Part shown: positions 1 to 64,000 of the stretch, piece after piece | Position numbering within the stretch: position 1 is the stretch's first letter | Layout: every line of letters begins with the position of its first letter | Source: Planctomycetaceae bacterium | GTDB lineage: Bacteria; Planctomycetota; Planctomycetia; Planctomycetales; Planctomycetaceae | Length of the DNA: 64,000 nt | Assembly (NCBI GenBank): GCA_021732415.1 | Contig: JAKFVC010000248.1 | Location: forward strand, 1-64,000 | Reading direction: 5' to 3' | The notes under the pieces: model-generated | The model's database searches: none | Seen by the model: the letters and a program-made list of their open reading frames with translations, nothing else | Told to the model about the DNA's origin: nothing | Translations under genes and position numbers: made by a program

Positions 1-1716
<1,716 letters not shown>

Positions 1717-1805
1717 TCGGCCATTGGTCTGCTTACCCCGACCCCGAACTGCTAAAAGGCCGCGATGGGGGGAGACTGCCAACGAAGCGATATGACAGGA
1801 AGGAT

Positions 1806-1919
1806 TTTTGGAACACTGATCTTCACTAATCAACGCTAATCCAGAACATTTCAGGTCGAGACCTCGACGTGATTTTCTTCTTTGATCAGTGTCGATTAGC
1901 GTAGATTAGTGTTCCAAAA
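1806..1919. repeat. Family D inverted repeat, copy 1
   Basis: A pair of arms of about 35 nt in inverted orientation. The left arm begins TTTTGGAACACTGATCTTCA and the right arm ends GTAGATTAGTGTTCCAAAA. The loop is about 40 nt. The same arms recur at 23789-23915. It lies 90 nt after the pyrG stop codon. Confidence 0.85.
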
Positions 1920-1970
1920 AAATCCATTTAGCGAGCTCTGCCAAGTTTCGTTGGCTTCCTTGAATCGGCC

Positions 1971-2066
1971 GGTGTCGGGCCTATGACTTTTCGATATTGG
2001 CCGATCATCTCGTCCTGCAATCCGAGTCCTAGCCGGCCAATATCGAAAATTCGTACGCCCGACACC
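1971..2066. repeat. Family K inverted repeat
   Basis: Inverted arms pair GGTGTCGGGC with GCCCGACACC at the outside and TCGATATTGGCCG with CGGCCAATATCGA inside, separated by a loop of about 30 nt. Only one copy is seen in the window. The rest of the gap up to 2391 holds no convincing gene, although a spurious 64-codon frame exists at 2211-2405. Confidence 0.8.
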
Positions 2067-2391
2067 TCGGTCACGTCAGGTGTCAAACCTGCGTGATCGG
2101 AATTTAAGGCAGACCTTGCATAATTGTCACAATTTCCGTCCGACTTTGATAATAGATCCCATGTCTGGACTGAATTGTGATCCGATTGTGTGATGTAAGT
2201 TGCTGGTGGTATGAGCCTTACGTTGCAATCGCAATTGAGTCTTGTGACGCTGGGTAGTATCCGAAGTTCGCCTCGAAACGCCCGCCTAAGTTCGTTTCCG
2301 AGTTTGCAAGATCGGTGTTGGCCGATAAAATTTCCGGACTCTGCGTTTTTTGAGGTAGAGTTGTCAAAAAGCATCACGGCTACAGGAGATC

Positions 2392-5328
2392 GTGCGCCTG
2401 GCTGAGGAGTGTTCCTCGCGCGTCGCGGTTCCTGATGTGATGTCTGGCCCTGCATCCCCCCGCCTGCTCATGTCGCACGAAGCAATGCTTACCGGTTGTG
2501 AGAATCTCGCCTTCATTGAAGACCTGTATTCCAACTACATCCAAAATCCGCAGTCTGTGGCGCCCGAATGGCAGAGCTATTTCGGCCAGATGCTGAATGG
2601 CGACCGAGCCACCGCGACTGCGCAGATTGGTCCGTCATTCTCGCCGCCGTCGCTCTTCGGGGCCCGGAACGGCCACGCCAATGGCAATGGTCACGCGGGG
2701 ACGAACGGCTCGAACGGCAGTTCCGCCGCACACGATATGGAAGTCGCCATCCGTCAGGAAAAGGTGACGCAGCTGGTCCGCAACTATCGCATGCGCGGCC
2801 ACCTGTTTGCCAAGGTCAACCCCTTGGGTGAGCGGGCTACGACCAGTGAAACGTGGCGCGATGAAAAGCATCTCGATCCCCGGCACTTCGGGTTCACTGA
2901 CGCCGACATGGGTCGCCGGTATTCGACTGTGGGCATGGGCGGCGCCGACAATCTCACGTTGGGCGAAGTTCTGAAGCGATTGCAGTCGACCTACTGCCGC
3001 TACATCGGCGTGCAGTTCATGCATATTGATAATGTGGCCGAACGCGAATGGCTGCAGAACCGGATGGAGCAATCCGAGAACCGCATTCATCTCAGTCAGA
3101 CAGCGCAGTTCCGCATTCTGACCCGTTTGACGGATGCCTCGACATTCGAAGACTTTTTGAGGACTAAGTTCAAATCGGCCAAGACCTTTTCACTGGAAGG
3201 GGCCGAGAGTCTGATTCCGTTGCTCGACATGGCGATTGAAAAGGCGGGCGATCAGGGTGTTGACGAGATCGTCCTGGGGATGGCCCACCGTGGTCGCTTG
3301 AACGTGCTGGCGAATATTCTCGCCAAGGACAAATCGCAGATCTTCCGCGAAGTGGCCGACCTCGATCCTCACTTGTACGAGCAACGCGGTGACGTGAAGT
3401 ACCACCTCGGACACAGCCGCGACTGGACGACGATGTCCGGGAAGAAAGTGCATCTCTCGATGTGCTTCAACCCCAGCCATCTGGAGTTCGTCAACCCGGT
3501 CGCTTTGGGACGTACCCGCGCCAAGCAGAATGGCGGCGGCGATACCAATCACTCGCGAGTCCTGGCACTGCAGATTCACGGCGATGCCGCGTTTGCTGGT
3601 GAAGGTGTGATTCAAGAGACGCTCAATCTGAGCCAGTTGAAGGGCTACGAAACGGGTGGCTCGCTGCACATCATCATCAACAATCAGATCGGCTTCACGA
3701 CCGGTCCGGACGAAGCCCGTTCGACGCAGTACTGCACCGACATTGGCAAGATGTTGCAGATTCCGATCTTCCACGTGAACGGCGAACATCCCGAAGCCGT
3801 GGCTCAGGTTGTCAATCTGGCGATGGACTTCCGCCGCGAGTTCAAGCGCGATGTCATCATCGACATGTACTGCTATCGCCGTCACGGCCACAACGAACAG
3901 GACGAACCCCGGTTCACTCAGCCGCTGACCTATAAGCTGATCGATCAACGCGATGGTGTTCGCGAGACGTATCTGGACCATCTCGTCACGCTGGGTGGTG
4001 TGACGATGGATCAAGCGGAATGGGTCGCGGAAGAGACCCGCCGTGACATGGAAATGCAGTTGGAGCGTGGTACCTCCAGTGACTACAAGCCGCACTCGGA
4101 TACGCTGGGCGGCCAATGGAAGGCTTATTGCGGAGGCGCTGACAAGGATACGCCGGACGTCGTTACCGGCGTGCCGGTCGAGCAGTTATCGGCACTGATG
4201 AAGAAGATGGTGGAGGTCCCGGCTGACTTCCACGTTCATCCTCGCTTGAAGTCAATGGTCCTGGATGCTCGCGTCGAAATGGCCGACGGCAAGAAACCGC
4301 TCAACTGGGGTGCTGCCGAATTGCTGGCTTATGGCAGTCTGGCTGTGAATAAGACACACGTACGACTGAGCGGTCAGGATTGCGGTCGCGGGACGTTCAG
4401 CCATCGTCAAGCGGTCTGGCACGACGTCGAGAACGGCAATACCTATTGCGGCCTCAAGCACTTGGCACCGGATCAGGCCCCTGTCGACATCTTCAACAGT
4501 CCGCTGTCTGAAGTCGGCGTCATGGGATTCGAATATGGCTACAGTCTCGATTACCCATCGGGTTTGATCCTGTGGGAAGCCCAGTTCGGCGACTTCGTGA
4601 ACGTGGCTCAAGTGATCATCGATCAGTTCATAGTCAGTGCCGAAGAGAAGTGGAAGCGACTGAGCAGTCTGGTCTTGTTGCTGCCGCATGGATACGAAGG
4701 GCAGGGCCCGGAACATTCCAGCGCCCGTCTCGAACGATTCTTGGCGCAATGTGCCGAGGACAACATTCAGGTCATCCAACCCACGACGCCAGCGCAAATC
4801 TTCCACGCCTTACGTCGTCAGGTGATGCGTCCGATTCGCAAGCCGTTGATCGTGATGACTCCGAAAAGTTTGTTGCGTCTGCCAGAAGCTTCTTCCTCAT
4901 TGGAGGACATGGCGACTGGCACGTTCCAGCGGATTCTGCCTGATCAGCATCCCAGCTTGAAGAAACCGAAACGCATTCTGCTGTGCAGCGGCAAGATCTA
5001 CTATGAGCTGGCAGCAGAACGCGAAAAGCTGACGCGCGACGATGTGGCGATCCTGCGCGTCGAGCAACTCTACCCATTGCGTCCCGAGCATCTGGAAGCC
5101 GCCATGGCACCGTATGCCGCGGGGACTCCGGTCCATTGGGTCCAGGAAGAGCCGGAGAACATGGGTGCCTGGTGGTACATGCGAATCCACTTCGGCGAGC
5201 AATTGCTGGGGCGCTATCCGTTCTCGGTAGTCGCCCGCGGTGAATCGGCCAGCCCGGCGACGGGTTCGCACAAGAGCCATCACAACGAACAGCACAAGAT
5301 TCTGGATCAGGCGTTCGCCGGGTTATAG
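2392..5328 (+). CDS. sucA: 2-oxoglutarate dehydrogenase E1 component
   Basis: The thiamine-diphosphate-dependent E1 subunit of the 2-oxoglutarate dehydrogenase complex decarboxylates 2-oxoglutarate in the TCA cycle and passes the succinyl group to E2. It is about 978 aa. The N-terminal E2-interaction segment is visible (NLAFIEDLYSNYIQNP), followed by a low-complexity Gly/Asn/Ala linker around residues 85-112. The catalytic core includes GMAHRGRLNVL, IHGDAAFAGEG and the C-terminal transketolase-like part (RLERFLAQCAEDN). The chosen start is GTG 2392 with AGGAG just upstream at unusually short spacing; ATG 2440 or 2470 are alternatives and would remove a non-conserved tail. The E2 and E3 genes are not adjacent. 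An intrinsic terminator follows. Confidence 0.96.
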   Translation: MRLAEECSSRVAVPDVMSGPASPRLLMSHEAMLTGCENLAFIEDLYSNYIQNPQSVAPEWQSYFGQMLNGDRATATAQIGPSFSPPSLFGARNGHANGNGHAGTNGSNGSSAAHDMEVAIRQEKVTQLVRNYRMRGHLFAKVNPLGERATTSETWRDEKHLDPRHFGFTDADMGRRYSTVGMGGADNLTLGEVLKRLQSTYCRYIGVQFMHIDNVAEREWLQNRMEQSENRIHLSQTAQFRILTRLTDASTFEDFLRTKFKSAKTFSLEGAESLIPLLDMAIEKAGDQGVDEIVLGMAHRGRLNVLANILAKDKSQIFREVADLDPHLYEQRGDVKYHLGHSRDWTTMSGKKVHLSMCFNPSHLEFVNPVALGRTRAKQNGGGDTNHSRVLALQIHGDAAFAGEGVIQETLNLSQLKGYETGGSLHIIINNQIGFTTGPDEARSTQYCTDIGKMLQIPIFHVNGEHPEAVAQVVNLAMDFRREFKRDVIIDMYCYRRHGHNEQDEPRFTQPLTYKLIDQRDGVRETYLDHLVTLGGVTMDQAEWVAEETRRDMEMQLERGTSSDYKPHSDTLGGQWKAYCGGADKDTPDVVTGVPVEQLSALMKKMVEVPADFHVHPRLKSMVLDARVEMADGKKPLNWGAAELLAYGSLAVNKTHVRLSGQDCGRGTFSHRQAVWHDVENGNTYCGLKHLAPDQAPVDIFNSPLSEVGVMGFEYGYSLDYPSGLILWEAQFGDFVNVAQVIIDQFIVSAEEKWKRLSSLVLLLPHGYEGQGPEHSSARLERFLAQCAEDNIQVIQPTTPAQIFHALRRQVMRPIRKPLIVMTPKSLLRLPEASSSLEDMATGTFQRILPDQHPSLKKPKRILLCSGKIYYELAAEREKLTRDDVAILRVEQLYPLRPEHLEAAMAPYAAGTPVHWVQEEPENMGAWWYMRIHFGEQLLGRYPFSVVARGESASPATGSHKSHHNEQHKILDQAFAGL

Positions 5329-5360
5329 GCGAGTGCTGGTTCGATAACGAATAGAGCGAA

Positions 5361-5390
5361 AGGCCCCATGAGTTTCATGGGGCCTTTTTT
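5361..5390 (+). terminator. Rho-independent terminator of sucA
   Basis: A perfect stem GGCCCCATGA / TCATGGGGCC with a 3-nt loop is followed directly by six T residues, 33 nt after the sucA stop. It is one of few classical terminators in the window. Confidence 0.92.
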
Positions 5391-5456
5391 GTAGCCCGAC
5401 TCTCCGAGTCGGGAACTTTTTGATTCATGCACCCGACTCAGAGAGTCGGGCTACGG
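5391..5456. repeat. Family B inverted repeat, copy 1
   Basis: The left arm is GTAGCCCGACTCTCCGAGTC and continues GGG; the right arm is its near-perfect inverse ending GAGTCGGGCTACGG. Each arm also folds alone (CCCGACTC with GAGTCGGG). It directly abuts the sucA terminator. Other copies lie at 7149-7223, and half copies at 29066 and about 6426. Confidence 0.9.
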
Positions 5457-5866
5457 AATCCCCGCTGGTAAAGGATTTTCACCAATCCTGGCAACTTGTT
5501 TCACCGATATTTCATGGTAAGAAGACCTGTGGATTGCATGTCATGACGATCAAGTTGCCTCTGCGGACTGTGCATGTTGCCGATTTTCAACGTGTTGGTA
5601 ATTTGAGTCTTTTCGCAAATTATCTGTAAAAAAACTTGTCCGCAGTTTAACGGGATACTATATTCGGATGACTCAATTGAATTTTGTGTGAAGATTGCGG
5701 TCGTGACAGACCGCCGCTGACCAGTGAAGAATGTGGCGAATGGATCGCCCACCCGCCGACGTTGCTGCTGAGTTGACCTGCCTCGCGAAGTGCGCTCTCG
5801 CTGTGGACAGTCTGACGAAAGACCGCCTACCAGAAGAGTGGCACCCCGTTTCTTACAGGGTGAACC

Positions 5867-6316
5867 ATGCCGTTTGATTGCGACCTGCCTGCCAGTGATT
5901 GCATCTTTGTTTCGGGCCTGACCCAGGCCTTGGAACATAAGTGGATAGCCAGCCAAGCCTATGGCGAGGATCTGGGAATGCTCCTGATCCGTGACTGGTG
6001 CCAGCGTCATTGGCGTACCTTCCAACGTTTTCGCCGCATCGAGCATCTGTTCGGCGAGTCCCGTTTCCATCAATTTCCGGCCTCGGAATTTGGCGTCTGG
6101 AAAGGTCGAGTCCGCGAACAAGGCTCATTGTTCGACATTATTCTCGGTGCGTTCGAATGTGGCATGGAGAATCTCGAATTTGTGAATTGGGCCTGCCTGC
6201 AACGGCTCCCTCAAGCTGAATCTTACGAGCTGTTTACGCTCCTCGATCCCAACTGCGTGCGGATGGACCAGGCCAAGATTCTGCAACTCGCGAAAGAGCG
6301 GTTGGTTCTCGCCTGA
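5867..6316 (+). CDS. Hypothetical protein, 149 aa
   Basis: I do not recognise this protein. It is soluble-looking, with no signal peptide or membrane segment, and rich in aromatic residues (HKWIASQAYG, RHWRTFQRFRR). It ends in a helical segment (AKILQLAKERLVLA). The ATG at 5867 is preceded by CAGGGTGA, a plausible ribosome binding site. A long frame on the opposite strand covers the same region, but it has poor composition and no start signal. The gene stands alone, with palindromic repeats on both sides. It is probably a real lineage-specific gene. Confidence 0.65.
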   Translation: MPFDCDLPASDCIFVSGLTQALEHKWIASQAYGEDLGMLLIRDWCQRHWRTFQRFRRIEHLFGESRFHQFPASEFGVWKGRVREQGSLFDIILGAFECGMENLEFVNWACLQRLPQAESYELFTLLDPNCVRMDQAKILQLAKERLVLA

Positions 6317-6340
6317 GTATCGCTGATTCCTCCACGCCCC

Positions 6341-6450
6341 CGTGGCAGACGCTGCCAGCGTCTGCGTCCCGATGGTGGCTGCTTCGAGCCCGGTGAAGAA
6401 TCTAGGGACTTACGCTGCCTGGCTCCCCCGACTCAGAGAGTCATGCTGCA
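6341..6450. repeat. Family M hairpin and a family B fragment
   Basis: GCAGACGCTGCCAGCGTCTG (6345-6364) is a self-complementary hairpin; a close relative lies at 63496-63526. A decayed half of family B (CCCGACTCAGAGAGTC) sits at about 6429-6444. Together they fill the gap between two genes. Confidence 0.7.
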
Positions 6451-6508
6451 GCGCTCTGGATTCGTTTGAGACCTCCCCCTACCATGCGTGCGGAGGACTC
6501 CACGAGCT

Positions 6509-7147
6509 ATGTACGAACAATTCTTCGCGGCCATCTCGGACTTTATCCACGACAACTGGATGAAGGTGTTGACCGGTTTCGTCCTGATGGGGCTGGGCTG
6601 GTTTTTTGGGAAGCGCAAGGCGCGAGCCGATTGGCGGAAGCGTGAGTTTTTTCACCGGTTGAATGTCTCGTTGAATCTGCTGATTCCGGGCGAGCCGCTG
6701 CAGATTCGCACGTTGCTCGAAAAGACGTGTGAAGATGTGTTCTTGAATATCGTGGCAACCGATGCAGTTGCCGCCGCAGCCCGGCAGACTCGGCCGGATA
6801 ACCCACTGCTCCCTTTGCCGCAGTCGGATTACTGGCAGTATCTCAATGCGGTGTTGAATGAAGTCTCCGAACAGTTCTCGGTGGGCGAAATTCGCCGGGA
6901 CCTGGGTTTGCCGGTCACGCGTGGCAAATACCTGATTTGCCTGACGTGCGAATGTGCCGGAGAAATGCGGACTCGCAAAGTCCGGGCGATGGTCATTCAG
7001 AAAAAGCATCTGGAGAATTTTCCCGCGGTGCAGCCGAAGCTGGAACATGCGTCGCACATTACGCGCTGGGAGACGTTGCGGGTTCTGTCCGAACAGTACA
7101 AGAAGAACCCGTGGCAGTTTATTGAGCTGGAATTATCGGTGGCGTGA
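6509..7147 (+). CDS. Hypothetical membrane-anchored protein, 212 aa
   Basis: Unknown function. After a short N-terminal helix (MYEQFFAAISDFIHDNW) comes one predicted membrane segment (VLTGFVLMGLGWFFG) and then a basic stretch (KRKARADWRKR), which fits a single-pass protein with a cytoplasmic C-terminal domain of about 180 residues. The frame extends upstream to a GTG at 6488, but the ATG at 6509 has GGAGG upstream and avoids a poor leader. A family B palindrome begins two bases after the stop codon. Confidence 0.75.
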   Translation: MYEQFFAAISDFIHDNWMKVLTGFVLMGLGWFFGKRKARADWRKREFFHRLNVSLNLLIPGEPLQIRTLLEKTCEDVFLNIVATDAVAAAARQTRPDNPLLPLPQSDYWQYLNAVLNEVSEQFSVGEIRRDLGLPVTRGKYLICLTCECAGEMRTRKVRAMVIQKKHLENFPAVQPKLEHASHITRWETLRVLSEQYKKNPWQFIELELSVA

Positions 7148-7148
7148 C

Positions 7149-7223
7149 GTAGCCCGACTCTCTGAGTCGGGTGTGTATTGAATGATTGACGAAAAACTCC
7201 CGACTCAGAGAGTCGGGCTACGG
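7149..7223. repeat. Family B inverted repeat, copy 2
   Basis: The outer arms are GTAGCCCGACTCTCTGAGTC and the inverse ending AGAGTCGGGCTACGG, with a loop of about 29 nt. Each arm is also a local hairpin. It starts 2 nt after the preceding stop and ends 12 nt before the next start codon, so it fills the whole intergenic gap. Confidence 0.92.
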
Positions 7224-7235
7224 AAGAATATTAAG

Positions 7236-8036
7236 ATGAATCAGGGACCGGCGATTGACGCGGACTTGTTGAAGACCGCAGTCGCGGCAGCTTTGGCCGG
7301 AGGCGCTGTCCTCAAGGAATGGTTCCACAAAGTCACGGCCACTTCCAAGTCGTGTGCAGCTGACATCGTCACCGAGGCTGATGTGGCCTCACAGCGTGTC
7401 ATTCATGATCTAATCCTGCGACGTTATCCCGAACACAATTTCCTCGGCGAAGAGGGGCTGCAGCGAACCGACGGGAAGGATCCGTACCGCTGGGTCATCG
7501 ATCCGCTCGATGGAACCTCGAACTACTTCCACGGCTATCCCTATTTCGCAGTCTCGATCGGTGTCGAGTTAAACGGCGAACTGGTGGTCGGGGTCATTTA
7601 TGATCCGACGCGGGAAGAACTTTTCACGGCGCAGCTTGGTCAGGGTGCGTATCTCAATGACGAGCGGTTGCATGTCAGTCATACCGACCGGTTGGCTCAA
7701 TCGTTGCTCGTCGCCAGTTTCCCGCCCGGTGTCACGGCGGACGCTCCGCCGATTCAGCAGTTTTTGAGGATTCTGCCGCATTCGCAGACAATACAGCGCA
7801 CGGGTTCCGCGGCCTTGAATCTCGCCTATCTGGCGACGGGACGGCTCGACGGCTTCTGGTCGCACAGTCTGAAGGCCTGGGATATGGCGGCCGGGGTGTT
7901 GATCGTCCACGAGGCTGGTGGCAAGGTGACCCGGATGAGCGGCCAGCCGCTGGCTTTAGAGATTCCGGACCTTTTGGCCACAAACGGCTCGATTCATGAC
8001 GCCCTGCGGGATCTGCTGAGTGCTCCGATTCAGTAG
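7236..8036 (+). CDS. Inositol-monophosphatase-family phosphatase
   Basis: A Mg-dependent phosphatase of the IMPase/SuhB/histidinol-phosphatase superfamily (266 aa). Metal-binding motifs are clear: the first glutamate in NFLGEEGL, then WVIDPLDGTSNYFHGYP, and the C-terminal SLKAWDMAAGVLIVHEAGG. The substrate could be inositol phosphate, histidinol phosphate, NADP or 3'-phosphoadenosine phosphate; sequence inspection cannot decide. The frame is open upstream to 7182, but those codons lie in the family B repeat, so the ATG at 7236 is chosen. The ribosome binding region (GGAAGAATATTAAG) abuts the repeat, so the hairpin could affect initiation. Confidence 0.9.
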   Translation: MNQGPAIDADLLKTAVAAALAGGAVLKEWFHKVTATSKSCAADIVTEADVASQRVIHDLILRRYPEHNFLGEEGLQRTDGKDPYRWVIDPLDGTSNYFHGYPYFAVSIGVELNGELVVGVIYDPTREELFTAQLGQGAYLNDERLHVSHTDRLAQSLLVASFPPGVTADAPPIQQFLRILPHSQTIQRTGSAALNLAYLATGRLDGFWSHSLKAWDMAAGVLIVHEAGGKVTRMSGQPLALEIPDLLATNGSIHDALRDLLSAPIQ

Positions 8037-8160
8037 AGTCATCCGATCCGCCGGAACGCAGCGGCACACCCCTCTGAATCTCACTAACCGGTAGGGTTTC
8101 CCGCTTTCTCCCCGCTTGCGCAGGCGCTATGATAGAGTGTCTGGAATTGCGCCCCGATTT

Positions 8161-8353
8161 CGTGGGACGGGTCTCCAGGCCCGTCAGTCCGGCGTGCGAT
8201 CGGATTCCGGTTACGGCTTTGTCAAAGCTAGGAATTGGGGTGCCACTGGCTGGGCCAGTGCTTTTTCGCGAGAGCTCATCAAGGCATCGTCCAAGATTGA
8301 AATGATTTCGCACGCCAAATGGGGACGGACGGGCCAGGAGACCCGTCCCACGG
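8161..8353. repeat. Family A inverted-repeat element, copy 1
   Basis: The outer arms start CGTGGGACGGGTCTCCAGGC and end GGAGACCCGTCCCACGG. Pairing extends inward (GGCGTGCGA with TCGCACGCC). The loop holds a degraded copy of the GGTGCCACTGGC hairpin family (about 8238-8265) that is complete at 33823-33889. Confidence 0.9.
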
Positions 8354-8389
8354 TTGCGTCCGCCTGTTTCTCCTGCAGCGAATAGTCTT

Positions 8390-11300
8390 ATGAATGTGCG
8401 GCACGGGATCGTCTGGCTGACACTCTTCTGCGTTTGGAACGCGGCCGGGTTGTTGCACGCGCAGACGCCGCCAGGGCCCAAGCCCGAAGCCGCTCCAGGA
8501 ACATCCGCTGAAAAGCCGACTCCCCCGAAGCCTGCCGGTAGTGACGTCATCCCGCTGAAGAACGCGAATGGTGAGGTCGTCCCCCTGTTGCGGACTCCCT
8601 TGCTGGAAGAAGTGCTGGCGGAATTAGCAGCGCGACGGCAACGCTTGGCCCCGGAACCGACTCAGTGGAGCGTCGCCGGAATTTCCCTGGTCGGCACGGC
8701 GGACGGCGATCACGCGGTCTTGCAGACGACGTTGCAAATTCAGCTCTTGGTCGACTCGAAGTGGATCAAGGTCCCACTGCGACTCACCGAAGCCACGCTG
8801 CAGGATCAATCCTACACGGGCCCCGGGGAAGCCACGTCCGGCGGGATCGATCCCGATCAGGGCTACCTGTGGTATTTGAAGGGGAAGGGGCTGCATGTCC
8901 TCAAGCTCAATCTCATTGTGCCGATCCGCAAGGAACTTCCGGCTCGTCGGCTGCAGTTGACTTTGCCGCCCACGGTGGTCAGCGAATTGAAGCTGCGCGT
9001 CCCGGTGCCGCGCCTCACCGCCAAGGCCGACGAACAGAGCCGGGCGCGGTTGATCCTGACCCCGACGGCTGACGGAGCGACCACCATCGAGATGCTCGGT
9101 CTGGGATCGCGGCTGGATGTGACTTGGCAGCCGCAGCCTGATTTGGGAACGGTGGAGACCGTACTCGAAGCCCGCACGGCCATCACGGCCACGGTCGACG
9201 GCCGGGCTGTGCTGATGGAAGCCAATCAACGGCTGGGGGCCTTGCAGGGCAACTTCAATCAGGTGCAAGTTCGCTTGCCTCGTGGCGGTGAGTTGCTGAA
9301 GGTCGAAGGGGAGCTCTACAAAGAGCACGCGGTGGATGCCAAGGATCCCTCGCAGGTGACCGTCACTCTGAAAGAGGCCGTGTCGAGTGCCTTCCCCGTG
9401 GATTTGAAATGGACGGTGCGCGTCGAGATCCCCGCGAAATCTGAACGCGTCCTATTGGAAGGTTTCGAAGTTGCCAAAGCCAAAATCCAGACGGGGCATC
9501 TCGCGCTGCGGTTGGTCGGTGACTATCGTCTCGAGAGGATTGACGGTCAGAATCAGTTCGTCCAGCGCGACAATCTGAGTACGCTCGAAAAAGCGCTGCC
9601 TCCCTTCCCCAGCCGCGAGGATGTGTCGAGTGCCTATTCGATCTTAAGGCAGCCCTTCCAGTTGGCGTTCAATCTGCAGCCGGAGAAACCGCATATCACG
9701 GTGAAGCCGCGGCTGTTTCTGGCGGTTAACTCGGATCGCATGGAGTTGTACGGCGAATATGACGTGCAGGTTTATCGCTGGGGTATTGAAGAGGTGAAGT
9801 TTGCCTGGCCCGGCTGGAAGGAAGAAGGCTGGAAGCTCGACCCGATCGCGCCGCCGAATCAAGTTGAAGAGACCAAGCTGGATGATCCGGCCGAGATTCT
9901 GGTGAAGCTGATTGAACGCAAGGTCGGGCCGGTGGTGCGTGTCAACGATCGCGCCTCGGCGACAGAACCCAAGCAATTCACGCTGTTGCTGCATGCGTCG
10001 CGGGCTTTGCCGGCGGGGCAGGCCGCGCAGGAATTTACGTTGCCCGGAATGCCCGGGGCCAATGTCATGCCGGCCGATTTTGTGATGGTACTGGCGGACA
10101 ATCTGGAAGCCGACTTGCGACCGCTGGGTGAAACCGTGTCGAGCCTGCAGACGGTCTCTCAAACGAATCTGGTCCCGCTCCCCGCGAACTTGGTCGACTT
10201 GCGCCGACGCGATTTTCGGCTCGATGCGGCCCGGGCGAAGTTCTCGGTGGCGACGACCCTGCAAAAGCAGCGGATCGGGACTCAGACGGACGTGGAGCTC
10301 AGTCTGGATGGGACGGAATTGCAGTTGCAGCAGCGGATTTCCTATGACGTCGCTTATGAGCGCCTGTCACAAGTTCTGTTGATGGTCCCAGAAAAGTTGG
10401 ACGGCCGGGTGACCTTCAGTGTCGCCGTGGATGGTCAGGCGGCGAATCTGGTCCCCATTATGCCCATCGATACCGGCTTGGTGGTGGGGACTCGTAAACA
10501 GAAGCGACTGGCCCTGGAAGCTCTGCGGATCGGGAAATTCGATGTGATCGTGCAGGGTTCGCTGCCGGTCAGTGCACCGATGGGGGGCGCGACGGCCACC
10601 ACCGATGTCCCCCTGGTACAGTCCTACGATGCCGAGTACACCAGCGTGCGAGTTCGCGTGCAGAAACCCAAGCGGCAACGGCTGACAATCGTCGGTGAAG
10701 GTTGGACCCCGCAAGCTCCGCAGAACGGGGCGTCGGTCTGGTTGGCGACCGCGAAGCAATCGGCTCTCGACCTGCAAGTGGAACAATCCGACGGAGCGTG
10801 GCAACAGGGTGTCGCCGTACCACGGTGCCTGGTGCAGGCGGTGTTTTCTCCCTTGGGAGAGGTCTACTGCCAGGCCCAGTATCAGCTCGCGGGGCAACCG
10901 ACTGTGCTGCGTGTCACGTTTCCCGCGGGGAGTACGCCGGGCCGGATTCGCTGGGGGCAGACTCCGCTGGAAGGGGTCCATATCCTGCCGACCGCGGGGA
11001 CTCCGGGTCAGTATCAGTTGACTCTTCCCGAGACCGAATCAGAGGACTCGGAACGGCTGTTGACGATTGCCTACCAGTTGCCGAAACAATCACCGCTGGG
11101 AGTGGGCGCCGAACGACGTCTGGCCGTCCCGGAGATCATGTCCGACGGCACGCAGACTCAGACCTTCTGGCAAATCCTGTTGCCGGCTGACCAGCACCTG
11201 TGGACCTTGCCCGCAGGGTTGACTCCCGAGTTTGACTGGCAGCGCGTCGGCGGCTGGTGGAGTCGCCTCCCTCGGCAATCGCCTGCAGAATTGGAGCAAT

Positions 11301-11800
11301 GGGTGAGTGGCTCGGCGCAGTCGAAGGCTTCAATCACCCCGGTGTTAGCCACCGGCAATCGTTACTTGTTCAGCAGCCTGGAAGGTTCGTCAGTGATGAG
11401 TTTCCGGACGCTCAGCGCTCCGTTGATCATCCTGATAGGTGCCAGTCTGGCGTTGGTGTTTGGATTCATCCTGGTCAATGTCCCGGCGGCGCGTCACGTG
11501 CTGACGTTCCTCTGGATCGGATTTTTGACGACGCTGGTCACGTTGTGGTATGCCGAACCGGTCCTGGTGCTCTTACAACCGGCGGGACTGGGGCTGGTCC
11601 TCGCGCTGCTGGCATCGGTGGCGCAGCGCTGGTTCAAGAAGTCGCGTGCGGAACCGGTGCTGACACTCGCCTCACCCAGCGAACAACTGGTCGCGACCTC
11701 ATCACGTGAAGAAGCCATTCCAGTGGGCCTGCCGTCCGAGCAAGTCACGCAAAGCCACCCTGCGGCATATCCAGTGACGGAGGCGGGAATTGGAATGTAG
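8390..11800 (+). CDS. Large exported beta-rich protein, 1136 aa
   Basis: Function unknown. The ATG at 8390 begins a signal peptide (MNVRHGIVWLTLFCVWNAAG, then LLHAQ). The mature part of about 1000 residues is rich in Val, Leu and Thr with an alternating pattern typical of stacked beta-sandwich domains; a recurring motif is LxLPxxxVSxLxLxVP near residue 200. The C-terminus has three hydrophobic segments (LIILIGASLALVFGFILVNV, HVLTFLWIGFLTTLVTLWYA, VLLQPAGLGLVLALLASV) followed by a basic tail, giving a membrane anchor with the bulk outside the cytoplasm. The next gene encodes a protein of the same style that shares the motif, so the two may work together at the cell envelope. An upstream in-frame ATG at 8354 lies against the repeat and is rejected. 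Confidence 0.88.
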   Translation: MNVRHGIVWLTLFCVWNAAGLLHAQTPPGPKPEAAPGTSAEKPTPPKPAGSDVIPLKNANGEVVPLLRTPLLEEVLAELAARRQRLAPEPTQWSVAGISLVGTADGDHAVLQTTLQIQLLVDSKWIKVPLRLTEATLQDQSYTGPGEATSGGIDPDQGYLWYLKGKGLHVLKLNLIVPIRKELPARRLQLTLPPTVVSELKLRVPVPRLTAKADEQSRARLILTPTADGATTIEMLGLGSRLDVTWQPQPDLGTVETVLEARTAITATVDGRAVLMEANQRLGALQGNFNQVQVRLPRGGELLKVEGELYKEHAVDAKDPSQVTVTLKEAVSSAFPVDLKWTVRVEIPAKSERVLLEGFEVAKAKIQTGHLALRLVGDYRLERIDGQNQFVQRDNLSTLEKALPPFPSREDVSSAYSILRQPFQLAFNLQPEKPHITVKPRLFLAVNSDRMELYGEYDVQVYRWGIEEVKFAWPGWKEEGWKLDPIAPPNQVEETKLDDPAEILVKLIERKVGPVVRVNDRASATEPKQFTLLLHASRALPAGQAAQEFTLPGMPGANVMPADFVMVLADNLEADLRPLGETVSSLQTVSQTNLVPLPANLVDLRRRDFRLDAARAKFSVATTLQKQRIGTQTDVELSLDGTELQLQQRISYDVAYERLSQVLLMVPEKLDGRVTFSVAVDGQAANLVPIMPIDTGLVVGTRKQKRLALEALRIGKFDVIVQGSLPVSAPMGGATATTDVPLVQSYDAEYTSVRVRVQKPKRQRLTIVGEGWTPQAPQNGASVWLATAKQSALDLQVEQSDGAWQQGVAVPRCLVQAVFSPLGEVYCQAQYQLAGQPTVLRVTFPAGSTPGRIRWGQTPLEGVHILPTAGTPGQYQLTLPETESEDSERLLTIAYQLPKQSPLGVGAERRLAVPEIMSDGTQTQTFWQILLPADQHLWTLPAGLTPEFDWQRVGGWWSRLPRQSPAELEQWVSGSAQSKASITPVLATGNRYLFSSLEGSSVMSFRTLSAPLIILIGASLALVFGFILVNVPAARHVLTFLWIGFLTTLVTLWYAEPVLVLLQPAGLGLVLALLASVAQRWFKKSRAEPVLTLASPSEQLVATSSREEAIPVGLPSEQVTQSHPAAYPVTEAGIGM

Positions 11801-11893
11801 GGACAGTCCGACCTGGCATGGTGAAAACTTATGATTGCAGAACGAATAGGATGGAAATTTCGTGGACGGTTTTTGTTTCAGTTCGTCTGCATT

Positions 11894-12090
11894 GAGCCCC
11901 AACGGGGCGTGCTAGGCCAGCCCAGGGCAACGCCCTGGGTTTACATAGTAATGGGAATTGAAAGCCCTGAAGGGGCGAACTAGGTACAGCTAACATCAAG
12001 GCTAGTACGCCCCTTCAGGGCTTGGTCTTACTGCTTATACTGTTCCCAGGGCGATGCCCTGGGCTGGCCTAGTACGCCCCTTTGGGGCTC
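11894..12090. repeat. Family I compound inverted repeat
   Basis: A 197-nt palindrome built from several sub-hairpins. The outer GAGCCCCAACGGGGC pairs with GCCCCTTTGGGGCTC. Next come TAGGCCAGCCCAGGGC and the inverse, each arm with its own CCCAGGGCAACGCCCTGGG hairpin. The inner pair is AAGCCCTGAAGGGGCGAACT with its inverse. It fills most of the 402-nt gap between the two large exported-protein genes. Confidence 0.9.
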
Positions 12091-12202
12091 AGAAGCTCCC
12101 CCAATCGTGGTCACAAAAGTCGTCTGAACAAACTCTCACTGCAATCTCAGGTTTTCATCACCCCAGACCCGACCCCTATTCGAGTTGAGCGCGTAAAAAC
12201 GA

Positions 12203-15200
12203 ATGTCCCAGACAAGAAGTGATCTCCTGACGCGGAATGGCGCACTCCCCTGGTTACGTGTGTGGAGCATAGCGTGCGCGCTTTTTTGTCTCACTTCCCA
12301 AGCCGCTCCAGCCCAAGTCCCTCCGCCCCCCAGTGAACTGGTTGACGAGGTCCGCTTACCGCTCGACAAGATCACCCCGGATTTATTACCCGACCGGGTC
12401 CCAGTCCCGCTGAGCGACTACCAGGCCCTAAAGAAAATCGCAGAGACCACGCGTGAGGCCCCATCGACAACGCGCCTGCTGAAGGCCCAATACAGTGCGG
12501 TCTACAAAGACCACCGTCTGACTGACGGTCAACTGACCTGGTCATTTGAGAATACCAGTCGCATCGCGCGGACTTGCACCGTTGAGCCGCTGGGAATTGC
12601 GGTCCGCGATCTGAAATGGGGTGACCAGCCGGCAGTCTGGGGCACGTCGCCCGCGGGGCGTTTCGAAATCTTGCTGGATCGACCCACCGGCGAACTTCTG
12701 GGCCGCTGGGAATTGAGCGGCAAGACGGTCGGCCAGCATGATGAATTCGTGCTCAATCTGCCGCGGGCTACTGTGTCGCAAGTGGTTCTCAAAGTCCCTG
12801 CAGGGGCAGTCGTGACGGCTCTCGATCATTCGGTGGTCGCGGGCGCGACGCAGGATGGCATCACGCCCTGGACCATTGCTCTGGCAGGCAATAAGGAATG
12901 CCGCATTGTCATTCATCAGGCGGCCCCCGCTGGGTCGGCGACGCCCCTGATCCTTGTCCAGCATGACGCACTCTACAAGTTGCGTCAGGACGGTCTGCGG
13001 TTTCTGACCAACTTGCGATTGGAAGTGACCCAGGCACCGGTGCGTGAGATTCCCATTTGGGTCGATCCCGAGCTCGAGATCTTTTCGATCACCTACGGCA
13101 ATGAAATTCCGTTGCCGTGGCAAACAACCGCCGTCGACGGCCGGCAGCGTCTGCTGGTGCAACTGCCCGACGCGCTGTTGGGAACAGGTCGTGTGTTGAG
13201 ACTCAGCGGAGTGTCTCCCATCAAGACCGATGTGGATTGGAAGCTCCCGAATGTCATGGTGGCGGGGAGTGCCCTGGTCGAGGGGCAGACCGTATTACAA
13301 CTGACGCCCCCGCTGCAATTGCAGGATCTCAGCAGCACGGGATTTCGTCAGGTCGGGGTTGAAACCAGTGCCGCGCGGGATGATCTGCTGACCTTCAAGC
13401 AGTTCCGAGCGGATGGTGTCATGACGGTCAAATTGGGCAAACCGCGACCGCGGATTCTGGCGCGGGTGCTCAGCGATCTGCAGACCAAATCTCCCGACTG
13501 GACCTGTTTCACTCAGCTGCAGTTGACGGGTGCCGAAGGGGCCGCGTTCTCGGTGGAGTGCCGCATCCCGGCGGGCTGGGACGTCATCGATGTCCGTGAT
13601 CCGAGTGCCCCGAAACTCGAATGGAACATCACGACCACCGCCGAAGGGCAACGCTTACTCTCGCTGCAATTCCTGGAAGCTTTGACCCCCGACCGGCCGC
13701 GCACCATCGAAATCGACGCCCGTCGCAGCGCGGCGACCGGCGATCAAACGTTCGTCGTGCCGGCGTTCGAGCCCTTAGGCGTTGACGACCTGGGGATGCT
13801 GGTCGTCGTCAATTCGGCCGCCGATGTGCGACCCGTTCTGGAATCGGGTACGTCCTTTGAACCGTGCGAGCCGGCGGACCTTGATCCGGAATGGCTGAGT
13901 TCCAAGTTCTGGAAAACACCGCTGACGGAACGGACTCCGGTTCCGCTCCTGCTGCGTTTGAACGGCAACACGGCCGAGGGACATTTTTCGTTGCAGTCGC
14001 TGCAGACACCAGTTGAGGTCTCTGCGGAAGTGCAGGTTGATGTCACATCAGTCCGGTTGACCAAGACCGTGCGCTTAAAGGTGATTCCCCGACATGGCAA
14101 GACGGAACGCGTGCTGGTTTATCAAAGTGAACCGGGACCTCAATTGACCTGGACGTTGCTGGGCACACCCGCCAAGCCGATCGAAGCTCGAAAGCTGCCG
14201 GCCTTTCGACACGCGGCGTGGGACTTGCCCACCTCGGGCGAATTGTGGGAATTGCGGTTGCCGCAATCTCAGTCGACTGCGTTCGAACTGGAAGGCGTGC
14301 GAGCTCGGGGATTGACTCCCACGGGCCGCCTGGGACTGGTGTTTGTCCCGCAGGCGCAAGCGTTTCATGGACGAGTGACCGTTAAAGCACCGGTGGACCT
14401 GGGTCTGGAACTGACCGCCTGGCACACCGAAGCAGACGGCATTGCGAACGCGGCCGCAGCTCCGCTGGAACGAGTGTGGACTTGGCATCAGCCGTCGGCA
14501 GCGCTGCAATTTCAGACCAGGGATGCGACCGCGTTGGCTCCCGCGCCCGTCATTCGTCGCGTAGCACTCCAGGCGCGGTGGACCGTGGAGCCGAACTCGC
14601 ACGACTACTATGTCGCCCAATTGGAATTGGGGTCGGGATTCAACGGGCGTAAGTTTCAATGTACATTGCCCGATGAAGCCGAACTGACCGATGTGCAAGT
14701 CGATGGTCAGTCGCTCCAGTTCCCCCCGCCGGGGCGTGGCCTGCCGATCGTGTTGACCAATGTCACCGACGAGCAGATCGTGGCCATTACTTATCGCGCT
14801 CCCAGCCGCGGGCTGTTACATCCCCGCTGGCGTTCGGTGTTGCTACCGAAGCTCGATATCCCCGTCTTGCGGTGTGATCTGGAACTGCTGACCCCCGACG
14901 GTTTCCGATTGGGAAGTGAATCACGCGGGATCGTACTCAAATCGACGGCGAAGCAAATTTCGACACTTCAGCGGATGTTTGGTCCGCTGGGCCGATCCGG
15001 TCAGGAGTTGTTATTCAATCCGTTTTCGATCACGAGTTGGTCACGATTATGGGACCAACAATCGGAGGTTGAACCCCTGCCGCAGAGCCCCGACGAACAG
15101 ATCACGGCAATAAAAAAGGTGAGTGGGAGTGTAGCGACCGACACGGCCGTCCCCTCTGAACTGACCGGTTGGAAAATCTGGCGCGGTTCGGCCGCCATGC

Positions 15201-18200
15201 TGCCGGAACGTGTCGAGCTGTGGCTGTGGTCGAACCGGCAGGCCACCAGCGCTGCGTGGTTGGGGTTCTGGACCTTCTTGTTGCTGGGGACCACGCTGCG
15301 GCTGGCACGCGTCCCCCATCGCGCGGGAATGGGAATGCTGGCATTGGTCGCGGAAATCCTGCTGACCTTCATTCTGCCACCGCTCCCCGCACAATTGGTG
15401 GGAGGTTGCCTCGCTGGCACCTTGCTGTCGTTCCTGTGGCCACGGAAACTCATTTGCCGATCTGCACCCGCGTCAGAGAATCAACCTTACATACCCCAGG
15501 GGAGCACGCATTCTTATCGCCCGATCTCGTCACGCATCTGGGCACCCCTCACAGTATTAATCCTGATCAGTCTGTGTGGCGGCTTAGCCTTCGCACAACC
15601 GGTCTCGCCAACCAATGGCAATGGTTCAGGAACAAGTTTGCCGCGAGTCATCATTCCCGTCGATGAACGCAACCAACCGCTGGGCCAGCAGCCGTTGGCG
15701 TATGTTCCCGAGCGTCTGCTGAAAGACTGGACGGCCCAGCAAGTCGCTCAACAACCACGTGCCGCGTGGCTGCTGCGGACGGGGGAGTACGTCTTACAAC
15801 GTGACGCCACTCAGCAGATCGCCCTGACCGCGCGCTATGAAGTCACGGTCTTATCCGATGCCGCCGAAGTCGAAGTCCTGATCCCGTTATCCGGAGTCAA
15901 CTTCGGTGGTGAGAAAGCCTGCCTTGTGGATGGCCAGCCTCATCCGCTGCTGACTCATCCCGATTCGAAAGCGTTGTCGATTCGCCTGCCAGGGGTGGTT
16001 TCGCCACCCGAAGCACCCTCGATGCCGGAGAACGCCGAGGCACCGAACAGTCCCGCGACCATGTCGGCTGCCAGTCGTTCGTTTCGCATTGAATTCCAGG
16101 GTTATCCTGTGATTCAGGTTGTCGGCGACCGGCAATGGATGGAGTTTACGCTGCCGCGTCTCCATGCGGCATTGTGGACGTTGCAGAATGATCACCCCGA
16201 TTCCCCCTGGACGGTCAAGACGGATGAAACGGTCTATACGGTCGCCCCAAAACAAGTCTGGCCGCGCGAGTTGGGACCAACTACGAAGCTGCGGATCGAA
16301 CCGTCCGCCCCGGTGACCACGACGGTCGCCAAGCCGGCCTTGGAGGCCCGACTGGCCTTGCTGGCGGACGTGCAGCCAGCCGTTAGCCAATTGCACTATC
16401 AAGTCAGTTATCGCGTGTTGCAGGGGCAGGTCTCGAGTGTCAGTTGGCAACTTCCTGCGGGCCTGGCTGTGCGCGATGTCTCGGGCCCCGAAGTGTTTGA
16501 CTGGCATCTGACACCTGCCGCTGGGGGGGCCTCTCGTTTGCAGGTCGACCTTCGCAGTCCTGTTTCCGAAGGCTTCCGAGTCCAGGTGGAAGCGTTGCTG
16601 CCCAACGATGGTCCGCCGTCGCAGTTGATCATTCCCCCCGTGCTGTTGCTGAATCCCGCACTGGATCCCCTGCGTCCCGCGCAGGCACTCGTCGCGATTC
16701 GGACCCCTTCGGAGTTCGTCCCGGAAACGAGCCCGGAAGCCGGCGCGCAGATCGCGTCCGCCACGGTCGACAATTTCATTACTGAATGGGGAAAGACCGG
16801 CGTCGATCAGAAGCCGCAGTTGGCGTTTGCGTTGCTCGATCCTGCCCCGTTGAAGGTCGGCCTCAAGCCACTGCAGGCGCAGCGCGTGGTCCGCATGACG
16901 GCCATCGGGGTCTTGGGTAGCCGGCGTCTCCAATGGAGCGTCAATGCCACGATCGAAGTCCAGACCGCGGCCGCCTATACGCATCAAATCGAGATCGATC
17001 CACGCTTGACCGTAACGAGTGTCAGCATCCAGGAAGATGCGGCGAACCGACTGCTGCGCTGGACCCGGACCGGCAATGTCCTGCACGTCTTCCTGCGTGA
17101 CAAGACGACGGGGACTCAGACGCTGACCTTACAAGGAACGATGCCGACGCAGGTGCCGCAGGAGATGGCGTTGCCGACCATTCGATTCTTAGATGCAACC
17201 GTCGTAGACGCCAAGCTGCAGCTCTACCAGGAACCCGACCTCGAAGTGGAACTGGCCGATCCCGACAAGTGGGAACGCCTTGAAGTCCCGTCAGAATTGC
17301 GTCTCGGGGCCGCCCGTAACTTGCTGGTAGGTCGTTTCAAGTGGAATCAGGACGCCGGCGCATTTGTGGTGCGCGCGGCGCAAAATGAGCCTGTGTTGAA
17401 CTACTCGGCGGTGACTTCGCTGCAACCGCGCGACGGACGCTGGAAGTTGACCACGAATCTGCTGTTTGAAGTGCTGCAGGGACATGGATCGCAATTCTCC
17501 ATCCGCGTTCCCCCGGAACTCCCGTTGGTGCGCGTTGATGCCGCCGATGTCCGGCAACTGCTGGAACGCGAAACAGATGGCGGCCAACGGATCGTCCTGA
17601 TCCCGCAGGCCCCCATCCGTGGACGGTTCGTTGTCCAAGTTTCGGGTGAGGTCAACCTGCCCGCGGGTGGTCCGGTCGTCATCCCCGAGATCGTGGGATT
17701 GAACGCCACGCGCCAGGATCATTTCCTGGTCCTGCCTGGCGATGGTCAACTGACGGTGGACTCGCGCACGTCGGGAATGGTGGCCGAATCCCTGCCCGAA
17801 GAATTAGGCAAGTTGTTGCCCACGGAGCTGCAGGGGATCACTCGGCTGGAATATCGCGGTTCTCCGGGAACGTGGACGGTCACCATTCCGCGACGTCAGG
17901 AAGATCAGCCGCAAACCGGAGTCCTGTGGAGCGAAACCCAGATCTGGTGCGGTCCGACGCGGCACGTATCGGGCCGCACCTCGATCCTCCTGGGTCCGCA
18001 GGAGAATGAACAGGTTGATCTGCATATTCCGCTCGGCATCGACCTGCAGGGGGTCCTGCTGGATGGAGAATTCATTCCGCACACACCCAAGCTGCAACAT
18101 CTGCGGATTCCCTTGACCTTCCCCCAGGCCGGCCACGCGATCACGTTGTATTGGACCCAGGACACCGCCTCGTTTGATCGGTTCTACAATCAAGCGGGAT

Positions 18201-18985
18201 TCGTCTGGCCCCATGTTTCCGGGAAAAGTGTCAGGGAGGAATATGTGACCTTAACCCCCCCTTCGGGATTCCGTGTGTACGCGCAGCAGGGGAAATCGGT
18301 CGAACGCATTCAGGTCCAGCTGAGCGAACTCCAAATGATGCTGGAGTTGATGCAGCAACGGGCGGCCGGCAGTCCGGCACCGCAGGATTCGCAGTGGCTC
18401 TATTTGCATCGTCAAGTCGGCAGCCTGATCAAACGCCTGCTGACAGAACCGCAGTTGCGAAAACAACAGGGAGAATTAGCCGAACGATTTGCAAAACTGC
18501 AGACGCAGTTTGCTCCGTGGGAGCAGTCCACTGTCCCCATTCCCGTCGAGACTGCAGCGATTCCCGGCGGTCTGTCCCCCGCGATCTTGCGTTCATTTTC
18601 GAGCCTGGAAGGGAACCTCGCCGGACCGCATTCACTTCTGGTCAGGCTGACAGCGCATGACCCCGTAGACAGCAAGTTGCAGGTCTCAATCATTCATGAA
18701 TCGCTGTGGAGCGTCACGCTGGGCGTGGGCTTGGCGATGGTCGTCCTGTTGCTCGTGTGGCCCCTGTTGCGCTGGAAGTTCCCGGAATGGCTGGCCGAAC
18801 AACCGGCTGTCGCGTGGTTGTTGCTCGGAGCCATCTGGTGGCCCTGCCTGACCCCTTCGTGGTTGGGACTCGTGTGGCTCGGCCTGGCGGCATTCTATGG
18901 AGTGCGTCACGCTTGGCGAACGACTTCGTCGAAGAACAACTCACTACCAGAAGTCGATCAGAGCCTACCATCGATGCAGGTATAG
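12203..18985 (+). CDS. Giant exported protein, apparent tandem fusion, 2260 aa
   Basis: Function unknown. A signal peptide lies at about residues 15-38 (SIACALFCLTSQAAPAQ). A first beta-rich part runs to about 1010, then a membrane region (AAWLGFWTFLLLGTTLRLA near 1017; MLALVAEILLTFILPPLPAQ near 1045; a further segment to about 1080). Residues about 1110-1132 look like a second complete signal peptide (SSRIWAPLTVLILISLCGGL then AFAQ), followed by a second beta-rich part of about 1050 residues. The C-terminus has another anchor (VTLGVGLAMVVLLLVWPLL near 2170, and a pair at 2203-2236). A short helical stretch (LSELQMMLELMQQRAAG) precedes the last anchor. There is no internal ribosome binding site or Met near 1110, so the halves are translated as one chain. 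The N-terminal part shares the LxLPxxxVSxxxLxVP motif with the preceding protein. Confidence 0.88.
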   Translation: MSQTRSDLLTRNGALPWLRVWSIACALFCLTSQAAPAQVPPPPSELVDEVRLPLDKITPDLLPDRVPVPLSDYQALKKIAETTREAPSTTRLLKAQYSAVYKDHRLTDGQLTWSFENTSRIARTCTVEPLGIAVRDLKWGDQPAVWGTSPAGRFEILLDRPTGELLGRWELSGKTVGQHDEFVLNLPRATVSQVVLKVPAGAVVTALDHSVVAGATQDGITPWTIALAGNKECRIVIHQAAPAGSATPLILVQHDALYKLRQDGLRFLTNLRLEVTQAPVREIPIWVDPELEIFSITYGNEIPLPWQTTAVDGRQRLLVQLPDALLGTGRVLRLSGVSPIKTDVDWKLPNVMVAGSALVEGQTVLQLTPPLQLQDLSSTGFRQVGVETSAARDDLLTFKQFRADGVMTVKLGKPRPRILARVLSDLQTKSPDWTCFTQLQLTGAEGAAFSVECRIPAGWDVIDVRDPSAPKLEWNITTTAEGQRLLSLQFLEALTPDRPRTIEIDARRSAATGDQTFVVPAFEPLGVDDLGMLVVVNSAADVRPVLESGTSFEPCEPADLDPEWLSSKFWKTPLTERTPVPLLLRLNGNTAEGHFSLQSLQTPVEVSAEVQVDVTSVRLTKTVRLKVIPRHGKTERVLVYQSEPGPQLTWTLLGTPAKPIEARKLPAFRHAAWDLPTSGELWELRLPQSQSTAFELEGVRARGLTPTGRLGLVFVPQAQAFHGRVTVKAPVDLGLELTAWHTEADGIANAAAAPLERVWTWHQPSAALQFQTRDATALAPAPVIRRVALQARWTVEPNSHDYYVAQLELGSGFNGRKFQCTLPDEAELTDVQVDGQSLQFPPPGRGLPIVLTNVTDEQIVAITYRAPSRGLLHPRWRSVLLPKLDIPVLRCDLELLTPDGFRLGSESRGIVLKSTAKQISTLQRMFGPLGRSGQELLFNPFSITSWSRLWDQQSEVEPLPQSPDEQITAIKKVSGSVATDTAVPSELTGWKIWRGSAAMLPERVELWLWSNRQATSAAWLGFWTFLLLGTTLRLARVPHRAGMGMLALVAEILLTFILPPLPAQLVGGCLAGTLLSFLWPRKLICRSAPASENQPYIPQGSTHSYRPISSRIWAPLTVLILISLCGGLAFAQPVSPTNGNGSGTSLPRVIIPVDERNQPLGQQPLAYVPERLLKDWTAQQVAQQPRAAWLLRTGEYVLQRDATQQIALTARYEVTVLSDAAEVEVLIPLSGVNFGGEKACLVDGQPHPLLTHPDSKALSIRLPGVVSPPEAPSMPENAEAPNSPATMSAASRSFRIEFQGYPVIQVVGDRQWMEFTLPRLHAALWTLQNDHPDSPWTVKTDETVYTVAPKQVWPRELGPTTKLRIEPSAPVTTTVAKPALEARLALLADVQPAVSQLHYQVSYRVLQGQVSSVSWQLPAGLAVRDVSGPEVFDWHLTPAAGGASRLQVDLRSPVSEGFRVQVEALLPNDGPPSQLIIPPVLLLNPALDPLRPAQALVAIRTPSEFVPETSPEAGAQIASATVDNFITEWGKTGVDQKPQLAFALLDPAPLKVGLKPLQAQRVVRMTAIGVLGSRRLQWSVNATIEVQTAAAYTHQIEIDPRLTVTSVSIQEDAANRLLRWTRTGNVLHVFLRDKTTGTQTLTLQGTMPTQVPQEMALPTIRFLDATVVDAKLQLYQEPDLEVELADPDKWERLEVPSELRLGAARNLLVGRFKWNQDAGAFVVRAAQNEPVLNYSAVTSLQPRDGRWKLTTNLLFEVLQGHGSQFSIRVPPELPLVRVDAADVRQLLERETDGGQRIVLIPQAPIRGRFVVQVSGEVNLPAGGPVVIPEIVGLNATRQDHFLVLPGDGQLTVDSRTSGMVAESLPEELGKLLPTELQGITRLEYRGSPGTWTVTIPRRQEDQPQTGVLWSETQIWCGPTRHVSGRTSILLGPQENEQVDLHIPLGIDLQGVLLDGEFIPHTPKLQHLRIPLTFPQAGHAITLYWTQDTASFDRFYNQAGFVWPHVSGKSVREEYVTLTPPSGFRVYAQQGKSVERIQVQLSELQMMLELMQQRAAGSPAPQDSQWLYLHRQVGSLIKRLLTEPQLRKQQGELAERFAKLQTQFAPWEQSTVPIPVETAAIPGGLSPAILRSFSSLEGNLAGPHSLLVRLTAHDPVDSKLQVSIIHESLWSVTLGVGLAMVVLLLVWPLLRWKFPEWLAEQPAVAWLLLGAIWWPCLTPSWLGLVWLGLAAFYGVRHAWRTTSSKNNSLPEVDQSLPSMQV

Positions 18986-18999
18986 GCTGCCTTGTGCGT

Positions 19000-19380
19000 C
19001 GTGGGACGGGTCTCCAGGCCCGTCCGTCCCTCTTTAGGGTTCTGCACTGAGCGCCGCTAAGAAACCATCTGGTTGATGTCGAGTGTGAACCACGAATCAC
19101 ACCAATGACACGAATCAGAATTCAAAAAATCACACGCGAAGGAAATGCAATCCTGCTTCTGAATTCGTGTCATTCGAGATATTCGTGGTTCAAAATAGAT
19201 CCTTGCTCGCTCATCCAGCGATGTGCCACGAGTTCCAGCTTTCGATAGGTAGCTCTCTTAAATTCTCTTCTTCCTTCGTGTCCTTCTGTTCAAATCTTGT
19301 TTTTAACAGAAGGTCACAAAGATTTGCCAGATTTTCTGCGAAACGATTCCGGACGGACGGGCCTGGAGACCCGTCCCTCG
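19000..19380. repeat. Family A inverted-repeat element, copy 2
   Basis: The left arm CGTGGGACGGGTCTCCAGGC starts 15 nt after the stop of the giant protein. The right arm GGACGGGCCTGGAGACCCGT ends at 19380. The 320-nt loop contains another inverted repeat (family F, 19088-19192) and a small CTTCTGTT/AACAGAAG hairpin near 19286-19313. No gene is seen inside. Confidence 0.9.
19088..19192. repeat. Family F inverted repeat nested in family A
   Basis: The left arm ACCACGAATCACACCAATGA continues CACGAATCAGAATT. The right arm is TTCTGAATTCGTGTCATTCG and continues to ATTCGTGGTT. It is entirely inside the loop of family A copy 2. Confidence 0.85.
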
Positions 19381-19400
19381 ATACGGTCACTCCGCACGAA

Positions 19401-19622
19401 CTACATGCGTTGTTCCGGCGGAAAACAATCACTCAGAAACTCACGCTCGCCACGGCATCCGACCCGTCCACGCGATTCGAGAACCCGCTGGCGGCCCGAT
19501 TCGATGGCGACATCCCGTTGCGGAATAATCGGCGTCTGGGTCGCAATCTCGCCATGCACTAAATCGGTGTGCGTATGAGTGTGCGGACGTGTGCGAACTC
19601 GTTTGCGTGGTTTTTTGGCCAT
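19401..19622 (-). CDS. Small basic protein, 73 aa, uncertain
   Basis: Candidate small gene of unknown function. The ATG at 19622 is preceded by GGGAG with 8-nt spacing, the best ribosome binding site in this gap. The protein starts MAKKPRKRVRTRPHTHTHTD, a strongly basic N-terminus with a His-Thr repeat, followed by LVHGEIATQTPIIPQRDVAI and a Arg-rich C-terminal part with two cysteines. The frame remains open 67 codons upstream, but that part has poor composition. It lies between a family A element and the FGE-like gene. It could be spurious because the intergenic DNA here is repeat-rich. Confidence 0.45.
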   Translation of the reverse strand: MAKKPRKRVRTRPHTHTHTDLVHGEIATQTPIIPQRDVAIESGRQRVLESRGRVGCRGEREFLSDCFPPEQRM

Positions 19623-19868
19623 TTTCCAGTCTCCCTCGATCCAACATTGTCTCTGATCGTCGCAGCGCAAAATCCCCGCCGGATGACGTGTCCGGTCGTT
19701 CAATACACCGGGGTAGAATGCCAAAGCCCGCGTTTTGATCAATGAGGTTGCGCCGCTGATTTTGCCTCGCAACGAATCCGCGCAACAGAATGGAACTCGA
19801 TAGGCACCGACAATCATACCCACGAGCGAATTCAGTCTTCCAGAGGATTTTTAAAAATCTCAAAAGTT

Positions 19869-19959
19869 GGCAGCGAATTAAAGGACACAGCGAATGGGAG
19901 AGATCCTGTGTCATCCTAGTGCAGCCGCATTGATTCGCTGCCTCTTTTAATTCGCTGCC
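19869..19959. repeat. Family L inverted repeat
   Basis: GGCAGCGAATTAAAGGACAC at the left pairs with an inverse right arm (GATTCGCTGCCTCTTTTAAT then TCGCTGCC). The loop is about 30 nt. It ends 12 nt from the stop codon of the minus-strand FGE-like gene. Confidence 0.8.
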
Positions 19960-19971
19960 GTCTGCTTCGCT

Positions 19972-20835
19972 CTACTTGGATTTCACCTTGGCTTTGACGC
20001 AGCGCAGACCGATTTCGTCGCCCACATCCTTAGCCGCAAGTTGACGCCGTGCAGCACTCCGCAAATTCGGGTGCTTGTCCTTCCATGAACCACTTCGCAG
20101 CACGTGAGCCGCAGCGGGATCTTCGCTCATCCAGGCCGATCCGTCCCCCGGCGCTTTGGTGTAGTCGTCATGCCAGCTATCGGCGACGAACTCGGAAAGA
20201 TAGCCGTGCATGTCATACAGACCCCACGGATTCGGCTTCAACGCGCCCACGGGGGGATCATTCCCGGCGGCGTTCCCTGTATGCCAGCCGTATTCATTCA
20301 GGAGGGATGCCTTGGGGTCCTTGTCGTCGGGCTTGGTGGCTTCGTCGCCAAAGCTGTAGGCTGTCGTCGTACCCGCTCGGCAGCAGTATTCCCATTCGGC
20401 TTCCGTGGGTAGCCGAATCTCTTCATCGGCCGTGATCAATTTTGCGTCCCGGAGCAGGGCGGTTGTCTTCTGACAAAACTCCTGGGCCTGCGCGAACGTC
20501 ATCATCTCGACCGAGTTCCGCGGTCCCTTCCATTTGCTGGGATTGATCCCCATCACCGCTTCGTACAAGTTTTGCGGCACTTCATACTTGGCAATCGCGA
20601 ACGAGTGGTTGAACGTGACTTCATGGGCAGGCTGCTCAGTGGCCGGACCCTTCTCTGATCCCATCTGGAAGGATTTGGGAAATTTTCCCTGCCCCGGTGT
20701 AATACTGACAAACTCGGCATGAAAAGTTTGCAACAGCTTGGTCTGCGCGTCGTCAAATCCCAATGAGAAGACTGTCAGTGCGACAATCGTCGTGGGCCAG
20801 AGAAGCGATTTCCGGGAATTGGCAGGTGTCAGCAT
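19972..20835 (-). CDS. FGE-like (sulfatase-modifying-factor domain) secreted protein
   Basis: The protein is 287 aa. An N-terminal hydrophobic segment (LLWPTTIVALTVFSLGFDDA) fits a signal peptide or anchor. The rest is a formylglycine-generating-enzyme fold: FQMGSEKGPATEQPAHEV, LPTEAEWEYCCRAGTTTAYS, NPWGLYDMHGYLSEFVADSW, VLRSGSWKDKHPNLRSAARR, and a final IGLRCVK. In true FGE the paired copper-binding cysteines lie just after the RGGSW-type motif; here that segment reads SGSWKDKHPNLRSAARR with no cysteine. So this is probably a non-FGE member of the family (a binding or structural protein) rather than a sulfatase activator. The start at 20835 is chosen over ATGs at 20889-20892 because it places the hydrophobic segment near the N-terminus. 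Confidence 0.88.
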   Translation of the reverse strand: MLTPANSRKSLLWPTTIVALTVFSLGFDDAQTKLLQTFHAEFVSITPGQGKFPKSFQMGSEKGPATEQPAHEVTFNHSFAIAKYEVPQNLYEAVMGINPSKWKGPRNSVEMMTFAQAQEFCQKTTALLRDAKLITADEEIRLPTEAEWEYCCRAGTTTAYSFGDEATKPDDKDPKASLLNEYGWHTGNAAGNDPPVGALKPNPWGLYDMHGYLSEFVADSWHDDYTKAPGDGSAWMSEDPAAAHVLRSGSWKDKHPNLRSAARRQLAAKDVGDEIGLRCVKAKVKSK

Positions 20836-20918
20836 GGTGCAGCTCGCAGCGTGGTGAGAAGATTTTGGGAGACAACTTCCGGTTTGCATCATATCAAGAA
20901 TGACGCAGTCAGCAGTAT

Positions 20919-21170
20919 CGTGGGACGGGTCTCCAGGCCCGTCCGTCCCTTACGATGTGAGCCACTGCCGATTTCGGTACATCATCCAAGGTTCGAAAAG
21001 ACGAGATTTCACGCAAAGGCGCCAAGGCGCAAAGAATTCATCTCTTCATTCTTTGCGCCTTGGCGCCTTTGAGTGAGATCATTCTTTTTGAAACCGTTGA
21101 CTCCCAAAGTCAGCTCTCGATTGCCCAACTCCGTCCTGCTGGACGGACGGGCCTGGAGACCCGTCCCACG
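20919..21170. repeat. Family A inverted-repeat element, copy 3
   Basis: The left arm CGTGGGACGGGTCTCCAGGC is at 20919 and the right arm ends GGAGACCCGTCCCACG at 21170. The loop contains a complete family C inverted repeat. It lies between the starts of two divergent genes, unlike most copies, which lie at gene ends. Confidence 0.9.
21008..21078. repeat. Family C inverted repeat, copy 1, nested in family A
   Basis: The left arm CACGCAAAGGCGCCAAGGCG continues CAAAGAAT and the right arm is its inverse. The stem is almost perfect with an 11-nt loop. Other copies lie at 50321-50406 and 53503-53591. The GCGCCTTGGCGC core is itself a hairpin. Confidence 0.92.
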
Positions 21171-21445
21171 GGATACGCACGATATGCTTTGGCTCAAATC
21201 TTGCTCAATCTGATCCAAGCGGCGGATTCCTGCGTTTACGCTCAGACTGGGGAATGGCAGTTTGACTGGGATCAGCAGTCATTTATAATCAATGTCAGGA
21301 TGCCGCGCGAGCCGGACGACTGGTAAGATGGGACGTGGCGCTGCGCGAGTTGCCAGAAATTGCCGTCGTCCGTCGTCGGTTCATTTCACCGATTCTTTTC
21401 GTGGTACGCCACTGGACTTCAACAGAAACGACAGTACAGCGCATC

Positions 21446-23749
21446 ATGTTGCACAAGTATTTTCCAGGTCAGTCGAAGCTGCATGGACGGTTCTGGTCGC
21501 GGTGCGTCCTGGCGTTGGTGACGTCCCTCCTTGTCATTCGGAGTGGAATGACACTGCCGGTCAACAGGATCGAAGCTCAGGAACCGGCTGCCGCCAAGGC
21601 GCTGGAACCGATCGGCCAGTTCGTGACGGTGGCCGGTACAATCGATGCCAAGGAATTCGGCAAGGTGAGCCGCGTCGCCAAAGGTCTGGAAGCCAAGGCC
21701 CGGGCTGAGAAACGCAAAGCGATCCTGGTCCTGGAATTCAGCGACGGTCCGAGCCGTTTTGGCGACGTTCGCGAACTGGCGAAATTCCTGTCCGAGCAAC
21801 TGCCGGATGTCCGCACAGTCGCGTGGATCCCCAAGGACGTCATCGGCTACAACGTGATCGTGGCGCTGGCCTGCAATGAAATCATCATGCATCCCCGTGC
21901 CGGACTGGGGAACCTCGGTCGCGGCAAGCCTGTCGACGAGGACGTGAAGACGTACGTCGAAACGCTGGTCTCGCGGCGGAATAATCCCTTGCTGAGCATG
22001 GCCCTCGTGCATGGCATGATGGATCCCAAAGAAGAAGTCATCTGGGTGCGTCGCCAGGTGGGGGCGCCGCCCAACTTGGTCTCCGAAACCGAACTGGTCA
22101 CCCCCGTGCAGTTTCAGCGTTTGATGGAAGCCAAGGCCATCATTCAGGATCACAAGACGATCAAGGCAGCTGGCTCGAACGGCTTATACAACGGCGGCCA
22201 GGCCCGCGCGGGGAATTTCCTCTGTTCGCAAACTGCAGAAGCCCGAGCCGACATCGCGAAGATCTACGGCCTCAAGCGCGAGACCTTGCGCGAAGATCCG
22301 ACGTCGGGCAATCAACTGATCGCGCGGCGGATTCGTATTGAGGGAGTCATTACGCCGCTAATCGAAGAATTCATCCATCGCCAGATCGATCGCATGAAGA
22401 ACGAAGGGGCGAACCTGCTGATCTTCGAGATTGATTCACCAGGCGGGTATTTGACCTCCAGCCAGAGCCTCGCAAATATCATCGCCGACCTGGATGACAA
22501 CAAGACGATCCGCACGGTCGCTTATGTGCCGAAGCAAGCTCTCAGCGGCGCGGCCATGATTGCCTTGGGCTGCGACGATATCGTGATGCATCCGAATGCC
22601 CAGATTGGCGACTCGGCCCCCATCGAGATGCGAGCCGGGGGACCATTCGAACGTGCGCCGGAAAAAGTCTTGAGCGTCGTTCGAGACATCATGAAGACGC
22701 TAGGCGAACGGAAGGGACGTCCGACTGCCATCACGATTGCGATGGCCGACAAGGATCACGCGGTCTATAAAGTCACGAATAAGCAGTCGGGCGATATTTC
22801 CTTCATGTCCGAAGATGATATCCTCGCGGCGAATGGCGATTGGAACAAGGGACCCCGAGTCGACGAAACCGGCAAAGGCAACCTGTTGACAGTCAGCGGC
22901 AAGCGGGCTCACGACCTGATGATCGCCGCAGAACCCGTTGCCAACTTCGACGAGTTGAAACAACGTTACGGCATTCCCGCCGAAGAATCGGTGCCGGCAG
23001 TCGGCCCCACATGGGTCGATACGCTGGTCTTCCTGCTGAATGACGGCAAGGTCACCGGCCTGCTGTTTGTGATCGGTATCATCTGCATTTATGCGGAATT
23101 GCACGTTCCGTCGGGCTTCTTCCTGATCATCTCGTGCGTCTGCTTCGGCTTGTTCTTCTGGAGTCGATTCCTGGGTGGAACGGCCGGCTGGCTGGAAGTG
23201 ATGTTGTTCATGCTGGGGCTGGCATTCATCGCACTGGAGGTCTTCGTCATTCCGGGATTCGGGGTGTTTGGGGTCTCGGGCGCGCTGATGATGCTGGCGT
23301 CTTTGGTATTAGCCAGCCAGACATTCTTTATCCCGACCTCCAGCGCCGATTATCGCGAATTAGCGGACCACTTGAGCACGCTGGGAGGCTCATTGGTAGG
23401 GGTGATCATCACAGCGCTCGCGCTGAGTCGTTTCCTCCCACGAATGCCGTTACTAAATCGCATGGTCCTGGTCCCGCCCGGCGGTGCTCCCTTCCCACGC
23501 ACGAACGAACCACTACTGCGGCCTGATCTGGCGGCCGAAGCATTTGCCAGTCACCGGCTGCTCGGACCTTATGCCGACTTGCAGGGAGTCCGCGGCCATG
23601 CGGTAACAATCCTGCGTCCGTCGGGCAAAGCGCAATTCGGCGACCGCATGGTCGACGTGATCAGCGACGGACCGTTTATCGAAGTGGGCCGTGCAGTCCA
23701 GGTCATCGAAGTAAACGGCAATCGAGTCGTCGTCCGAGAAATGGCCTAG
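21446..23749 (+). CDS. NfeD-family ClpP-class membrane serine protease
   Basis: The protein is 767 aa. The N-terminus has a hydrophobic signal or anchor (CVLALVTSLLVIRSG). Two ClpP/crotonase-like domains follow. The first (about 55-280) is divergent. The second (about 300-500) has the typical GANLLIFEIDSPGGYLTSSQ and KQALSGAAMIALGCDDIVMH segments; the Ser in ALSGAA fits the catalytic nucleophile of NfeD proteases. Membrane segments span about 536-627, and a C-terminal NfeD OB-fold (about 711-767, VRGHAVTILRPSGKAQFG) closes the protein. Long NfeD proteins are usually encoded beside a stomatin/slipin gene; none is visible here. The start at 21446 is chosen because the upstream in-frame extension has no conserved features. 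Confidence 0.9.
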   Translation: MLHKYFPGQSKLHGRFWSRCVLALVTSLLVIRSGMTLPVNRIEAQEPAAAKALEPIGQFVTVAGTIDAKEFGKVSRVAKGLEAKARAEKRKAILVLEFSDGPSRFGDVRELAKFLSEQLPDVRTVAWIPKDVIGYNVIVALACNEIIMHPRAGLGNLGRGKPVDEDVKTYVETLVSRRNNPLLSMALVHGMMDPKEEVIWVRRQVGAPPNLVSETELVTPVQFQRLMEAKAIIQDHKTIKAAGSNGLYNGGQARAGNFLCSQTAEARADIAKIYGLKRETLREDPTSGNQLIARRIRIEGVITPLIEEFIHRQIDRMKNEGANLLIFEIDSPGGYLTSSQSLANIIADLDDNKTIRTVAYVPKQALSGAAMIALGCDDIVMHPNAQIGDSAPIEMRAGGPFERAPEKVLSVVRDIMKTLGERKGRPTAITIAMADKDHAVYKVTNKQSGDISFMSEDDILAANGDWNKGPRVDETGKGNLLTVSGKRAHDLMIAAEPVANFDELKQRYGIPAEESVPAVGPTWVDTLVFLLNDGKVTGLLFVIGIICIYAELHVPSGFFLIISCVCFGLFFWSRFLGGTAGWLEVMLFMLGLAFIALEVFVIPGFGVFGVSGALMMLASLVLASQTFFIPTSSADYRELADHLSTLGGSLVGVIITALALSRFLPRMPLLNRMVLVPPGGAPFPRTNEPLLRPDLAAEAFASHRLLGPYADLQGVRGHAVTILRPSGKAQFGDRMVDVISDGPFIEVGRAVQVIEVNGNRVVVREMA

Positions 23750-23788
23750 AGAGCTATCGCAGTTGTGGTAAACGAGAAGAAAAAGAGA

Positions 23789-23915
23789 TTTGGAACACTA
23801 ATCTTCGCTAATCAACACTAATAACTCCATTTTGGAAGTCGAGGTTTGTGGAGCTCGCTCAATATCAAGAGTTGTGTCTTGATCTGTATTGATTAGCGGA
23901 GATTAGTGTTCCAAA
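23789..23915. repeat. Family D inverted repeat, copy 2
   Basis: The left arm TTTGGAACACTAATCTTCGC continues TAATCAACACTAAT. The right arm is the inverse, ending GATTAGTGTTCCAAA. It is 39 nt after the NfeD stop. It is the same family as 1806-1919. Confidence 0.88.
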
Positions 23916-23993
23916 CACTCTTCTTCCATCTTCAGTCAGGACTGCGGAAAAGCCCATTCTTAGCACTTTCCCTCGTTGCCGCGGAATGAATCC

Positions 23994-25472
23994 ATGTCGA
24001 TGCCAACTCCGCGGACCGATGGGCTAAGAGACTCGTCCCGCGAAAGCTGCGAGTCCTACCAAACCTCGCGCCGCAGCTTCTTGCAACTGGCGGGTGGCGG
24101 CTTCGGGGCCATCGCTCTCGCCGCGATGTTACGGGGGGATGGATTCAACGGCCGGGCATTCGCCGCAGCAGAAAAAAATCCTCTCGCCCCCAAGGAGCCT
24201 CATTTCAAACCGCGTGCGAAACGGATTATCTATCTGTTCATGCACGGCGGCCCCAGCCACGTTGATCTCTTCGATCCGAAACCCGATCTGATCAAATACG
24301 CCGGCCAACCGCTGCCCGAGAGCTTCGGTCCGGTGATGACGCGGCGAAAGGTCGCGGCCAATCCCCTCTTGCCGCCGATCAAACCCTTCCTGGCGCGAGG
24401 TAAGTCCGGCTTGGAGATCAGCGACTTTCTCCCGCATCTGGCCGAATGTGCCGACGACCTGTGCGTCTTGCGAAGTTGCCACGGCGACAGCGTCAATCAT
24501 CCACAGTCAGTCTATCAGATGAATACCGGCAGCATCCTGATTGGCAAGCCGAGCCTCGGCAGTTGGGTCGCCTATGGCTTAGGGACCGAAAACCAGAACA
24601 TGCCGGCGTTCGTCGTGATGCCCGATCCCGGTGGCGGAGCCAAAGGTGGCCCACCCGCGTGGGGTAGCGGTTTTCTCCCCGCGACGTACCAGGGGACAAC
24701 CATGCGCCCCGGTCCGAATCCGATTCTCAACTTGCGGCCGCAAGCGAAGATCTCCAATACCCAACAGCGAGCCACCCTCGATCTGGTCCAACAGCTCAAC
24801 GCCAAACATCTCGCCGAACGCGACACGGACACCGAACTCGAAGCGAGGATCAATTCCTACGAGCTAGCCTATCGCATGCAATCTGCGGCCCCTGAAATCG
24901 TCAATGTTCAGGAAGAGACGGCTGAGACCCTGGCGTTATACGGCATCGGCGAAAAAGACACCGACGAGTTCGGCACCCGCTGCTTGCTGGCTCGGCGGAT
25001 GATCGAGCGTGGCGTTCGGTTTGTGCAACTGTATTCGGGCGATACCAACGGCTGGGACGCTCATAACAACGTCGCCGATAATCACGGTCAATATTGTCGC
25101 CGCACCGATAAGCCCATTGCCGGGTTGCTCCGAGATCTCCAACGCCGCGGCCTCTTCGAAGACACGCTCATCATCTGGGGCGGCGAATTCGGCCGCATGC
25201 CGATGAGCGAGCAGGGAACAGGCCGCGACCACAATCCGTGGGGCTATTCCGTCTGGCTCTCAGGAGCGGGCGTAAAAGGCGGCATGGCCTATGGTTCGAC
25301 CGATGCCGTGGGCCTGCGAGCCGCCGAAAACAAGGTCCACGTCCACGACCTGCACGCGACGATCCTGTACCTGTTAGGCGTCGATCACGAGTCACTCACG
25401 TACTTCCACAACGGAAGAGATGAACGTCTGACGGACGTCGCGGGTCGCGTGGTGAAAGAGATTCTCGGATAG
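23994..25472 (+). CDS. DUF1501 protein with Tat signal
   Basis: The protein is 492 aa and belongs to the DUF1501 family, abundant in planctomycetes and distantly related to alkaline-phosphatase-type sulfatases. The N-terminus has a twin-arginine signal (SRRSFLQLAGGGFGAIALAA), so it is exported folded. Family features include RIIYLFMHGGPSHVDLFDPK, LRSCHGDSVNHPQSVYQMNT, GPPAWGSGFLPATYQGT and a C-terminal GGEFGRMPMSEQGTGRDHNP. In this family such genes usually sit beside a DUF1549/DUF1553 cytochrome-containing gene, which is absent here. The ATG at 23994 is chosen; TTG 23976 and ATG 24000 are alternatives. Confidence 0.93.
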   Translation: MSMPTPRTDGLRDSSRESCESYQTSRRSFLQLAGGGFGAIALAAMLRGDGFNGRAFAAAEKNPLAPKEPHFKPRAKRIIYLFMHGGPSHVDLFDPKPDLIKYAGQPLPESFGPVMTRRKVAANPLLPPIKPFLARGKSGLEISDFLPHLAECADDLCVLRSCHGDSVNHPQSVYQMNTGSILIGKPSLGSWVAYGLGTENQNMPAFVVMPDPGGGAKGGPPAWGSGFLPATYQGTTMRPGPNPILNLRPQAKISNTQQRATLDLVQQLNAKHLAERDTDTELEARINSYELAYRMQSAAPEIVNVQEETAETLALYGIGEKDTDEFGTRCLLARRMIERGVRFVQLYSGDTNGWDAHNNVADNHGQYCRRTDKPIAGLLRDLQRRGLFEDTLIIWGGEFGRMPMSEQGTGRDHNPWGYSVWLSGAGVKGGMAYGSTDAVGLRAAENKVHVHDLHATILYLLGVDHESLTYFHNGRDERLTDVAGRVVKEILG

Positions 25473-25516
25473 GAAATCAACTGCGCCGGGTGCAGATCTA
25501 CGGAGCAGAGGAATTA

Positions 25517-25598
25517 GCCACAGAAGGACACAGAAGAAACACAGAAATGGAATTCTAGTTCTTCTGTTGTCTGTGTTTCTTCTGTGTCCTTCTGTGGC
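25517..25598. repeat. Family E inverted repeat, copy 1
   Basis: The left arm GCCACAGAAGGACACAGAAG continues AAACACAG and the right arm is the perfect inverse. The arms are internally repetitive (ACACAGAAG units) rather than self-complementary. It lies between two convergent genes, 9 nt from the asnS stop. Copy 2 is at 40876-40959. Confidence 0.92.
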
Positions 25599-25607
25599 AA
25601 AAATCTC

Positions 25608-26999
25608 CTAAAAATCCGCATTTTTCGGCGTTCGCGGGAACGGAATGACATCGCGGATATTGGTCATGCCGGTCAGTAACAACATCACGCGTTCCAACCC
25701 CAAGCCGAATCCCGAGTGCGGCACCGATCCATATCGGCGCAGGTCGACGTACCACCAATAGTCTTCAGGATTCAACCCGCACTCCTGCATGCGTGAAATC
25801 AACACATCCAGACGCTCTTCACGCTGACTGCCGCCGATGATTTCGCCGACGCCCGGCACCAAGACATCCATCGCCCTCACGGTGCGGCCGTCTTCGTTGA
25901 CTCGCATATAGAACGATTTGATCTCGCGCGGATAATCATACAGGATGATCGGCTTGCCGAATTTCTTCTCGGTCAAATACCGTTCGTGCTCAGACTGCAG
26001 ATCGGTACCCCATTTGACGGAGTATTCGAACTTTTCACCGCACGACATCAGAATTTCGACCGCTTCGGTGTACGACAATCGCAGGAAGTCATTGTCGATG
26101 ATGTTCCGCAGCTTGGCTAGAATCGTTGTATCAATCCGTTCATTAAAGAAGGCCATGTCCTCCGGGCACGCCGCCAGGACCTCGGCCACGATTGTGCGGA
26201 TAAACGATTCCGCCAGATCCATATTGTCGGTGAGTTCGTAGAACGGCATCTCCGGCTCAATCATCCAGAACTCGGCCAGGTGCCGTGTCGTATTGGAATT
26301 CTCGGCCCGGAACGTCGGCCCAAATGTGTAGCAGTCCCCCAGTGACGTCGCGAAGATCTCCCCTTCCAGTTGGCCGCTGACAGTCAACGAGGCCCGCTTA
26401 CCGAAGAAATCCTGCGTGTAATCAACGTGCCCATCGACCAGCGGTGGCTTGGCAGCGTCGAGGGTCGTTACCTGAAACATGGCCCCCGCACCTTCGGCAT
26501 CGCTGGTCGTGATGATGGGAGAATTCACATACACGAAGCCGCGCGACTGGAAGAAGTTGTGAATCGAATTGCAGAGGGCATTGCGTACGCGGAAGATGGC
26601 CCCGAACGTATTCGTCCGCGGTCGCAGGTGGGCGATCTCGCGCAGGAATTCGAAGCTGTGCCGCTTCTTCTGCAGAGGGTATTTTTCGGCATCAGCAGTG
26701 CCATAGAGTTCGATCGACGTCGCGTGGACTTCCACCTTCTGCCCGGCCGCGGGAGATTCTTTCAACACGCCGACAACACGGACGCTCGACCCGGTGGTCA
26801 GGTGCTTGTTGTGTTCCGCAAAGCCAGTGACGGTGCCTTCGATGACCACTTGCAGATTGGCCATCGAACTGCCGTCGTTGAGTTCCAGGAAGGCAAATCC
26901 CTGTTTCGATTCGCGCTTGGTGCGGACCCAGCCGCGAATATCGACTTCAATCTCAACCGCTGTACTTTTCAGGGCCTGTGCGACCTTCAGACGTTGCAT
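25608..26999 (-). CDS. asnS: Asparagine--tRNA ligase
   Basis: A class IIb aminoacyl-tRNA synthetase charging tRNA-Asn (463 aa, normal length). The N-terminal OB-fold anticodon-binding domain is seen in [20 protein letters not shown]. Motif 1 lies around [20 protein letters not shown], motif 2 in [20 protein letters not shown] and motif 3 in [20 protein letters not shown]. The C-terminus [14 protein letters not shown] is characteristic of AsnRS. The ATG at 26999 starts [10 protein letters not shown]; an in-frame TTG two codons earlier is less likely. A family A element lies between it and the upstream minus-strand gene. Confidence 0.97.
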
Positions 27000-27086
27000 G
27001 ATCAATTCCGTGACAGTGTGCTATCAATCCGTGGCCAACTGGATGAGACGGTATTTCCAGACGTTGCATTTGGCAACCCCAAACCC

Positions 27087-27300
27087 CGTAGGACGGGTCT
27101 CCAGGCCCGTCCGAGTGCCGTAATCACCGACCTGGCAAATTTTCGACTTTCCGGAGCCTCGCGCAGCGCACGGCTGAGATGTAGGAGAATTAGCGACTCT
27201 GTACTACAGGCAGCTCATGCACTGCGTGAAGCTCGCGAGGGATGAACGTGGTTCGCGCCGAAAGTTACGGGCTCGGACGGGCCTGGAGACCCGTCCTACG
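27087..27300. repeat. Family A inverted-repeat element, copy 4
   Basis: The outer arms are CGTAGGACGGGTCTCCAGGC and the inverse ending GGAGACCCGTCCTACG. A second, inner arm pair (CTCGCGCAGCGCACGG and ACTGCGTGAAGCTCGCGAG) is shared with copy 5, so copies 4 and 5 form a subtype. It ends 9 nt from the stop of the adjacent minus-strand gene. Confidence 0.9.
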
Positions 27301-27309
27301 GACTTTCCT

Positions 27310-27639
27310 TCAACGTCGGGTCACGAGATAGGTGAGAAAAGACCCCAATCCCGCGAATTTGTACTCACCATCGACGTAGTGCTCAATGACATAGAAGGCG
27401 AAGTAGTAAAACCGGCAGCAGCACCAGACCGTCATCGCCAGCAACGCGGCATCCTTCCAAGTCGGATGTTCCAGCAGAAGCAGCCCGCCGGCGAGCAGTC
27501 CGCTGACCAGGAACAGAAACCCTTTGAGATAGATCCACAGCGGATTCTTGAGATCTCCGCCGACCGATCTCAGCGCCGCGAAGATGCTTCGCCGAGCCGG
27601 TTGGGACCCTGATTCGGGTGGGGTCTGTGGGCTGTTCAT
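27310..27639 (-). CDS. Small membrane protein, 109 aa
   Basis: Unknown function. Two predicted membrane helices: WIYLKGFLFLVSGLLAGGLL (about residues 35-57) and AALLAMTVWCCCRFYYFAFY (about 64-86). The soluble N-terminus is proline- and serine-rich, and the C-terminus ends in a basic LVTRR. A three-cysteine run lies in the second helix. The start is ATG 27639, with no clear Shine-Dalgarno sequence. It is codirectional with asnS but separated from it by a family A element. Confidence 0.8.
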   Translation of the reverse strand: MNSPQTPPESGSQPARRSIFAALRSVGGDLKNPLWIYLKGFLFLVSGLLAGGLLLLEHPTWKDAALLAMTVWCCCRFYYFAFYVIEHYVDGEYKFAGLGSFLTYLVTRR

Positions 27640-27868
27640 AGGAAGTCCCGATGCGAAGTCAGTGTTCTCGCGACGATCCGAATTGTCCGGGGCCTTACGG
27701 CACCCGGCTCACCTGTCTAACGTTTTCGCGGCTCATTTTCCGCATATTCGGCATGCTTCGACCATTTGCCAGAGCGCGTCACATTTCAAATTTGTTTAGC
27801 GACTTGAATCCCTCGACTGTCCCCCCTATCACATGTTACGCTGACCATGCTCATTTTGAGGGAAACTG

Positions 27869-29059
27869 ATGAAGTACGCGCTGATAATTCCGGACGGAGT
27901 GGCGGACGAACCGCAGGAGAGTTTGGGAGGCCGCACGCCGCTACAGGCGGCACGGATCCCGCACATGGATGCGATTGCGAAAGCCGGTGCGGCCGGGCGG
28001 GCGGATAACACGCCCCCGTCGATGCCCTCGGGCAGCGACGTCGCGACCATGAGTCTCTTCGGTTACAACCCGCTGGAGTTCCACACTGGCCGGGCACCGC
28101 TGGAGGCCGCTGCGCAGGGAATCCAGCTCGGACCGCACGATTGGGCGGTCCGCTGCAACCTGGTGACCATCCATGACGGCACGATGGTCAGTTTTACCGC
28201 CGAACAGATCCCCAACGACATCGGCGCTAGGCTGATCAGCATCATGCAGGAAGTGTGCGGAAATGATCGTTGGGAGTTTATTCCCGGGGTCAGCTATCGC
28301 AACCTGCTGATCTACCGTGGCCGCCCTGGCGAACCGGCTCCGTTCGGTCCAGAAACGCAAACAACTCCGCCCCACGATTTGACTGACGGCCCTGTCTCGC
28401 ACGCTCTACCCAAGGGCACCGGCAGCAACATCATGCTCGATTTCATGAAACGCAGCCAGGACCTGTTCGCGCAACGAGCCGTCCCCGGATCGCACGCGAC
28501 ACAGGTCTGGCTATGGGGCCAGGGCCAGGCTCCGGCACTTACCCCATTCCTGCCTCGGTTCGGCGTGCAAGGGGGCATGATCACCGCCGTCGATCTCTTG
28601 CGTGGACTGGCTCGCTTGCTGGGCTGGAAGATTTTTGAAGTCCCGGGAGCCACCGGTTACCTCGATACGGATTACGCCGCGAAGGGCCGGTACGCAGTGC
28701 AGGCCCTGGACGACGTTGATTTCATCGTCGTCCATGTGGAAGCAACGGACGAGGCCTCCCACGAAGGCAACGCCGCCGCCAAAGTGGCCGCGCTCGAGCA
28801 AATTGACGAACACATCGTCGGACCGGTCTTAGAGAAACTGAAGTCGATGGGAGATTACCGAATCCTGATTTCTCCGGACCATCCGACATTCCTGCGGACG
28901 AAAACTCACAGTTACGGATTCGTTCCGTTCGCAGTGTGCGGAACGGGCATCGACCCGAACGGCAGCGAGACCTACGATGAAGTCTCGGCCGCAAAGTCGC
29001 AGTGGGCCTATCCGGCCGGCTGGGATCTGATGGAGCGATTTCTGAAAGGGAAATGGTAG
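27869..29059 (+). CDS. apgM: ApgM-type phosphoglycerate mutase (possible homoserine kinase)
   Basis: The protein is 396 aa and belongs to the archaeal-type cofactor-independent phosphoglycerate mutase family (alkaline phosphatase superfamily). Metal and phospho-serine sites are visible: MKYALIIPDGVADEP, PSGSDVATMSLFGYNP, VHVEATDEASHEG and SPDHPTFLRTKTHSYG. The family interconverts 3- and 2-phosphoglycerate, and eno in the same window would take the product. A bacterial subfamily of this length has been proposed to act as homoserine kinase; the two roles cannot be told apart here. The ATG at 27869 has GAGGG upstream at good spacing. Confidence 0.9.
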   Translation: MKYALIIPDGVADEPQESLGGRTPLQAARIPHMDAIAKAGAAGRADNTPPSMPSGSDVATMSLFGYNPLEFHTGRAPLEAAAQGIQLGPHDWAVRCNLVTIHDGTMVSFTAEQIPNDIGARLISIMQEVCGNDRWEFIPGVSYRNLLIYRGRPGEPAPFGPETQTTPPHDLTDGPVSHALPKGTGSNIMLDFMKRSQDLFAQRAVPGSHATQVWLWGQGQAPALTPFLPRFGVQGGMITAVDLLRGLARLLGWKIFEVPGATGYLDTDYAAKGRYAVQALDDVDFIVVHVEATDEASHEGNAAAKVAALEQIDEHIVGPVLEKLKSMGDYRILISPDHPTFLRTKTHSYGFVPFAVCGTGIDPNGSETYDEVSAAKSQWAYPAGWDLMERFLKGKW

Positions 29060-29065
29060 CAAACC

Positions 29066-29112
29066 GTAGCCCGACTCTCCGAGTCGGGTCCCTCACTCCG
29101 GCAGGGGTGAGG
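29066..29112. repeat. Family B half copy plus second hairpin
   Basis: GTAGCCCGACTCTCCGAGTC plus GGG (29066-29088) is a single family B arm, which folds alone. It is followed by CCTCACTCCGGCAGGGGTGA, another hairpin. Both lie between the apgM stop and the mutY start and could weaken read-through between the two. Confidence 0.8.
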
Positions 29113-29148
29113 TCAAGGCGTAATAATTCGACGACGAACGCAACAACC

Positions 29149-30363
29149 ATGAAACGCAGGACGCGAACCGCCAAGATTGAATCTCCCGATTCCACCATCG
29201 CCCCTCCGTCAAAAACCAATCTCACCCCGGCAGTCTTAAAGAAATTCCGCAAGGTCCTCCAAGCCTGGTACACCGAACACGGTCGCGAACTTCCCTGGCG
29301 GCTGACTCACGATCCCTACCGCATCTGGATCAGCGAGATCATGCTGCAGCAGACCACGGTGGTGGCGGTAATCCCCTACTTCGAGCGATTCCTGACGCGA
29401 TTTCCGACAATCCACGAACTGGCCGCGGCCGAAGAGACCGAAGTTCTGCGCTACTGGGAAGGCTTGGGATACTACAGCCGCGCCAGAAACATCCATAAGG
29501 CGGCCCGGCACGTTTCATTAAGCCTGAGTGGCACCTTTCCTGAACTAGTGAACGATTTACAGGACTTGCCCGGAATCGGCCGCTATACCGCGGGTGCGAT
29601 TCGTTCGTTTGCTTTTGATTTGCCTGCACCAATTGTGGAAGCGAATACATTGCGGCTTTATTGCCGTCTGCTGGGGTATGACGGTGATCCCCGCGCCCGT
29701 GCCGGGCAGGATGCGTTGTGGAACTTCGCCGAAGAACTTGTCCCGGAAGAGCAACCGGGACGCTTCAATCAGGCCTTGATGGAACTCGGTTCAGTCGTTT
29801 GTACCCCGACGAATCCCAACTGCCCGAGTTGTCCGGTCAGCTTTGCCTGCCAGGCCTTCTTGACCAACCGCCAGCGAGATATTCCCCGTCCAGCAGTCCG
29901 GCCCGAGATCACGGCCGTGACCGAGTTATCCGTCGTGCTGCGACGCGAGGGCCGCTTCTTACTCTATCATCGGGCGCCCGGCGAACGTTGGGCCGGGCTA
30001 TGGGATTTTCCCCGTTTTGCCTGCGATGAGCTGTCTAAATCACCGAAACGTCAACCGGCGTGGATCGAGCAGAAGTTGTCTCTGGACCTTGGTGTGCAGG
30101 TAAAGGTCGACGAATTACTGACCGAGATCCGGCACAGTGTGACTCGGTATCGCATTACATTGCGATCATTTCTCGCCGATCATGAATCGGGAGAGATCCC
30201 TGAAGCCGCCGGCGAATACCGTTGGCTGACGGCAGATGAGATCCACAGCTATCCGCTTTCGGTAACGGGCCGGAAGTTAGCGAAACTATTGCCCGAAGCC
30301 ATTGAAGAGGCGAAAAGATCCGGTCGGCTCGCTCCTAAAAATGGGCAGCTCTTTAGGAAATAA
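29149..30363 (+). CDS. mutY: A/G-specific adenine DNA glycosylase
   Basis: MutY (404 aa) removes adenine mispaired with 8-oxoguanine. The helix-hairpin-helix glycosylase domain contains the catalytic Glu at residue 60 (WISEIMLQQTTV) and LPGIGRYTAGAI. The 4Fe-4S cysteines are at 218, 225, 228 and 234, in the normal C-x6-C-x2-C-x5-C spacing. A C-terminal NUDIX-like 8-oxoG recognition domain follows (LSVVLRREGRFLLYHRAPGE). The second catalytic residue, Asp in most MutY proteins (LDGNVKRV), is Glu 164 here (VEANTLRLYCRLLG). The start at 29149 avoids the overlap with apgM that the longer frame would need. The 3' end overlaps the convergent VWA gene by 11 nt. Confidence 0.95.
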   Translation: MKRRTRTAKIESPDSTIAPPSKTNLTPAVLKKFRKVLQAWYTEHGRELPWRLTHDPYRIWISEIMLQQTTVVAVIPYFERFLTRFPTIHELAAAEETEVLRYWEGLGYYSRARNIHKAARHVSLSLSGTFPELVNDLQDLPGIGRYTAGAIRSFAFDLPAPIVEANTLRLYCRLLGYDGDPRARAGQDALWNFAEELVPEEQPGRFNQALMELGSVVCTPTNPNCPSCPVSFACQAFLTNRQRDIPRPAVRPEITAVTELSVVLRREGRFLLYHRAPGERWAGLWDFPRFACDELSKSPKRQPAWIEQKLSLDLGVQVKVDELLTEIRHSVTRYRITLRSFLADHESGEIPEAAGEYRWLTADEIHSYPLSVTGRKLAKLLPEAIEEAKRSGRLAPKNGQLFRK

Positions 30364-32062
30364 TCTGCTTACGCCGGTTCACATAATCCCACACAACATA
30401 ACGATCGAGATCTTTGCCTCCGGTAAAGAAGACTCGACCCTTGGTTTGTTCGGCCAGACGATGAGCGAATCGGATGTCTTCTTCCGATTGTGACCAACTC
30501 GACAACAGGAAGAGATTAATCACAATCCCCTCCCGCTTACATAGCGCCGCTTCACGCATGGTCGCGGCTTCTGTCCGCGGGTCGGGCGGATAGAGGAAGT
30601 AGAGATGCTTCCCTTCAAAGTGAGCCGTCGGCAAGCCGTCGGTAATTAAGATGATCTGCCGATTGGGTGTGTTCTGAGCCTGTAAGAATTGCCGCCCTAG
30701 CTGAAGTGCGTGTTGAATGTTGGTGAAGTGGGGCGGGATATCGTCTTCCGTGATTTCCGGCTGACTCATGTCGGCACGCAAGCGGACGACCGGGTCGAAT
30801 ATCGTGACTGGCTTCGGGAGCAATTTCACAATGTCGCTGACATGCCGTGGCCGAGCGATACTAAACATTTCGATGAATTGGAGGAAGTCGCCGGGGTACT
30901 CTCGACGAATTAGGGCATCCAGCGCCAGGGCCATCCTTTTCACATTGATATAAAGCCCGTTGTAGCGCATGGAGCCGCTCATATCGAGCAGCACCGACGT
31001 CGCACATTTGGGCGAGTTTCGCGTGCGGTGGATGACGATGTCTTCCGGTTTCATGCGCACCGGCAGATGCGGTCCGTCACGCAACATCGCGTTGACCAGC
31101 GAGGCCGGGATATCCATATTCGTCAGCGAATCGCCGAACTCGTAGTCCTTAGTCGTTTGCAGTTCGACTGCACCTTCGCCGACGATTGGACCGTTATGCC
31201 TGCCGGTACGCGATTCCTGCAGCTGACTAAAGATCCGCTCTAACAATTTCCCCTGAAACAAGCGATAGGCCTGCGGCGTTAATTGGTAGCCCTGCTTGGA
31301 TTTCTCCAGGCCTTGTTGCTCGGCGAGATGCCGGATCTGTTCGGCCAGTTGTTGCTGCAGCTTTCCCAGTTCATCCAGCCCCTGCTGGTCGACGAACTGG
31401 GAGAGTTCGTCCATGTCGATAAAGGCGAGCTGAGCATTCTTGGCTGCATCCTCCAATTGCTTTAGCAGCTTGTCGATCAGCTCCAATTCGTGTTTGACAT
31501 CAATGGCTTCCGGGACGGTCAATGGTTCTCGTCCGGTGAATTCATATTTCCTGGCGAGCGCATCAATCTCATATTTCTCGCCGAGCCGTTCGGACAGATG
31601 TAAGAGTTGAGTAGCAAATTTAGAACGCTCATCACCGGCCCGATACCACAACCGCTGCAGTTCACGGAGCTGTTCGTTCTTAACGGCCGAGTGAAATTCC
31701 GCAGCCAGTTTAGAGGGAGGCTTGGTGTTCTTAGCTTGGTCCAGAAACGCACTCTCGGCGAGTTTTTCAACGCGTTTTGTTTCGTAGGTCTCCAGGATGC
31801 GTCGCTTGGCTTCCAGCAATTTCTTCTTAATCGATTCGAGGCTCGCCCCCATGCCGGCGATTTGCGTGATATCCAACTTCACCGCATTGGCGAGCTGTTC
31901 TTCGGTGAAGTCCTCCATCTCGCCATACATCAACATGTGTTCGAAGGCGGACGAAACCATGTCGGGGGGCGTGGCGCTCGGGCTGGGGAATTCGACCGGG
32001 TCATACTTTTGATAAGTATGAATGATGCCGCCGAGCGAGTACGGGTCTGAGGGTGTTGGCAT
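30353..32062 (-). CDS. VWA domain protein paired with MoxR-type ATPase
   Basis: The protein is 569 aa. The N-terminal half is helical and charged, with coiled-coil-like stretches (SIKKKLLEAKRRILETYETK; LDELGKLQQQLAEQIRHLAE). The C-terminal von Willebrand factor A domain carries an intact MIDAS motif starting at Asp 360 (DMSGSMRYNG) and IILITDGLP. It has no signal peptide, so it is cytoplasmic. The upstream gene on the same strand encodes a MoxR/Mg-chelatase-like AAA ATPase; such pairs act as metal-dependent chaperone or chelatase-like machines (family knowledge). A hairpin lies in the 121-nt gap between the two genes. Confidence 0.92.
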   Translation of the reverse strand: MPTPSDPYSLGGIIHTYQKYDPVEFPSPSATPPDMVSSAFEHMLMYGEMEDFTEEQLANAVKLDITQIAGMGASLESIKKKLLEAKRRILETYETKRVEKLAESAFLDQAKNTKPPSKLAAEFHSAVKNEQLRELQRLWYRAGDERSKFATQLLHLSERLGEKYEIDALARKYEFTGREPLTVPEAIDVKHELELIDKLLKQLEDAAKNAQLAFIDMDELSQFVDQQGLDELGKLQQQLAEQIRHLAEQQGLEKSKQGYQLTPQAYRLFQGKLLERIFSQLQESRTGRHNGPIVGEGAVELQTTKDYEFGDSLTNMDIPASLVNAMLRDGPHLPVRMKPEDIVIHRTRNSPKCATSVLLDMSGSMRYNGLYINVKRMALALDALIRREYPGDFLQFIEMFSIARPRHVSDIVKLLPKPVTIFDPVVRLRADMSQPEITEDDIPPHFTNIQHALQLGRQFLQAQNTPNRQIILITDGLPTAHFEGKHLYFLYPPDPRTEAATMREAALCKREGIVINLFLLSSWSQSEEDIRFAHRLAEQTKGRVFFTGGKDLDRYVVWDYVNRRKQIIS

Positions 32063-32112
32063 GGTATATACAAATCCTGGACTGTCACGTCGTAGCCGCT
32101 CTCGCCAGTAAC

Positions 32113-32180
32113 GTAGGTCAGGCTGTGCCTGACGTCTTTCTGCGATCGGAGTCGAATTTGTCAGGCACAGCCTGACCTAC
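32113..32180. repeat. Family H inverted repeat
   Basis: Perfect 21-nt arms, GTAGGTCAGGCTGTGCCTGA plus C and the inverse, around a loop of about 26 nt. Each arm is itself a hairpin (GTCAGGC with GCCTGAC). It starts 3 nt after the AAA gene stop and lies within the AAA-VWA gene pair. Confidence 0.93.
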
Positions 32181-32183
32181 ATC

Positions 32184-33605
32184 TTACTTCCCTAAGTCAT
32201 ACCGAATCTTGCCGTGATGCTGCGAACGGGAAATCCGGTCTGTGGCATACAGGCCGGCCAGCACGAACTCGACACACGAAGCACGAATCGCTGGTGAACT
32301 CGCCGAATTCACTTCGAAGGCTTTTTCCCAAGCTGGCGGGACCCGTTTCAATCGTTCAGAGTATTCCGCCGATGGGAGCAAATCGCCGACTTCAATCTTC
32401 ACCCCTTCGCTAAAGATCTTTGAAATCTCTTCTAACCCGTGCTTATCGACGTACTCTTCGAATACCCGACGGATGGCTTCATTGACGAGCGCGTCGAGCA
32501 CCTGCCGCTCGGACATCTGATGGCTGCCCATCAAGTCGAGCTCTAACTTTCCGAGCGATGATGAATACAGATGCCCAAGATCGCTGATGCGTGGGACGGA
32601 CGGTTTCTCATTTAAGCGTGCGCCGCGATGTCGGGCACTGGCGACCAGCGTGCGATAATTGGCGATACTGAACCGGGCACTGACGCCTGATTGCTGATCG
32701 ATGTATTTCGATTTGCGGGCCCCGATGGTGATTTGTTCGATGATCTGCAGCATGAAGTGCGGGACCTGCACCGGGAAGTCGCCGCCCAGATCCAGGCCCG
32801 CTTCCTGCACCATGATCTCGATGCCCAGCTCCCGTTCAAGCGGATAGTGCGTGTGAATCACCGATCCAATGCGGTCCTTTAATTGGGGGATCACTTTTCC
32901 GCTGCGGTTGTAGGTCGCAGGGTTCGCCGAGAAGAGGATCAGCACATCCATATCGAACTTGACGGGATAGCCGCGGATCTGGACATCGCGCTCTTCCAGG
33001 ATATTAAACAGTCCGACTTGCACGAGTTCATCCAGCTCCGGAAGCTCGTTCATCGCGAAGATGCCACGATGCAGCCGCGGAATCAGTCCAAAGTGCAGCG
33101 CTTCTTCGGCCGACATGCTGACGCCGCCGGCGAGTTTTGCCGGGTCGATTTCGCCGATGATGTCGGCGAACTTGGTTCCCGGGGCGAGGCGTTCCACATA
33201 GCGTTGGTCTCGCGGCCACCAGGCGATGGGGACTTCTTCGTCGGGATGACTCGCCAGGAAGTCGCGGCTGACTTTGGTAATGGGATGATAGGGATCGTCA
33301 TGCAATGGCGAACCGGGGATGTCGAGATAGGGGATCTCGGGATCGAGGAAGCGGACGAGGGTCCGCATCAGGCGGCTCTTGCCCTGGCCCTTTTCGCCCA
33401 GAAACAACATGTCGTGCCCGGACAGGACAGCGATGTTGATTTCGGGGATGACCGTATCTTCGTAGCCAACGATGCCGGGATAGAGTTCTTCCCCCGAGCT
33501 GAGTGACTTCAAGAAATTGTCGCGGAGTTCGTGCTTGACCGTTTTCGAGACCCAGCCGCTGGCTTTGAGGTCTTTTAAATTCGAAGGGCGTGAGACTGTC
33601 GTCAT
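32184..33605 (-). CDS. MoxR/magnesium-chelatase-like AAA+ ATPase
   Basis: A cytoplasmic AAA+ ATPase of 473 aa. Walker A is GEKGQGKS at residues 70-77, Walker B-like [20 protein letters not shown] follows, and sensor 1 is in [15 protein letters not shown]. The arrangement resembles the ChlI/BchI and MoxR groups. The start at 33605 ([14 protein letters not shown]) is chosen because the longer frame runs into a family A repeat. The VWA gene downstream is the probable partner. The real substrate is unknown. Confidence 0.93.
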
Positions 33606-33708
33606 CAATATTAAACCTTGCGGGTGATGGCATTGGTGCGCACTGTGTGTCAGAAGTATAGACAGGAGGGGAAGTGGCGACGAGTGGGAGATGTAGTCTG
33701 ACGCTTGT

Positions 33709-33999
33709 CGTAGGACGGGTCTCCTGGCCCGTCCGAGTCCCGTAACAATCGGTTTTAAACAAATTCGACCCTCACGAGTGTCGCGCAGCGCACGGTATCC
33801 TACGGTGAAGCGAGCCCCAAACGCTTCAATAAGCCCAATTTGGGTGCCACTGGCTGTGCCAGTGGCACCCAAATTGGGTTTATTGAAGCACTTGCAGCTC
33901 GCTTACAATGCACGTCCTGCGCTGCGCGAAGTTCGCGAGAGATTGGTTTTTGAGGTCGGTTGTTACGGGCTCAGACGGGTCTGGAGACCCATCCCACGG
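33709..33999. repeat. Family A inverted-repeat element, copy 5
   Basis: The left arm is CGTAGGACGGGTCTCCTGGC and the right arm ends GGAGACCCATCCCACGG. The inner arms (TCGCGCAGCGCACGG and TGCGCTGCGCGAAGTTCGCG) match copy 4. The loop holds a further, almost perfect palindrome at 33823-33889. It lies 18 nt from the glnE stop codon. Confidence 0.92.
33823..33889. repeat. Family P palindrome nested in family A
   Basis: A 67-nt palindrome with 32-nt arms, 31 of 32 positions complementary, and a 3-nt loop. It begins GCTTCAATAAGCCCAATTTG and has the GGTGCCACTGGC centre. A degraded relative lies in family A copy 1 at about 8238-8265. Confidence 0.95.
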
Positions 34000-34017
34000 T
34001 GTCTGCGACACTTGGAT

Positions 34018-37000
34018 TTATGCCTTCGTGAGCCTCTGCACGGCTTCCAGATGGTGCTTCAGATCATCCTGCAACGGTTGCGATTTGGAATAGCCCAAGC
34101 GGCGGGAGAGGAATCGAAAGTCCTCCGTACCGCTGTCGGGGAGGGTTAAGTCGCGGGCATCGCCGCGGACCATACGCAGGGCATCGATCAACCGGCGCCA
34201 GAAGCGGTAGGCATCGCGCAGTGCCGAGACATCCTCGGCTGGTAAGACGGCGGTGGCTTCCAGGGCGGCTAGCGCCATCCACGTGTTCGTCGTGCGGAGG
34301 GATGGCAGCAGCTTTCCGTAGGTGATCTGCAGGCCTTGAATATAGTATTCGACATCGACCAATCCGCCGGGACTAAACTTCGCGTTGACCGTGCCCGCCG
34401 TGACGAGCTGCTGGACCTGCCGCTCGCGCATGCCGCGCATGGCTCGCATGTCGAAGGCCTCGCCGTGATAGAGCAGGGCGTCACGGGCGGCGACGATGCG
34501 TTGGCCGAATTCCTGGTCTCCGGCGATTGGACGTAGTTTCACGAGCGCTTGACGTTCGAACGGCCAGGCGGGGCCGCCGTGTTGAAAATAGGTTTCAAAC
34601 GTCGCTAGCGAAACCGGCAGATCTCCGGCGCGACCATAGGGTCTTAAGCGCCAGTCGACTTCAAAAATGCCTTCTCGTCGCGTCCTGAGGATGAGCGATA
34701 GTTTTTCGACGAGCTTTAAACAGTATTCTTTATTAGAGATGCTCTCGGGCCCGGTGGTTTCGCCCGGTCCGGCAAACAGGAGCATCAATTCGATGTCGGA
34801 CGCAAATCCTAGTTCGCGTCCGCCGCATTTCCCTAAGGCACATAAACTAATGGGGCAGGGTTGACGGATCTCATCGACGGCTGATTTCGAGGCTGGGGCT
34901 TCCTCATCGCGCGCGAGTTGCGGGACTCCAAAGCGACCCTGTAATTCTTCGAGGCACAGCTGCAACGAGCCGCGGACGACGACTTCGGCGACGTCGGTGA
35001 GTTCGTTAGAAAAATCGCCGAACTCTTTGATTTGCCCGAGAATGTGCCGCATGTCGACACGAAACATCTCGCGATCGCGAAACGCTTCCAATACTGCAAC
35101 ACGCTGGGCGTGGCCTTTAAAGTCCAGCAGTTGCTGTGCGAGTTGTTCGGCAAGTTCAGTCTGGGTGATGCGGCGCGAATGTTGAGCGACGTCCCGCACG
35201 ACGGGGAACAAATTCGCGTACTGCATGCGCAGAAAATCGTTCCACAGAAAGTCACTGACTCCTAATAAGCGCGCGAGTGCATCCAAGACATCGCTTTGTT
35301 CGAGCGATGCGATTTCACTGGGCCAATCGGGCCGCGTTGTCAGTTGAGCCAGGAATTCACGGAAGTGCAATAAGGCCGTCACGGGGTTGGGGCTGTGCGG
35401 CAGCAAATGCGTGAAATGTTTAATTAAGACGGTTGTCGTGCGCAGTTTTTGCAAGGCGTCGGGGTCGGTGATTTTCTTGCCGGTTTCGTCGGTGACGTAC
35501 AACGTATCGTTGGCGATGCCGTGTACGGTTTGTAGTTCGACGCAGCCGATGCTGACCCCATTTAAGGCGAGGGCGTGGGTTAGTTCATATAAGAACCCGG
35601 CGGTGTCCCGACCGCGGATCGTGAACACCGTATAACGTTCGGAGAGGGTGTTGTCGAAGTTGAGTTCGACAGGATATAAGGGGGCCTCGGAAGTGGATGT
35701 GTGCTCGATCGAGGCGGCGACTCGTTTGGCCAGGTCGCCTTGAGTCAGATGCCATTCACCGCGATGGAGCCGCCGCAGATAGCCGTGGAGTTCGTCGCGA
35801 TATTGCTTCCAGACGGTATCATCGTTGAGCGTTGCTGCCGTGGAGGGGACGTGGCCGTTGGTTGTCTCGACGGTTGATCTGCGGACTCGGAAGACGTCGA
35901 CAATCTTGGGGCGCGCTTCGTCGGCGGGGCTGTCTGAACCGTGATAGGTGAAGACTTGCCCCGACAAGATGTCGAATCCGTATTCGAACAGCAGGCCACA
36001 GATTAAGGAGAGCTCGCCGTGATAGTCGTAGGCGATGATCGTAATCTTCCATTCGTCCGGTCCGAGCGCGATGGGTTCGAGTACGATCAGATTCTCGTCA
36101 CTGATCAGTTGGGCCAGTTCGGAATGGTGGACGATCTCTAACGGCGAGAAGGCCTGCGAGTACGAATGGACCATGCGCGCCAGATGGCGTTCGACGGCCG
36201 ACACTTTGCGATCTTGGGGTTCGGGAGCGACCGGCAGCGGGTGGAGATAGCGTTGATAGACTTCACGGATGTGGACGCAGTGTTGCTCGAAGTGGCCGAG
36301 GAACGAGTTGATCGTGGGAAAATCGAGGCGTCGCGCGAGGTACTCTAATTCTTCCGGGTCGGTGGGCAACTGGTGCGATTGTTTATAGTGCAGCAACTGC
36401 AGCGCGTGCTCGACCTTTCTTAGAAAGACGTAGCCGTCGGTGAGAATGCGGTATTCGTCAGCCTGAAGCAAATCGGTTTCTGCCAGACGTACGAGAGCCT
36501 CCAACGTATTAAAAGTGCGAATTTCTGGTCGCGTCCCGCCGTGCCGCAATTGCAGATATTGGGCGACGAACTCCACATCGCGAATCGAGCCTACGCCTGA
36601 TTTGACATTACCCCAGGTCGAACCGTGCCCAATAACTCCGGCTTCGATGCTTTCCTTGGTTTCACGCACATTCTTTTGTAGGACGTCGGGCGCCGTATGA
36701 AATAGGAAGGGCGGCAACGATGCGAGAAACTTCTTGCCTACGGCGAAATCACCGGCGATGACGCGTGCTTTTAATAATGCCTGCAGCTCCCACAGGGCAG
36801 CGTTGTTTTTCAGATAGTCCGCATAGCTCTCTAACGAGGAGACGAGCGGCCCGGCTTTGCCCCAGGGTCTTAGACGCATATCGACCCGATATAAGAATCC
36901 CGCGCCCGTCTGACGGTTGAGGCCCTGTATGAGTCGCTGCCCAACTTGCCAATAGTCTTGCGGGTTCGATTCGGCCAGGAAGATCAGGTCGATGTCGGAA

Positions 37001-37734
37001 CTGTAATTCAGTTCTTCTCCGCCGAGTTTGCCCAGGGCGAGAATCGCCAAACCCTTCGTCGTCTGTTGCGAACGCTGGGCCGCCAGTTCGAGACACGCTT
37101 GCACGAGGCCATCTGCCAGCAAAGACAACTGGATCGTGACGGCCCGCAGGTCGACAATCCCAAACGCATCGCAGGCTCCGATCCGCAGGAGTTCCCAGCG
37201 CTGATAGCGCCGCAGGGCATCCAGTTGAATGGCTTCATCCAGCGAACCCGCGGTGCTGGCGAGGGCCTCGAGGTAGAATTCTTCGCGACACTTGAGTTCC
37301 GCGAGCTTTTGATGCTGTGTCAAGCGGGCCAGATAGTCCGGATTGGCGATCAGGATTTCCGCGAGAAACTGGCTGGAAACAAACAGCCGCAGCAGGATCT
37401 CGGTCGCTCGCGGCGTGGTATTGAGAAACCGGAATAACTCGACGCGATCGGGAACGCCTTGGGCAAATCGGGCGAACTGTACGACGGCCTGGTCAGGATT
37501 GGCCGATTCGGCCAGCAATCGCAGCAGCGCGGGGAGAACGTGGGCGAAATGCTCGGCGGCGTCGCCCGATCCGGCGGCGTCGGCGAGATGTTCAGCGCTG
37601 CGGCGGAGATCGGTCAGTCCGATTTCGGCGAGTTGTGTCTCCCAAGCGTGGCTGGTCGTCGGCAAAAGCATCAATAGTCCGTGGTCAAGATCGAGCAGGC
37701 CAGGGTTGGCCTGTTTATTATGGCTCACATTCAA
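34018..37734 (-). CDS. glnE: GlnE-type glutamine synthetase adenylyltransferase with inserted ACT domains
   Basis: The protein is about 1238 aa, longer than the usual GlnE (about 950). The N-terminal nucleotidyltransferase (normally deadenylylation) has GKLGGEELNYSSDIDLIFL at about 235-253. The C-terminal one (normally adenylylation) has GKCGGRELGFASDIELMLL at about 968-986. Between them are two segments that look like ACT domains, at about 561-640 (KITIIAYDYHGELSLICGLL) and 699-770 (YTVFTIRGRDTAGFLYELTH), the latter close to the ACT domains of GlnD. ACT domains bind amino acids, in GlnD glutamine. I infer direct glutamine sensing by this enzyme. The frame begins at TTG 37734; ATG 37671 is an alternative start. 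It lies 41 nt downstream of truB. Confidence 0.9.
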   Translation of the reverse strand: MNVSHNKQANPGLLDLDHGLLMLLPTTSHAWETQLAEIGLTDLRRSAEHLADAAGSGDAAEHFAHVLPALLRLLAESANPDQAVVQFARFAQGVPDRVELFRFLNTTPRATEILLRLFVSSQFLAEILIANPDYLARLTQHQKLAELKCREEFYLEALASTAGSLDEAIQLDALRRYQRWELLRIGACDAFGIVDLRAVTIQLSLLADGLVQACLELAAQRSQQTTKGLAILALGKLGGEELNYSSDIDLIFLAESNPQDYWQVGQRLIQGLNRQTGAGFLYRVDMRLRPWGKAGPLVSSLESYADYLKNNAALWELQALLKARVIAGDFAVGKKFLASLPPFLFHTAPDVLQKNVRETKESIEAGVIGHGSTWGNVKSGVGSIRDVEFVAQYLQLRHGGTRPEIRTFNTLEALVRLAETDLLQADEYRILTDGYVFLRKVEHALQLLHYKQSHQLPTDPEELEYLARRLDFPTINSFLGHFEQHCVHIREVYQRYLHPLPVAPEPQDRKVSAVERHLARMVHSYSQAFSPLEIVHHSELAQLISDENLIVLEPIALGPDEWKITIIAYDYHGELSLICGLLFEYGFDILSGQVFTYHGSDSPADEARPKIVDVFRVRRSTVETTNGHVPSTAATLNDDTVWKQYRDELHGYLRRLHRGEWHLTQGDLAKRVAASIEHTSTSEAPLYPVELNFDNTLSERYTVFTIRGRDTAGFLYELTHALALNGVSIGCVELQTVHGIANDTLYVTDETGKKITDPDALQKLRTTTVLIKHFTHLLPHSPNPVTALLHFREFLAQLTTRPDWPSEIASLEQSDVLDALARLLGVSDFLWNDFLRMQYANLFPVVRDVAQHSRRITQTELAEQLAQQLLDFKGHAQRVAVLEAFRDREMFRVDMRHILGQIKEFGDFSNELTDVAEVVVRGSLQLCLEELQGRFGVPQLARDEEAPASKSAVDEIRQPCPISLCALGKCGGRELGFASDIELMLLFAGPGETTGPESISNKEYCLKLVEKLSLILRTRREGIFEVDWRLRPYGRAGDLPVSLATFETYFQHGGPAWPFERQALVKLRPIAGDQEFGQRIVAARDALLYHGEAFDMRAMRGMRERQVQQLVTAGTVNAKFSPGGLVDVEYYIQGLQITYGKLLPSLRTTNTWMALAALEATAVLPAEDVSALRDAYRFWRRLIDALRMVRGDARDLTLPDSGTEDFRFLSRRLGYSKSQPLQDDLKHHLEAVQRLTKA

Positions 37735-37775
37735 GCAGAATGGGGTGGTTGCGTGAAGTCGGAGTCATTCGAGGT

Positions 37776-38714
37776 TTAGGAATTATTACTCACTTCGCCG
37801 GAGTCGGTCGATTCCGTGTTGGGGTTCGTCAACGAATACCGATCGGTAAAAACTTGCGTGGGGCGTACTCGACCGAGAGTCCGCATCTCGCCCAAGGCTG
37901 CGAGTTCTCCCGTCGGAGTCAACAAGGCGACTCTGCTGTTTGCGGATAGATGAGTCAGGACAATCAGGCGACCGTGTGCGACGTCCCAGAGTTCGAGGTC
38001 CGAGCAGCGATGTTGAGGCCAATGTTCGACAGCCCGCACTGGCGAATGCAGATGTGCGGCGATGTTCGCTTTTTGTAGATCATCGGGTGCGACGGCGTCC
38101 GTGGATACGAACGATCCGATACGACTGCGGAGGAGGGCGGTCATCATCGCGCCGCATCCCAGTAGTTCGCCCAGATCCCGGCCGATCGAGCGGACATACG
38201 TTCCCGATCCACACTCCATCAGGAGTTCTAGCTTGGGCCACGCGTAGTCGACGATCTCCAGTCGAGACACATGGACTTGCCGCGGAGCGATATCGACTGC
38301 CTGTCCTTGTCGGGCCAGCGCGTAGGCTCGCTGGCCGTCGATGTGAATGGCCGAAAACTGGGGAGGCACCTGCCAGATGTCGCCGGTGAATTGCGGGAGC
38401 AGCGCTTCGATGTCGGCTCGAGAGGGAGGTTGGGGGACATCGACCGTCGTGATTTCACCGGTGCTGTCGTCGGTATCGCTGCGGCAACCAAGCTGGAAGA
38501 TCGCGTGATATTCTTTTTCTCGCTCCTGAGCACAAGTGATCAACCGCGTTGCGGCTCCTACCGCGACGATCAGGACCCCTTCCGCGAGCGGGTCCAGTGT
38601 CCCCGCGTGACCCGCTTTGGATGGTTTAACGAGACGCTCGACGCGGTTGACGACGTCGCGCGAGGACCAGCCAGCAGGTTTATAAACGTTCAACAATCCA
38701 GACGGCGGCGGCAT
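37776..38714 (-). CDS. truB: tRNA pseudouridine(55) synthase
   Basis: TruB (312 aa) makes pseudouridine 55 in the T loop of tRNAs. The catalytic aspartate lies in KAGHAGTLDPLAEGVLIVAV. Other family blocks are GLLNVYKPAGWSSRDVVNRV near the start, QVPPQFSAIHIDGQRAYALA and CGSGTYVRSIGRDLGELLGC. The ATG at 38714 (MPPPSGLLNVYKP) is chosen; the open frame also offers TTG 38735. It is probably cotranscribed with glnE. Confidence 0.95.
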   Translation of the reverse strand: MPPPSGLLNVYKPAGWSSRDVVNRVERLVKPSKAGHAGTLDPLAEGVLIVAVGAATRLITCAQEREKEYHAIFQLGCRSDTDDSTGEITTVDVPQPPSRADIEALLPQFTGDIWQVPPQFSAIHIDGQRAYALARQGQAVDIAPRQVHVSRLEIVDYAWPKLELLMECGSGTYVRSIGRDLGELLGCGAMMTALLRSRIGSFVSTDAVAPDDLQKANIAAHLHSPVRAVEHWPQHRCSDLELWDVAHGRLIVLTHLSANSRVALLTPTGELAALGEMRTLGRVRPTQVFTDRYSLTNPNTESTDSGEVSNNS

Positions 38715-38953
38715 GCGGTTCTCAGAAGCTTTCAACTAGTTCGAAGGCGAAAAACAGTGTCAGGCGAGCCCGGGTCTAACTCCCTGAGCTCACGTGTGCA
38801 GTACATCTTGCGGCATTACTCATCTGATTATCGCGAATAAGATACCTGTGGCAATGATGTTAACCCGAGTCTCTCAATTCGAACTCCGTAACAGGAGATA
38901 TGCGAAGTTGTGATGACGAAGGGTCGCAAAGACGTTAGTTTATAGGTTAATGG

Positions 38954-40810
38954 ATGATTCTCGCGGTTAGCGCTCTTGGATGTGGTGGGATGATGAGTCG
39001 ATATTTTCGGATGGTGCTTGGTGTCGCGGTCTGTGCGTTGCCGGCAATTTTAGCCTGCGGACTGTGGGATGTCCCGGCGGCACGACTCACTGCGGATGAG
39101 GCCCGGGTGCCTGCCGCAAAACCGCACGCCCGGCCGATTGGCTTGGCCTACCTGCATGCGGACCAGCGATTGCTCGTTGCCAATCGTGATTCCGGAACGA
39201 TCACGACGATCAATCCCGAGACCCGACAAGTTGTCAGTACCTGGCAGATTCCGGGGGCTGAGCAGCTCGCGGACTTCATTGTGTCCGAAAATGGCCAGTA
39301 CGCGCTGACTTGTAGCACAACTCAGAATCGGGTGTGGTTGCTCAAGCGGCTCAATGATCAGGAATTCTCGGTGCTGGAGACGCTTTCAGTTCCCGCTGGC
39401 CCGGTGGGATTAAGCTGGCTGCCGGATGGAAAAACTCTCAATGCAGAAGTCACGATTGCCTGCCAGTGGGCCCGTGCCGTGTTGTTCGTGAAGTTTGCCC
39501 CGGAAGCGGAATCGGGTGCACGTTTGTTAGTTCGACAAACCGTCTCGCTCCCCCATGCACCTCGACGCATGCTGGCGGTGCAGGAGGGGGAACGGCTGCT
39601 GGTCGCGGATGCGTTTGGTAGTTCGATCAGCGTGATTAAGTCTGCTAACGGCACTTTAGAGCGCACGAAGAAGCTGCCGGGACATAATTTGCACGGCTTG
39701 GGGATGATGCTCGATAAACAACGTGTGATTGTTGCGCATCAGATATTGAACCCCGTGGCCGAAACGTCGCATGACGGGGTGTTCTGGGGCATCGTGATGA
39801 CGAATAATCTCCGATTAATCCCTTTAGAAAACTTTTTAAGCGATACTCGCGAACCGTTGGAAGATGCGGATATTCATTTTCTGGGTGAACCGAAACATGG
39901 TGCCGCCGATCCCACGTCTGTCACCGTGGGCCGATTTGAGACGATGCTGACGACGCTGGGGGGTGTCGATGAGCTCGCGGTGGGCGTGCATCTGGATCAT
40001 AGCTTTGACCGCATTAAGGTCGGCCGGCGACCGGTCGCCGTGGTCACTGATACGACCGGCAAACTGGCTTATGTGGCGAATCAGTTCAGCGATTCGATTT
40101 CAGTCATTGAGATTAATACGAGAAAAGTGCTCAAGGAAATTGCACTCCTCGAGCCGCAGGCTAATCAGGAAACGACGCTGGCCGAGCGTGGTGAGATCCT
40201 CTTCCACGACGCGAATTTGTCACTGGATGGGTGGTATAGCTGTCATAGTTGTCATAGTTCGGGGCATACTGTGGGGTCGCTGAATGACAATCTCGGCGAC
40301 GGAAATTATGGGGCTCCGAAACGGATTCCCTCGTTGTTGGGAGTGGATGATACGGCACCATTTCTCTGGAGCGGACGCCGTGACGATTTGACGGAACAAA
40401 CTCGCAAATCGATCACCACAACGATGCATGGTGCGGATCCCAATGATGAGCAATTGCGGGCACTGGTGGCCTATATGCGAGCCTTGCCGCCCCCGCCTAG
40501 GATTTCATCGGCGGATCAGGGTCAGGTGGCGCGGGGTGCTAAGGTGTTTGATTCGCACGGGTGTGCGGCTTGTCATGCGCCTCCGACATATACATCCGCT
40601 GATGTTTATGATGTGGGGCTGAAGGATCAGCACGGGCGGGGGAAATTCAATCCACCCTCATTGCGCGGCGTTCGGCACCGCGGCCCGTACTTTCACGATC
40701 ACCGGGCAGCGAGTTTGCGGGATGTTTTTACCTCGCATAAGCACCCTCAGGCCGCTGAATGGCCGACCAATGAGCTGGATGATTTGATTGCGTTTCTGGA
40801 GAGTTTATAA
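38954..40810 (+). CDS. YVTN beta-propeller / di-haem cytochrome c protein
   Basis: A 618-aa exported protein. The N-terminus carries a signal peptide (FRMVLGVAVCALPAILACGL). The middle (about 60-400) is a YVTN-type beta-propeller with repeats such as RRPVAVVTDTTGKLAYVANQ and SDSISVIEINTRKVLKEIAL. The C-terminal part has two c-type haem sites, CHSCH at residue 430 and CAACH at 537, in a cytochrome-c-peroxidase/MauG-like setting (GRGKFNPPSLRGVRHRGPYF). It probably acts in periplasmic electron transfer or oxidation of an unknown substrate. In-frame ATGs at 38990 and 38993 would give a shorter signal peptide. Confidence 0.9.
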   Translation: MILAVSALGCGGMMSRYFRMVLGVAVCALPAILACGLWDVPAARLTADEARVPAAKPHARPIGLAYLHADQRLLVANRDSGTITTINPETRQVVSTWQIPGAEQLADFIVSENGQYALTCSTTQNRVWLLKRLNDQEFSVLETLSVPAGPVGLSWLPDGKTLNAEVTIACQWARAVLFVKFAPEAESGARLLVRQTVSLPHAPRRMLAVQEGERLLVADAFGSSISVIKSANGTLERTKKLPGHNLHGLGMMLDKQRVIVAHQILNPVAETSHDGVFWGIVMTNNLRLIPLENFLSDTREPLEDADIHFLGEPKHGAADPTSVTVGRFETMLTTLGGVDELAVGVHLDHSFDRIKVGRRPVAVVTDTTGKLAYVANQFSDSISVIEINTRKVLKEIALLEPQANQETTLAERGEILFHDANLSLDGWYSCHSCHSSGHTVGSLNDNLGDGNYGAPKRIPSLLGVDDTAPFLWSGRRDDLTEQTRKSITTTMHGADPNDEQLRALVAYMRALPPPPRISSADQGQVARGAKVFDSHGCAACHAPPTYTSADVYDVGLKDQHGRGKFNPPSLRGVRHRGPYFHDHRAASLRDVFTSHKHPQAAEWPTNELDDLIAFLESL

Positions 40811-40875
40811 GAGTGCTGGCAACTGTAAAATGGGCACTTGTGTTCATATTGCGGGTCCATGCATTCGGGATCTTG

Positions 40876-40959
40876 GCCACAGAATGACACAGAAGAAACA
40901 CAGAATTTAAGAAGCGAAATTCATATTCTTTCTGTGTTTCTTCTGTGTCGTTCTGTGGC
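40876..40959. repeat. Family E inverted repeat, copy 2
   Basis: The left arm GCCACAGAATGACACAGAAG continues AAACACAGA and the right arm is its inverse. It matches copy 1 (25517-25598) except that AAGG is replaced by AATG in the left arm and CCTT by CGTT in the right arm: a compensatory pair that keeps the stem. Confidence 0.92.
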
Positions 40960-41086
40960 TAAATTCCTTCTTGGCAACAAGATCGCTGCATCTTGCTTCT
41001 CTGTAGTCACGTAAGTTCAAGTTAAATCTCACATTCGCTCCGCGGTTAGACAACGTATTACATCCGATGTTTACCTGGAATGTGAC

Positions 41087-41890
41087 ATGACCGACTCGCT
41101 GGATCGAATCTCCCCCAGTCAGCGCCCTCCGACCGCCGCGGCCGGCTATCACACGTGGTCTGACTTGCTGTTTGTGCATTGGCGAGTGCCGGTCAGTGTG
41201 TTGCGTCCGCTGATCCCGGCTGAGCTGACAATCGATACTTATGACGGAACTGCGTGGCTGGGGCTGGTTCCATTTCGCATGTTTGGTGTGCGGCCCTGGT
41301 GGTCTTGTTCGGTCTGGGGAATCTCTGACTTTCCTGAAACGAACGTGCGGACTTATGTCCATTTCCAGGGGCGAGATCCGGGTGTCTGGTTTTTTAGTCT
41401 GGATGCCGCCAAGCTGTTGGCCGTGACGTTAGCTCGGTGGGGATGGGGTCTCAATTATCATTGGGCGCGGATGAGCGTCCAGCGCGAGGGCACGCGGATT
41501 GCCTATCGCAGTCGCAGGGTGATGAGCGGCGTAATGTGCGATGCCGATGTGGAGATTGGCGAGGGATTATCCAGCGGCGTTGCATTGGGCGATACGATGG
41601 TCGCCCGCCCCGGAACTCTAGAGCACTTTCTTGTCGAGAGGTACCTGTTATACGCGCGGCGCAACGGAAAACTCTATCAGGGACAGGTCCACCATCGTCC
41701 TTATCCGCTGCGCTCGGCCAGCTTACTGAATCTTAATCAGGGACTCCTGGCGGCGAATCAACTCAACGTCGCCGATGATCCGTGCCATGTTATCTATAGT
41801 CCTGGTGTCCAGGTCGAAGTCTTTAATCTCTCGCGTATTGCCGACATTACGCCGCTGGCGTTGACATTAGCGACGGATGGCGAGGCGTGA
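41087..41890 (+). CDS. DUF2071 (YqjF-like) protein
   Basis: A DUF2071 protein of 267 aa, a family structurally related to acetoacetate decarboxylase; function not established. Typical features: WSDLLFVHWRVPVSVLRPLI near the start, GTAWLGLVPFRMFGVRPW, FPETNVRTYVHFQG, VWFFSLDAAKLLAVTLARWG and a late HRPYPLRSASLL. No signal peptide. The ATG at 41087 follows GGAATGTGAC, a moderate ribosome binding site. Confidence 0.9.
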   Translation: MTDSLDRISPSQRPPTAAAGYHTWSDLLFVHWRVPVSVLRPLIPAELTIDTYDGTAWLGLVPFRMFGVRPWWSCSVWGISDFPETNVRTYVHFQGRDPGVWFFSLDAAKLLAVTLARWGWGLNYHWARMSVQREGTRIAYRSRRVMSGVMCDADVEIGEGLSSGVALGDTMVARPGTLEHFLVERYLLYARRNGKLYQGQVHHRPYPLRSASLLNLNQGLLAANQLNVADDPCHVIYSPGVQVEVFNLSRIADITPLALTLATDGEA

Positions 41891-42495
41891 GTTGATCACG
41901 CCAGTGGCCTCAAAGGGAGAGATTCTAACGGGCTGAAATGTGTAATTTCAAAACGTGCGTTGGGTTAGTTGGTCAGTCGCATCGTGACGAGCGTATATTG
42001 GTTTTAAGTCATGTGATTAGTCCGCTCGAAGCTTTTAGCTCACCCGCAATACATCGATTCGAAGTCGAATTAGTTGTTGCGTCTTGGATTACGAGGCTGT
42101 TAGCATCTTCACAGGTGACTAGCACCTGACTCTAAATTGTGGTTCTATGAAGTCAATAATATTGACAAATCTTATATTGTCTGCCCTTTTTGGGCTTCAC
42201 AAACAGCAAGTGCTTGTTAATTTGACGGTTATAGAACACGAATCGCCGATCCCAGGAGGCTCAGTGTTATCCACTGAGGACCGGCTGTAGCCGGTCTCGA
42301 CGTTATTATTGCAACTTGATCCGTTTGAATTCGCTGATACTGAGGTCTAGTTACTTGAAATGACTGACCGTGAGTTCTAAGATTTCGGATTGTTCTAAAA
42401 CAAACAATTGGTAGTGGTGGCATTTAATCTTCTGAGACGCCTGGTTTGCGTCGCAGGCCACTGCTTCCTGTGTCTCTAGTGAAGTCAGGTGATCG
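41891..42495. other. Intergenic region, 605 nt, no gene recognised
   Basis: This is more AT-rich than its neighbours. A small hairpin occurs at about 42279-42300 (GACCGGCTGTAGCCGGTC). TTGACA at 42163 is a promoter-like hexamer, but no well-spaced -10 box was found. It probably holds the promoter of the downstream winged-helix gene. No ORF with convincing composition. Confidence 0.5.
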
Positions 42496-42954
42496 ATGGC
42501 AGCGGATTTAGGGAATTTGTCTATTGCGCAATTGCAGGCGTTGATCGACAGCCAGAAGAACAAGTTGGGCTCGCTCTATACGAAGCGAGATCAATTGACC
42601 AAGCAGTTGAATGCCTTGAACAGCGAGATCGCTGCTGCGGAAGGCAAAGCCGGGGGAGCCGCTCGTGGCCGTCCCGCTCACTTCACGAAGACTGCCGCTG
42701 TTGCGAAACGCCGTGGTGCCGCGACTGTGCAACGTGCACAGAACGACAAATCACTGAAGACTTATGTTGAAGAAGTGCTGGGCGCGACCAAGAAGGGTCT
42801 GACCATCGGTGAAATTCAGGATGCAGTCCTGAAGAATGGTTACACCACCAACAGCGCCAACTTCAAGAATACGCTGTACCAGTGCCTCTACCACAACGAG
42901 AAGTCTTTTGTTCTCGACAAGAAGACGAAGTCCTACAAGTTGGGTGGCAAGTAA
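42496..42954 (+). CDS. Coiled-coil / AT-hook / winged-helix candidate DNA-binding protein
   Basis: A basic protein of 152 aa. Residues 8-50 form a predicted coiled coil (LSIAQLQALIDSQKNKLGSL then a heptad-like QLNALNSEI). A flexible Gly/Ala linker holds an RGRP core at 57-60, as in AT-hooks. Residues 88-150 look like a small winged helix of the HARE-HTH type (KGLTIGEIQDAVLKNGYTTN ... NTLYQCLYHNEKSFV). I infer a dimeric nucleoid-associated or regulatory protein. It has AGGTG before the start and its own strong terminator, so it is probably a well-expressed single-gene unit. Confidence 0.88.
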   Translation: MAADLGNLSIAQLQALIDSQKNKLGSLYTKRDQLTKQLNALNSEIAAAEGKAGGAARGRPAHFTKTAAVAKRRGAATVQRAQNDKSLKTYVEEVLGATKKGLTIGEIQDAVLKNGYTTNSANFKNTLYQCLYHNEKSFVLDKKTKSYKLGGK

Positions 42955-43090
42955 TTCTGACTGCTGTTCGCCCTTCGCCAATAGAACATCGGCGAATAGC
43001 ACGTCATAAACAGGCCCCCGGGAAATGTGTCGCCTTGCGGTCTAGTGCCGGGTTGGCGATACGTCAGGGGAGTTCTGTCTCGTAGATGAG

Positions 43091-43125
43091 AAGCCGGTTC
43101 GGGAATTGTTCCTGAGCCGGCTTTT
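43091..43125 (+). terminator. Rho-independent terminator
   Basis: A stem AAGCCGGTTCGGGAA / TTCCTGAGCCGGCTT with a 3-nt loop and one mismatch, ending in TTTT. It lies 137 nt after the winged-helix gene. Confidence 0.88.
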
Positions 43126-43319
43126 GTCATTATTGGCTTGTTTTGAGGTGGTGGTTTTATTGTGGTTGTCGATCACAAATGTATTTTACCCCTGCCGGGG
43201 TGCGGATCAGATCCACACCCACCGAACCCCCGATGGCTTGGTCGGCTCTGGTAGGATGTCTATACTTGTGCGACGTCGGTCTACAAGCAATCGCACTTGA
43301 ACGAGACTGGAAGTCGGCG

Positions 43320-44483
43320 ATGGAATCAGAAGCATTGCAGCTCGTACAGGATTTAATGGCCATCCCCGGCAAGAGTTGTCTGGAACGGGAAGTCGTGGAA
43401 TTTCTGCGCCAAAAACTGTTGCAGGCCGGATTGCCGGAGTCGTCGATGATGATTGATGACTCGCAGACGCGCAGCCCTTATGGCGGCAATACGGGCAGCT
43501 TGATCGTCAAATTAGCCGGTCGCAAACGAGGCCCGCGGCGGCTATTGATGGCACATCTGGATACGGTGCCGCTGTGCGTTGGCTGCCAGCCGGTGCGCGA
43601 TAATGACGTCTTTCGATCAGCGAATCCGGCGACCGCGCTGGGAGCCGATAACCGCGGTGGCGTGGCTGTCTTGCTACATTCTTTATTAGAGATTCTGAAG
43701 CAAGATCTCCCGCATCCGCCGGTCACCTTCTTCTGGCCGATTCAGGAAGAAATCGGTTTGCTAGGAGCGCGCCACGTTAAAGTCGCGGATCTCGGAAATC
43801 CGAAGCTGTGTTTCAATTGGGATGGTGGATCGCCGCAGATGGCCTGTATTGGGGCGACGGGTGCCTATCATATTGAGGTCCAGATTGCGGGGATCGCCAG
43901 CCACGCGGGCGTGCATCCCGAGCAGGGAGCGAGCGCGATTGCGATTGCGGGATTGGCGATTGCCGATCTGCAGCAGAATGGCTGGCATGGGCTTATTAAG
44001 AAGGGACGCAAGACGGGGACTAGTAATATCGGGGTCATTGCTGGTGGTGATGCGACCAATGTGGTGACCTCGAGCGTCAGGCTGGCCGCGGAAGTCCGCA
44101 GTCATGATCCAAAGTTCCGCGAACGCTTAATGAATGAGTTTCGTAAGGCGTTTGAGCGGGCCGCGAAACAGGTTCGGACGGATGCTGGAGAACCGGGTCG
44201 AATTGAGTTTAAAGCTGAGCTAAAATATGAATCGTTCAAGCTGGATGAAACCGAGCCGGCGGTGCAGGAAGCTCAGCGCGCGATTCGGATGATTGGTCTG
44301 CAGCCGTCGGTGCGGATCAGCAATGGTGGATTGGATGCGAACTGGCTGAGTTCCCGCGGCTTGCCGACCGTCACTTTGGGATGTGGCCAGCAGGATGTGC
44401 ATACGGTGAAAGAGACGCTGCACATTCCATCATTTCTGGCAGCCTGCCGCGTGGGAGTGATCCTGGCTACGGCCGGAGTTTAG
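43320..44483 (+). CDS. M20-family peptidase (peptidase T-like)
   Basis: A cytoplasmic di-zinc aminopeptidase of 387 aa, closest in layout to PepT. Metal ligands: MAHLDTVPLC, ALGADNRGGVAVLL, IQEEIGLLGARHV, FNWDGG and the C-terminal QQDVHTVKETLHI. The dimerisation-domain segment (IEVQIAGIASHAGVHPEQGA) is typical. It probably trims tri- or dipeptides. The start at 43320 has GGAAG 8 nt upstream; the frame is open 59 codons earlier, but that part contains a hairpin and no conserved residues. The gene is followed closely by proA. Confidence 0.92.
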   Translation: MESEALQLVQDLMAIPGKSCLEREVVEFLRQKLLQAGLPESSMMIDDSQTRSPYGGNTGSLIVKLAGRKRGPRRLLMAHLDTVPLCVGCQPVRDNDVFRSANPATALGADNRGGVAVLLHSLLEILKQDLPHPPVTFFWPIQEEIGLLGARHVKVADLGNPKLCFNWDGGSPQMACIGATGAYHIEVQIAGIASHAGVHPEQGASAIAIAGLAIADLQQNGWHGLIKKGRKTGTSNIGVIAGGDATNVVTSSVRLAAEVRSHDPKFRERLMNEFRKAFERAAKQVRTDAGEPGRIEFKAELKYESFKLDETEPAVQEAQRAIRMIGLQPSVRISNGGLDANWLSSRGLPTVTLGCGQQDVHTVKETLHIPSFLAACRVGVILATAGV

Positions 44484-44560
44484 ATCAACGTATATAATCA
44501 TTGACGCAGGCGAGCCGAGAGTTTTTTGGGGACCAGAGTCCCGTTTGAGATTTCGAAGTT

Positions 44561-45856
44561 ATGGCAACAGTCGCAGCAGATTCCTCCGTTACTCAGATCA
44601 CCGATTTCGCGGCCTATGCGCAGCGTGTTGCGGGTCAAGCGGCCAAGGCCGGGCAAGCATTATCGACGATCACCGGGTCTCAAAAAAACCAGTGGTTGCT
44701 GGCTGCTGCCGCGGCTTTGCGAGCACGCAATCCCGAAGTGTTAGCTGCCAATGCGCGCGATGTCGAACTGGCCCCCGGTTATGGGTTGAATGCAGCGGCT
44801 ATTGATCGATTGACGCTCAATCCGGCCCGGTTGGAGAGCCTGGCGAAGGCACTTGAGGAAATCGTCGCGCTGCCTGATCCGGTCGGCGAGATTCTGGATA
44901 GTTCGATTCGCCCGAACGGCCTGCAGGTGATGCGCGTGCGTGTCCCGCTGGGGGTGGTGTTTTTCATCTATGAATCGCGTCCGAATGTCACCATGGATGC
45001 CGCGGCTCTGTGTGTTAAAAGTGGTAGCGCGGTGATCTTACGCGGCGGGAAAGAGGCGTTTCACAGCAATCAGGCGTTATATGGATTGTTGCAAGATACG
45101 CTGCGTGACGCCGGTCTGCCGCCGCATGCGGTGCAGTTGGTTGAGACGACTGACCGGGCCGCGGTTGGTGAGTTTTTGAAGCGGCATCAGGAGATCAGCG
45201 TGACGATTCCTCGTGGAGGAAAATCGTTGATTGAGCGCGTGGTCGCGGAAGCCACGATGCCGGTCATCAAGCACTATGACGGCGTGTGTCATGTCTATCT
45301 CGACCAATCAGCCGAATGGGAGATGGCCAAGAACATCTTGATCAACAGCAAGTGTCAACGGCCAGGTGTTTGTAATGCGGCGGAATGCTTGCTGATTCAT
45401 GCGAGTCTGGCTGCCGAGTGGCTACCCAAACTGGCGGCGGAACTCACGTCGCGCAAGGTGCAGTTGCGTTGTTGTACGCAATCTCAGCCGTTAATGCCGG
45501 GTAGCATTCTGGCGACCGATGAGGACTATCATACGGAGTACTCTGATCTGATTCTGTCAGTCAAAGTGGTTGCCGATCTGGACGGGGCAGTCGAGCACAT
45601 CGCGGAATATAGTTCGGGGCATACCGAGACGATCGTCACGAGTGATCTGCGGACGGCTCGGCAGTTTGTCGCGCGGGTGGATTCGTCGGCTGTGATCGTC
45701 AATGCCAGTACTCGGTTCAACGACGGGGGCGAATTGGGATTAGGTGCCGAGATTGGCATCAGCACGGATAAGCTGCATGCTCGAGGTCCTTGCGGGTTGC
45801 GCGAGTTGACCTCGTATAAGTATGTGGTTTATGGCGATGGGCAAGTTCGTGGGTAG
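44561..45856 (+). CDS. proA: Gamma-glutamyl phosphate reductase
   Basis: ProA (431 aa) reduces glutamate-5-phosphate to glutamate-5-semialdehyde with NADPH in proline synthesis. Conserved blocks: [51 protein letters not shown], the catalytic cysteine region [18 protein letters not shown], and [20 protein letters not shown] near the end. The length is normal. proB is not adjacent. The gap to the M20 peptidase is 77 nt. Confidence 0.96.
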
Positions 45857-45861
45857 AGCCT

Positions 45862-45932
45862 GTCGGATGGGCATTCTTGCCCGTCTCCGAGTTTGACTGC
45901 AGCATGCTGAGGGGCAGGAGTGCCCGTCGTAC
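45862..45932. repeat. Family O imperfect inverted repeat
   Basis: GATGGGCATTCTTGCCCGTC and GGGGCAGGAGTGCCCGTCGT form two hairpin-like units of related sequence, 7 nt after the proA stop. The pairing is imperfect. Confidence 0.55.
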
Positions 45933-46047
45933 GGTCTTGATTCCGAGCGGATGACAATTCCACCGAAAGTTGTCACAATACGCGCGATATTAGGTGGCGA
46001 CATATCACAGATTGTTCATGGGTTGGTCGTTACAGCAGTGGTGCTGA

Positions 46048-47367
<1,320 letters not shown>

Positions 47368-47410
47368 AATCGCGGTCGTCGGAGTTCATGACGATCCTGC
47401 GTTGAAATCC

Positions 47411-47446
47411 AAACAGCCCGGCAATTGCAGAATTGCCGGGCTGTTT
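47411..47446 (+). terminator. Terminator hairpin of eno
   Basis: A perfect 16-nt stem AAACAGCCCGGCAATT / AATTGCCGGGCTGTTT with a GCAG loop, 43 nt after the eno stop. The T tract is short (TTT), so termination may be partial. Confidence 0.82.
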
Positions 47447-47479
47447 GCTGCGCGGAGGACGATTTTAAGTAAACTTGGA

Positions 47480-47660
47480 TAAGGCGAGCGTCCGGCGTAA
47501 GCCGGATGGTTTTTATGCGGTTACGGGGATATTAAAACTCGCCATTTTTGTCGGGTCGGTTTTCGAAGGGGGTTTCGATCCTATTTGAAAAGTCGATTTC
47601 TAAGGTAGATAGAGAGTCGCTAACAACCATTGGGCTCACGCCCAACGCTCGCCTACGAAT
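47480..47660. repeat. Family N inverted repeat
   Basis: AGGCGAGCGTCCGGCGTAAG with CCGGATGG at the left, and ATTGGGCTCACGCCCAACGC with TCGCCTA at the right. The arms pair through AGGCGAGCG / CGCTCGCCT, and each includes its own hairpin (CCGGCGTAAGCCGG; TTGGGCTCACGCCCAA). The loop is about 110 nt. Confidence 0.75.
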
Positions 47661-47679
47661 TGCATTCGTAAGACCACGT

Positions 47680-48267
47680 ATGAGAACCTCACCCTCCCAT
47701 TTTGCTGCACAGGCTGAATTACAGGCCGGCTGGATTAGCTCGGTGGTAGGGTGGTTGTGTCTGTTTCTGGCGGCCGGTTTCTACGGGGCGGTCCATCTGT
47801 CCCCGCGGCTGCTGACGATGGTCAAGCTGCAGCACGAATACGACACCAATCATTTGCGGCTGGTCTCGCTGGAAAATCAGTTGCAGACCCTGGGCCACAT
47901 GGCAAAGGCCTTGGAAGACGATCCTGATTTCGCGGCGGCCATGGCGCGGGTGGAATTCTCGGCCGATCGGCCCGGTGAGCAACGGATCGCAGTGGAACCA
48001 CATCTCACGCAGGAGCCGCACGCGTTGGCTCCGCAACTGGAGGTGGTCGAGCCTCCCTGGCCGTGGTACACGCCGCTCTTAAAGCTGGTGGTGGAGTACC
48101 GCAATGTGAATACGGGCCTGTTAATTGCGGCTGCGGGGTTGATGCTGTTCTCGTTCATTCCGTTGCACGGCACATCGGTGATCGTGATCGGCGGCCGCAC
48201 GGTGACTTATACCACCGGCTTGCTGGGGTTCTTGAAGAACCGCTATTATCAATCGCCGCGACGATGA
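47680..48267 (+). CDS. FtsB/DivIC-like membrane coiled-coil protein
   Basis: The protein is 195 aa. An N-terminal membrane segment (VVGWLCLFLAAGFYGAVHL) is followed by a coiled coil (VKLQHEYDTNHLRLVSLENQ to about residue 80) and the EDDPDFAAAMARVEF motif typical of septum-formation-initiator-like proteins. A second hydrophobic segment (VNTGLLIAAAGLMLFSFIPL) is near the C-terminus, which is unusual for FtsB. Role in division or envelope assembly is inferred; planctomycetes divide without FtsZ, so the ancestral role may not apply. The start at 47680 is chosen because the upstream frame overlaps family N. Confidence 0.78.
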   Translation: MRTSPSHFAAQAELQAGWISSVVGWLCLFLAAGFYGAVHLSPRLLTMVKLQHEYDTNHLRLVSLENQLQTLGHMAKALEDDPDFAAAMARVEFSADRPGEQRIAVEPHLTQEPHALAPQLEVVEPPWPWYTPLLKLVVEYRNVNTGLLIAAAGLMLFSFIPLHGTSVIVIGGRTVTYTTGLLGFLKNRYYQSPRR

Positions 48268-48280
48268 TTTGCGGCAGATT

Positions 48281-48427
48281 TGGACTGCGGTGATTCATCA
48301 CCGCTTTTTGTTTGAGACGTGAAAAGTGTGCGAGTGAAGCACTTTTTGTGGATCGATTTATTCTCATCCAGTTTGTCCGTTTTAAATGTCCGATAGCGCG
48401 AAAGCGGTGATGAATCACCGCAGTCCA
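48281..48427. repeat. Family J inverted repeat
   Basis: The left arm TGGACTGCGGTGATTCATCA continues CCGCTTT. The right arm AAAGCGGTGATGAATCACCG continues CAGTCCA. Each arm is itself a hairpin (GCGGTGAT with ATCACCGC). The loop is about 93 nt. It fills the gap between two genes, 13 nt after the stop. Confidence 0.92.
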
Positions 48428-48441
48428 CATGAGGCGGTCTA

Positions 48442-49107
48442 ATGGCGCTCGATTTTCTTGATCGATATAGCCGCGGTAACTCGATCATCCATCGCTGGCC
48501 AACGTGGTTGAAACTGGTGCTGGCGATTTCGATCATTACCGCGGGGCTGTTCATCCGCGGTGAGGCTTGGCCGCTGCAGGGACTGTTGCTGTGCGTCGTA
48601 TTTGCAGGACTCAGCATCGCCGGGATTCCGCTCAGTTATCTGTGGCATCGGATGCTGGGCTTCTGGTTGTTCGCCATCATGTTGACCATTGGCATCCCGG
48701 CAGGGCAGGGCTTTCGAGCTGGCTGGGATCTCGCCGCGACGATTCTGATGCAGAGCACGCTGGGTTTTCTGACGGGGCTGTGGCTGGTTAATGTCACGCC
48801 GCTTGACAAGCTGCTCTACACCTTGCGAGCGTGGGGTGTGCCTAAATTGCTGATCGCCATTCTGGCCTTCATGTACCGCTATTCGTATGTCGTATTTGAC
48901 GAGTTAGACAGGATGCGAACAGCCCGCAGTGCCCGCAGTTTCGGTCGCGGGTCCTGGTGGTCGAATTGGACGTCGAACGCTCAAATGATCGGCATGCTGC
49001 TGGTGCGATCGCTCAGCCGCGCGGAGCGAGTCCATGGGGCGATGTGTGCTCGTGGGTGGTCGGGTGATATTCATTTGCTCGAAGATTTGTCAGATCGTTC
49101 TCCGTAG
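48442..49107 (+). CDS. EcfT/CbiQ-family transmembrane protein
   Basis: The protein is 221 aa with about five hydrophobic segments (LKLVLAISIITAGLFIRG, LQGLLLCVVFAGLSIAGIPL, MLGFWLFAIMLTIGIPAG and others). The C-terminal cytoplasmic part has the two short Ala-Arg signatures of energy-coupling-factor T components (RTARSARSFGRGSW and AMCARGWSGDI) that couple to ABC ATPases. Family members work with two ATPases and a substrate-binding S protein, for example in cobalt or vitamin uptake. No ATPase or S gene is adjacent, so the partner must be elsewhere. The start follows family J by 14 nt. Confidence 0.88.
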   Translation: MALDFLDRYSRGNSIIHRWPTWLKLVLAISIITAGLFIRGEAWPLQGLLLCVVFAGLSIAGIPLSYLWHRMLGFWLFAIMLTIGIPAGQGFRAGWDLAATILMQSTLGFLTGLWLVNVTPLDKLLYTLRAWGVPKLLIAILAFMYRYSYVVFDELDRMRTARSARSFGRGSWWSNWTSNAQMIGMLLVRSLSRAERVHGAMCARGWSGDIHLLEDLSDRSP

Positions 49108-49146
49108 AGAATAGGTTAATGTCGATTGCTTCTGGCTTGAAAAACG

Positions 49147-49209
49147 CCGTGTTCTCCGTGTCTCCGTGGTGCCCATCAGAGTTTCACCACGGAGACACGG
49201 AGAACACGG
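49147..49209. repeat. Family G inverted repeat
   Basis: Perfect 23-nt arms beginning CCGTGTTCTCCGTGTCTCCG, with a 17-nt loop. The arms are internally repetitive (CTCCGTG units), like family E. It lies 40 nt after the EcfT stop. Confidence 0.94.
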
Positions 49210-49256
49210 ATTTAGGACGAGTCTTAGCAGCGTCACTGGATTACTGAGGCCTTGCG

Positions 49257-50267
49257 ATGAACTCACCGCGATCGTCTGACCGGACAACTCGGCGCCAATT
49301 CCTGGCGGGATCGGCTGCGGTCGCCGCGGCTGCGACATGTGGGTGGATGTCCCGCGCGGAGGACGGCCAGCGCGTGGCCCAGATTGCGATTTCTCTGGAT
49401 CTGGAAATGAGTGCCGAGTATCCCCGCCGTGGGATGACGGAATGGAACTATCGTAAGGGGGACCTTGATGACGCCACCAAACGGTACTCATTGCAGGCTG
49501 GGGAATTGGTCAAGAAGTCGGGTGGCGTGCTGCATTTCTTTTGCGTCGGGCAGAGTTTCGAGCAACCGAGCGTCAACTGGCTGAAAGAGCTGGCTGCGGC
49601 GGGGCACCCCATTGGAAATCACACGTACGATCATATCTTTGTGAAGGCGGCCAAGCTGGAAGAACTGCAGTTCCGGTTCAAGCGTGCTCCGTGGCTGACC
49701 GGTGATAAAAGCGTTCCCGATTTGATTCGCGACAACATTGCCGTGACAACCAAGGCGATGAAAACGGCGGCGGGAATCATTCCAAATGGCTTTCGTACGC
49801 CGGGGGGCTTTGCGAACGGACTGGCTGATCGGCCCGACTTGCAACGCATGCTGCTTGATTTAGGGTTCACCTGGGTCAGTTCCAAATATCCGTCTCATCA
49901 GAGCGGTAAGCCCAAGGAAGCTCCCAGCGATGAGGTCTTCGCGGATATCGTGCGAGCTCAGAAGGAGGCTCAGCCCTTTGCTTATCCCTCTGGTCTGATC
50001 GAAATCCCCATGAGTCCGATCAGCGACGTGACGGCGTTTCGGACGAACTATTGGAAACGCGAATACTTTTTGAGGGCCATTCGCGAAAGTGTGACGTGGG
50101 CCATCGAGACCGGCGGCGTCTTCGATTTTCTGGCTCATCCGTCGTGTCTGGTCGTCGAGGATCCGCAGTTTGAATCGATTCAGTTGATTTGCGATCTGGT
50201 GAAAGCGGCCGGTCCGCGAGCCATGATTGTGGGTTTGGATCAGATTGCCAAGCGCGTGCCAAAATGA
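49257..50267 (+). CDS. Polysaccharide deacetylase with Tat signal
   Basis: The protein is 336 aa. A twin-arginine signal (TTRRQFLAGSAAVAAAATCG) directs export. The NodB-type deacetylase domain has the metal-binding aspartate in AISLDLEMS, the HxxxH pair in AAGHPIGNHTYDHIF, the catalytic-loop Arg in IIPNGFRTPGGFANG and a C-terminal FDFLAHPSCLVVED. It removes acetyl groups from an N-acetylated sugar polymer or related substrate; the real substrate is not known. Confidence 0.92.
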   Translation: MNSPRSSDRTTRRQFLAGSAAVAAAATCGWMSRAEDGQRVAQIAISLDLEMSAEYPRRGMTEWNYRKGDLDDATKRYSLQAGELVKKSGGVLHFFCVGQSFEQPSVNWLKELAAAGHPIGNHTYDHIFVKAAKLEELQFRFKRAPWLTGDKSVPDLIRDNIAVTTKAMKTAAGIIPNGFRTPGGFANGLADRPDLQRMLLDLGFTWVSSKYPSHQSGKPKEAPSDEVFADIVRAQKEAQPFAYPSGLIEIPMSPISDVTAFRTNYWKREYFLRAIRESVTWAIETGGVFDFLAHPSCLVVEDPQFESIQLICDLVKAAGPRAMIVGLDQIAKRVPK

Positions 50268-50320
50268 TGATTGAGAGTCATTTTCCCGAAGTGAGCCGTG
50301 ATCGAGGAAATGCAGAATAT

Positions 50321-50406
50321 CTCACGCAAAGGCGCCAAGGCGCAAAGAAAAGAGTTTTCTGCTCGATTGAAGTTCATAACTTTGCGCCTTGGCGCCTTTG
50401 CGTGAG
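50321..50406. repeat. Family C inverted repeat, copy 2
   Basis: The left arm CTCACGCAAAGGCGCCAAGG continues CGCAAAG. The right arm is its perfect inverse, ending TTTGCGTGAG. The loop is about 32 nt, unrelated to the loops of copies 1 and 3. Confidence 0.93.
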
Positions 50407-50624
50407 GTTAAATCCTCTGTCATAGTCGACCGATTCTCAAATCAGCTTGGACGCCATAAGTTCATTCTAATTATGGCTTTGTGCGACGGAAGCGACTCGG
50501 GATAGCAACCCCCGGGGTGTTCTGATATTCTTTGAAAGATTCCCCTTTGGGTTAAGCCTGCCTAGCATTCCGATAGCCGCCGTCACTGGCGTTGAGTCCC
50601 CGTTTTGAGTCGAAGAGAAAGTCC

Positions 50625-51194
50625 ATGCCCCAAATTAATGCCGGAGATTTCAAAAAAGGCTCTAAGATCCTGCTGGATGGCGAACCCTACGACATGATCG
50701 AAGTGAACTTTGTGAAGCCCGGTAAGGGATCCGCGCTGTACAAGACGCGATTGCGGCATATGACGAAAGGGACCATCTACGACCGGACGTTCAAGAGTGG
50801 CGAAAGTGTGGAGGCCGCCGACATCCGCAAGGGGGACGGGCAGTTTCTCTATAAAGATGCCAACGGCTACGTCTTCATGGACCAGGAATCATTCGATCAA
50901 TACACGCTGGCGTCGGAAACCGTGGGTAGTGCCGGAATGTTCTTGCAGGACGGGGCGATCTGCAGCTTGCTGTACTGGAACAATCAGATCATCGGCATGA
51001 CTCCGCCGCAGCATGTGATTATGAAGGTCACCTATACGGAACCGGCAGTCCGTGGAAATACGACTTCCAACTTAATGAAGCCTGCCACCATCGAAAGCGG
51101 AGCCGTGGTCACCGTTCCGGCGTTTGTCGAAATTGGTGATGTGATCAGAATCGATGCGTGGACCGAAACCTACGTTGAACGTGTTCGAGACTAA
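50625..51194 (+). CDS. efp: Elongation factor P
   Basis: EF-P (189 aa) relieves ribosome stalling at polyproline stretches. Three OB-like domains are complete. Lys 34 in VKPGKGSALYK matches the residue that is modified in E. coli. The C-terminal block TSNLMKPATIESGAVVTVPA and IRIDAWTETYVERV are diagnostic. No modification gene (epmA, epmB, earP) lies nearby. The start at 50625 removes an 11-residue non-conserved extension. GAAGAG upstream may be a weak ribosome binding site. Confidence 0.97.
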   Translation: MPQINAGDFKKGSKILLDGEPYDMIEVNFVKPGKGSALYKTRLRHMTKGTIYDRTFKSGESVEAADIRKGDGQFLYKDANGYVFMDQESFDQYTLASETVGSAGMFLQDGAICSLLYWNNQIIGMTPPQHVIMKVTYTEPAVRGNTTSNLMKPATIESGAVVTVPAFVEIGDVIRIDAWTETYVERVRD

Positions 51195-51364
51195 AGTCGC
51201 CTTCACGCTTGGCGTGAAAAGAGCCGGATGCAAGTTGACGTTGATAATACGCCACGGTTTGCCTGCAATTTGAGTTGCGAGAAACGCGGCAATTCCTCAC
51301 ACCGACCGTGAGGGCTACCCTTAAAGTAAAATCTCTCCTGTTACTTGCCGTTGTACCCCAAGCT

Positions 51365-52819
51365 ATGTCCGATACGCCCCACAATCAAAAATTGTTCATT
51401 GAGACCGTCGGCTGCCAGATGAATATGCTGGACAGTGAACTGGTCGTAGCGGCGTTGCGTAAAGAGGGGTATCAACTCACGTCGGAACCGGCCGACGCGG
51501 ACACAATTCTGTTCAACACGTGCAGTGTGCGTGAGCATGCCGAGCACAAGATCTACAGCGCGCTGGGCCGCCTGCGATTCAGCAAGCGTGGTCGCCCCAA
51601 TCAGGTAATCGGCGTGATCGGCTGCATGGCGCAGAAGGATCAGGAGCTGATTTTTCAGCGGGCGCCGCATGTGGACATGGTTGTGGGAACAGGGCAACTC
51701 GCGCAAATTCCCGAGATGATCAAGGCGGCTCGCGAAAAGCGTGAGCATCGTCTGGCGATCAGTCTCGACCGCCGCGATGCGACGCGTCAGGAGATCAGCG
51801 ACAGTTTTCAAAGTTACGATCCGCTCCGCGATCCCGAGATGCGGCCTTCGCCTTATCAGGCGTTCGTGCGGATCATGATCGGCTGCGATAAGTTTTGTAC
51901 GTACTGCGTCGTGCCGATGACCCGCGGTCCTGAACAAAGCCGCCCGCCGCGCGACATTCTGCGCGAAGTCACGCAGCTCGCGAATGAAGGGGTCAAAGAG
52001 GTCACGCTGCTGGGGCAGACGGTTAATAGCTACAAAGTCACGCAAGATGGCAAGCTGTGGCGGCTGTCGGATCTGATCATGGCGATGCACGATACGCCGG
52101 GGTTGGATCGCATCAAGTTCGTCACCAATTATCCAAAAGATATGACCGACGACTTGCTGGAAGTCGTGCGCGACATGCCCAAGGTCGCCCGCTATCTACA
52201 CGTGCCGGCTCAGTCGGGCTGCAATGAGATCCTCAAGCGGATGAAGCGTGGTTATACCGTCGAAGACTATCGCGACATGATGCAGCGGATTAACGACATC
52301 GTGCCGGGTTGTGCGGTCTCCAGCGACTTCATTGTTGGCTTCTGCGGTGAGACTGACGAGCAGTTCCAGAAGAGCATGGGTCTGATCCGTGAGTTCCGCT
52401 TCAAGAACAGCTTTATCTTCAAATACAGCCCGCGTCCCGGGACCAAGGCCGACGATTTGCTGGCGGACGATATCCCGGAAGCGGTCAAACGCGAACGCAA
52501 CAATTTGATGCTCGATCTGCAGAACGAGATCAGCGAAGAAGACAACGTCGCGTTCATCGGCACCGAACAGGAAGTCCTGGTCGAAGGCCCGAGCAAGACA
52601 TCGCTCAAGCACGAAACCGATCCCGACAGCCCGGCGACCCAACTGGTTGGCCGGACGCGTTGTGATCGCATTGTGGTCTTCGAAGGGAACCGTCGCCTGA
52701 TCGGTTCGTTGACGAAGATTGAGATCCACGACCTGACTCGCACGTCACTGATTGGCCACATCGTTACGCATGAAGTCCAGCACGGCAGCGCACCCTCGTT
52801 GCTGCCGATTCTGGGTTGA
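51365..52819 (+). CDS. miaB: tRNA-2-methylthio-N6-isopentenyladenosine synthase
   Basis: MiaB (484 aa) methylthiolates A37 of tRNAs after isopentenylation. The N-terminal UPF0004 domain has cysteines at 17 (ETVGCQMN), 53 (NTCSVRE) and 87 (GCMAQK), which bind the auxiliary 4Fe-4S cluster. The radical-SAM cysteines are at 174, 178 and 181 (CDKFCTYC). A TRAM domain ends the protein (RIVVFEGNRRLIGSLTKIEI). The start at 51365 (MSDTPHNQKLFIETVGC) fits the family; the frame is open 30 codons upstream. Close RimO homologues differ in spacing and in the TVNSYK segment, so MiaB is favoured. Confidence 0.95.
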   Translation: MSDTPHNQKLFIETVGCQMNMLDSELVVAALRKEGYQLTSEPADADTILFNTCSVREHAEHKIYSALGRLRFSKRGRPNQVIGVIGCMAQKDQELIFQRAPHVDMVVGTGQLAQIPEMIKAAREKREHRLAISLDRRDATRQEISDSFQSYDPLRDPEMRPSPYQAFVRIMIGCDKFCTYCVVPMTRGPEQSRPPRDILREVTQLANEGVKEVTLLGQTVNSYKVTQDGKLWRLSDLIMAMHDTPGLDRIKFVTNYPKDMTDDLLEVVRDMPKVARYLHVPAQSGCNEILKRMKRGYTVEDYRDMMQRINDIVPGCAVSSDFIVGFCGETDEQFQKSMGLIREFRFKNSFIFKYSPRPGTKADDLLADDIPEAVKRERNNLMLDLQNEISEEDNVAFIGTEQEVLVEGPSKTSLKHETDPDSPATQLVGRTRCDRIVVFEGNRRLIGSLTKIEIHDLTRTSLIGHIVTHEVQHGSAPSLLPILG

Positions 52820-53040
52820 TTCCTTTGTAGTTCCGCTGGCCTGCCCACTGACCCCGTCCGTTTGATTTCCCCTCCGCAGCAGTAAATTCGAATCGTTTGT
52901 CTGGCGACCGTCGCTGATGGATTTTCATCAGCGAGGTTCGTTCAACCTTCGATTTGCACATCTATTATCTGTTCCCCATTACCGACAGGTTCCAATATTT
53001 GGGGCCGGTCATCCTATTGGTTTTTGAGGTGGCAATTGCC

Positions 53041-53475
53041 ATGAGAAACCGTGCGCCTTTACTAATCATGTTGATCTGTCTCGCCGGCAGCGGCCTGGGT
53101 GGCTGCTTTGCGAAGCCTCTCAATTTGAATATTACGCGCATGGGGCCGCCGTATCAGATTACGGCCTACCATCAGGGGCAGGTGATCGGGCAGCGCCCCG
53201 TCGATGCCATGTCCAATGAAGAGCAAATCATCGCGCGGTGGCTCGAAGCCAATCGTCGCGGATGGCGGCCCAGTTTGGGAAATCATCCTCCCGGGCGTGT
53301 AATCAAGGGCGATGGCTTCACGCTCAACTTCACCGAGGAATTGTGCATTCTCAATATTCCCCCGGATCCGCATGCCAAAGGGGTCGGCAAGGGGAAGACT
53401 GAACCCATCATCCTGCAAAAGCGTCTGACTCCTGGTGACTTGGAAATGACGGGCTTGCTGAACGCCGGCTTGTGA
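53041..53475 (+). CDS. Small lipoprotein, 144 aa
   Basis: Unknown function. A lipoprotein signal peptide with lipobox is clear (LLIMLICLAGSGLGGC, Cys at about residue 21). The mature part is about 120 aa, mostly polar, with a conserved-looking RWLEANRRGWRPSLGNHPPG and NFTEELCILNIPPDP, including one further Cys. The ATG at 53041 has GAGGTGG upstream at good spacing. A family C palindrome lies 27 nt after the stop. Confidence 0.82.
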   Translation: MRNRAPLLIMLICLAGSGLGGCFAKPLNLNITRMGPPYQITAYHQGQVIGQRPVDAMSNEEQIIARWLEANRRGWRPSLGNHPPGRVIKGDGFTLNFTEELCILNIPPDPHAKGVGKGKTEPIILQKRLTPGDLEMTGLLNAGL

Positions 53476-53502
53476 TTTGGGTCGCCGAGGATTTTCCGAA
53501 TT

Positions 53503-53591
53503 ATCTCACGCAAAGGCGCCAAGGCGCAAAGTTCATGAGCTCAGACCGAGCAAGAATATCCTCTTTGCGCCTTGGCGCCTTTGCGTGAGAT
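53503..53591. repeat. Family C inverted repeat, copy 3
   Basis: Arms begin ATCTCACGCAAAGGCGCCAA and end TTGCGTGAGAT. The stem is essentially perfect with a loop of about 30 nt. Confidence 0.93.
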
Positions 53592-54261
53592 AAAACTCCC
53601 CAATTACGGAGGACACGCTCTCTAAATACATCACTGTCGCGGGAACGCTACGGTTGCTGCGGACCGGATCGTTCTACTCGGTCTCCGCGACAATTTGTCT
53701 TCTGAGGTTGGAAGTCTGGAATTCTCAGACAGTTTGTTTTAAGATGGCGAAGAGATTCATGGCCGCATTTCTCTTTCTCGCGGCAATCAAAAAGTCGGTG
53801 GAAGTGACTGTAGTATTTGGGTTTTCTGCAGGAGAGTAGGGGACATCCTCAGGCCGAGCGTTACGGCAGAATGGTCCCCGGTCAGAGGGGATGAGGGGGG
53901 CGTGCCTCGCTACGGCTGAGGCATGGGTAGTCAGTTTGGATGTGCGGGCGCTTCCGAAATGTGGGTTCTGGCCAAAACTGGTCTAGGATTCGCATCCCTG
54001 CGGGAGAGTCTGTGACTCGCTGCCAGAGGCGTTCTAGTTTGCGTCTTCGGCTCCGGGTCGTGCGTTCTTGTCCAAAACTTCGGTCAGCGTAAGGTTTGAT
54101 TCTCGTTTTCCTCGTATAATGTGAGGAAGCTACGGAGAATTCCCCGCTGACTGTGCCTGCCTTGATTTCATCCCTATGGCTTGAAAACCCGTTGCTACTC
54201 CGGACCCCGGAATCAGGAATCCTCGCGCTGAGCGCGGGCTTTATATAGGAGCTTTCGGCTA
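53592..54261. other. Intergenic region, 670 nt, no protein gene recognised
   Basis: A long gap before the PIN-TRAM gene. It contains a GTGCCTC...GAGGCATG hairpin (about 53909-53930) and G-rich stretches (GGGGATGAGGGGGGCGTG). I could not match it to 6S RNA, SRP RNA, RNase P RNA or tmRNA. A 61-codon frame (53654-53839) is weak. It could be a long leader or an unknown RNA. Confidence 0.4.
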
Positions 54262-55347
54262 ATGCTGTTAACTGTTTTGCGGACGTTGTTTGCGTTCATT
54301 TGTGCCGGTGCTGTCGCTGCCTATTGCGGGGCTGCGGCCGGCGCGGACGTCAATTCCACGTCTTTTCCACCTATGGTGGTGAAGAATCCGCTGCTCTCGT
54401 TCGTGCTGCTGTTGCTGCTGACGCAGATCATCACATTCATTGACATCTTGATTCCCAAGAAGCGGCTGGAAGTGATTTCGGCGGTTTACTTTGGTTTGCT
54501 GGTGGGCTGGTTGCTGAGCCTGATGCTCATCCTCGGTCTCGATCCATTCCTCAGCCAGACTCCCTGGCGTGGGTTTGTGCAGATTATATTGTCGGTCTCG
54601 TTGCCTTATATCTGCATCTCCTTATTGATGCAGACGAAGGATGACTTCCGGTTCATCATTCCCTATGTCGAATTCTCGAGAGAGGTGAAGGGGGGACGTC
54701 CCTTCCTGCTCGATACGAGTTCGCTGATTGATGGTCGCATTGCTGACATCCTGGAAACCAAGATCATCGATTCCGAGTTGATCGTCCCCAACTTTATTCT
54801 GCAGGAGTTGCAGGACATCGCTGACAGTTCGGACAAGATGCGCCGCAATCGTGGCCGCCGTGGTCTGGATGTCCTCAGTAAGTTGCAAGCGAATACTCAG
54901 GATGTCGAAGTCCGCCTCTATGAAGCCGATCAAAAGGACATGAAGGGGGTCTCGGTCGATCAGCGGCTGGTGGCCTTGGCGAAGGAACTCGGTGGCCGAG
55001 TCGTCACGAACGACTTCAACCTCAACAAGGTGGCCAGCGTGCAGGGCGTGCACGTCGTCAATTTGAATGATGTCGCCAATGCTCTCAAGCCGCGTTACCT
55101 CCCCGGCGAGCAACTCAATCTGAAGATCATCAAGATGGGCGAAGGCCCGGGACAGGGTGTGGGCTACCTGGACGATGGTACCATGGTGGTCTGCGAACAG
55201 GGGAGCCATCTGGTCGGTCGCGAAACGGGGATCATCGTCACCAGCGTGCTGCAAAACAGCGCGGGCCGCATGATTTTCGGTCGCCCCGTGCCGTATGAAG
55301 GACCATCCACCAGCACGGTGGCGGGAACATCGGCCGCTCAGCGGTAA
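54262..55347 (+). CDS. YacL-like PIN-TRAM membrane protein
   Basis: The protein is 361 aa. The N-terminal part has membrane segments (LLTVLRTLFAFICAGAVAAY, NPLLSFVLLLLLTQIITFID, VYFGLLVGWLLSLMLILGLD and one more near 110). Next comes a PIN nuclease domain with acidic residues in FLLDTSSLIDGRIADI, LQELQDIADSSD, SVDQRLVALA and RVVTNDFNLNKVA. A C-terminal TRAM RNA-binding domain follows (GVGYLDDGTMVVCEQGSHLV). Bacterial homologues such as YacL are proposed membrane-bound RNases. A proline- and serine-rich tail ends the protein. Confidence 0.92.
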   Translation: MLLTVLRTLFAFICAGAVAAYCGAAAGADVNSTSFPPMVVKNPLLSFVLLLLLTQIITFIDILIPKKRLEVISAVYFGLLVGWLLSLMLILGLDPFLSQTPWRGFVQIILSVSLPYICISLLMQTKDDFRFIIPYVEFSREVKGGRPFLLDTSSLIDGRIADILETKIIDSELIVPNFILQELQDIADSSDKMRRNRGRRGLDVLSKLQANTQDVEVRLYEADQKDMKGVSVDQRLVALAKELGGRVVTNDFNLNKVASVQGVHVVNLNDVANALKPRYLPGEQLNLKIIKMGEGPGQGVGYLDDGTMVVCEQGSHLVGRETGIIVTSVLQNSAGRMIFGRPVPYEGPSTSTVAGTSAAQR

Positions 55348-55419
55348 GAAGTAGAGCCACGTTCGCCAGAACGTGGGATAGGCTTTCAGCCTGTCATCAG
55401 CGACACGACTCAAAAACGA

Positions 55420-55453
55420 AACTCCGCCGTTCTGCAAAGATCGGCGGAGTTTT
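55420..55453. terminator. Bidirectional terminator hairpin
   Basis: The stem AAACTCCGCCG / CGGCGGAGTTT is followed by TTGTGTTT on the plus strand. It lies between convergent genes and could serve both. A further hairpin (CCACGTTCGCCAGAACGTGG) is upstream at about 55357-55376. Confidence 0.85.
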
Positions 55454-55491
55454 GTGTTTCCTGGACGATTGAGCATGGCCGCTCGGCGACC

Positions 55492-55806
55492 TCAAGAATA
55501 GACGGGCATCTGAGGTTGAACCTTCAGCGGGAAGTTGTCGACGATCAACTTCTTCATCGTGGCGGGAATGCTAGGGTCAGACATCCGCTGTGCGGCGAGC
55601 TCGTTGCTGGTCGGGAAACCGAACGGTAAATCGTAGAAGACTCCGGTATAGCCCTGGATGTCTCCGCGGTACGCCGTTCCCAGCCGATCACCCTTGGTCA
55701 ACACTGTTCTCAGCAGATATGCGTCCTCGCGACCATCGTCATGCGCAATCAGAAATAGATTCGGAATTTCTGGTACATCACTGATCCAAACTTTAACACG
55801 CGCCAC
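55492..55806 (-). CDS. Hypothetical protein, about 104 aa
   Basis: Unknown function. A soluble small protein (VARVKVWISDVPEIPNLFLI, AYLLRTVLTKGDRLGTAYRG, YDLPFGFPTSNELAAQRMSD). No ATG is available near the N-terminus. GTG 55806 with GAAAGG upstream at 7-nt spacing is preferred; TTG 55845 is an alternative giving 117 aa. It is convergent with the PIN-TRAM gene and shares the terminator. Confidence 0.7.
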   Translation of the reverse strand: MARVKVWISDVPEIPNLFLIAHDDGREDAYLLRTVLTKGDRLGTAYRGDIQGYTGVFYDLPFGFPTSNELAAQRMSDPSIPATMKKLIVDNFPLKVQPQMPVYS

Positions 55807-55845
55807 GACCGCACCTTTCCGAAAACGGATCGAATTCGGCAACAA

Positions 55846-56154
55846 GCCATCCTATTGGCTGCCAGCCAAGACAATACGTCCGGATTGTTAAAATTCGTGT
55901 GGGGATGGCGTTCAAAAATTGCATAATTAACACACTTTATGCGAGTTCCTGCAGCGCCCTGGAGAGGGACTGAATGCTGCCGGCGCAGGCTGAGTATTTT
56001 GCACAGAGTTTCAAGCCCAGCGGAGTCGATCACCGCCTTGGCTGCAAGATTCCATTTCCGTTACTTCCTGCAAGACTCTTGGTTGCAGAGTCTTGTAAAA
56101 CTCACGCCTTGGCGGTCAAACACCCTCGTTAGCAGGGGCGCGAAGGGTCAAGCA
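55846..56154. other. Intergenic region with hairpin
   Basis: CAAGACTCTTGGTTGCAGAG plus TCTTG (56071-56095) forms a hairpin about 60 nt downstream of the minus-strand 53-aa gene; no T tract follows. Nothing else is recognisable. Confidence 0.5.
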
Positions 56155-56316
56155 TCAGATGATCTGGTGATCCGCAGCGACACCCAAATATCGGATCTCA
56201 ATTTTGATGCGTTCAATACGTTGAATGATGGGTGCGAGTTCCGCTTCCAGGGCCTCTCTTTTTTCAGTCAATTCCTTTAATTCCGCTTCCAGTTTTTCGA
56301 GCTGTTCCGCATGCAT
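56155..56316 (-). CDS. Small coiled-coil protein, 53 aa
   Basis: A very short gene, unrecognised. The translation starts MHAEQLEKLEAELKELTEKR and continues EALEAELAPIIQRIERIKIE, then IRYLGVAADHQII. Residues 4-40 show a clean heptad pattern of Leu/Ile with Glu/Lys, a predicted coiled coil. The ATG at 56316 is preceded by AAAGGGCAAAC, a fair ribosome binding site. It lies downstream of, and separate from, the 35-codon gene. The strongly biased composition is unlikely in non-coding DNA. Confidence 0.68.
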   Translation of the reverse strand: MHAEQLEKLEAELKELTEKREALEAELAPIIQRIERIKIEIRYLGVAADHQII

Positions 56317-56507
56317 GTTTGCCCTTTCTCAGTGTAAGGAGCCAAGCCGCTGGTCGTGCCGTGACATGGGACAAGCAGGCCATGAGGGACCTGGAGACTC
56401 TAAAGGGGATGCTTGCCCGCAGATCCAAACGCCGCGCAGTAATTTTGCCCCTTTTATGGATGCTAGCGCCGTTGCTCGTGAACTCAAGTCCCACTCAAAC
56501 CACGCCA

Positions 56508-56548
56508 GTAAAACGCAAAGGCCAGGCAGGAAATCCTGTCTGGCCTTT
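56508..56548 (-). terminator. Rho-independent terminator of the 35-aa gene
   Basis: On the minus strand the stem AAAGGCCAGACAGGA / TCCTGCCTGGCCTTT (one mismatch) is followed by GCGTTTT. It lies 60 nt after the stop of the Lys-rich gene. Confidence 0.85.
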
Positions 56549-56607
56549 GGTCGTGTGTTGAGCGAACGAACTTACCGAAGTCTGTGCGACTTCGTGAAAG
56601 GTCTCAA

Positions 56608-56715
56608 TTATTTCTTGGTCTTGTCGAGCGAAGTTACCGAGGGCTTGGCTTTGGCGGCCTTCTCCTTCGGTTGCTTCTTGGTTTCTTTCTTCTGAGCGTT
56701 GTTACCCTTACCCAT
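56608..56715 (-). CDS. Small Lys-rich protein, 35 aa
   Basis: A 35-residue protein, MGKGNNAQKKETKKQPKEKA then AKAKPSVTSLDKTKK. It is highly basic, with no hydrophobic segment, and probably binds nucleic acid or ribosomes. AAGGAG lies 8 nt before the ATG at 56715, one of the best ribosome binding sites in the window. A good terminator follows the stop. This combination makes it a real gene despite its size. Function unknown. Confidence 0.8.
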   Translation of the reverse strand: MGKGNNAQKKETKKQPKEKAAKAKPSVTSLDKTKK

Positions 56716-57092
56716 GACATGACTCCTTGTTGAATAGAGTGACTGGCAAGTATCTTCAACGGCGCGTCCACTTCGCCGCTATTCACAGTATTTACTCGTG
56801 ATCTGATCCGGATTCGAACTCAGGGCTTATGGCCTCGATTTCTGCCCGGCATTCGTTTGAGTGGAAACATTCGATTTTCCTGCGATTGTTCTATGTTATC
56901 GGCTACTGTGAGAGTTGCAACTATTCTCAAATCGCAGTTGAAGCCAGCAACCAACGCGCACAAACAGAACTCAGAGCACACGAGAGGAAGAGAACTGGCA
57001 GTTGAGATGCGATAGAAACCGCGAGTTCAATGCCTTCTGGGACAACCATTACCGAGTCACAACTCGGATCTCAGTAATGATTTAGAGAAAAG

Positions 57093-57165
<73 letters not shown>

Positions 57166-57714
57166 GATCGGCCGCGGCACAATCACCACGAACCCGAATT
57201 CTATTGCGACTTGAGGTCGCGTTCAAGTCAGTGGCGCGAGTTTATGACTTTTGACGTAACTCACTTCCAACTTGCGCCTTCTGACGCGACTTCTCATTGA
57301 GTTTAACACAATTGGTGGCGAACTCTGCGGCTGCTATTCACGCTGATTTAGACACTTGTGACGAAAACCGGTTCGCGCCCAGTATGTCGCCGAGCGAAGT
57401 GCATCAATCCGGGCTTTAATACTGCCGTGGGACATCGATTGTCTGAAATATTGCTCGTCGAATGAATGCTTGGTGATCGATGTCCGCAGGCGCTTCTGCT
57501 GTCAAAATGGCATCGTTAGTCTCCCTCAAGTCGTCTGGAACGATTTTTGTAGCGTTGTGTAAGCTCATACTGTAATGTCGGTTAGGAGAAATGAAATGTC
57601 GGCCGATTCACAAATGGCCGGCCATCGTTAGTCGGAATGAATTTTGCCACAGAATTCTGTCTGCCAGTTTCGTTGTCGTTTTGTCGTCGGGGGAATTCCC
57701 CAGGGATCTGTGTT
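57166..57714. other. Intergenic region, about 550 nt
   Basis: It lies between the tRNA-Lys gene and the first Hsp20 gene and holds the promoters of both. A CIRCE-type inverted repeat was looked for and not found. No ORF is supported. Confidence 0.5.
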
Positions 57715-58161
57715 ATGGCCGTGTTTCGTTGGCGTCAGTCGTGGGGCAACCTGCGCGATCTCGAACGCGAATTCGACCGCTTGCTGGAAAGCATCAAGGT
57801 GCCTTTCCCCGGCTTGAGGTTGGAGCGTCAGTATCCCCCCGTCAACGTTTACGAACTCGACCAGGAATTTCTGCTCGTGGCCGAACTTCCCGGAATCAGC
57901 CCGGAGATTCTCGAACTGACAATCGCGAGTGGGATTCTCACGCTCAAAGGCGAGCGACGCGGTCCCGAAGGGGTTCCTGATGATCGGTTTCGCCGGCATG
58001 AACGGTTGCGAGGGAACTGGGTTCGCCAGTTGACGTTGCCGGATCGTGTGGATGAAGAACGTCTTTCGGCTGAGTTTGTGAATGGCGTGTTGAAGATTCA
58101 TTTGCCGAAGCTGCCAGCGGTCAAGCCGCGGCAGATTCCGGTTGTCGGCGGGGAAACGTGA
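57715..58161 (+). CDS. Hsp20/alpha-crystallin small heat shock protein (1)
   Basis: The protein is 148 aa. An N-terminal variable arm (MAVFRWRQSWGNLRDLEREF) is followed by an alpha-crystallin domain: PPVNVYELDQEFLLVAELPG, ISPEILELTIASGILTLKGE and FVNGVLKIHLPKLPAVKPRQ. It is an ATP-independent holdase that forms oligomers. The C-terminal IxI/V motif may be IPV (RQIPVVGG). The start at 57715 is chosen because it begins the typical MAVFRW arm; the open frame extends 26 codons upstream. A second Hsp20 gene follows. Confidence 0.93.
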   Translation: MAVFRWRQSWGNLRDLEREFDRLLESIKVPFPGLRLERQYPPVNVYELDQEFLLVAELPGISPEILELTIASGILTLKGERRGPEGVPDDRFRRHERLRGNWVRQLTLPDRVDEERLSAEFVNGVLKIHLPKLPAVKPRQIPVVGGET

Positions 58162-58196
58162 GCTGAAGTGGTTTCGATTGATGTGAGCACGATTGA

Positions 58197-58312
58197 CGAG
58201 TGTGAGAGTGTGAGTGTGTGAGGGTACCGGGGGTAACATTGCGGTCCCGAAAACTGGAACTTTTATTACCCTCAGACTCCCCCACTCCGAAACTCTCACA
58301 CACTCGCACCAC
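58197..58312. repeat. GTGTGAG imperfect inverted repeat
   Basis: GAGTGTGAGAGTGTGAGTGT at 58199 and the complementary CTCTCACACACTCGCACC near 58292-58309 pair imperfectly, with GGGTAA / TTACCC inside. It lies between the two Hsp20 genes. Confidence 0.5.
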
Positions 58313-58419
58313 GCAATTTATTGGTTACGCGCTACAATCGTCAGGCTTTTTCGGTCAGATGTTGACACAAGTCGGGCAGGAAAAACCTTACGTACGGAAA
58401 TCGCATCGGAAATCGTATT

Positions 58420-58866
58420 ATGGCAGAGCCAGAACTCACACCTTCGCCCCCAGTGCCATCACCAGCACCTTCGACGGGCATGATGACTCAGCCCGCTCAG
58501 GTTCAGGCCCAGCCGCAAGTCCCGGTGCCAGATCGGACTGTCTTCATGCCGCCGATCGACATTTACGATTCGGATGAAGGTCTGGTGTTGTTGGCCGACC
58601 TCCCCGGAGTGACGCTGGAATCGCTGGAGATCCAGGTGCAGGATCATCGCCTGACCCTGTATGGCCGCGTCAATCCCCCGCTGCCCACCGAAGCTCGGTT
58701 GCTGCATCAGGAATTCGAATGGGGCGATTTTCTGCGTTCGTTCATTCTGAGCGATGAAGTCGACCACGACCGCATTACGGCCAAGTTGAATCACGGCGTG
58801 CTGGAGGTGGTGCTGCCGCGGGCGACCAAGACCGCGCCGCGCCGGATTCAAGTGAATAAAGAATAG
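58420..58866 (+). CDS. Hsp20/alpha-crystallin small heat shock protein (2)
   Basis: The protein is 148 aa. The N-terminal 40 residues are Pro/Ala/Gln-rich (MAEPELTPSPPVPSPAPSTG) and unlike copy 1. The alpha-crystallin domain has MPPIDIYDSDEGLVLLADLP, TLESLEIQVQDHRLTLYGRV and KLNHGVLEVVLPRATK. The C-terminus is RRIQVNKE, with an I-x-V motif. The two proteins share only the domain, so they are old or fast-diverging duplicates. A family A element starts 7 nt after the stop. Confidence 0.93.
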   Translation: MAEPELTPSPPVPSPAPSTGMMTQPAQVQAQPQVPVPDRTVFMPPIDIYDSDEGLVLLADLPGVTLESLEIQVQDHRLTLYGRVNPPLPTEARLLHQEFEWGDFLRSFILSDEVDHDRITAKLNHGVLEVVLPRATKTAPRRIQVNKE

Positions 58867-58872
58867 TGGTAT

Positions 58873-59024
58873 CGTGGGACGGGTCTCCAGGCCCGTCAGT
58901 CCGGTTTGCCGCGCATTTGCAACACGTCTACACGAGATCGGACTGATCCAATCACGCGAACTTCGGGAGAACGAGGTTGTCGTTGAGCTTGGTGGACGGA
59001 CGGGCCTGGAGACCCGTCCCACGG
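58873..59024. repeat. Family A inverted-repeat element, copy 6
   Basis: The shortest copy (152 nt). The arms are CGTGGGACGGGTCTCCAGGC and the inverse ending GGAGACCCGTCCCACGG. The loop has no nested family that I can see. It ends 19 nt before the next start codon. Confidence 0.92.
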
Positions 59025-59043
59025 TTTCATCCGCCTCTTCAAG

Positions 59044-59991
59044 ATGATGAAGGATTCCCTCGTAATGCAGCGCGCTACGACCGACGTCTTGTATTTCGAA
59101 ACCGGTCCTCAGAACCCCGTCACGATGAGTGTCCATCCTGGCGAAGAGTTTGAGGTGCAGACGCAACTCAATCGCGGCCCGTGGTTCGAAGGACATCCGC
59201 GCGGCGAGGAATATCGCAAGAAACTCCGCGGTGGGAATCCTTCCAGCGGCTGCATTGAAGTGCGCGGTGCGGTCCCCGGCCAGATGTTGTCGGTGGAGAT
59301 CGGCGATATCGCCCTCGACCCGATCGGGTTCACGAATTATCGCGGGAATAACTCGGCGATGCCCGGCTGGATGGGGGCGAATGGCATTGGGCCGCAGCAT
59401 AAAGTCGTGCTGATTGAAGATGGCAAGTTTCGCTGGGACGAGCGTCTCGAGTTACCCGTGGAGCCCATGATTGGCTTTGTGGGCATCTCGTCGGAATACG
59501 AAACCTTCGCCAACACCTGGGCGACGCGCTACGGCGGGAACTTCGACATCCAGGAAATCACCACCGGGGCGACCGTTCATTTGCCGGTCGCAGTTCCGGG
59601 GGCTCTGTTGCATATTGGCGATATGCACGCGCGGCAGGGAGACGGCGAGATTTGTGGAGCGGGTGGCATCGAGGCCAGCGGCGTCGTGGGGGTCCGGACT
59701 CAGTTAAGCAAGCTGCCGGAATCGATGTTCTGGCCGCGAGTCACGAACGCGACGCACATTGGTGTGGCCACGCAGGCTCGTCCTGCTGAGGATGCGTTCC
59801 GGATTGGCTTGGAAGAGATGGTCCGCTGGCTGGTGGAGGACTATGCTTTCACCGCGGGCGATGCCTATCTCTACCTGGGGCAAGTGTTGGAGGCCCGTGT
59901 CACGCAATATGTGAATCCCACTTACACCTATTTCCTGAAGGTCGCCCGAAAGTATCTCCCCGCACCAACACAGACGCGGATCTGGGGATAG
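59044..59991 (+). CDS. Acetamidase/formamidase-family protein
   Basis: A hydrolase of the FmdA/AmdA family (315 aa), which cleaves formamide or acetamide to ammonia and the acid. Visible family features: NPSSGCIEVRGAVPGQMLSV, GIGPQHKVVLIEDGKFRWDE, MIGFVGISS, GGNFDIQEITTGATVHLPVA, and LHIGDMHARQGDGEICGAGG. No signal peptide. Start ATG 59044; ATG 59047 and 59065 are alternatives, the last giving a better-looking MQRATTDVLYF. The next gene starts 21 nt after the stop, so the two may be cotranscribed. Confidence 0.88.
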   Translation: MMKDSLVMQRATTDVLYFETGPQNPVTMSVHPGEEFEVQTQLNRGPWFEGHPRGEEYRKKLRGGNPSSGCIEVRGAVPGQMLSVEIGDIALDPIGFTNYRGNNSAMPGWMGANGIGPQHKVVLIEDGKFRWDERLELPVEPMIGFVGISSEYETFANTWATRYGGNFDIQEITTGATVHLPVAVPGALLHIGDMHARQGDGEICGAGGIEASGVVGVRTQLSKLPESMFWPRVTNATHIGVATQARPAEDAFRIGLEEMVRWLVEDYAFTAGDAYLYLGQVLEARVTQYVNPTYTYFLKVARKYLPAPTQTRIWG

Positions 59992-60012
59992 TCGCCTTCA
60001 CGGTAATTCACG

Positions 60013-61179
60013 ATGCCCGGTACTTCGATCTATCTGGATAACGCCGCAACTAGCTTTCCCAAGCCCGCGTGCGTCTATGATGCGATGGATCGATACCATC
60101 GCGAATCAGGCGCGGCGGTTGGTCGCGGGGCGTATCGGCAGGCGGTCGAAGTGCAGGGGGAAGTCGACCGCTGTCGTCAACGAGTGGCTCAGTTGTTCAA
60201 CGCCGAGAGTCCCCAGCGCATCATCTTCACGTTTAATTGTACCGACAGCCTGAACCTGGCCATTCATGGAGTTCTGCGGCCTGGGGATCATGTTATCACG
60301 TCGGTCCTCGAGCATAACTCGGTCCTGCGGCCTTTGCACGAACTGGAGCGGGAGGGGCGAATTGAATTAACGCTCATTCCCGTCGATGCAGCCGGAGTCG
60401 TCAATCCCGATGATTTTCGTAACGCCGTTCGCCCCAATACGCGGCTGATCGCGTTGACCCATGCTTCGAACGTGACCGGAGCCATCCAGCCGTGTGCCGA
60501 AGTGGGCCAGATCGCTCGTGCGGCGGGAATCATCTATCTGATTGATGCCGCACAGACCGCAGGGCACTTGCCGATTGATGTGCGTGCTCTGTCTGCGGAC
60601 ATGTTGGCGTGCCCTGGTCATAAAGCCTTAATGGGGCCGCTGGGGACAGGCTTGTTATATATTCGGCCGGGTATCGAAAATGAGTTGCGCAGTGTGCGGC
60701 AGGGTGGCACTGGGACTCGGAGTGAAGTCGAGTTTCAACCGGCCACGATGCCTGATAAATACGAAGCCGGTAATCACAACGCTCCCGGATTGATTGGTTT
60801 ATCAGCGGCGTTGAAATGGCGGATGGAACAGCCGCAGGGTGCTTTAGAGGCGCATGAGCAGAAAATGCTGGAGCATTTGTTAAATGGCTTGAAGAGCATT
60901 CCTGGCGTGGAAATTCACGGGCTGCAAACCACGGCCGGCCGCGTGGGCGTCGTGAGTATCTCCCTTGCCGACCAGGATCCCCAGATCGTAGCGACGTTGC
61001 TGGATCAAGTGGCGCAGGTGCAAGTGCGGAGCGGTCTGCACTGTGCTCCCGGGGCGCATCGATCCCTCGGAACGCTGGAGCGCGGAGGGACCGTTCGATT
61101 CAGTATCGGAGCGTTCACTACGACTAGTGAAGTGGATTTGGCCTTGGACGCGCTGCGACAGCTCGCAGAGAGTCTGTAG
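60013..61179 (+). CDS. Cysteine desulfurase-like class V aminotransferase
   Basis: A PLP enzyme of 388 aa related to NifS/SufS/CsdA. The N-terminal SIYLDNAATSFPKPACVYDA is typical. The PLP-binding lysine lies in MLACPGHKALMGPLGTGLLY and the active-site cysteine is in RSGLHCAPGAHRSLGTLERG. A histidine stacking on PLP is in HASNVTGA. It probably releases sulfur from cysteine for Fe-S or thio-cofactor synthesis, and the molybdoenzyme encoded next door would be a candidate user (inference). Confidence 0.92.
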   Translation: MPGTSIYLDNAATSFPKPACVYDAMDRYHRESGAAVGRGAYRQAVEVQGEVDRCRQRVAQLFNAESPQRIIFTFNCTDSLNLAIHGVLRPGDHVITSVLEHNSVLRPLHELEREGRIELTLIPVDAAGVVNPDDFRNAVRPNTRLIALTHASNVTGAIQPCAEVGQIARAAGIIYLIDAAQTAGHLPIDVRALSADMLACPGHKALMGPLGTGLLYIRPGIENELRSVRQGGTGTRSEVEFQPATMPDKYEAGNHNAPGLIGLSAALKWRMEQPQGALEAHEQKMLEHLLNGLKSIPGVEIHGLQTTAGRVGVVSISLADQDPQIVATLLDQVAQVQVRSGLHCAPGAHRSLGTLERGGTVRFSIGAFTTTSEVDLALDALRQLAESL

Positions 61180-61209
61180 GATGGCCGCCCCGGCCGTCGT
61201 CCTTTTGCC

Positions 61210-63432
61210 TTAGATCGTGATGAGCTCCGGCTCGACATTGATCAAAATGTTCTTAAACCCCGGTGTTTTTGATTCCGGATCAACATCGCGCGGGATCAGC
61301 ACGTTCGCTTCCGGGGTATACATCATCGCGTTGCCCGAACGGACGTCGAAGGGGCGGACTCGTTGAAGTCGCATCTCTCCGGTGGTGTTCCAGACACGAA
61401 CCTTTTGATCGGTTTTTAGTCCCAGCCGTTTGATGTCCTCGGGGTTCAGCAGAATCAGATCGCGGCCTTCCTGGTTGCGGTACAGGTCGACCTCTTCATA
61501 CACGACCGAGTTGAACTGGCCCTCGGAGCGGATTGTCATCATGCGGAATTGATTCGGCCCGAGTTCCGGTGCAGTGGGGATGGGGATCGCGTGGAACTTG
61601 GCCTTACCGGAGGGTGTCGGAAATTTCCGGACATCCATCTGCCGGCCGGCGATGTGGAACTCCTTGCGAGTCTTCGAGATTTCCTTGATCGGCTCGAAGC
61701 CGGGGATCATCTCGCTGATCAATTGGCGAATGGCATCGTGACTTTGGAGTTGCTTCCAGTTGACCGGACCACTTTCTCCCAAGACCAATCGTCCAAGCGA
61801 CGTCAGCACCGAGACCTCACTGCGCGGGCCGGGGTAACGAGCCGGTCCGCCGTCGCTCATGCGGACGTAGCTGAACATCGACTCTTGCGTCGTCGGTTGC
61901 GATTCTTCGTCACGCGGCAGCACGGGCAAGACCAGAGTTTCTTTGCCACGGCCCCAGGCATGTCCCGTATTGAGCGTGGTCGTCATGTAGGTCACCAGCC
62001 CGATTTGAGCCAGCGCTTTTTCTGCGTACGCCAAGTCGGGGTTGCTGCCGTACAGGTTGCCTCCCAGGCACAGAGCCACATCCATTTCGCCTCGTTCGGC
62101 GGCGTTGACGCAGGCCATCGTGTCGAGGCCCGGCGACTTCGGAACTTCGACTCCTAAGCGTTGCTCGAACTTGTCGAGGAGTGCCTTCTTGAGTTGCGGG
62201 GTGACACCAACCGAGCCAATTCCCTGGACATTGCTATGGCCGCGAATGGGCATCAAGCCGGCGTGCGGGCGACCGACCATCCCGCGGAGCAGGGCCAGGT
62301 TGGCGATCATCTTGACGTTGCTGACGCCGTGCAGGTGATGGGTGATGCCCATCGTCCAGCCGAAGACGACGTTGTTGGCCTTGGCGTACATGTCGGCGAC
62401 ACGGCGGATCTCGTCACGGGTGACGCCGGATCCCTTGATAATCTCTTCCCAGGATGTGGAGTTCACCTGTTGGACAAACTCTTGAAAGCCTTCGGTGGCG
62501 GTCTCGATGAAGTCGGTGTCCTGGACCTTGTTATCGAGCAACTCTTTGGCCACGCCCGTCATCAGGGCGATGTCGCCGCCGATGTTGGGTTGCAGGTAGA
62601 GGCTGGCGACCTTGGTGCCGAACAACAGACTGCGGACGTCGCTGGGGACGCGGAAATTCACCAGCCCGAGTTCCTTCGCCGGGTTGATGACGATGACGTT
62701 CCCGCCGTGTCGCCGGATCAACATCAAGCTGCGCATCAATCGCGGATGATTGGAGGCCGGATTGCCGCCGATCAGCAGATAGAGGTCGGCCTTCTCGAGG
62801 TCCTCCAGCTTGATTGTACCCGTGCCGGCCCCGACACTCGCCGCGAGACCCACGCCGCTGGCCTGATGGCAATAGTACGAGCAGTTGTTGACATAGTTCG
62901 TGCCGAAGAGGCGGGCGAACAACTGCAATAAGAATCCGGCCTCGTTGGATGACCTGCCGCTGGCATAGAAGAAGCTGCGCGTCGGTCCGGCCGCACGCAG
63001 CTTGGCCGCCATGATCTCGTAGGCCTCTTCCCAGGAGATCTGGCGATAGTGTGTATCATCTGGACCGGCGTAGATGGGAAACACCAGCCGGCCGCTGGCT
63101 TCCATCTGGGCCGAGCTGAAGGAGCGGAGTTCGCGGAAGCCAAAGCGGGAAAAGAACTCGGGGGTAATCCCGGCCTGCATGTCCGAGACCATCGCCTGGA
63201 ACGACTTTTTGCAGACTTCGGGGAAGTAGCCACCTTCATTGACCATGCCGCCGAGCTGGCCCCCCATGCCGAGGGCGCAGGTCTTGCAGGTGTTCTTGCT
63301 GCGCATGGCTTTCCAGAGCTTCATCCAGCCCACGCGATTGGCCATCTTTAACGTATAGCCGATCGCCTTCCAGCCACCGCCGCTTGTCATTGGCTTCATT
63401 GTTGGTTGCTCAATCTTCAGGTCGCGAGTCAT
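61210..63432 (-). CDS. FdhF/YdeP-like molybdopterin oxidoreductase
   Basis: The protein is 740 aa and belongs to the formate-dehydrogenase-alpha-like (YdeP) branch of the molybdopterin oxidoreductases. N-terminal cysteines are at 49, 52 and 74 (CKTCALGMGG ... PEVC), too few for a standard 4Fe-4S motif of four. The catalytic pocket segment reads NNCSYYCHQASGVGLAASVG, and the molybdopterin-binding parts include LLIGGNPASNHPRLMRSLML, PIRGHSNVQGIGSVG and the C-terminal LILLNPEDIKRLGLKTDQKV. No Tat signal, so it is cytoplasmic. No electron-transfer subunits or cofactor genes are adjacent. ATG 63432 is chosen; an in-frame TTG precedes it by one codon. Confidence 0.92.
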   Translation of the reverse strand: MTRDLKIEQPTMKPMTSGGGWKAIGYTLKMANRVGWMKLWKAMRSKNTCKTCALGMGGQLGGMVNEGGYFPEVCKKSFQAMVSDMQAGITPEFFSRFGFRELRSFSSAQMEASGRLVFPIYAGPDDTHYRQISWEEAYEIMAAKLRAAGPTRSFFYASGRSSNEAGFLLQLFARLFGTNYVNNCSYYCHQASGVGLAASVGAGTGTIKLEDLEKADLYLLIGGNPASNHPRLMRSLMLIRRHGGNVIVINPAKELGLVNFRVPSDVRSLLFGTKVASLYLQPNIGGDIALMTGVAKELLDNKVQDTDFIETATEGFQEFVQQVNSTSWEEIIKGSGVTRDEIRRVADMYAKANNVVFGWTMGITHHLHGVSNVKMIANLALLRGMVGRPHAGLMPIRGHSNVQGIGSVGVTPQLKKALLDKFEQRLGVEVPKSPGLDTMACVNAAERGEMDVALCLGGNLYGSNPDLAYAEKALAQIGLVTYMTTTLNTGHAWGRGKETLVLPVLPRDEESQPTTQESMFSYVRMSDGGPARYPGPRSEVSVLTSLGRLVLGESGPVNWKQLQSHDAIRQLISEMIPGFEPIKEISKTRKEFHIAGRQMDVRKFPTPSGKAKFHAIPIPTAPELGPNQFRMMTIRSEGQFNSVVYEEVDLYRNQEGRDLILLNPEDIKRLGLKTDQKVRVWNTTGEMRLQRVRPFDVRSGNAMMYTPEANVLIPRDVDPESKTPGFKNILINVEPELITI

Positions 63433-63495
63433 CAATCAAAGTTGCGGGGAAACGATTATCGTAGCAGTCAATGGATTCCGGAGTCTATGCCTGTC

Positions 63496-63526
63496 GGTGG
63501 CGCGGACGCTGGCAGCGTCCGCCACG
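63496..63526. repeat. Family M hairpin, copy 2
   Basis: GGTGGCGCGGACGCTGGCAG continues CGTCCGCCACG: a self-complementary unit similar to 6341-6371. It lies 12 nt from the riboflavin synthase stop codon. Confidence 0.8.
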
Positions 63527-63538
63527 GGGGTGCGGTTA

Positions 63539-64000
63539 TTATCGCCCGATTTCGCCGATCAACTTCTGGACATATTTTCCGAGGATGTCGGTTTCGATGT
63601 TGACCGTATCGCCGACCGTTCTTTGTCCCAAAGTCGTCACGGACAGAGTGTGCGGGATCAAGGCGACGCTGAATCGTTCGGGTTCGACTTTGACCAAAGT
63701 GAGACTGATGCCATCGACCGTGATGGAACCCTTCTGAACCATTTGGAGAGTCAGCGGATGCGGGACCCGGAACCACATCGTCGTCCATTCTCCATCCTGT
63801 TCAATCAGATCGACCTGTCCCGTGCCGTCGACGTGGCCTTGGACGAAATGCCCTCCCAGTCGGGCACCGACTGCCACGGCGCGTTCGACATTGACGAGGC
63901 TTCCGGGACGGAATTCGCCGAGATTGGTTTTGGAGAGCGTTTCGGTCCCCGCTTGAAAGTCGAAGGTCCCTCCATTGATCGCCACGACGGTCAGGCAGCA
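63539..64000 (-). CDS. ribE: Riboflavin synthase alpha subunit (5' end beyond window)
   Basis: The window ends inside this gene; 153 codons are visible and the N-terminus is missing. The frame is open to base 64000 and reads CCLTVVAINGGTF at the edge, matching the NGCCLTV motif of the first lumazine-binding domain. The second domain contains GHFVQGHVDGTGQVDLIEQD and the late GISLTLV. The enzyme makes riboflavin from two 6,7-dimethyl-8-ribityllumazine molecules. The stop is at 63539-63541. Confidence 0.95.
   Translation of the reverse strand, partial: CCLTVVAINGGTFDFQAGTETLSKTNLGEFRPGSLVNVERAVAVGARLGGHFVQGHVDGTGQVDLIEQDGEWTTMWFRVPHPLTLQMVQKGSITVDGISLTLVKVEPERFSVALIPHTLSVTTLGQRTVGDTVNIETDILGKYVQKLIGEIGR

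Follow-up and report, generated by a model that had tools for sequence, protein, structure and literature searches.

A planctomycete gene with two paralogous exported modules in one conserved frame and a predicted signal peptidase site at their junction

The window analysed was the stretch of 64,000 nt at positions 1 to 64,000 of contig JAKFVC010000248.1 (Planctomycetaceae bacterium, GenBank assembly GCA_021732415.1), and its nearest named relatives, a MAG of Planctomicrobium piriforme and one of a Planctomycetaceae bacterium, place it in Planctomycetota near Planctomicrobium. Gene B was a single open frame with an ATG start (Table 1). Its hydropathy profile showed a mid-protein hydrophobic cluster, an extra segment at approximately residues 1108-1135 and a C-terminal cluster. 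The N-terminal signal had APA|Q at residues 35-38, and LAFA|QPVSP was located inside the protein with AFAQ at residues 1129-1132. The first-pass annotation, made from the letters alone, had described a 2260-aa exported frame with an N-terminal signal and two ectodomains, and a second signal-peptide-like segment that ends in AFAQ near residue 1130 and is followed by QPVSP; both descriptions were borne out, with AFAQPVSP beginning at residue 1129. The anchor that it had placed after the first half was present but consisted of three helices by hydropathy and not of one. Each half had also been described as laid out like the neighbouring 1136-aa protein (gene A), and every module indeed comprised a signal, an ectodomain and a hydrophobic C-terminal cluster. 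Gene A encodes 1136 aa from the ATG at 8390 and 1148 aa from a mechanically called TTG at 8354.

Table 1. Features of the A-B locus in the window (positions of the window; strand +, forward)
Feature	Position	Strand	Basis
Inositol-monophosphatase-family gene, directly upstream of A	7182..8036	+	Pfam PF00459, E 9.7e-70
Gene A, paralogue with one module (1136 aa): signal peptide, beta-rich ectodomain of ~960 aa and three helices at the C-terminus	8390..11800	+	Hydropathy, hhalign to B1 and B2
Dispersed palindromic repeat between A and B, two inverted ~90-nt arms	11894..12090	.	Sequence; 63 matches across its genome, inverted partner arm present
Gene B, fused precursor of two modules (2260 aa)	12203..18985	+	Open frame
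Signal peptide at the N-terminus of B1, with a cut predicted at A37|Q38 (APA|QVPP)	12203..12313	+	Sequence, hydropathy
Ectodomain B1 (~975 aa)	12314..15238	+	Profile comparison
Three-helix membrane cluster of B1, residues ~1018-1080	15254..15442	+	Hydropathy, alignment, loop charges
Basic cytoplasmic loop, GST-like motif (IPQGSTHSYR), n-region of internal signal	15443..15532	+	Alignment, loop charges
h/c-region of the internal signal peptide (residues 1111-1131), with an SPase I cut predicted at A1131|Q1132	15533..15595	+	Alignment, motif counts
Ectodomain B2 (~1030 aa)	15596..18682	+	Profile comparison
C-terminal membrane helices of B2	18698..18910	+	Hydropathy

The ectodomains were compared by hhalign with module profiles of 29 B and 31 A proteins, the membrane parts being excluded. 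B1 aligned with B2 at E=2.2e-28 over 853 columns, A with B1 at E=3.4e-32 and A with B2 at E=3.6e-35, while controls with column-reversed profiles gave E values of 0.11-0.26. The alignments were colinear across approximately 850 columns at an identity of only 13-16%, and on this profile evidence A, B1 and B2 are colinear paralogues. The comparison of both halves with the 1136-aa protein had been set beforehand as the test of the claim that gene B is a fused pair of related precursors, and its result supported that claim. Unrelated halves were ruled out by the B1-B2 value against the reversed controls, and the idea that gene A was duplicated in this genome only was rejected.

Searches of Pfam and NCBIfam with A and both halves of B produced no profile match above the curated cut-off. 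When 20 members of B and 14 of A were scanned with Pfam, all matches were weak and limited to single members, the best being TgpA_N in one A member (E 2.7e-5). Profile searches of the PDB with A3 and A2 revealed no meaningful relative; the top match, a stretch of MS2 coat protein (E 0.012), was taken as chance. AlphaFold2 predictions for B1 (with its helices) and B2 from an 8-row alignment (the window with L033-L035) had mean pLDDT values of 33.9 and 38.9, which were too low for use, and the likeness of B1 and B2 rests on profile comparison.

With query P0001, matches at E≤0.001 were obtained in 37 of 59 related genomes, and within the family 33 of 36 other genomes had a match, usually as one long frame or as a frame cut by a contig end. 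A profile search of 392 genomes drawn from across the phylum gave matches in 111 at E≤1e-5. A total of 80 regions were fetched and their frames scored with three module profiles. This produced 82 loci with a strong match: 54 with a complete long frame (including three duplicate fetches, L076, L077 and L097, some genomes that contribute two loci with two versions of the pair, and a few loci, L081 and L094 among them, that were counted by length only and differ in layout), 16 cut by the end of a contig or stretch, 10 others and 2 split. One of the other loci, L080, encoded proteins of 1635 and 1266 aa in a different layout. Overall, the fused frame recurred in independent assemblies across Planctomycetota, usually straight after A. 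The B frame at L064:5155-9408, also counted with the others, stopped at 1418 aa inside the second ectodomain and away from the contig end (frameshift or truncation). A second, longer A+B pair (about 1100-1200 and 2700-2800 aa) was found in L069, L071 and L074, also in genomes that have the first version, and pieces of it were located in the window's own genome on two contigs (G000:C26 and G000:C124).

Among the 55 measured A-B pairs, which include the duplicate fetch L097, the genes overlapped by 4 nt (ATGA-type) in 20 pairs and were separated by 0-30 nt in 12 and by more than 30 nt in 8; the start was uncertain in the remaining 15. The gap was 402 nt in the window compared to 9 nt in L036 because the palindromic repeat listed in Table 1 was inserted, and this repeat may break the translational coupling of A and B in the window. 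A homologue of the inositol-monophosphatase (IMPase) gene preceded A on the same strand at 22 of the 82 loci, within the family, and is probably a conserved neighbour there and not part of the A/B machine. A VWA/YfbK gene preceded A or B in nine deep loci (L079, L082, L088, L089, L096, L100, L109, L115 and L117). All nine VWA proteins were scanned and four had an N-terminal match to zf-HC2, a domain typical of anti-sigma factors, which was above the Pfam cut-off in L096, L100 and L109 and below it in L089. In seven of the nine loci a sigma-factor-like (ECF) gene lay further upstream on the same strand (one member scanned), and the deep loci may hold a sigma/anti-sigma-VWA-ectodomain operon. 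In the window no ECF sigma or zf-HC2/VWA gene adjoined A or B, the neighbours being the IMPase gene upstream and an FGE-type gene followed by NfeD downstream. A role of A and B in sensing or stabilising the cell envelope is a tentative and rather doubtful suggestion, drawn from the sigma/VWA neighbours of deep relatives, which the window lacks.

The search for split versions among relatives, which the first-pass annotation had proposed, found them in two lineages. Three adjacent genes encoded 1128, 1237 and 1138 aa in L078, and 1202, 1419 and 1470 aa in L091. At both loci the second gene ended in hydrophobic segments and the third opened with a signal of its own (VRA|EE and TLA|K, respectively). 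In a midpoint-rooted tree of 111 modules and 833 columns, the first, second and third split genes grouped with A, inside B1 and inside B2, respectively, nested among fused proteins, with moderate support for the B1 nesting (0.94-0.955) and lower support for B2. Since the split modules nest among fused ones, the fused state looks ancestral and fission secondary, with room for doubt left by the supports and the rooting.

In the alignment of 29 B proteins, the segment after the three helices ended in a signal-peptidase-like motif in relatives that were mostly 17-28% identical. The strict motif required [AVGSTLIC]xA and then Q, D, E or N, inside a span of 26 residues. It was present in 23 of the 29 internal segments (truncated B frames were left out of this set, including L066 and L067, which cross the junction, and the match in L056 lay by eye outside the likely c-region) and in 21 of the 263 membrane helices counted elsewhere in these A and B proteins (Fisher 7e-17, a value that overstates independence, as do the other p-values of these counts, since the rows are related by descent). 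The N-terminal signals carried the motif in 42 of 60 cases, with no difference from the internal segments (p=0.45). With Q required at +1, the counts were 18/29 for internal segments, 7/263 for helices and 35/60 for N-terminal signals. A trained weight matrix, which was noisy and scanned too short a range, set the internal segment less clearly apart from helices (p=3e-4) and did not separate it from two helices of A (p 0.07 and 0.14). Of 26 deep B proteins, 13 had the strict motif, compared to 33 of 225 other segments (p=9e-5); as judged by eye, the automatic choice of segment took the wrong helix in some of these proteins (L074, L106), and the count was kept unchanged.

The mean number of K+R per 10 residues was 3.22 in the TM1-TM2 loop, 0.03 in the TM2-TM3 loop, 1.43 in the loop before the internal signal and 1.06 after it, where acidic residues were in excess. 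These charges fit helices running out-in, in-out and out-in, followed by an N-in signal, which would place both ectodomains outside. Hydropathy and loop charges thus predicted the internal hydrophobic segment to be N-in/C-out after an odd number of helices, and two exported modules were found in one uninterrupted frame. The cytoplasmic loop directly before the internal signal (15443-15532) carried a PxGSTxSY/F motif, and this GST-like motif was present in 18 of 29 B relatives. Its conservation may mean that the loop and segment left over on B1 have a function.

In a clade of five loci (L088, L089, L109, L115 and L117) the internal segment ended in LPGC, (ASA), SLGC, ATGC and AAGC, respectively, L089 having an AxA site in place of Gly-Cys. 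A profile search with this clade in 29 and 198 genomes added three members that cross the junction, with LNGC, LGGC and AGGC. Gly-Cys came after the internal segment in 7 of the 8 members and after none of the 76 other hydrophobic segments in these proteins (p=1.8e-9), a comparison in which three of the seven cases were fetched after the lipobox idea was formed and the broad Gly-Cys rule was adopted once a stricter lipobox pattern had failed to catch LNGC. Among the 370 hydrophobic cores of type-I A and B proteins, 18 were followed by Gly-Cys. The lipobox-like boxes were not all canonical at -3/-2.

We consider it likely, with good confidence from the sequence comparisons, that gene B encodes a polyprotein that signal peptidase I (signal peptidase II in one clade) would cut into two anchored ectodomain proteins. 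Export would begin at the N-terminal signal with the translocation of B1, and the three helices would leave the chain in the cytoplasm. The basic loop and the internal signal peptide would then restart translocation and bring B2 back outside, and signal peptidase I would cut after A1131. The predicted products would be made one to one, B1 held by its helices and B2 with the new N-terminus Q1132 and its own C-terminal anchor, while in the lipobox clade signal peptidase II would free B2 as a lipoprotein. Together with A, encoded just before, this would give three related membrane-anchored ectodomains in fixed proportion. A, B1 and B2 probably form an assembly, a fixed ratio and joint assembly being what we infer here. 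Strong support for the predicted cleavage at the junction, which the first-pass annotation had put forward as a possibility, comes from the conserved motif, from the positive-inside topology and from the variant with an internal lipobox.

A quite different origin, in which the fusion is a sequencing or assembly error or a lineage-specific accident without function, could draw on the two lineages with split genes. Nevertheless, such an origin is refuted by the conserved frame, which was seen in the same family and in independent assemblies phylum-wide, and it retains hardly any probability; the sequencing error that the first-pass annotation had named as a possible refutation was checked and not upheld, and assembly error was rejected.

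An uncut B, with the internal segment as a fourth membrane helix (signal anchor) and the ectodomains covalently tethered, is unlikely in our view, though it predicts the same topology as cleavage and the strict motif was absent in 6 of 29 relatives. The conserved loop motif could also serve a standing cytoplasmic face, and taking the loop as a mere n-region leaves that motif without explanation, a point against the cleavage reading. Against a permanent tether, the signal peptidase I motif was retained as often as in N-terminal signals, B2 opened with its own signal where the genes are split, and one clade switched to a Gly-Cys lipobox. This last point was weighed heavily because an ordinary membrane helix has no reason to swap signal peptidase motifs. 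Separate translation of B2, in addition or instead, from a start inside the frame upstream of the internal signal appears highly improbable: Met occurred in the loop stretch of 13 of 29 relatives and the A/B genes overlap as in translational coupling at many loci, but 16 of 29 relatives including the window had no Met in that stretch, by a count restricted to Met. Within the cleavage reading, the wider picture is somewhat favoured that in a phylum-wide polyprotein system the junction switched between signal peptidase I and II sites, that B2 would be freed as a plain anchored protein in most lineages but as a lipoprotein in one of them, and that the fusion was dissolved again in some lineages.

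To our knowledge, polyproteins of bacterial cells that are cut at an internal signal peptide are very rare, while such cleavage is well known in viruses. In the glycoprotein polyproteins of pesti-, phlebo- and flaviviruses, internal signal sequences are cut by signal peptidase; these are viral proteins cut by a host enzyme, and no homology with gene B is claimed. In Bradyrhizobium japonicum, the FbcH precursor of cytochrome b/c1 is encoded by one gene and gives two membrane proteins by a signal peptidase cut at an internal signal peptide. Gene B resembles this case as a bacterial single gene for two membrane proteins, predicted to be parted at an internal signal peptide. However, the halves of FbcH are unrelated subunits of a known enzyme, whereas those of gene B are paralogous giant ectodomains that occur phylum-wide with an internal-lipobox variant, and in Pfam neither half of B matched cytochrome b or c1, so that no homology with FbcH was found. 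The ECF sigma factor, zf-HC2 and VWA-YfbK operons adjoin A-B genes in some deep planctomycete lineages; they are absent beside the window genes, and A and B themselves match no such domain. A literature search of partial coverage on internal lipoboxes and internal signal peptides in Planctomycetes found no report of the A/B system. With A and B, a large family of giant cell-envelope proteins that had no annotation came to light in Planctomycetota, and some lineages of the phylum show a link between it and ECF sigma factors. A similar layout is that of mammalian IGSF1, in which a tandem-duplicated large Ig-rich ectodomain with a helix is divided into two anchored halves, one of them without apparent function, by a co-translational signal peptidase cut at an internal signal sequence (PMC9162367). 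Gene B shares with IGSF1 the duplicated ectodomains, the internal signal sequence and the two anchored halves; IGSF1 belongs to the eukaryotic ER system, and the likeness is one of layout with no sequence relation claimed. Beside these systems, gene B would be a deeply conserved case of a rare bacterial kind, and its natural series of signal peptidase I site, internal lipobox and split genes makes the question of why two exported proteins share one chain directly testable.

Follow-up and report, generated by a model that had tools for sequence, protein, structure and literature searches.

A GlnE-type adenylyltransferase of Planctomycetaceae whose linker holds a tandem ACT module of GlnD type, a probable glutamine sensor for glutamine synthetase control

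The gene glnE-ACT, found in a 64,000-nucleotide stretch of DNA from a Planctomycetaceae bacterium (the window), encodes a full GlnE that carries a GlnD-type tandem ACT module in the linker between its two catalytic halves. In our favoured reading, which we consider probable, the protein is a bifunctional GlnE whose ACT pair senses glutamine, beside the GlnD-PII relay in Planctomycetaceae and in place of that relay in Chloroflexota, KSB1 and Calditrichota. What was observed is the architecture, the homology to the GlnD tandem ACT, the single origin and constraint of the family, the conserved target tyrosine of type I glutamine synthetase (GSI), and, in the genomes poor in PII, the adjacency of glnA and the absence of GlnD. 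In the textbook bicyclic cascade that controls glutamine synthetase (GS) in E. coli, the sensor GlnD, the messenger PII and the effector GlnE are separate proteins. If the favoured reading is true, a natural one-chain version shows how the GS cascade can collapse, explains covalent GS control in bacteria without PII, and offers a simple system for studying glutamine sensing by ACT domains and the contribution of the extra PII cycle. Profile libraries label these proteins plain GlnE, and the literature searched, with preprints and most subscription journals outside the search, gave no account of a GlnE with built-in ACT domains. The features of the gene, in window coordinates, are as follows.

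34018..37734, minus strand: the glnE-ACT gene, an open frame of 1238 codons with TTG as the first in-frame start
36721..37395, minus strand: N-terminal nucleotidyltransferase, residues 114-338 (PF03710), with the motif GKLGGEELNYSSDID, invariant in the alignment, and D247, D249 and D285
36250..36609, minus strand: helical domain 1 (GlnD_UR_UTase, PF08335), residues 376-495
36100..36207, minus strand: GlnD-like pre-ACT helices, residues 510-545, from NCBIfam and hhalign to GlnD; helical in the AlphaFold2 model
35878..36087, minus strand: ACT domain 1 (ACT1), residues 550-619, loop DYHGEL, from AlphaFold2, the GlnD profile and the invariant D and G of the loop
35707..35823, minus strand: inter-ACT helices, residues 638-676, from AlphaFold2
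35425..35667, minus strand: ACT domain 2 (ACT2), residues 690-770, loop DTAGFLYEL, from PF24931/PF01842, the AlphaFold2 model and the invariant loop
35215..35424, minus strand: highly conserved ACT-to-AT junction, residues 771-840, KHFTHLLPHSPNP..FREFL..LLGVSDFLWNDFLRMQ, from homologue alignments
34021..35214, minus strand: C-terminal nucleotidyltransferase and helical domain, residues 841-1238 (Pfam), with the motif SDIE (D980, E982) and D1027

The ATG at 37671 (residue 22) may be the true start of the gene in place of the TTG, because homologues begin aligning near residue 22-38. The Pfam scan found two PF03710 (GlnE) and two PF08335 stretches in one chain, which is the layout of GlnE. The protein scored 621 bits against PRK11072, the NCBIfam equivalog for bifunctional GS adenylyltransferase (cut-off 487), and all 18 aligned members of the ACT-GlnE family matched the same model. 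From homology to the E. coli enzyme, the N-terminal half is predicted to remove adenylyl groups and the C-terminal half to add them. An assembly chimera or a frameshift fusion was ruled out by the identical junctions in dozens of independent genomes of several phyla. The gene lies next to truB (37776-38735), and downstream of it are an open reading frame matching a Mg-chelatase-like ATPase and a von Willebrand A open reading frame; these neighbours have no bearing on function.

The preliminary description had placed two ACT-like segments in the linker, at residues 561-640 and 699-770, and had likened the second to those of GlnD. Both segments were recovered, with their bounds slightly shifted to about 550-619 and 690-770, and the resemblance to GlnD was found to extend over the whole tandem module. 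Residues 510-767, which comprise the pre-ACT helices, ACT1, the inter-ACT helices and ACT2, aligned with positions 688-918 of the NCBIfam GlnD equivalog NF003467 (940 long; E 1.7e-24) and with positions 616-843 of a second one, TIGR01693 (850 long; E 6e-21). Plain ACT models saw ACT2 of the window protein weakly: PF24931 matched residues 691-765 just below its cut-off (E 5e-5) and PF01842 gave an E of 0.07. Among the aligned homologues, PF24931 was matched by 22 of 22 and PF01842 by 17 of 22 (best 2e-9). When the ACT-GlnE family was compared with GlnD by hhalign, the alignment was colinear from the nucleotidyltransferase to ACT2 (198-768 to 59-880), and the HD domain alone was skipped. An HMM built from the inserts recovered each of the 12 GlnD-type proteins in the test set, E. 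coli GlnD at 4e-9 and the remaining ones at 5.6e-27 to 1.9e-20. It matched no canonical GlnE in the set, which included those of E. coli and of neighbouring families.

AlphaFold2 prediction of residues 500-800 with 22 sequences gave two ACT folds (mean pLDDT 84.7, pTM 0.84), whereas the relative placement of domains in the full-length model (pTM 0.52) is not counted as evidence. The ligand-loop pattern DxxG was invariant in both ACT domains in the alignment of 22 homologues; in the numbering of the aligned piece, the invariant residues are D71 and G74 in the ACT1 loop and D211, T212, G214, F215 and L216 in the ACT2 loop. The dN/dS of the ACT part (0.036-0.047) resembles that of the catalytic parts (0.026-0.045), which indicates that the ACT part is under constraint and rules out a decaying insert. 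Chance or weak ACT similarity was ruled out by the profile, fold and selection tests taken together.

Most structural neighbours of the ACT pair are regulatory regions that bind amino acids, among them those of aspartate kinase (Z 9.9), the large glutamate dehydrogenase of mycobacteria (9.0), threonine deaminase (8.4), CASTOR2 (7.5) and PGDH. Searching by sequence returned no solved structure for either E. coli GlnD or the ACT linker. Across ACT domains in general, many different amino acids serve as ligands and some domains take none; glutamine is the presumed ligand here. The pair might instead respond to another small molecule, such as glutamate or another amino acid, or a nucleotide, which would make the protein an allosteric GlnE and no glutamine sensor. 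We regard this as unlikely. It is consistent with the isoleucine, arginine and serine complexes among the structural neighbours and with the distance in sequence between the ACT pair and the GlnD ACT domains, E. coli GlnD being reached at just the E given above. However, the closest sequence relatives of the pair are the ACT domains of GlnD, which are thought to sense glutamine (PMC3173338), the target enzyme of ACT-GlnE makes glutamine, and where PII is absent, glutamine cannot act through it. The preliminary description had supposed that sensor and effector are combined in one chain; this is plausible, and with a GlnD-type tandem ACT it is the best explanation, in which the pair would bind glutamine.

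The two active sites differ. Both halves keep the [DE]h[DE]h carboxylates and a third Asp, all invariant (DID with D285 and DIE with D1027), but the second site, SDIE at 34789-34797 (codons 980-982), has DxE where canonical GlnE has DxD. Nearly all ACT-GlnE, whatever their phylum, carry this D-to-E change in the second metal carboxylate as a fixed feature; of the second sites that the motif scan detected, DxD was seen only in L078 (f53), the earliest branch of the clade. Catalysis at the DxE site may be altered. It is very improbable, in our estimate, that the divergent C-terminal half has lost or changed adenylylation and that the main role of the protein is deadenylylation or the modification of some other target. 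Such a loss would fit the near-universal substitution and the finding that canonical C-terminal halves are closer to the N-terminal half of the window protein than to its C-terminal half. On the other hand, the nucleotidyltransferase superfamily tolerates [DE]h[DE]h, the third Asp and its surroundings are invariant in the C-terminal half, and half-length proteins in which the tandem ACT is followed by the C-terminal nucleotidyltransferase half alone would imply that this half is active. These half-length forms are encoded at L081:2715-5120 (minus strand; genome G060) and L085:2180-4774 (plus strand; genome G407), and the N-terminal removase half was not found on the adjoining stretches read. 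They are possibly one-way or self-reversing GS modifiers.

The genome scan returned 23 loci, which match most of the query length where the contig permits: 10 in Planctomycetota, 8 in Chloroflexota, 4 in KSB1 and 1 in Calditrichia. GlnE measures 1200-1390 aa in Planctomycetaceae and about 1040-1165 aa in other families of the class. In Planctomycetaceae ACT-GlnE is the usual form of GlnE, and it is likewise present in Chloroflexota, KSB1 and Calditrichota. The preliminary description had put the window protein at about 290 residues longer than usual, which is correct against E. coli GlnE (946 aa), whereas the excess is smaller against the canonical GlnE of the same class; by the latter comparison the insert itself is about 200-250 aa. 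With the ACT columns left out of the alignment, the tree grouped every GlnE that has ACT domains in a single clade (SH-aLRT 100), separate from the canonical planctomycete GlnE. The clade is ancient, and the simplest reading is that a single insertion later spread laterally from phylum to phylum.

In the genome of the window organism the amtB-glnK-glnB-glnD cluster is complete: it holds amtB, a pair of PII genes and glnD, whose 902-aa product has HD and ACT domains. Two extra PII-superfamily proteins are encoded in this genome (L003:1483-1794 and L004:230-532); the former is probably SbtB-like, since its gene comes after that of an SbtA-like membrane transporter. Within the family Planctomycetaceae the GlnD model was matched in 61 of 61 genomes (59 above the cut-off), and both GlnD and PII occur in each of the 10 other planctomycete genomes to which the ACT-GlnE loci led. 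A bypass of the GlnD-PII relay had been proposed, and the presence of glnD and glnB, together with a canonical regulatory interaction, had been named beforehand as speaking against it. As both genes were found, half of that counter-evidence is in hand, and a bypass as a necessity in the window organism is ruled out by the full set of relay genes.

For the non-planctomycete relatives, on the other hand, the proposed bypass is likely. Of the 21 genomes outside Planctomycetota that carry ACT-GlnE, none had GlnD; 13 of them came from the genome scan and 8 from phylum searches, the latter including G407 with its half-length form. Clear PII was absent from 17 of the 21, three of these 17 having no more than weak superfamily matches, and a strong PII match was found in four: two Chloroflexota and two KSB1-phylum genomes (G303, G304, G683 and G684). 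Some of these genomes are incomplete MAGs, but the PII-less locus L030 sits in a single-contig chromosome. No genome sampled from the KSB1 phylum had both GlnD, present in 4, and ACT-GlnE, present in 8. With GlnD missing throughout and clear PII missing from most of the set, the classical relay cannot operate in these lineages. Two Chloroflexota proteins, L087 (G415) and G399:C285, are GlnD-like, shorter (about 785 aa) and seemingly degenerate in the nucleotidyltransferase region, and the PII matches there are marginal. Three genomes of the KSB1 phylum (L134-L136; G648, G678 and G681) encode proteins of about 1000 aa, seemingly canonical GlnE by length, without GlnD; they differ in PII, which some have and others, G678 for example, lack.

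The target enzyme was also examined. GSI of the window genome (L016) reads DKDIYDLKPEE at the adenylylation site, and the adenylylatable tyrosine is present. It is also kept in the GSI of those relatives that could be read, including PII-less genomes. Nine non-planctomycete loci have glnA within about 4 kb of glnE-ACT, several of them directly adjoining. These findings tie ACT-GlnE to GS also in genomes without PII. No GS match was found in G317 and G318, probably due to genome incompleteness.

In the classical cascade glutamine is sensed by GlnD, probably with its two ACT domains (PMC3173338), the enterobacterial ATase needs PII or PII-UMP for its action, and its adenylylation is already glutamine-dependent (PMC6316151). 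In the favoured reading, the double-ACT module of a GlnD-like protein would have taken the place of the central regulatory region of GlnE or been added to it. The ACT pair would bind free glutamine, its most likely ligand, and the bound pair would shift the balance between the putative deadenylylating N-terminal and adenylylating C-terminal halves. High glutamine would presumably favour adenylylation of the GSI tyrosine and lower GS activity. In Planctomycetaceae, including the window genome, this would provide a direct, second glutamine input alongside the intact relay, although the module there may be redundant or tune the action of PII, GlnD and PII being present. In Chloroflexota, KSB1 and Calditrichota, without GlnD and mostly without PII, ACT-GlnE would stand in for the relay and could suffice alone. 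The stronger claim, that a self-contained glutamine-sensing GS switch replaces the whole bicyclic cascade in these three phyla and that Planctomycetaceae acquired the switch and run it in parallel to an intact cascade, is in our view evenly balanced. It is quite unlikely, by contrast, that the Planctomycetaceae enzyme is still run by PII and PII-UMP and that the module merely sets the glutamine response of a classical ATase, the protein being functionally an ordinary GlnE. The relay genes of the window genome, the GlnD matches throughout the family and the known glutamine dependence of the classical enzyme agree with that account; yet the canonical GlnE of neighbouring families has no ACT insert, and the PII-less relatives share 44-53% identity with the window protein over the full length, with the same junctions.

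Compared with known GlnE/GS-ATase (PF03710, PRK11072; E. coli structures 1v4a and 3k7d), the window protein has the same order of two nucleotidyltransferase and helical halves. It differs in having about 266 residues between the halves (about 510-775), where E. coli GlnE has about 67, and in the tandem ACT module of this linker, the DxE of the second site, and a C-terminal half and junction that form a separate clade. The region between the catalytic halves of the E. coli enzyme has been named the central regulatory domain (PMC12409994). With GlnD (TIGR01693, NF003467) the window protein shares the order of nucleotidyltransferase, helical domain, pre-ACT helices, ACT1, inter-ACT helices and ACT2. 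Its catalytic halves, however, are those of GlnE; the ACT pair is internal and followed by the second nucleotidyltransferase half, whereas that of GlnD is C-terminal; the Pfam scan found no HD domain, whose region hhalign skips; and its score against full-length TIGR01693 (74 bits vs 519) is below the equivalog level. GlnD-like ACT repeats are also common to the plant ACR proteins (ACR9/ACR11), from the first of which PF24931 takes its name, but these are eukaryotic and have no catalytic domain.
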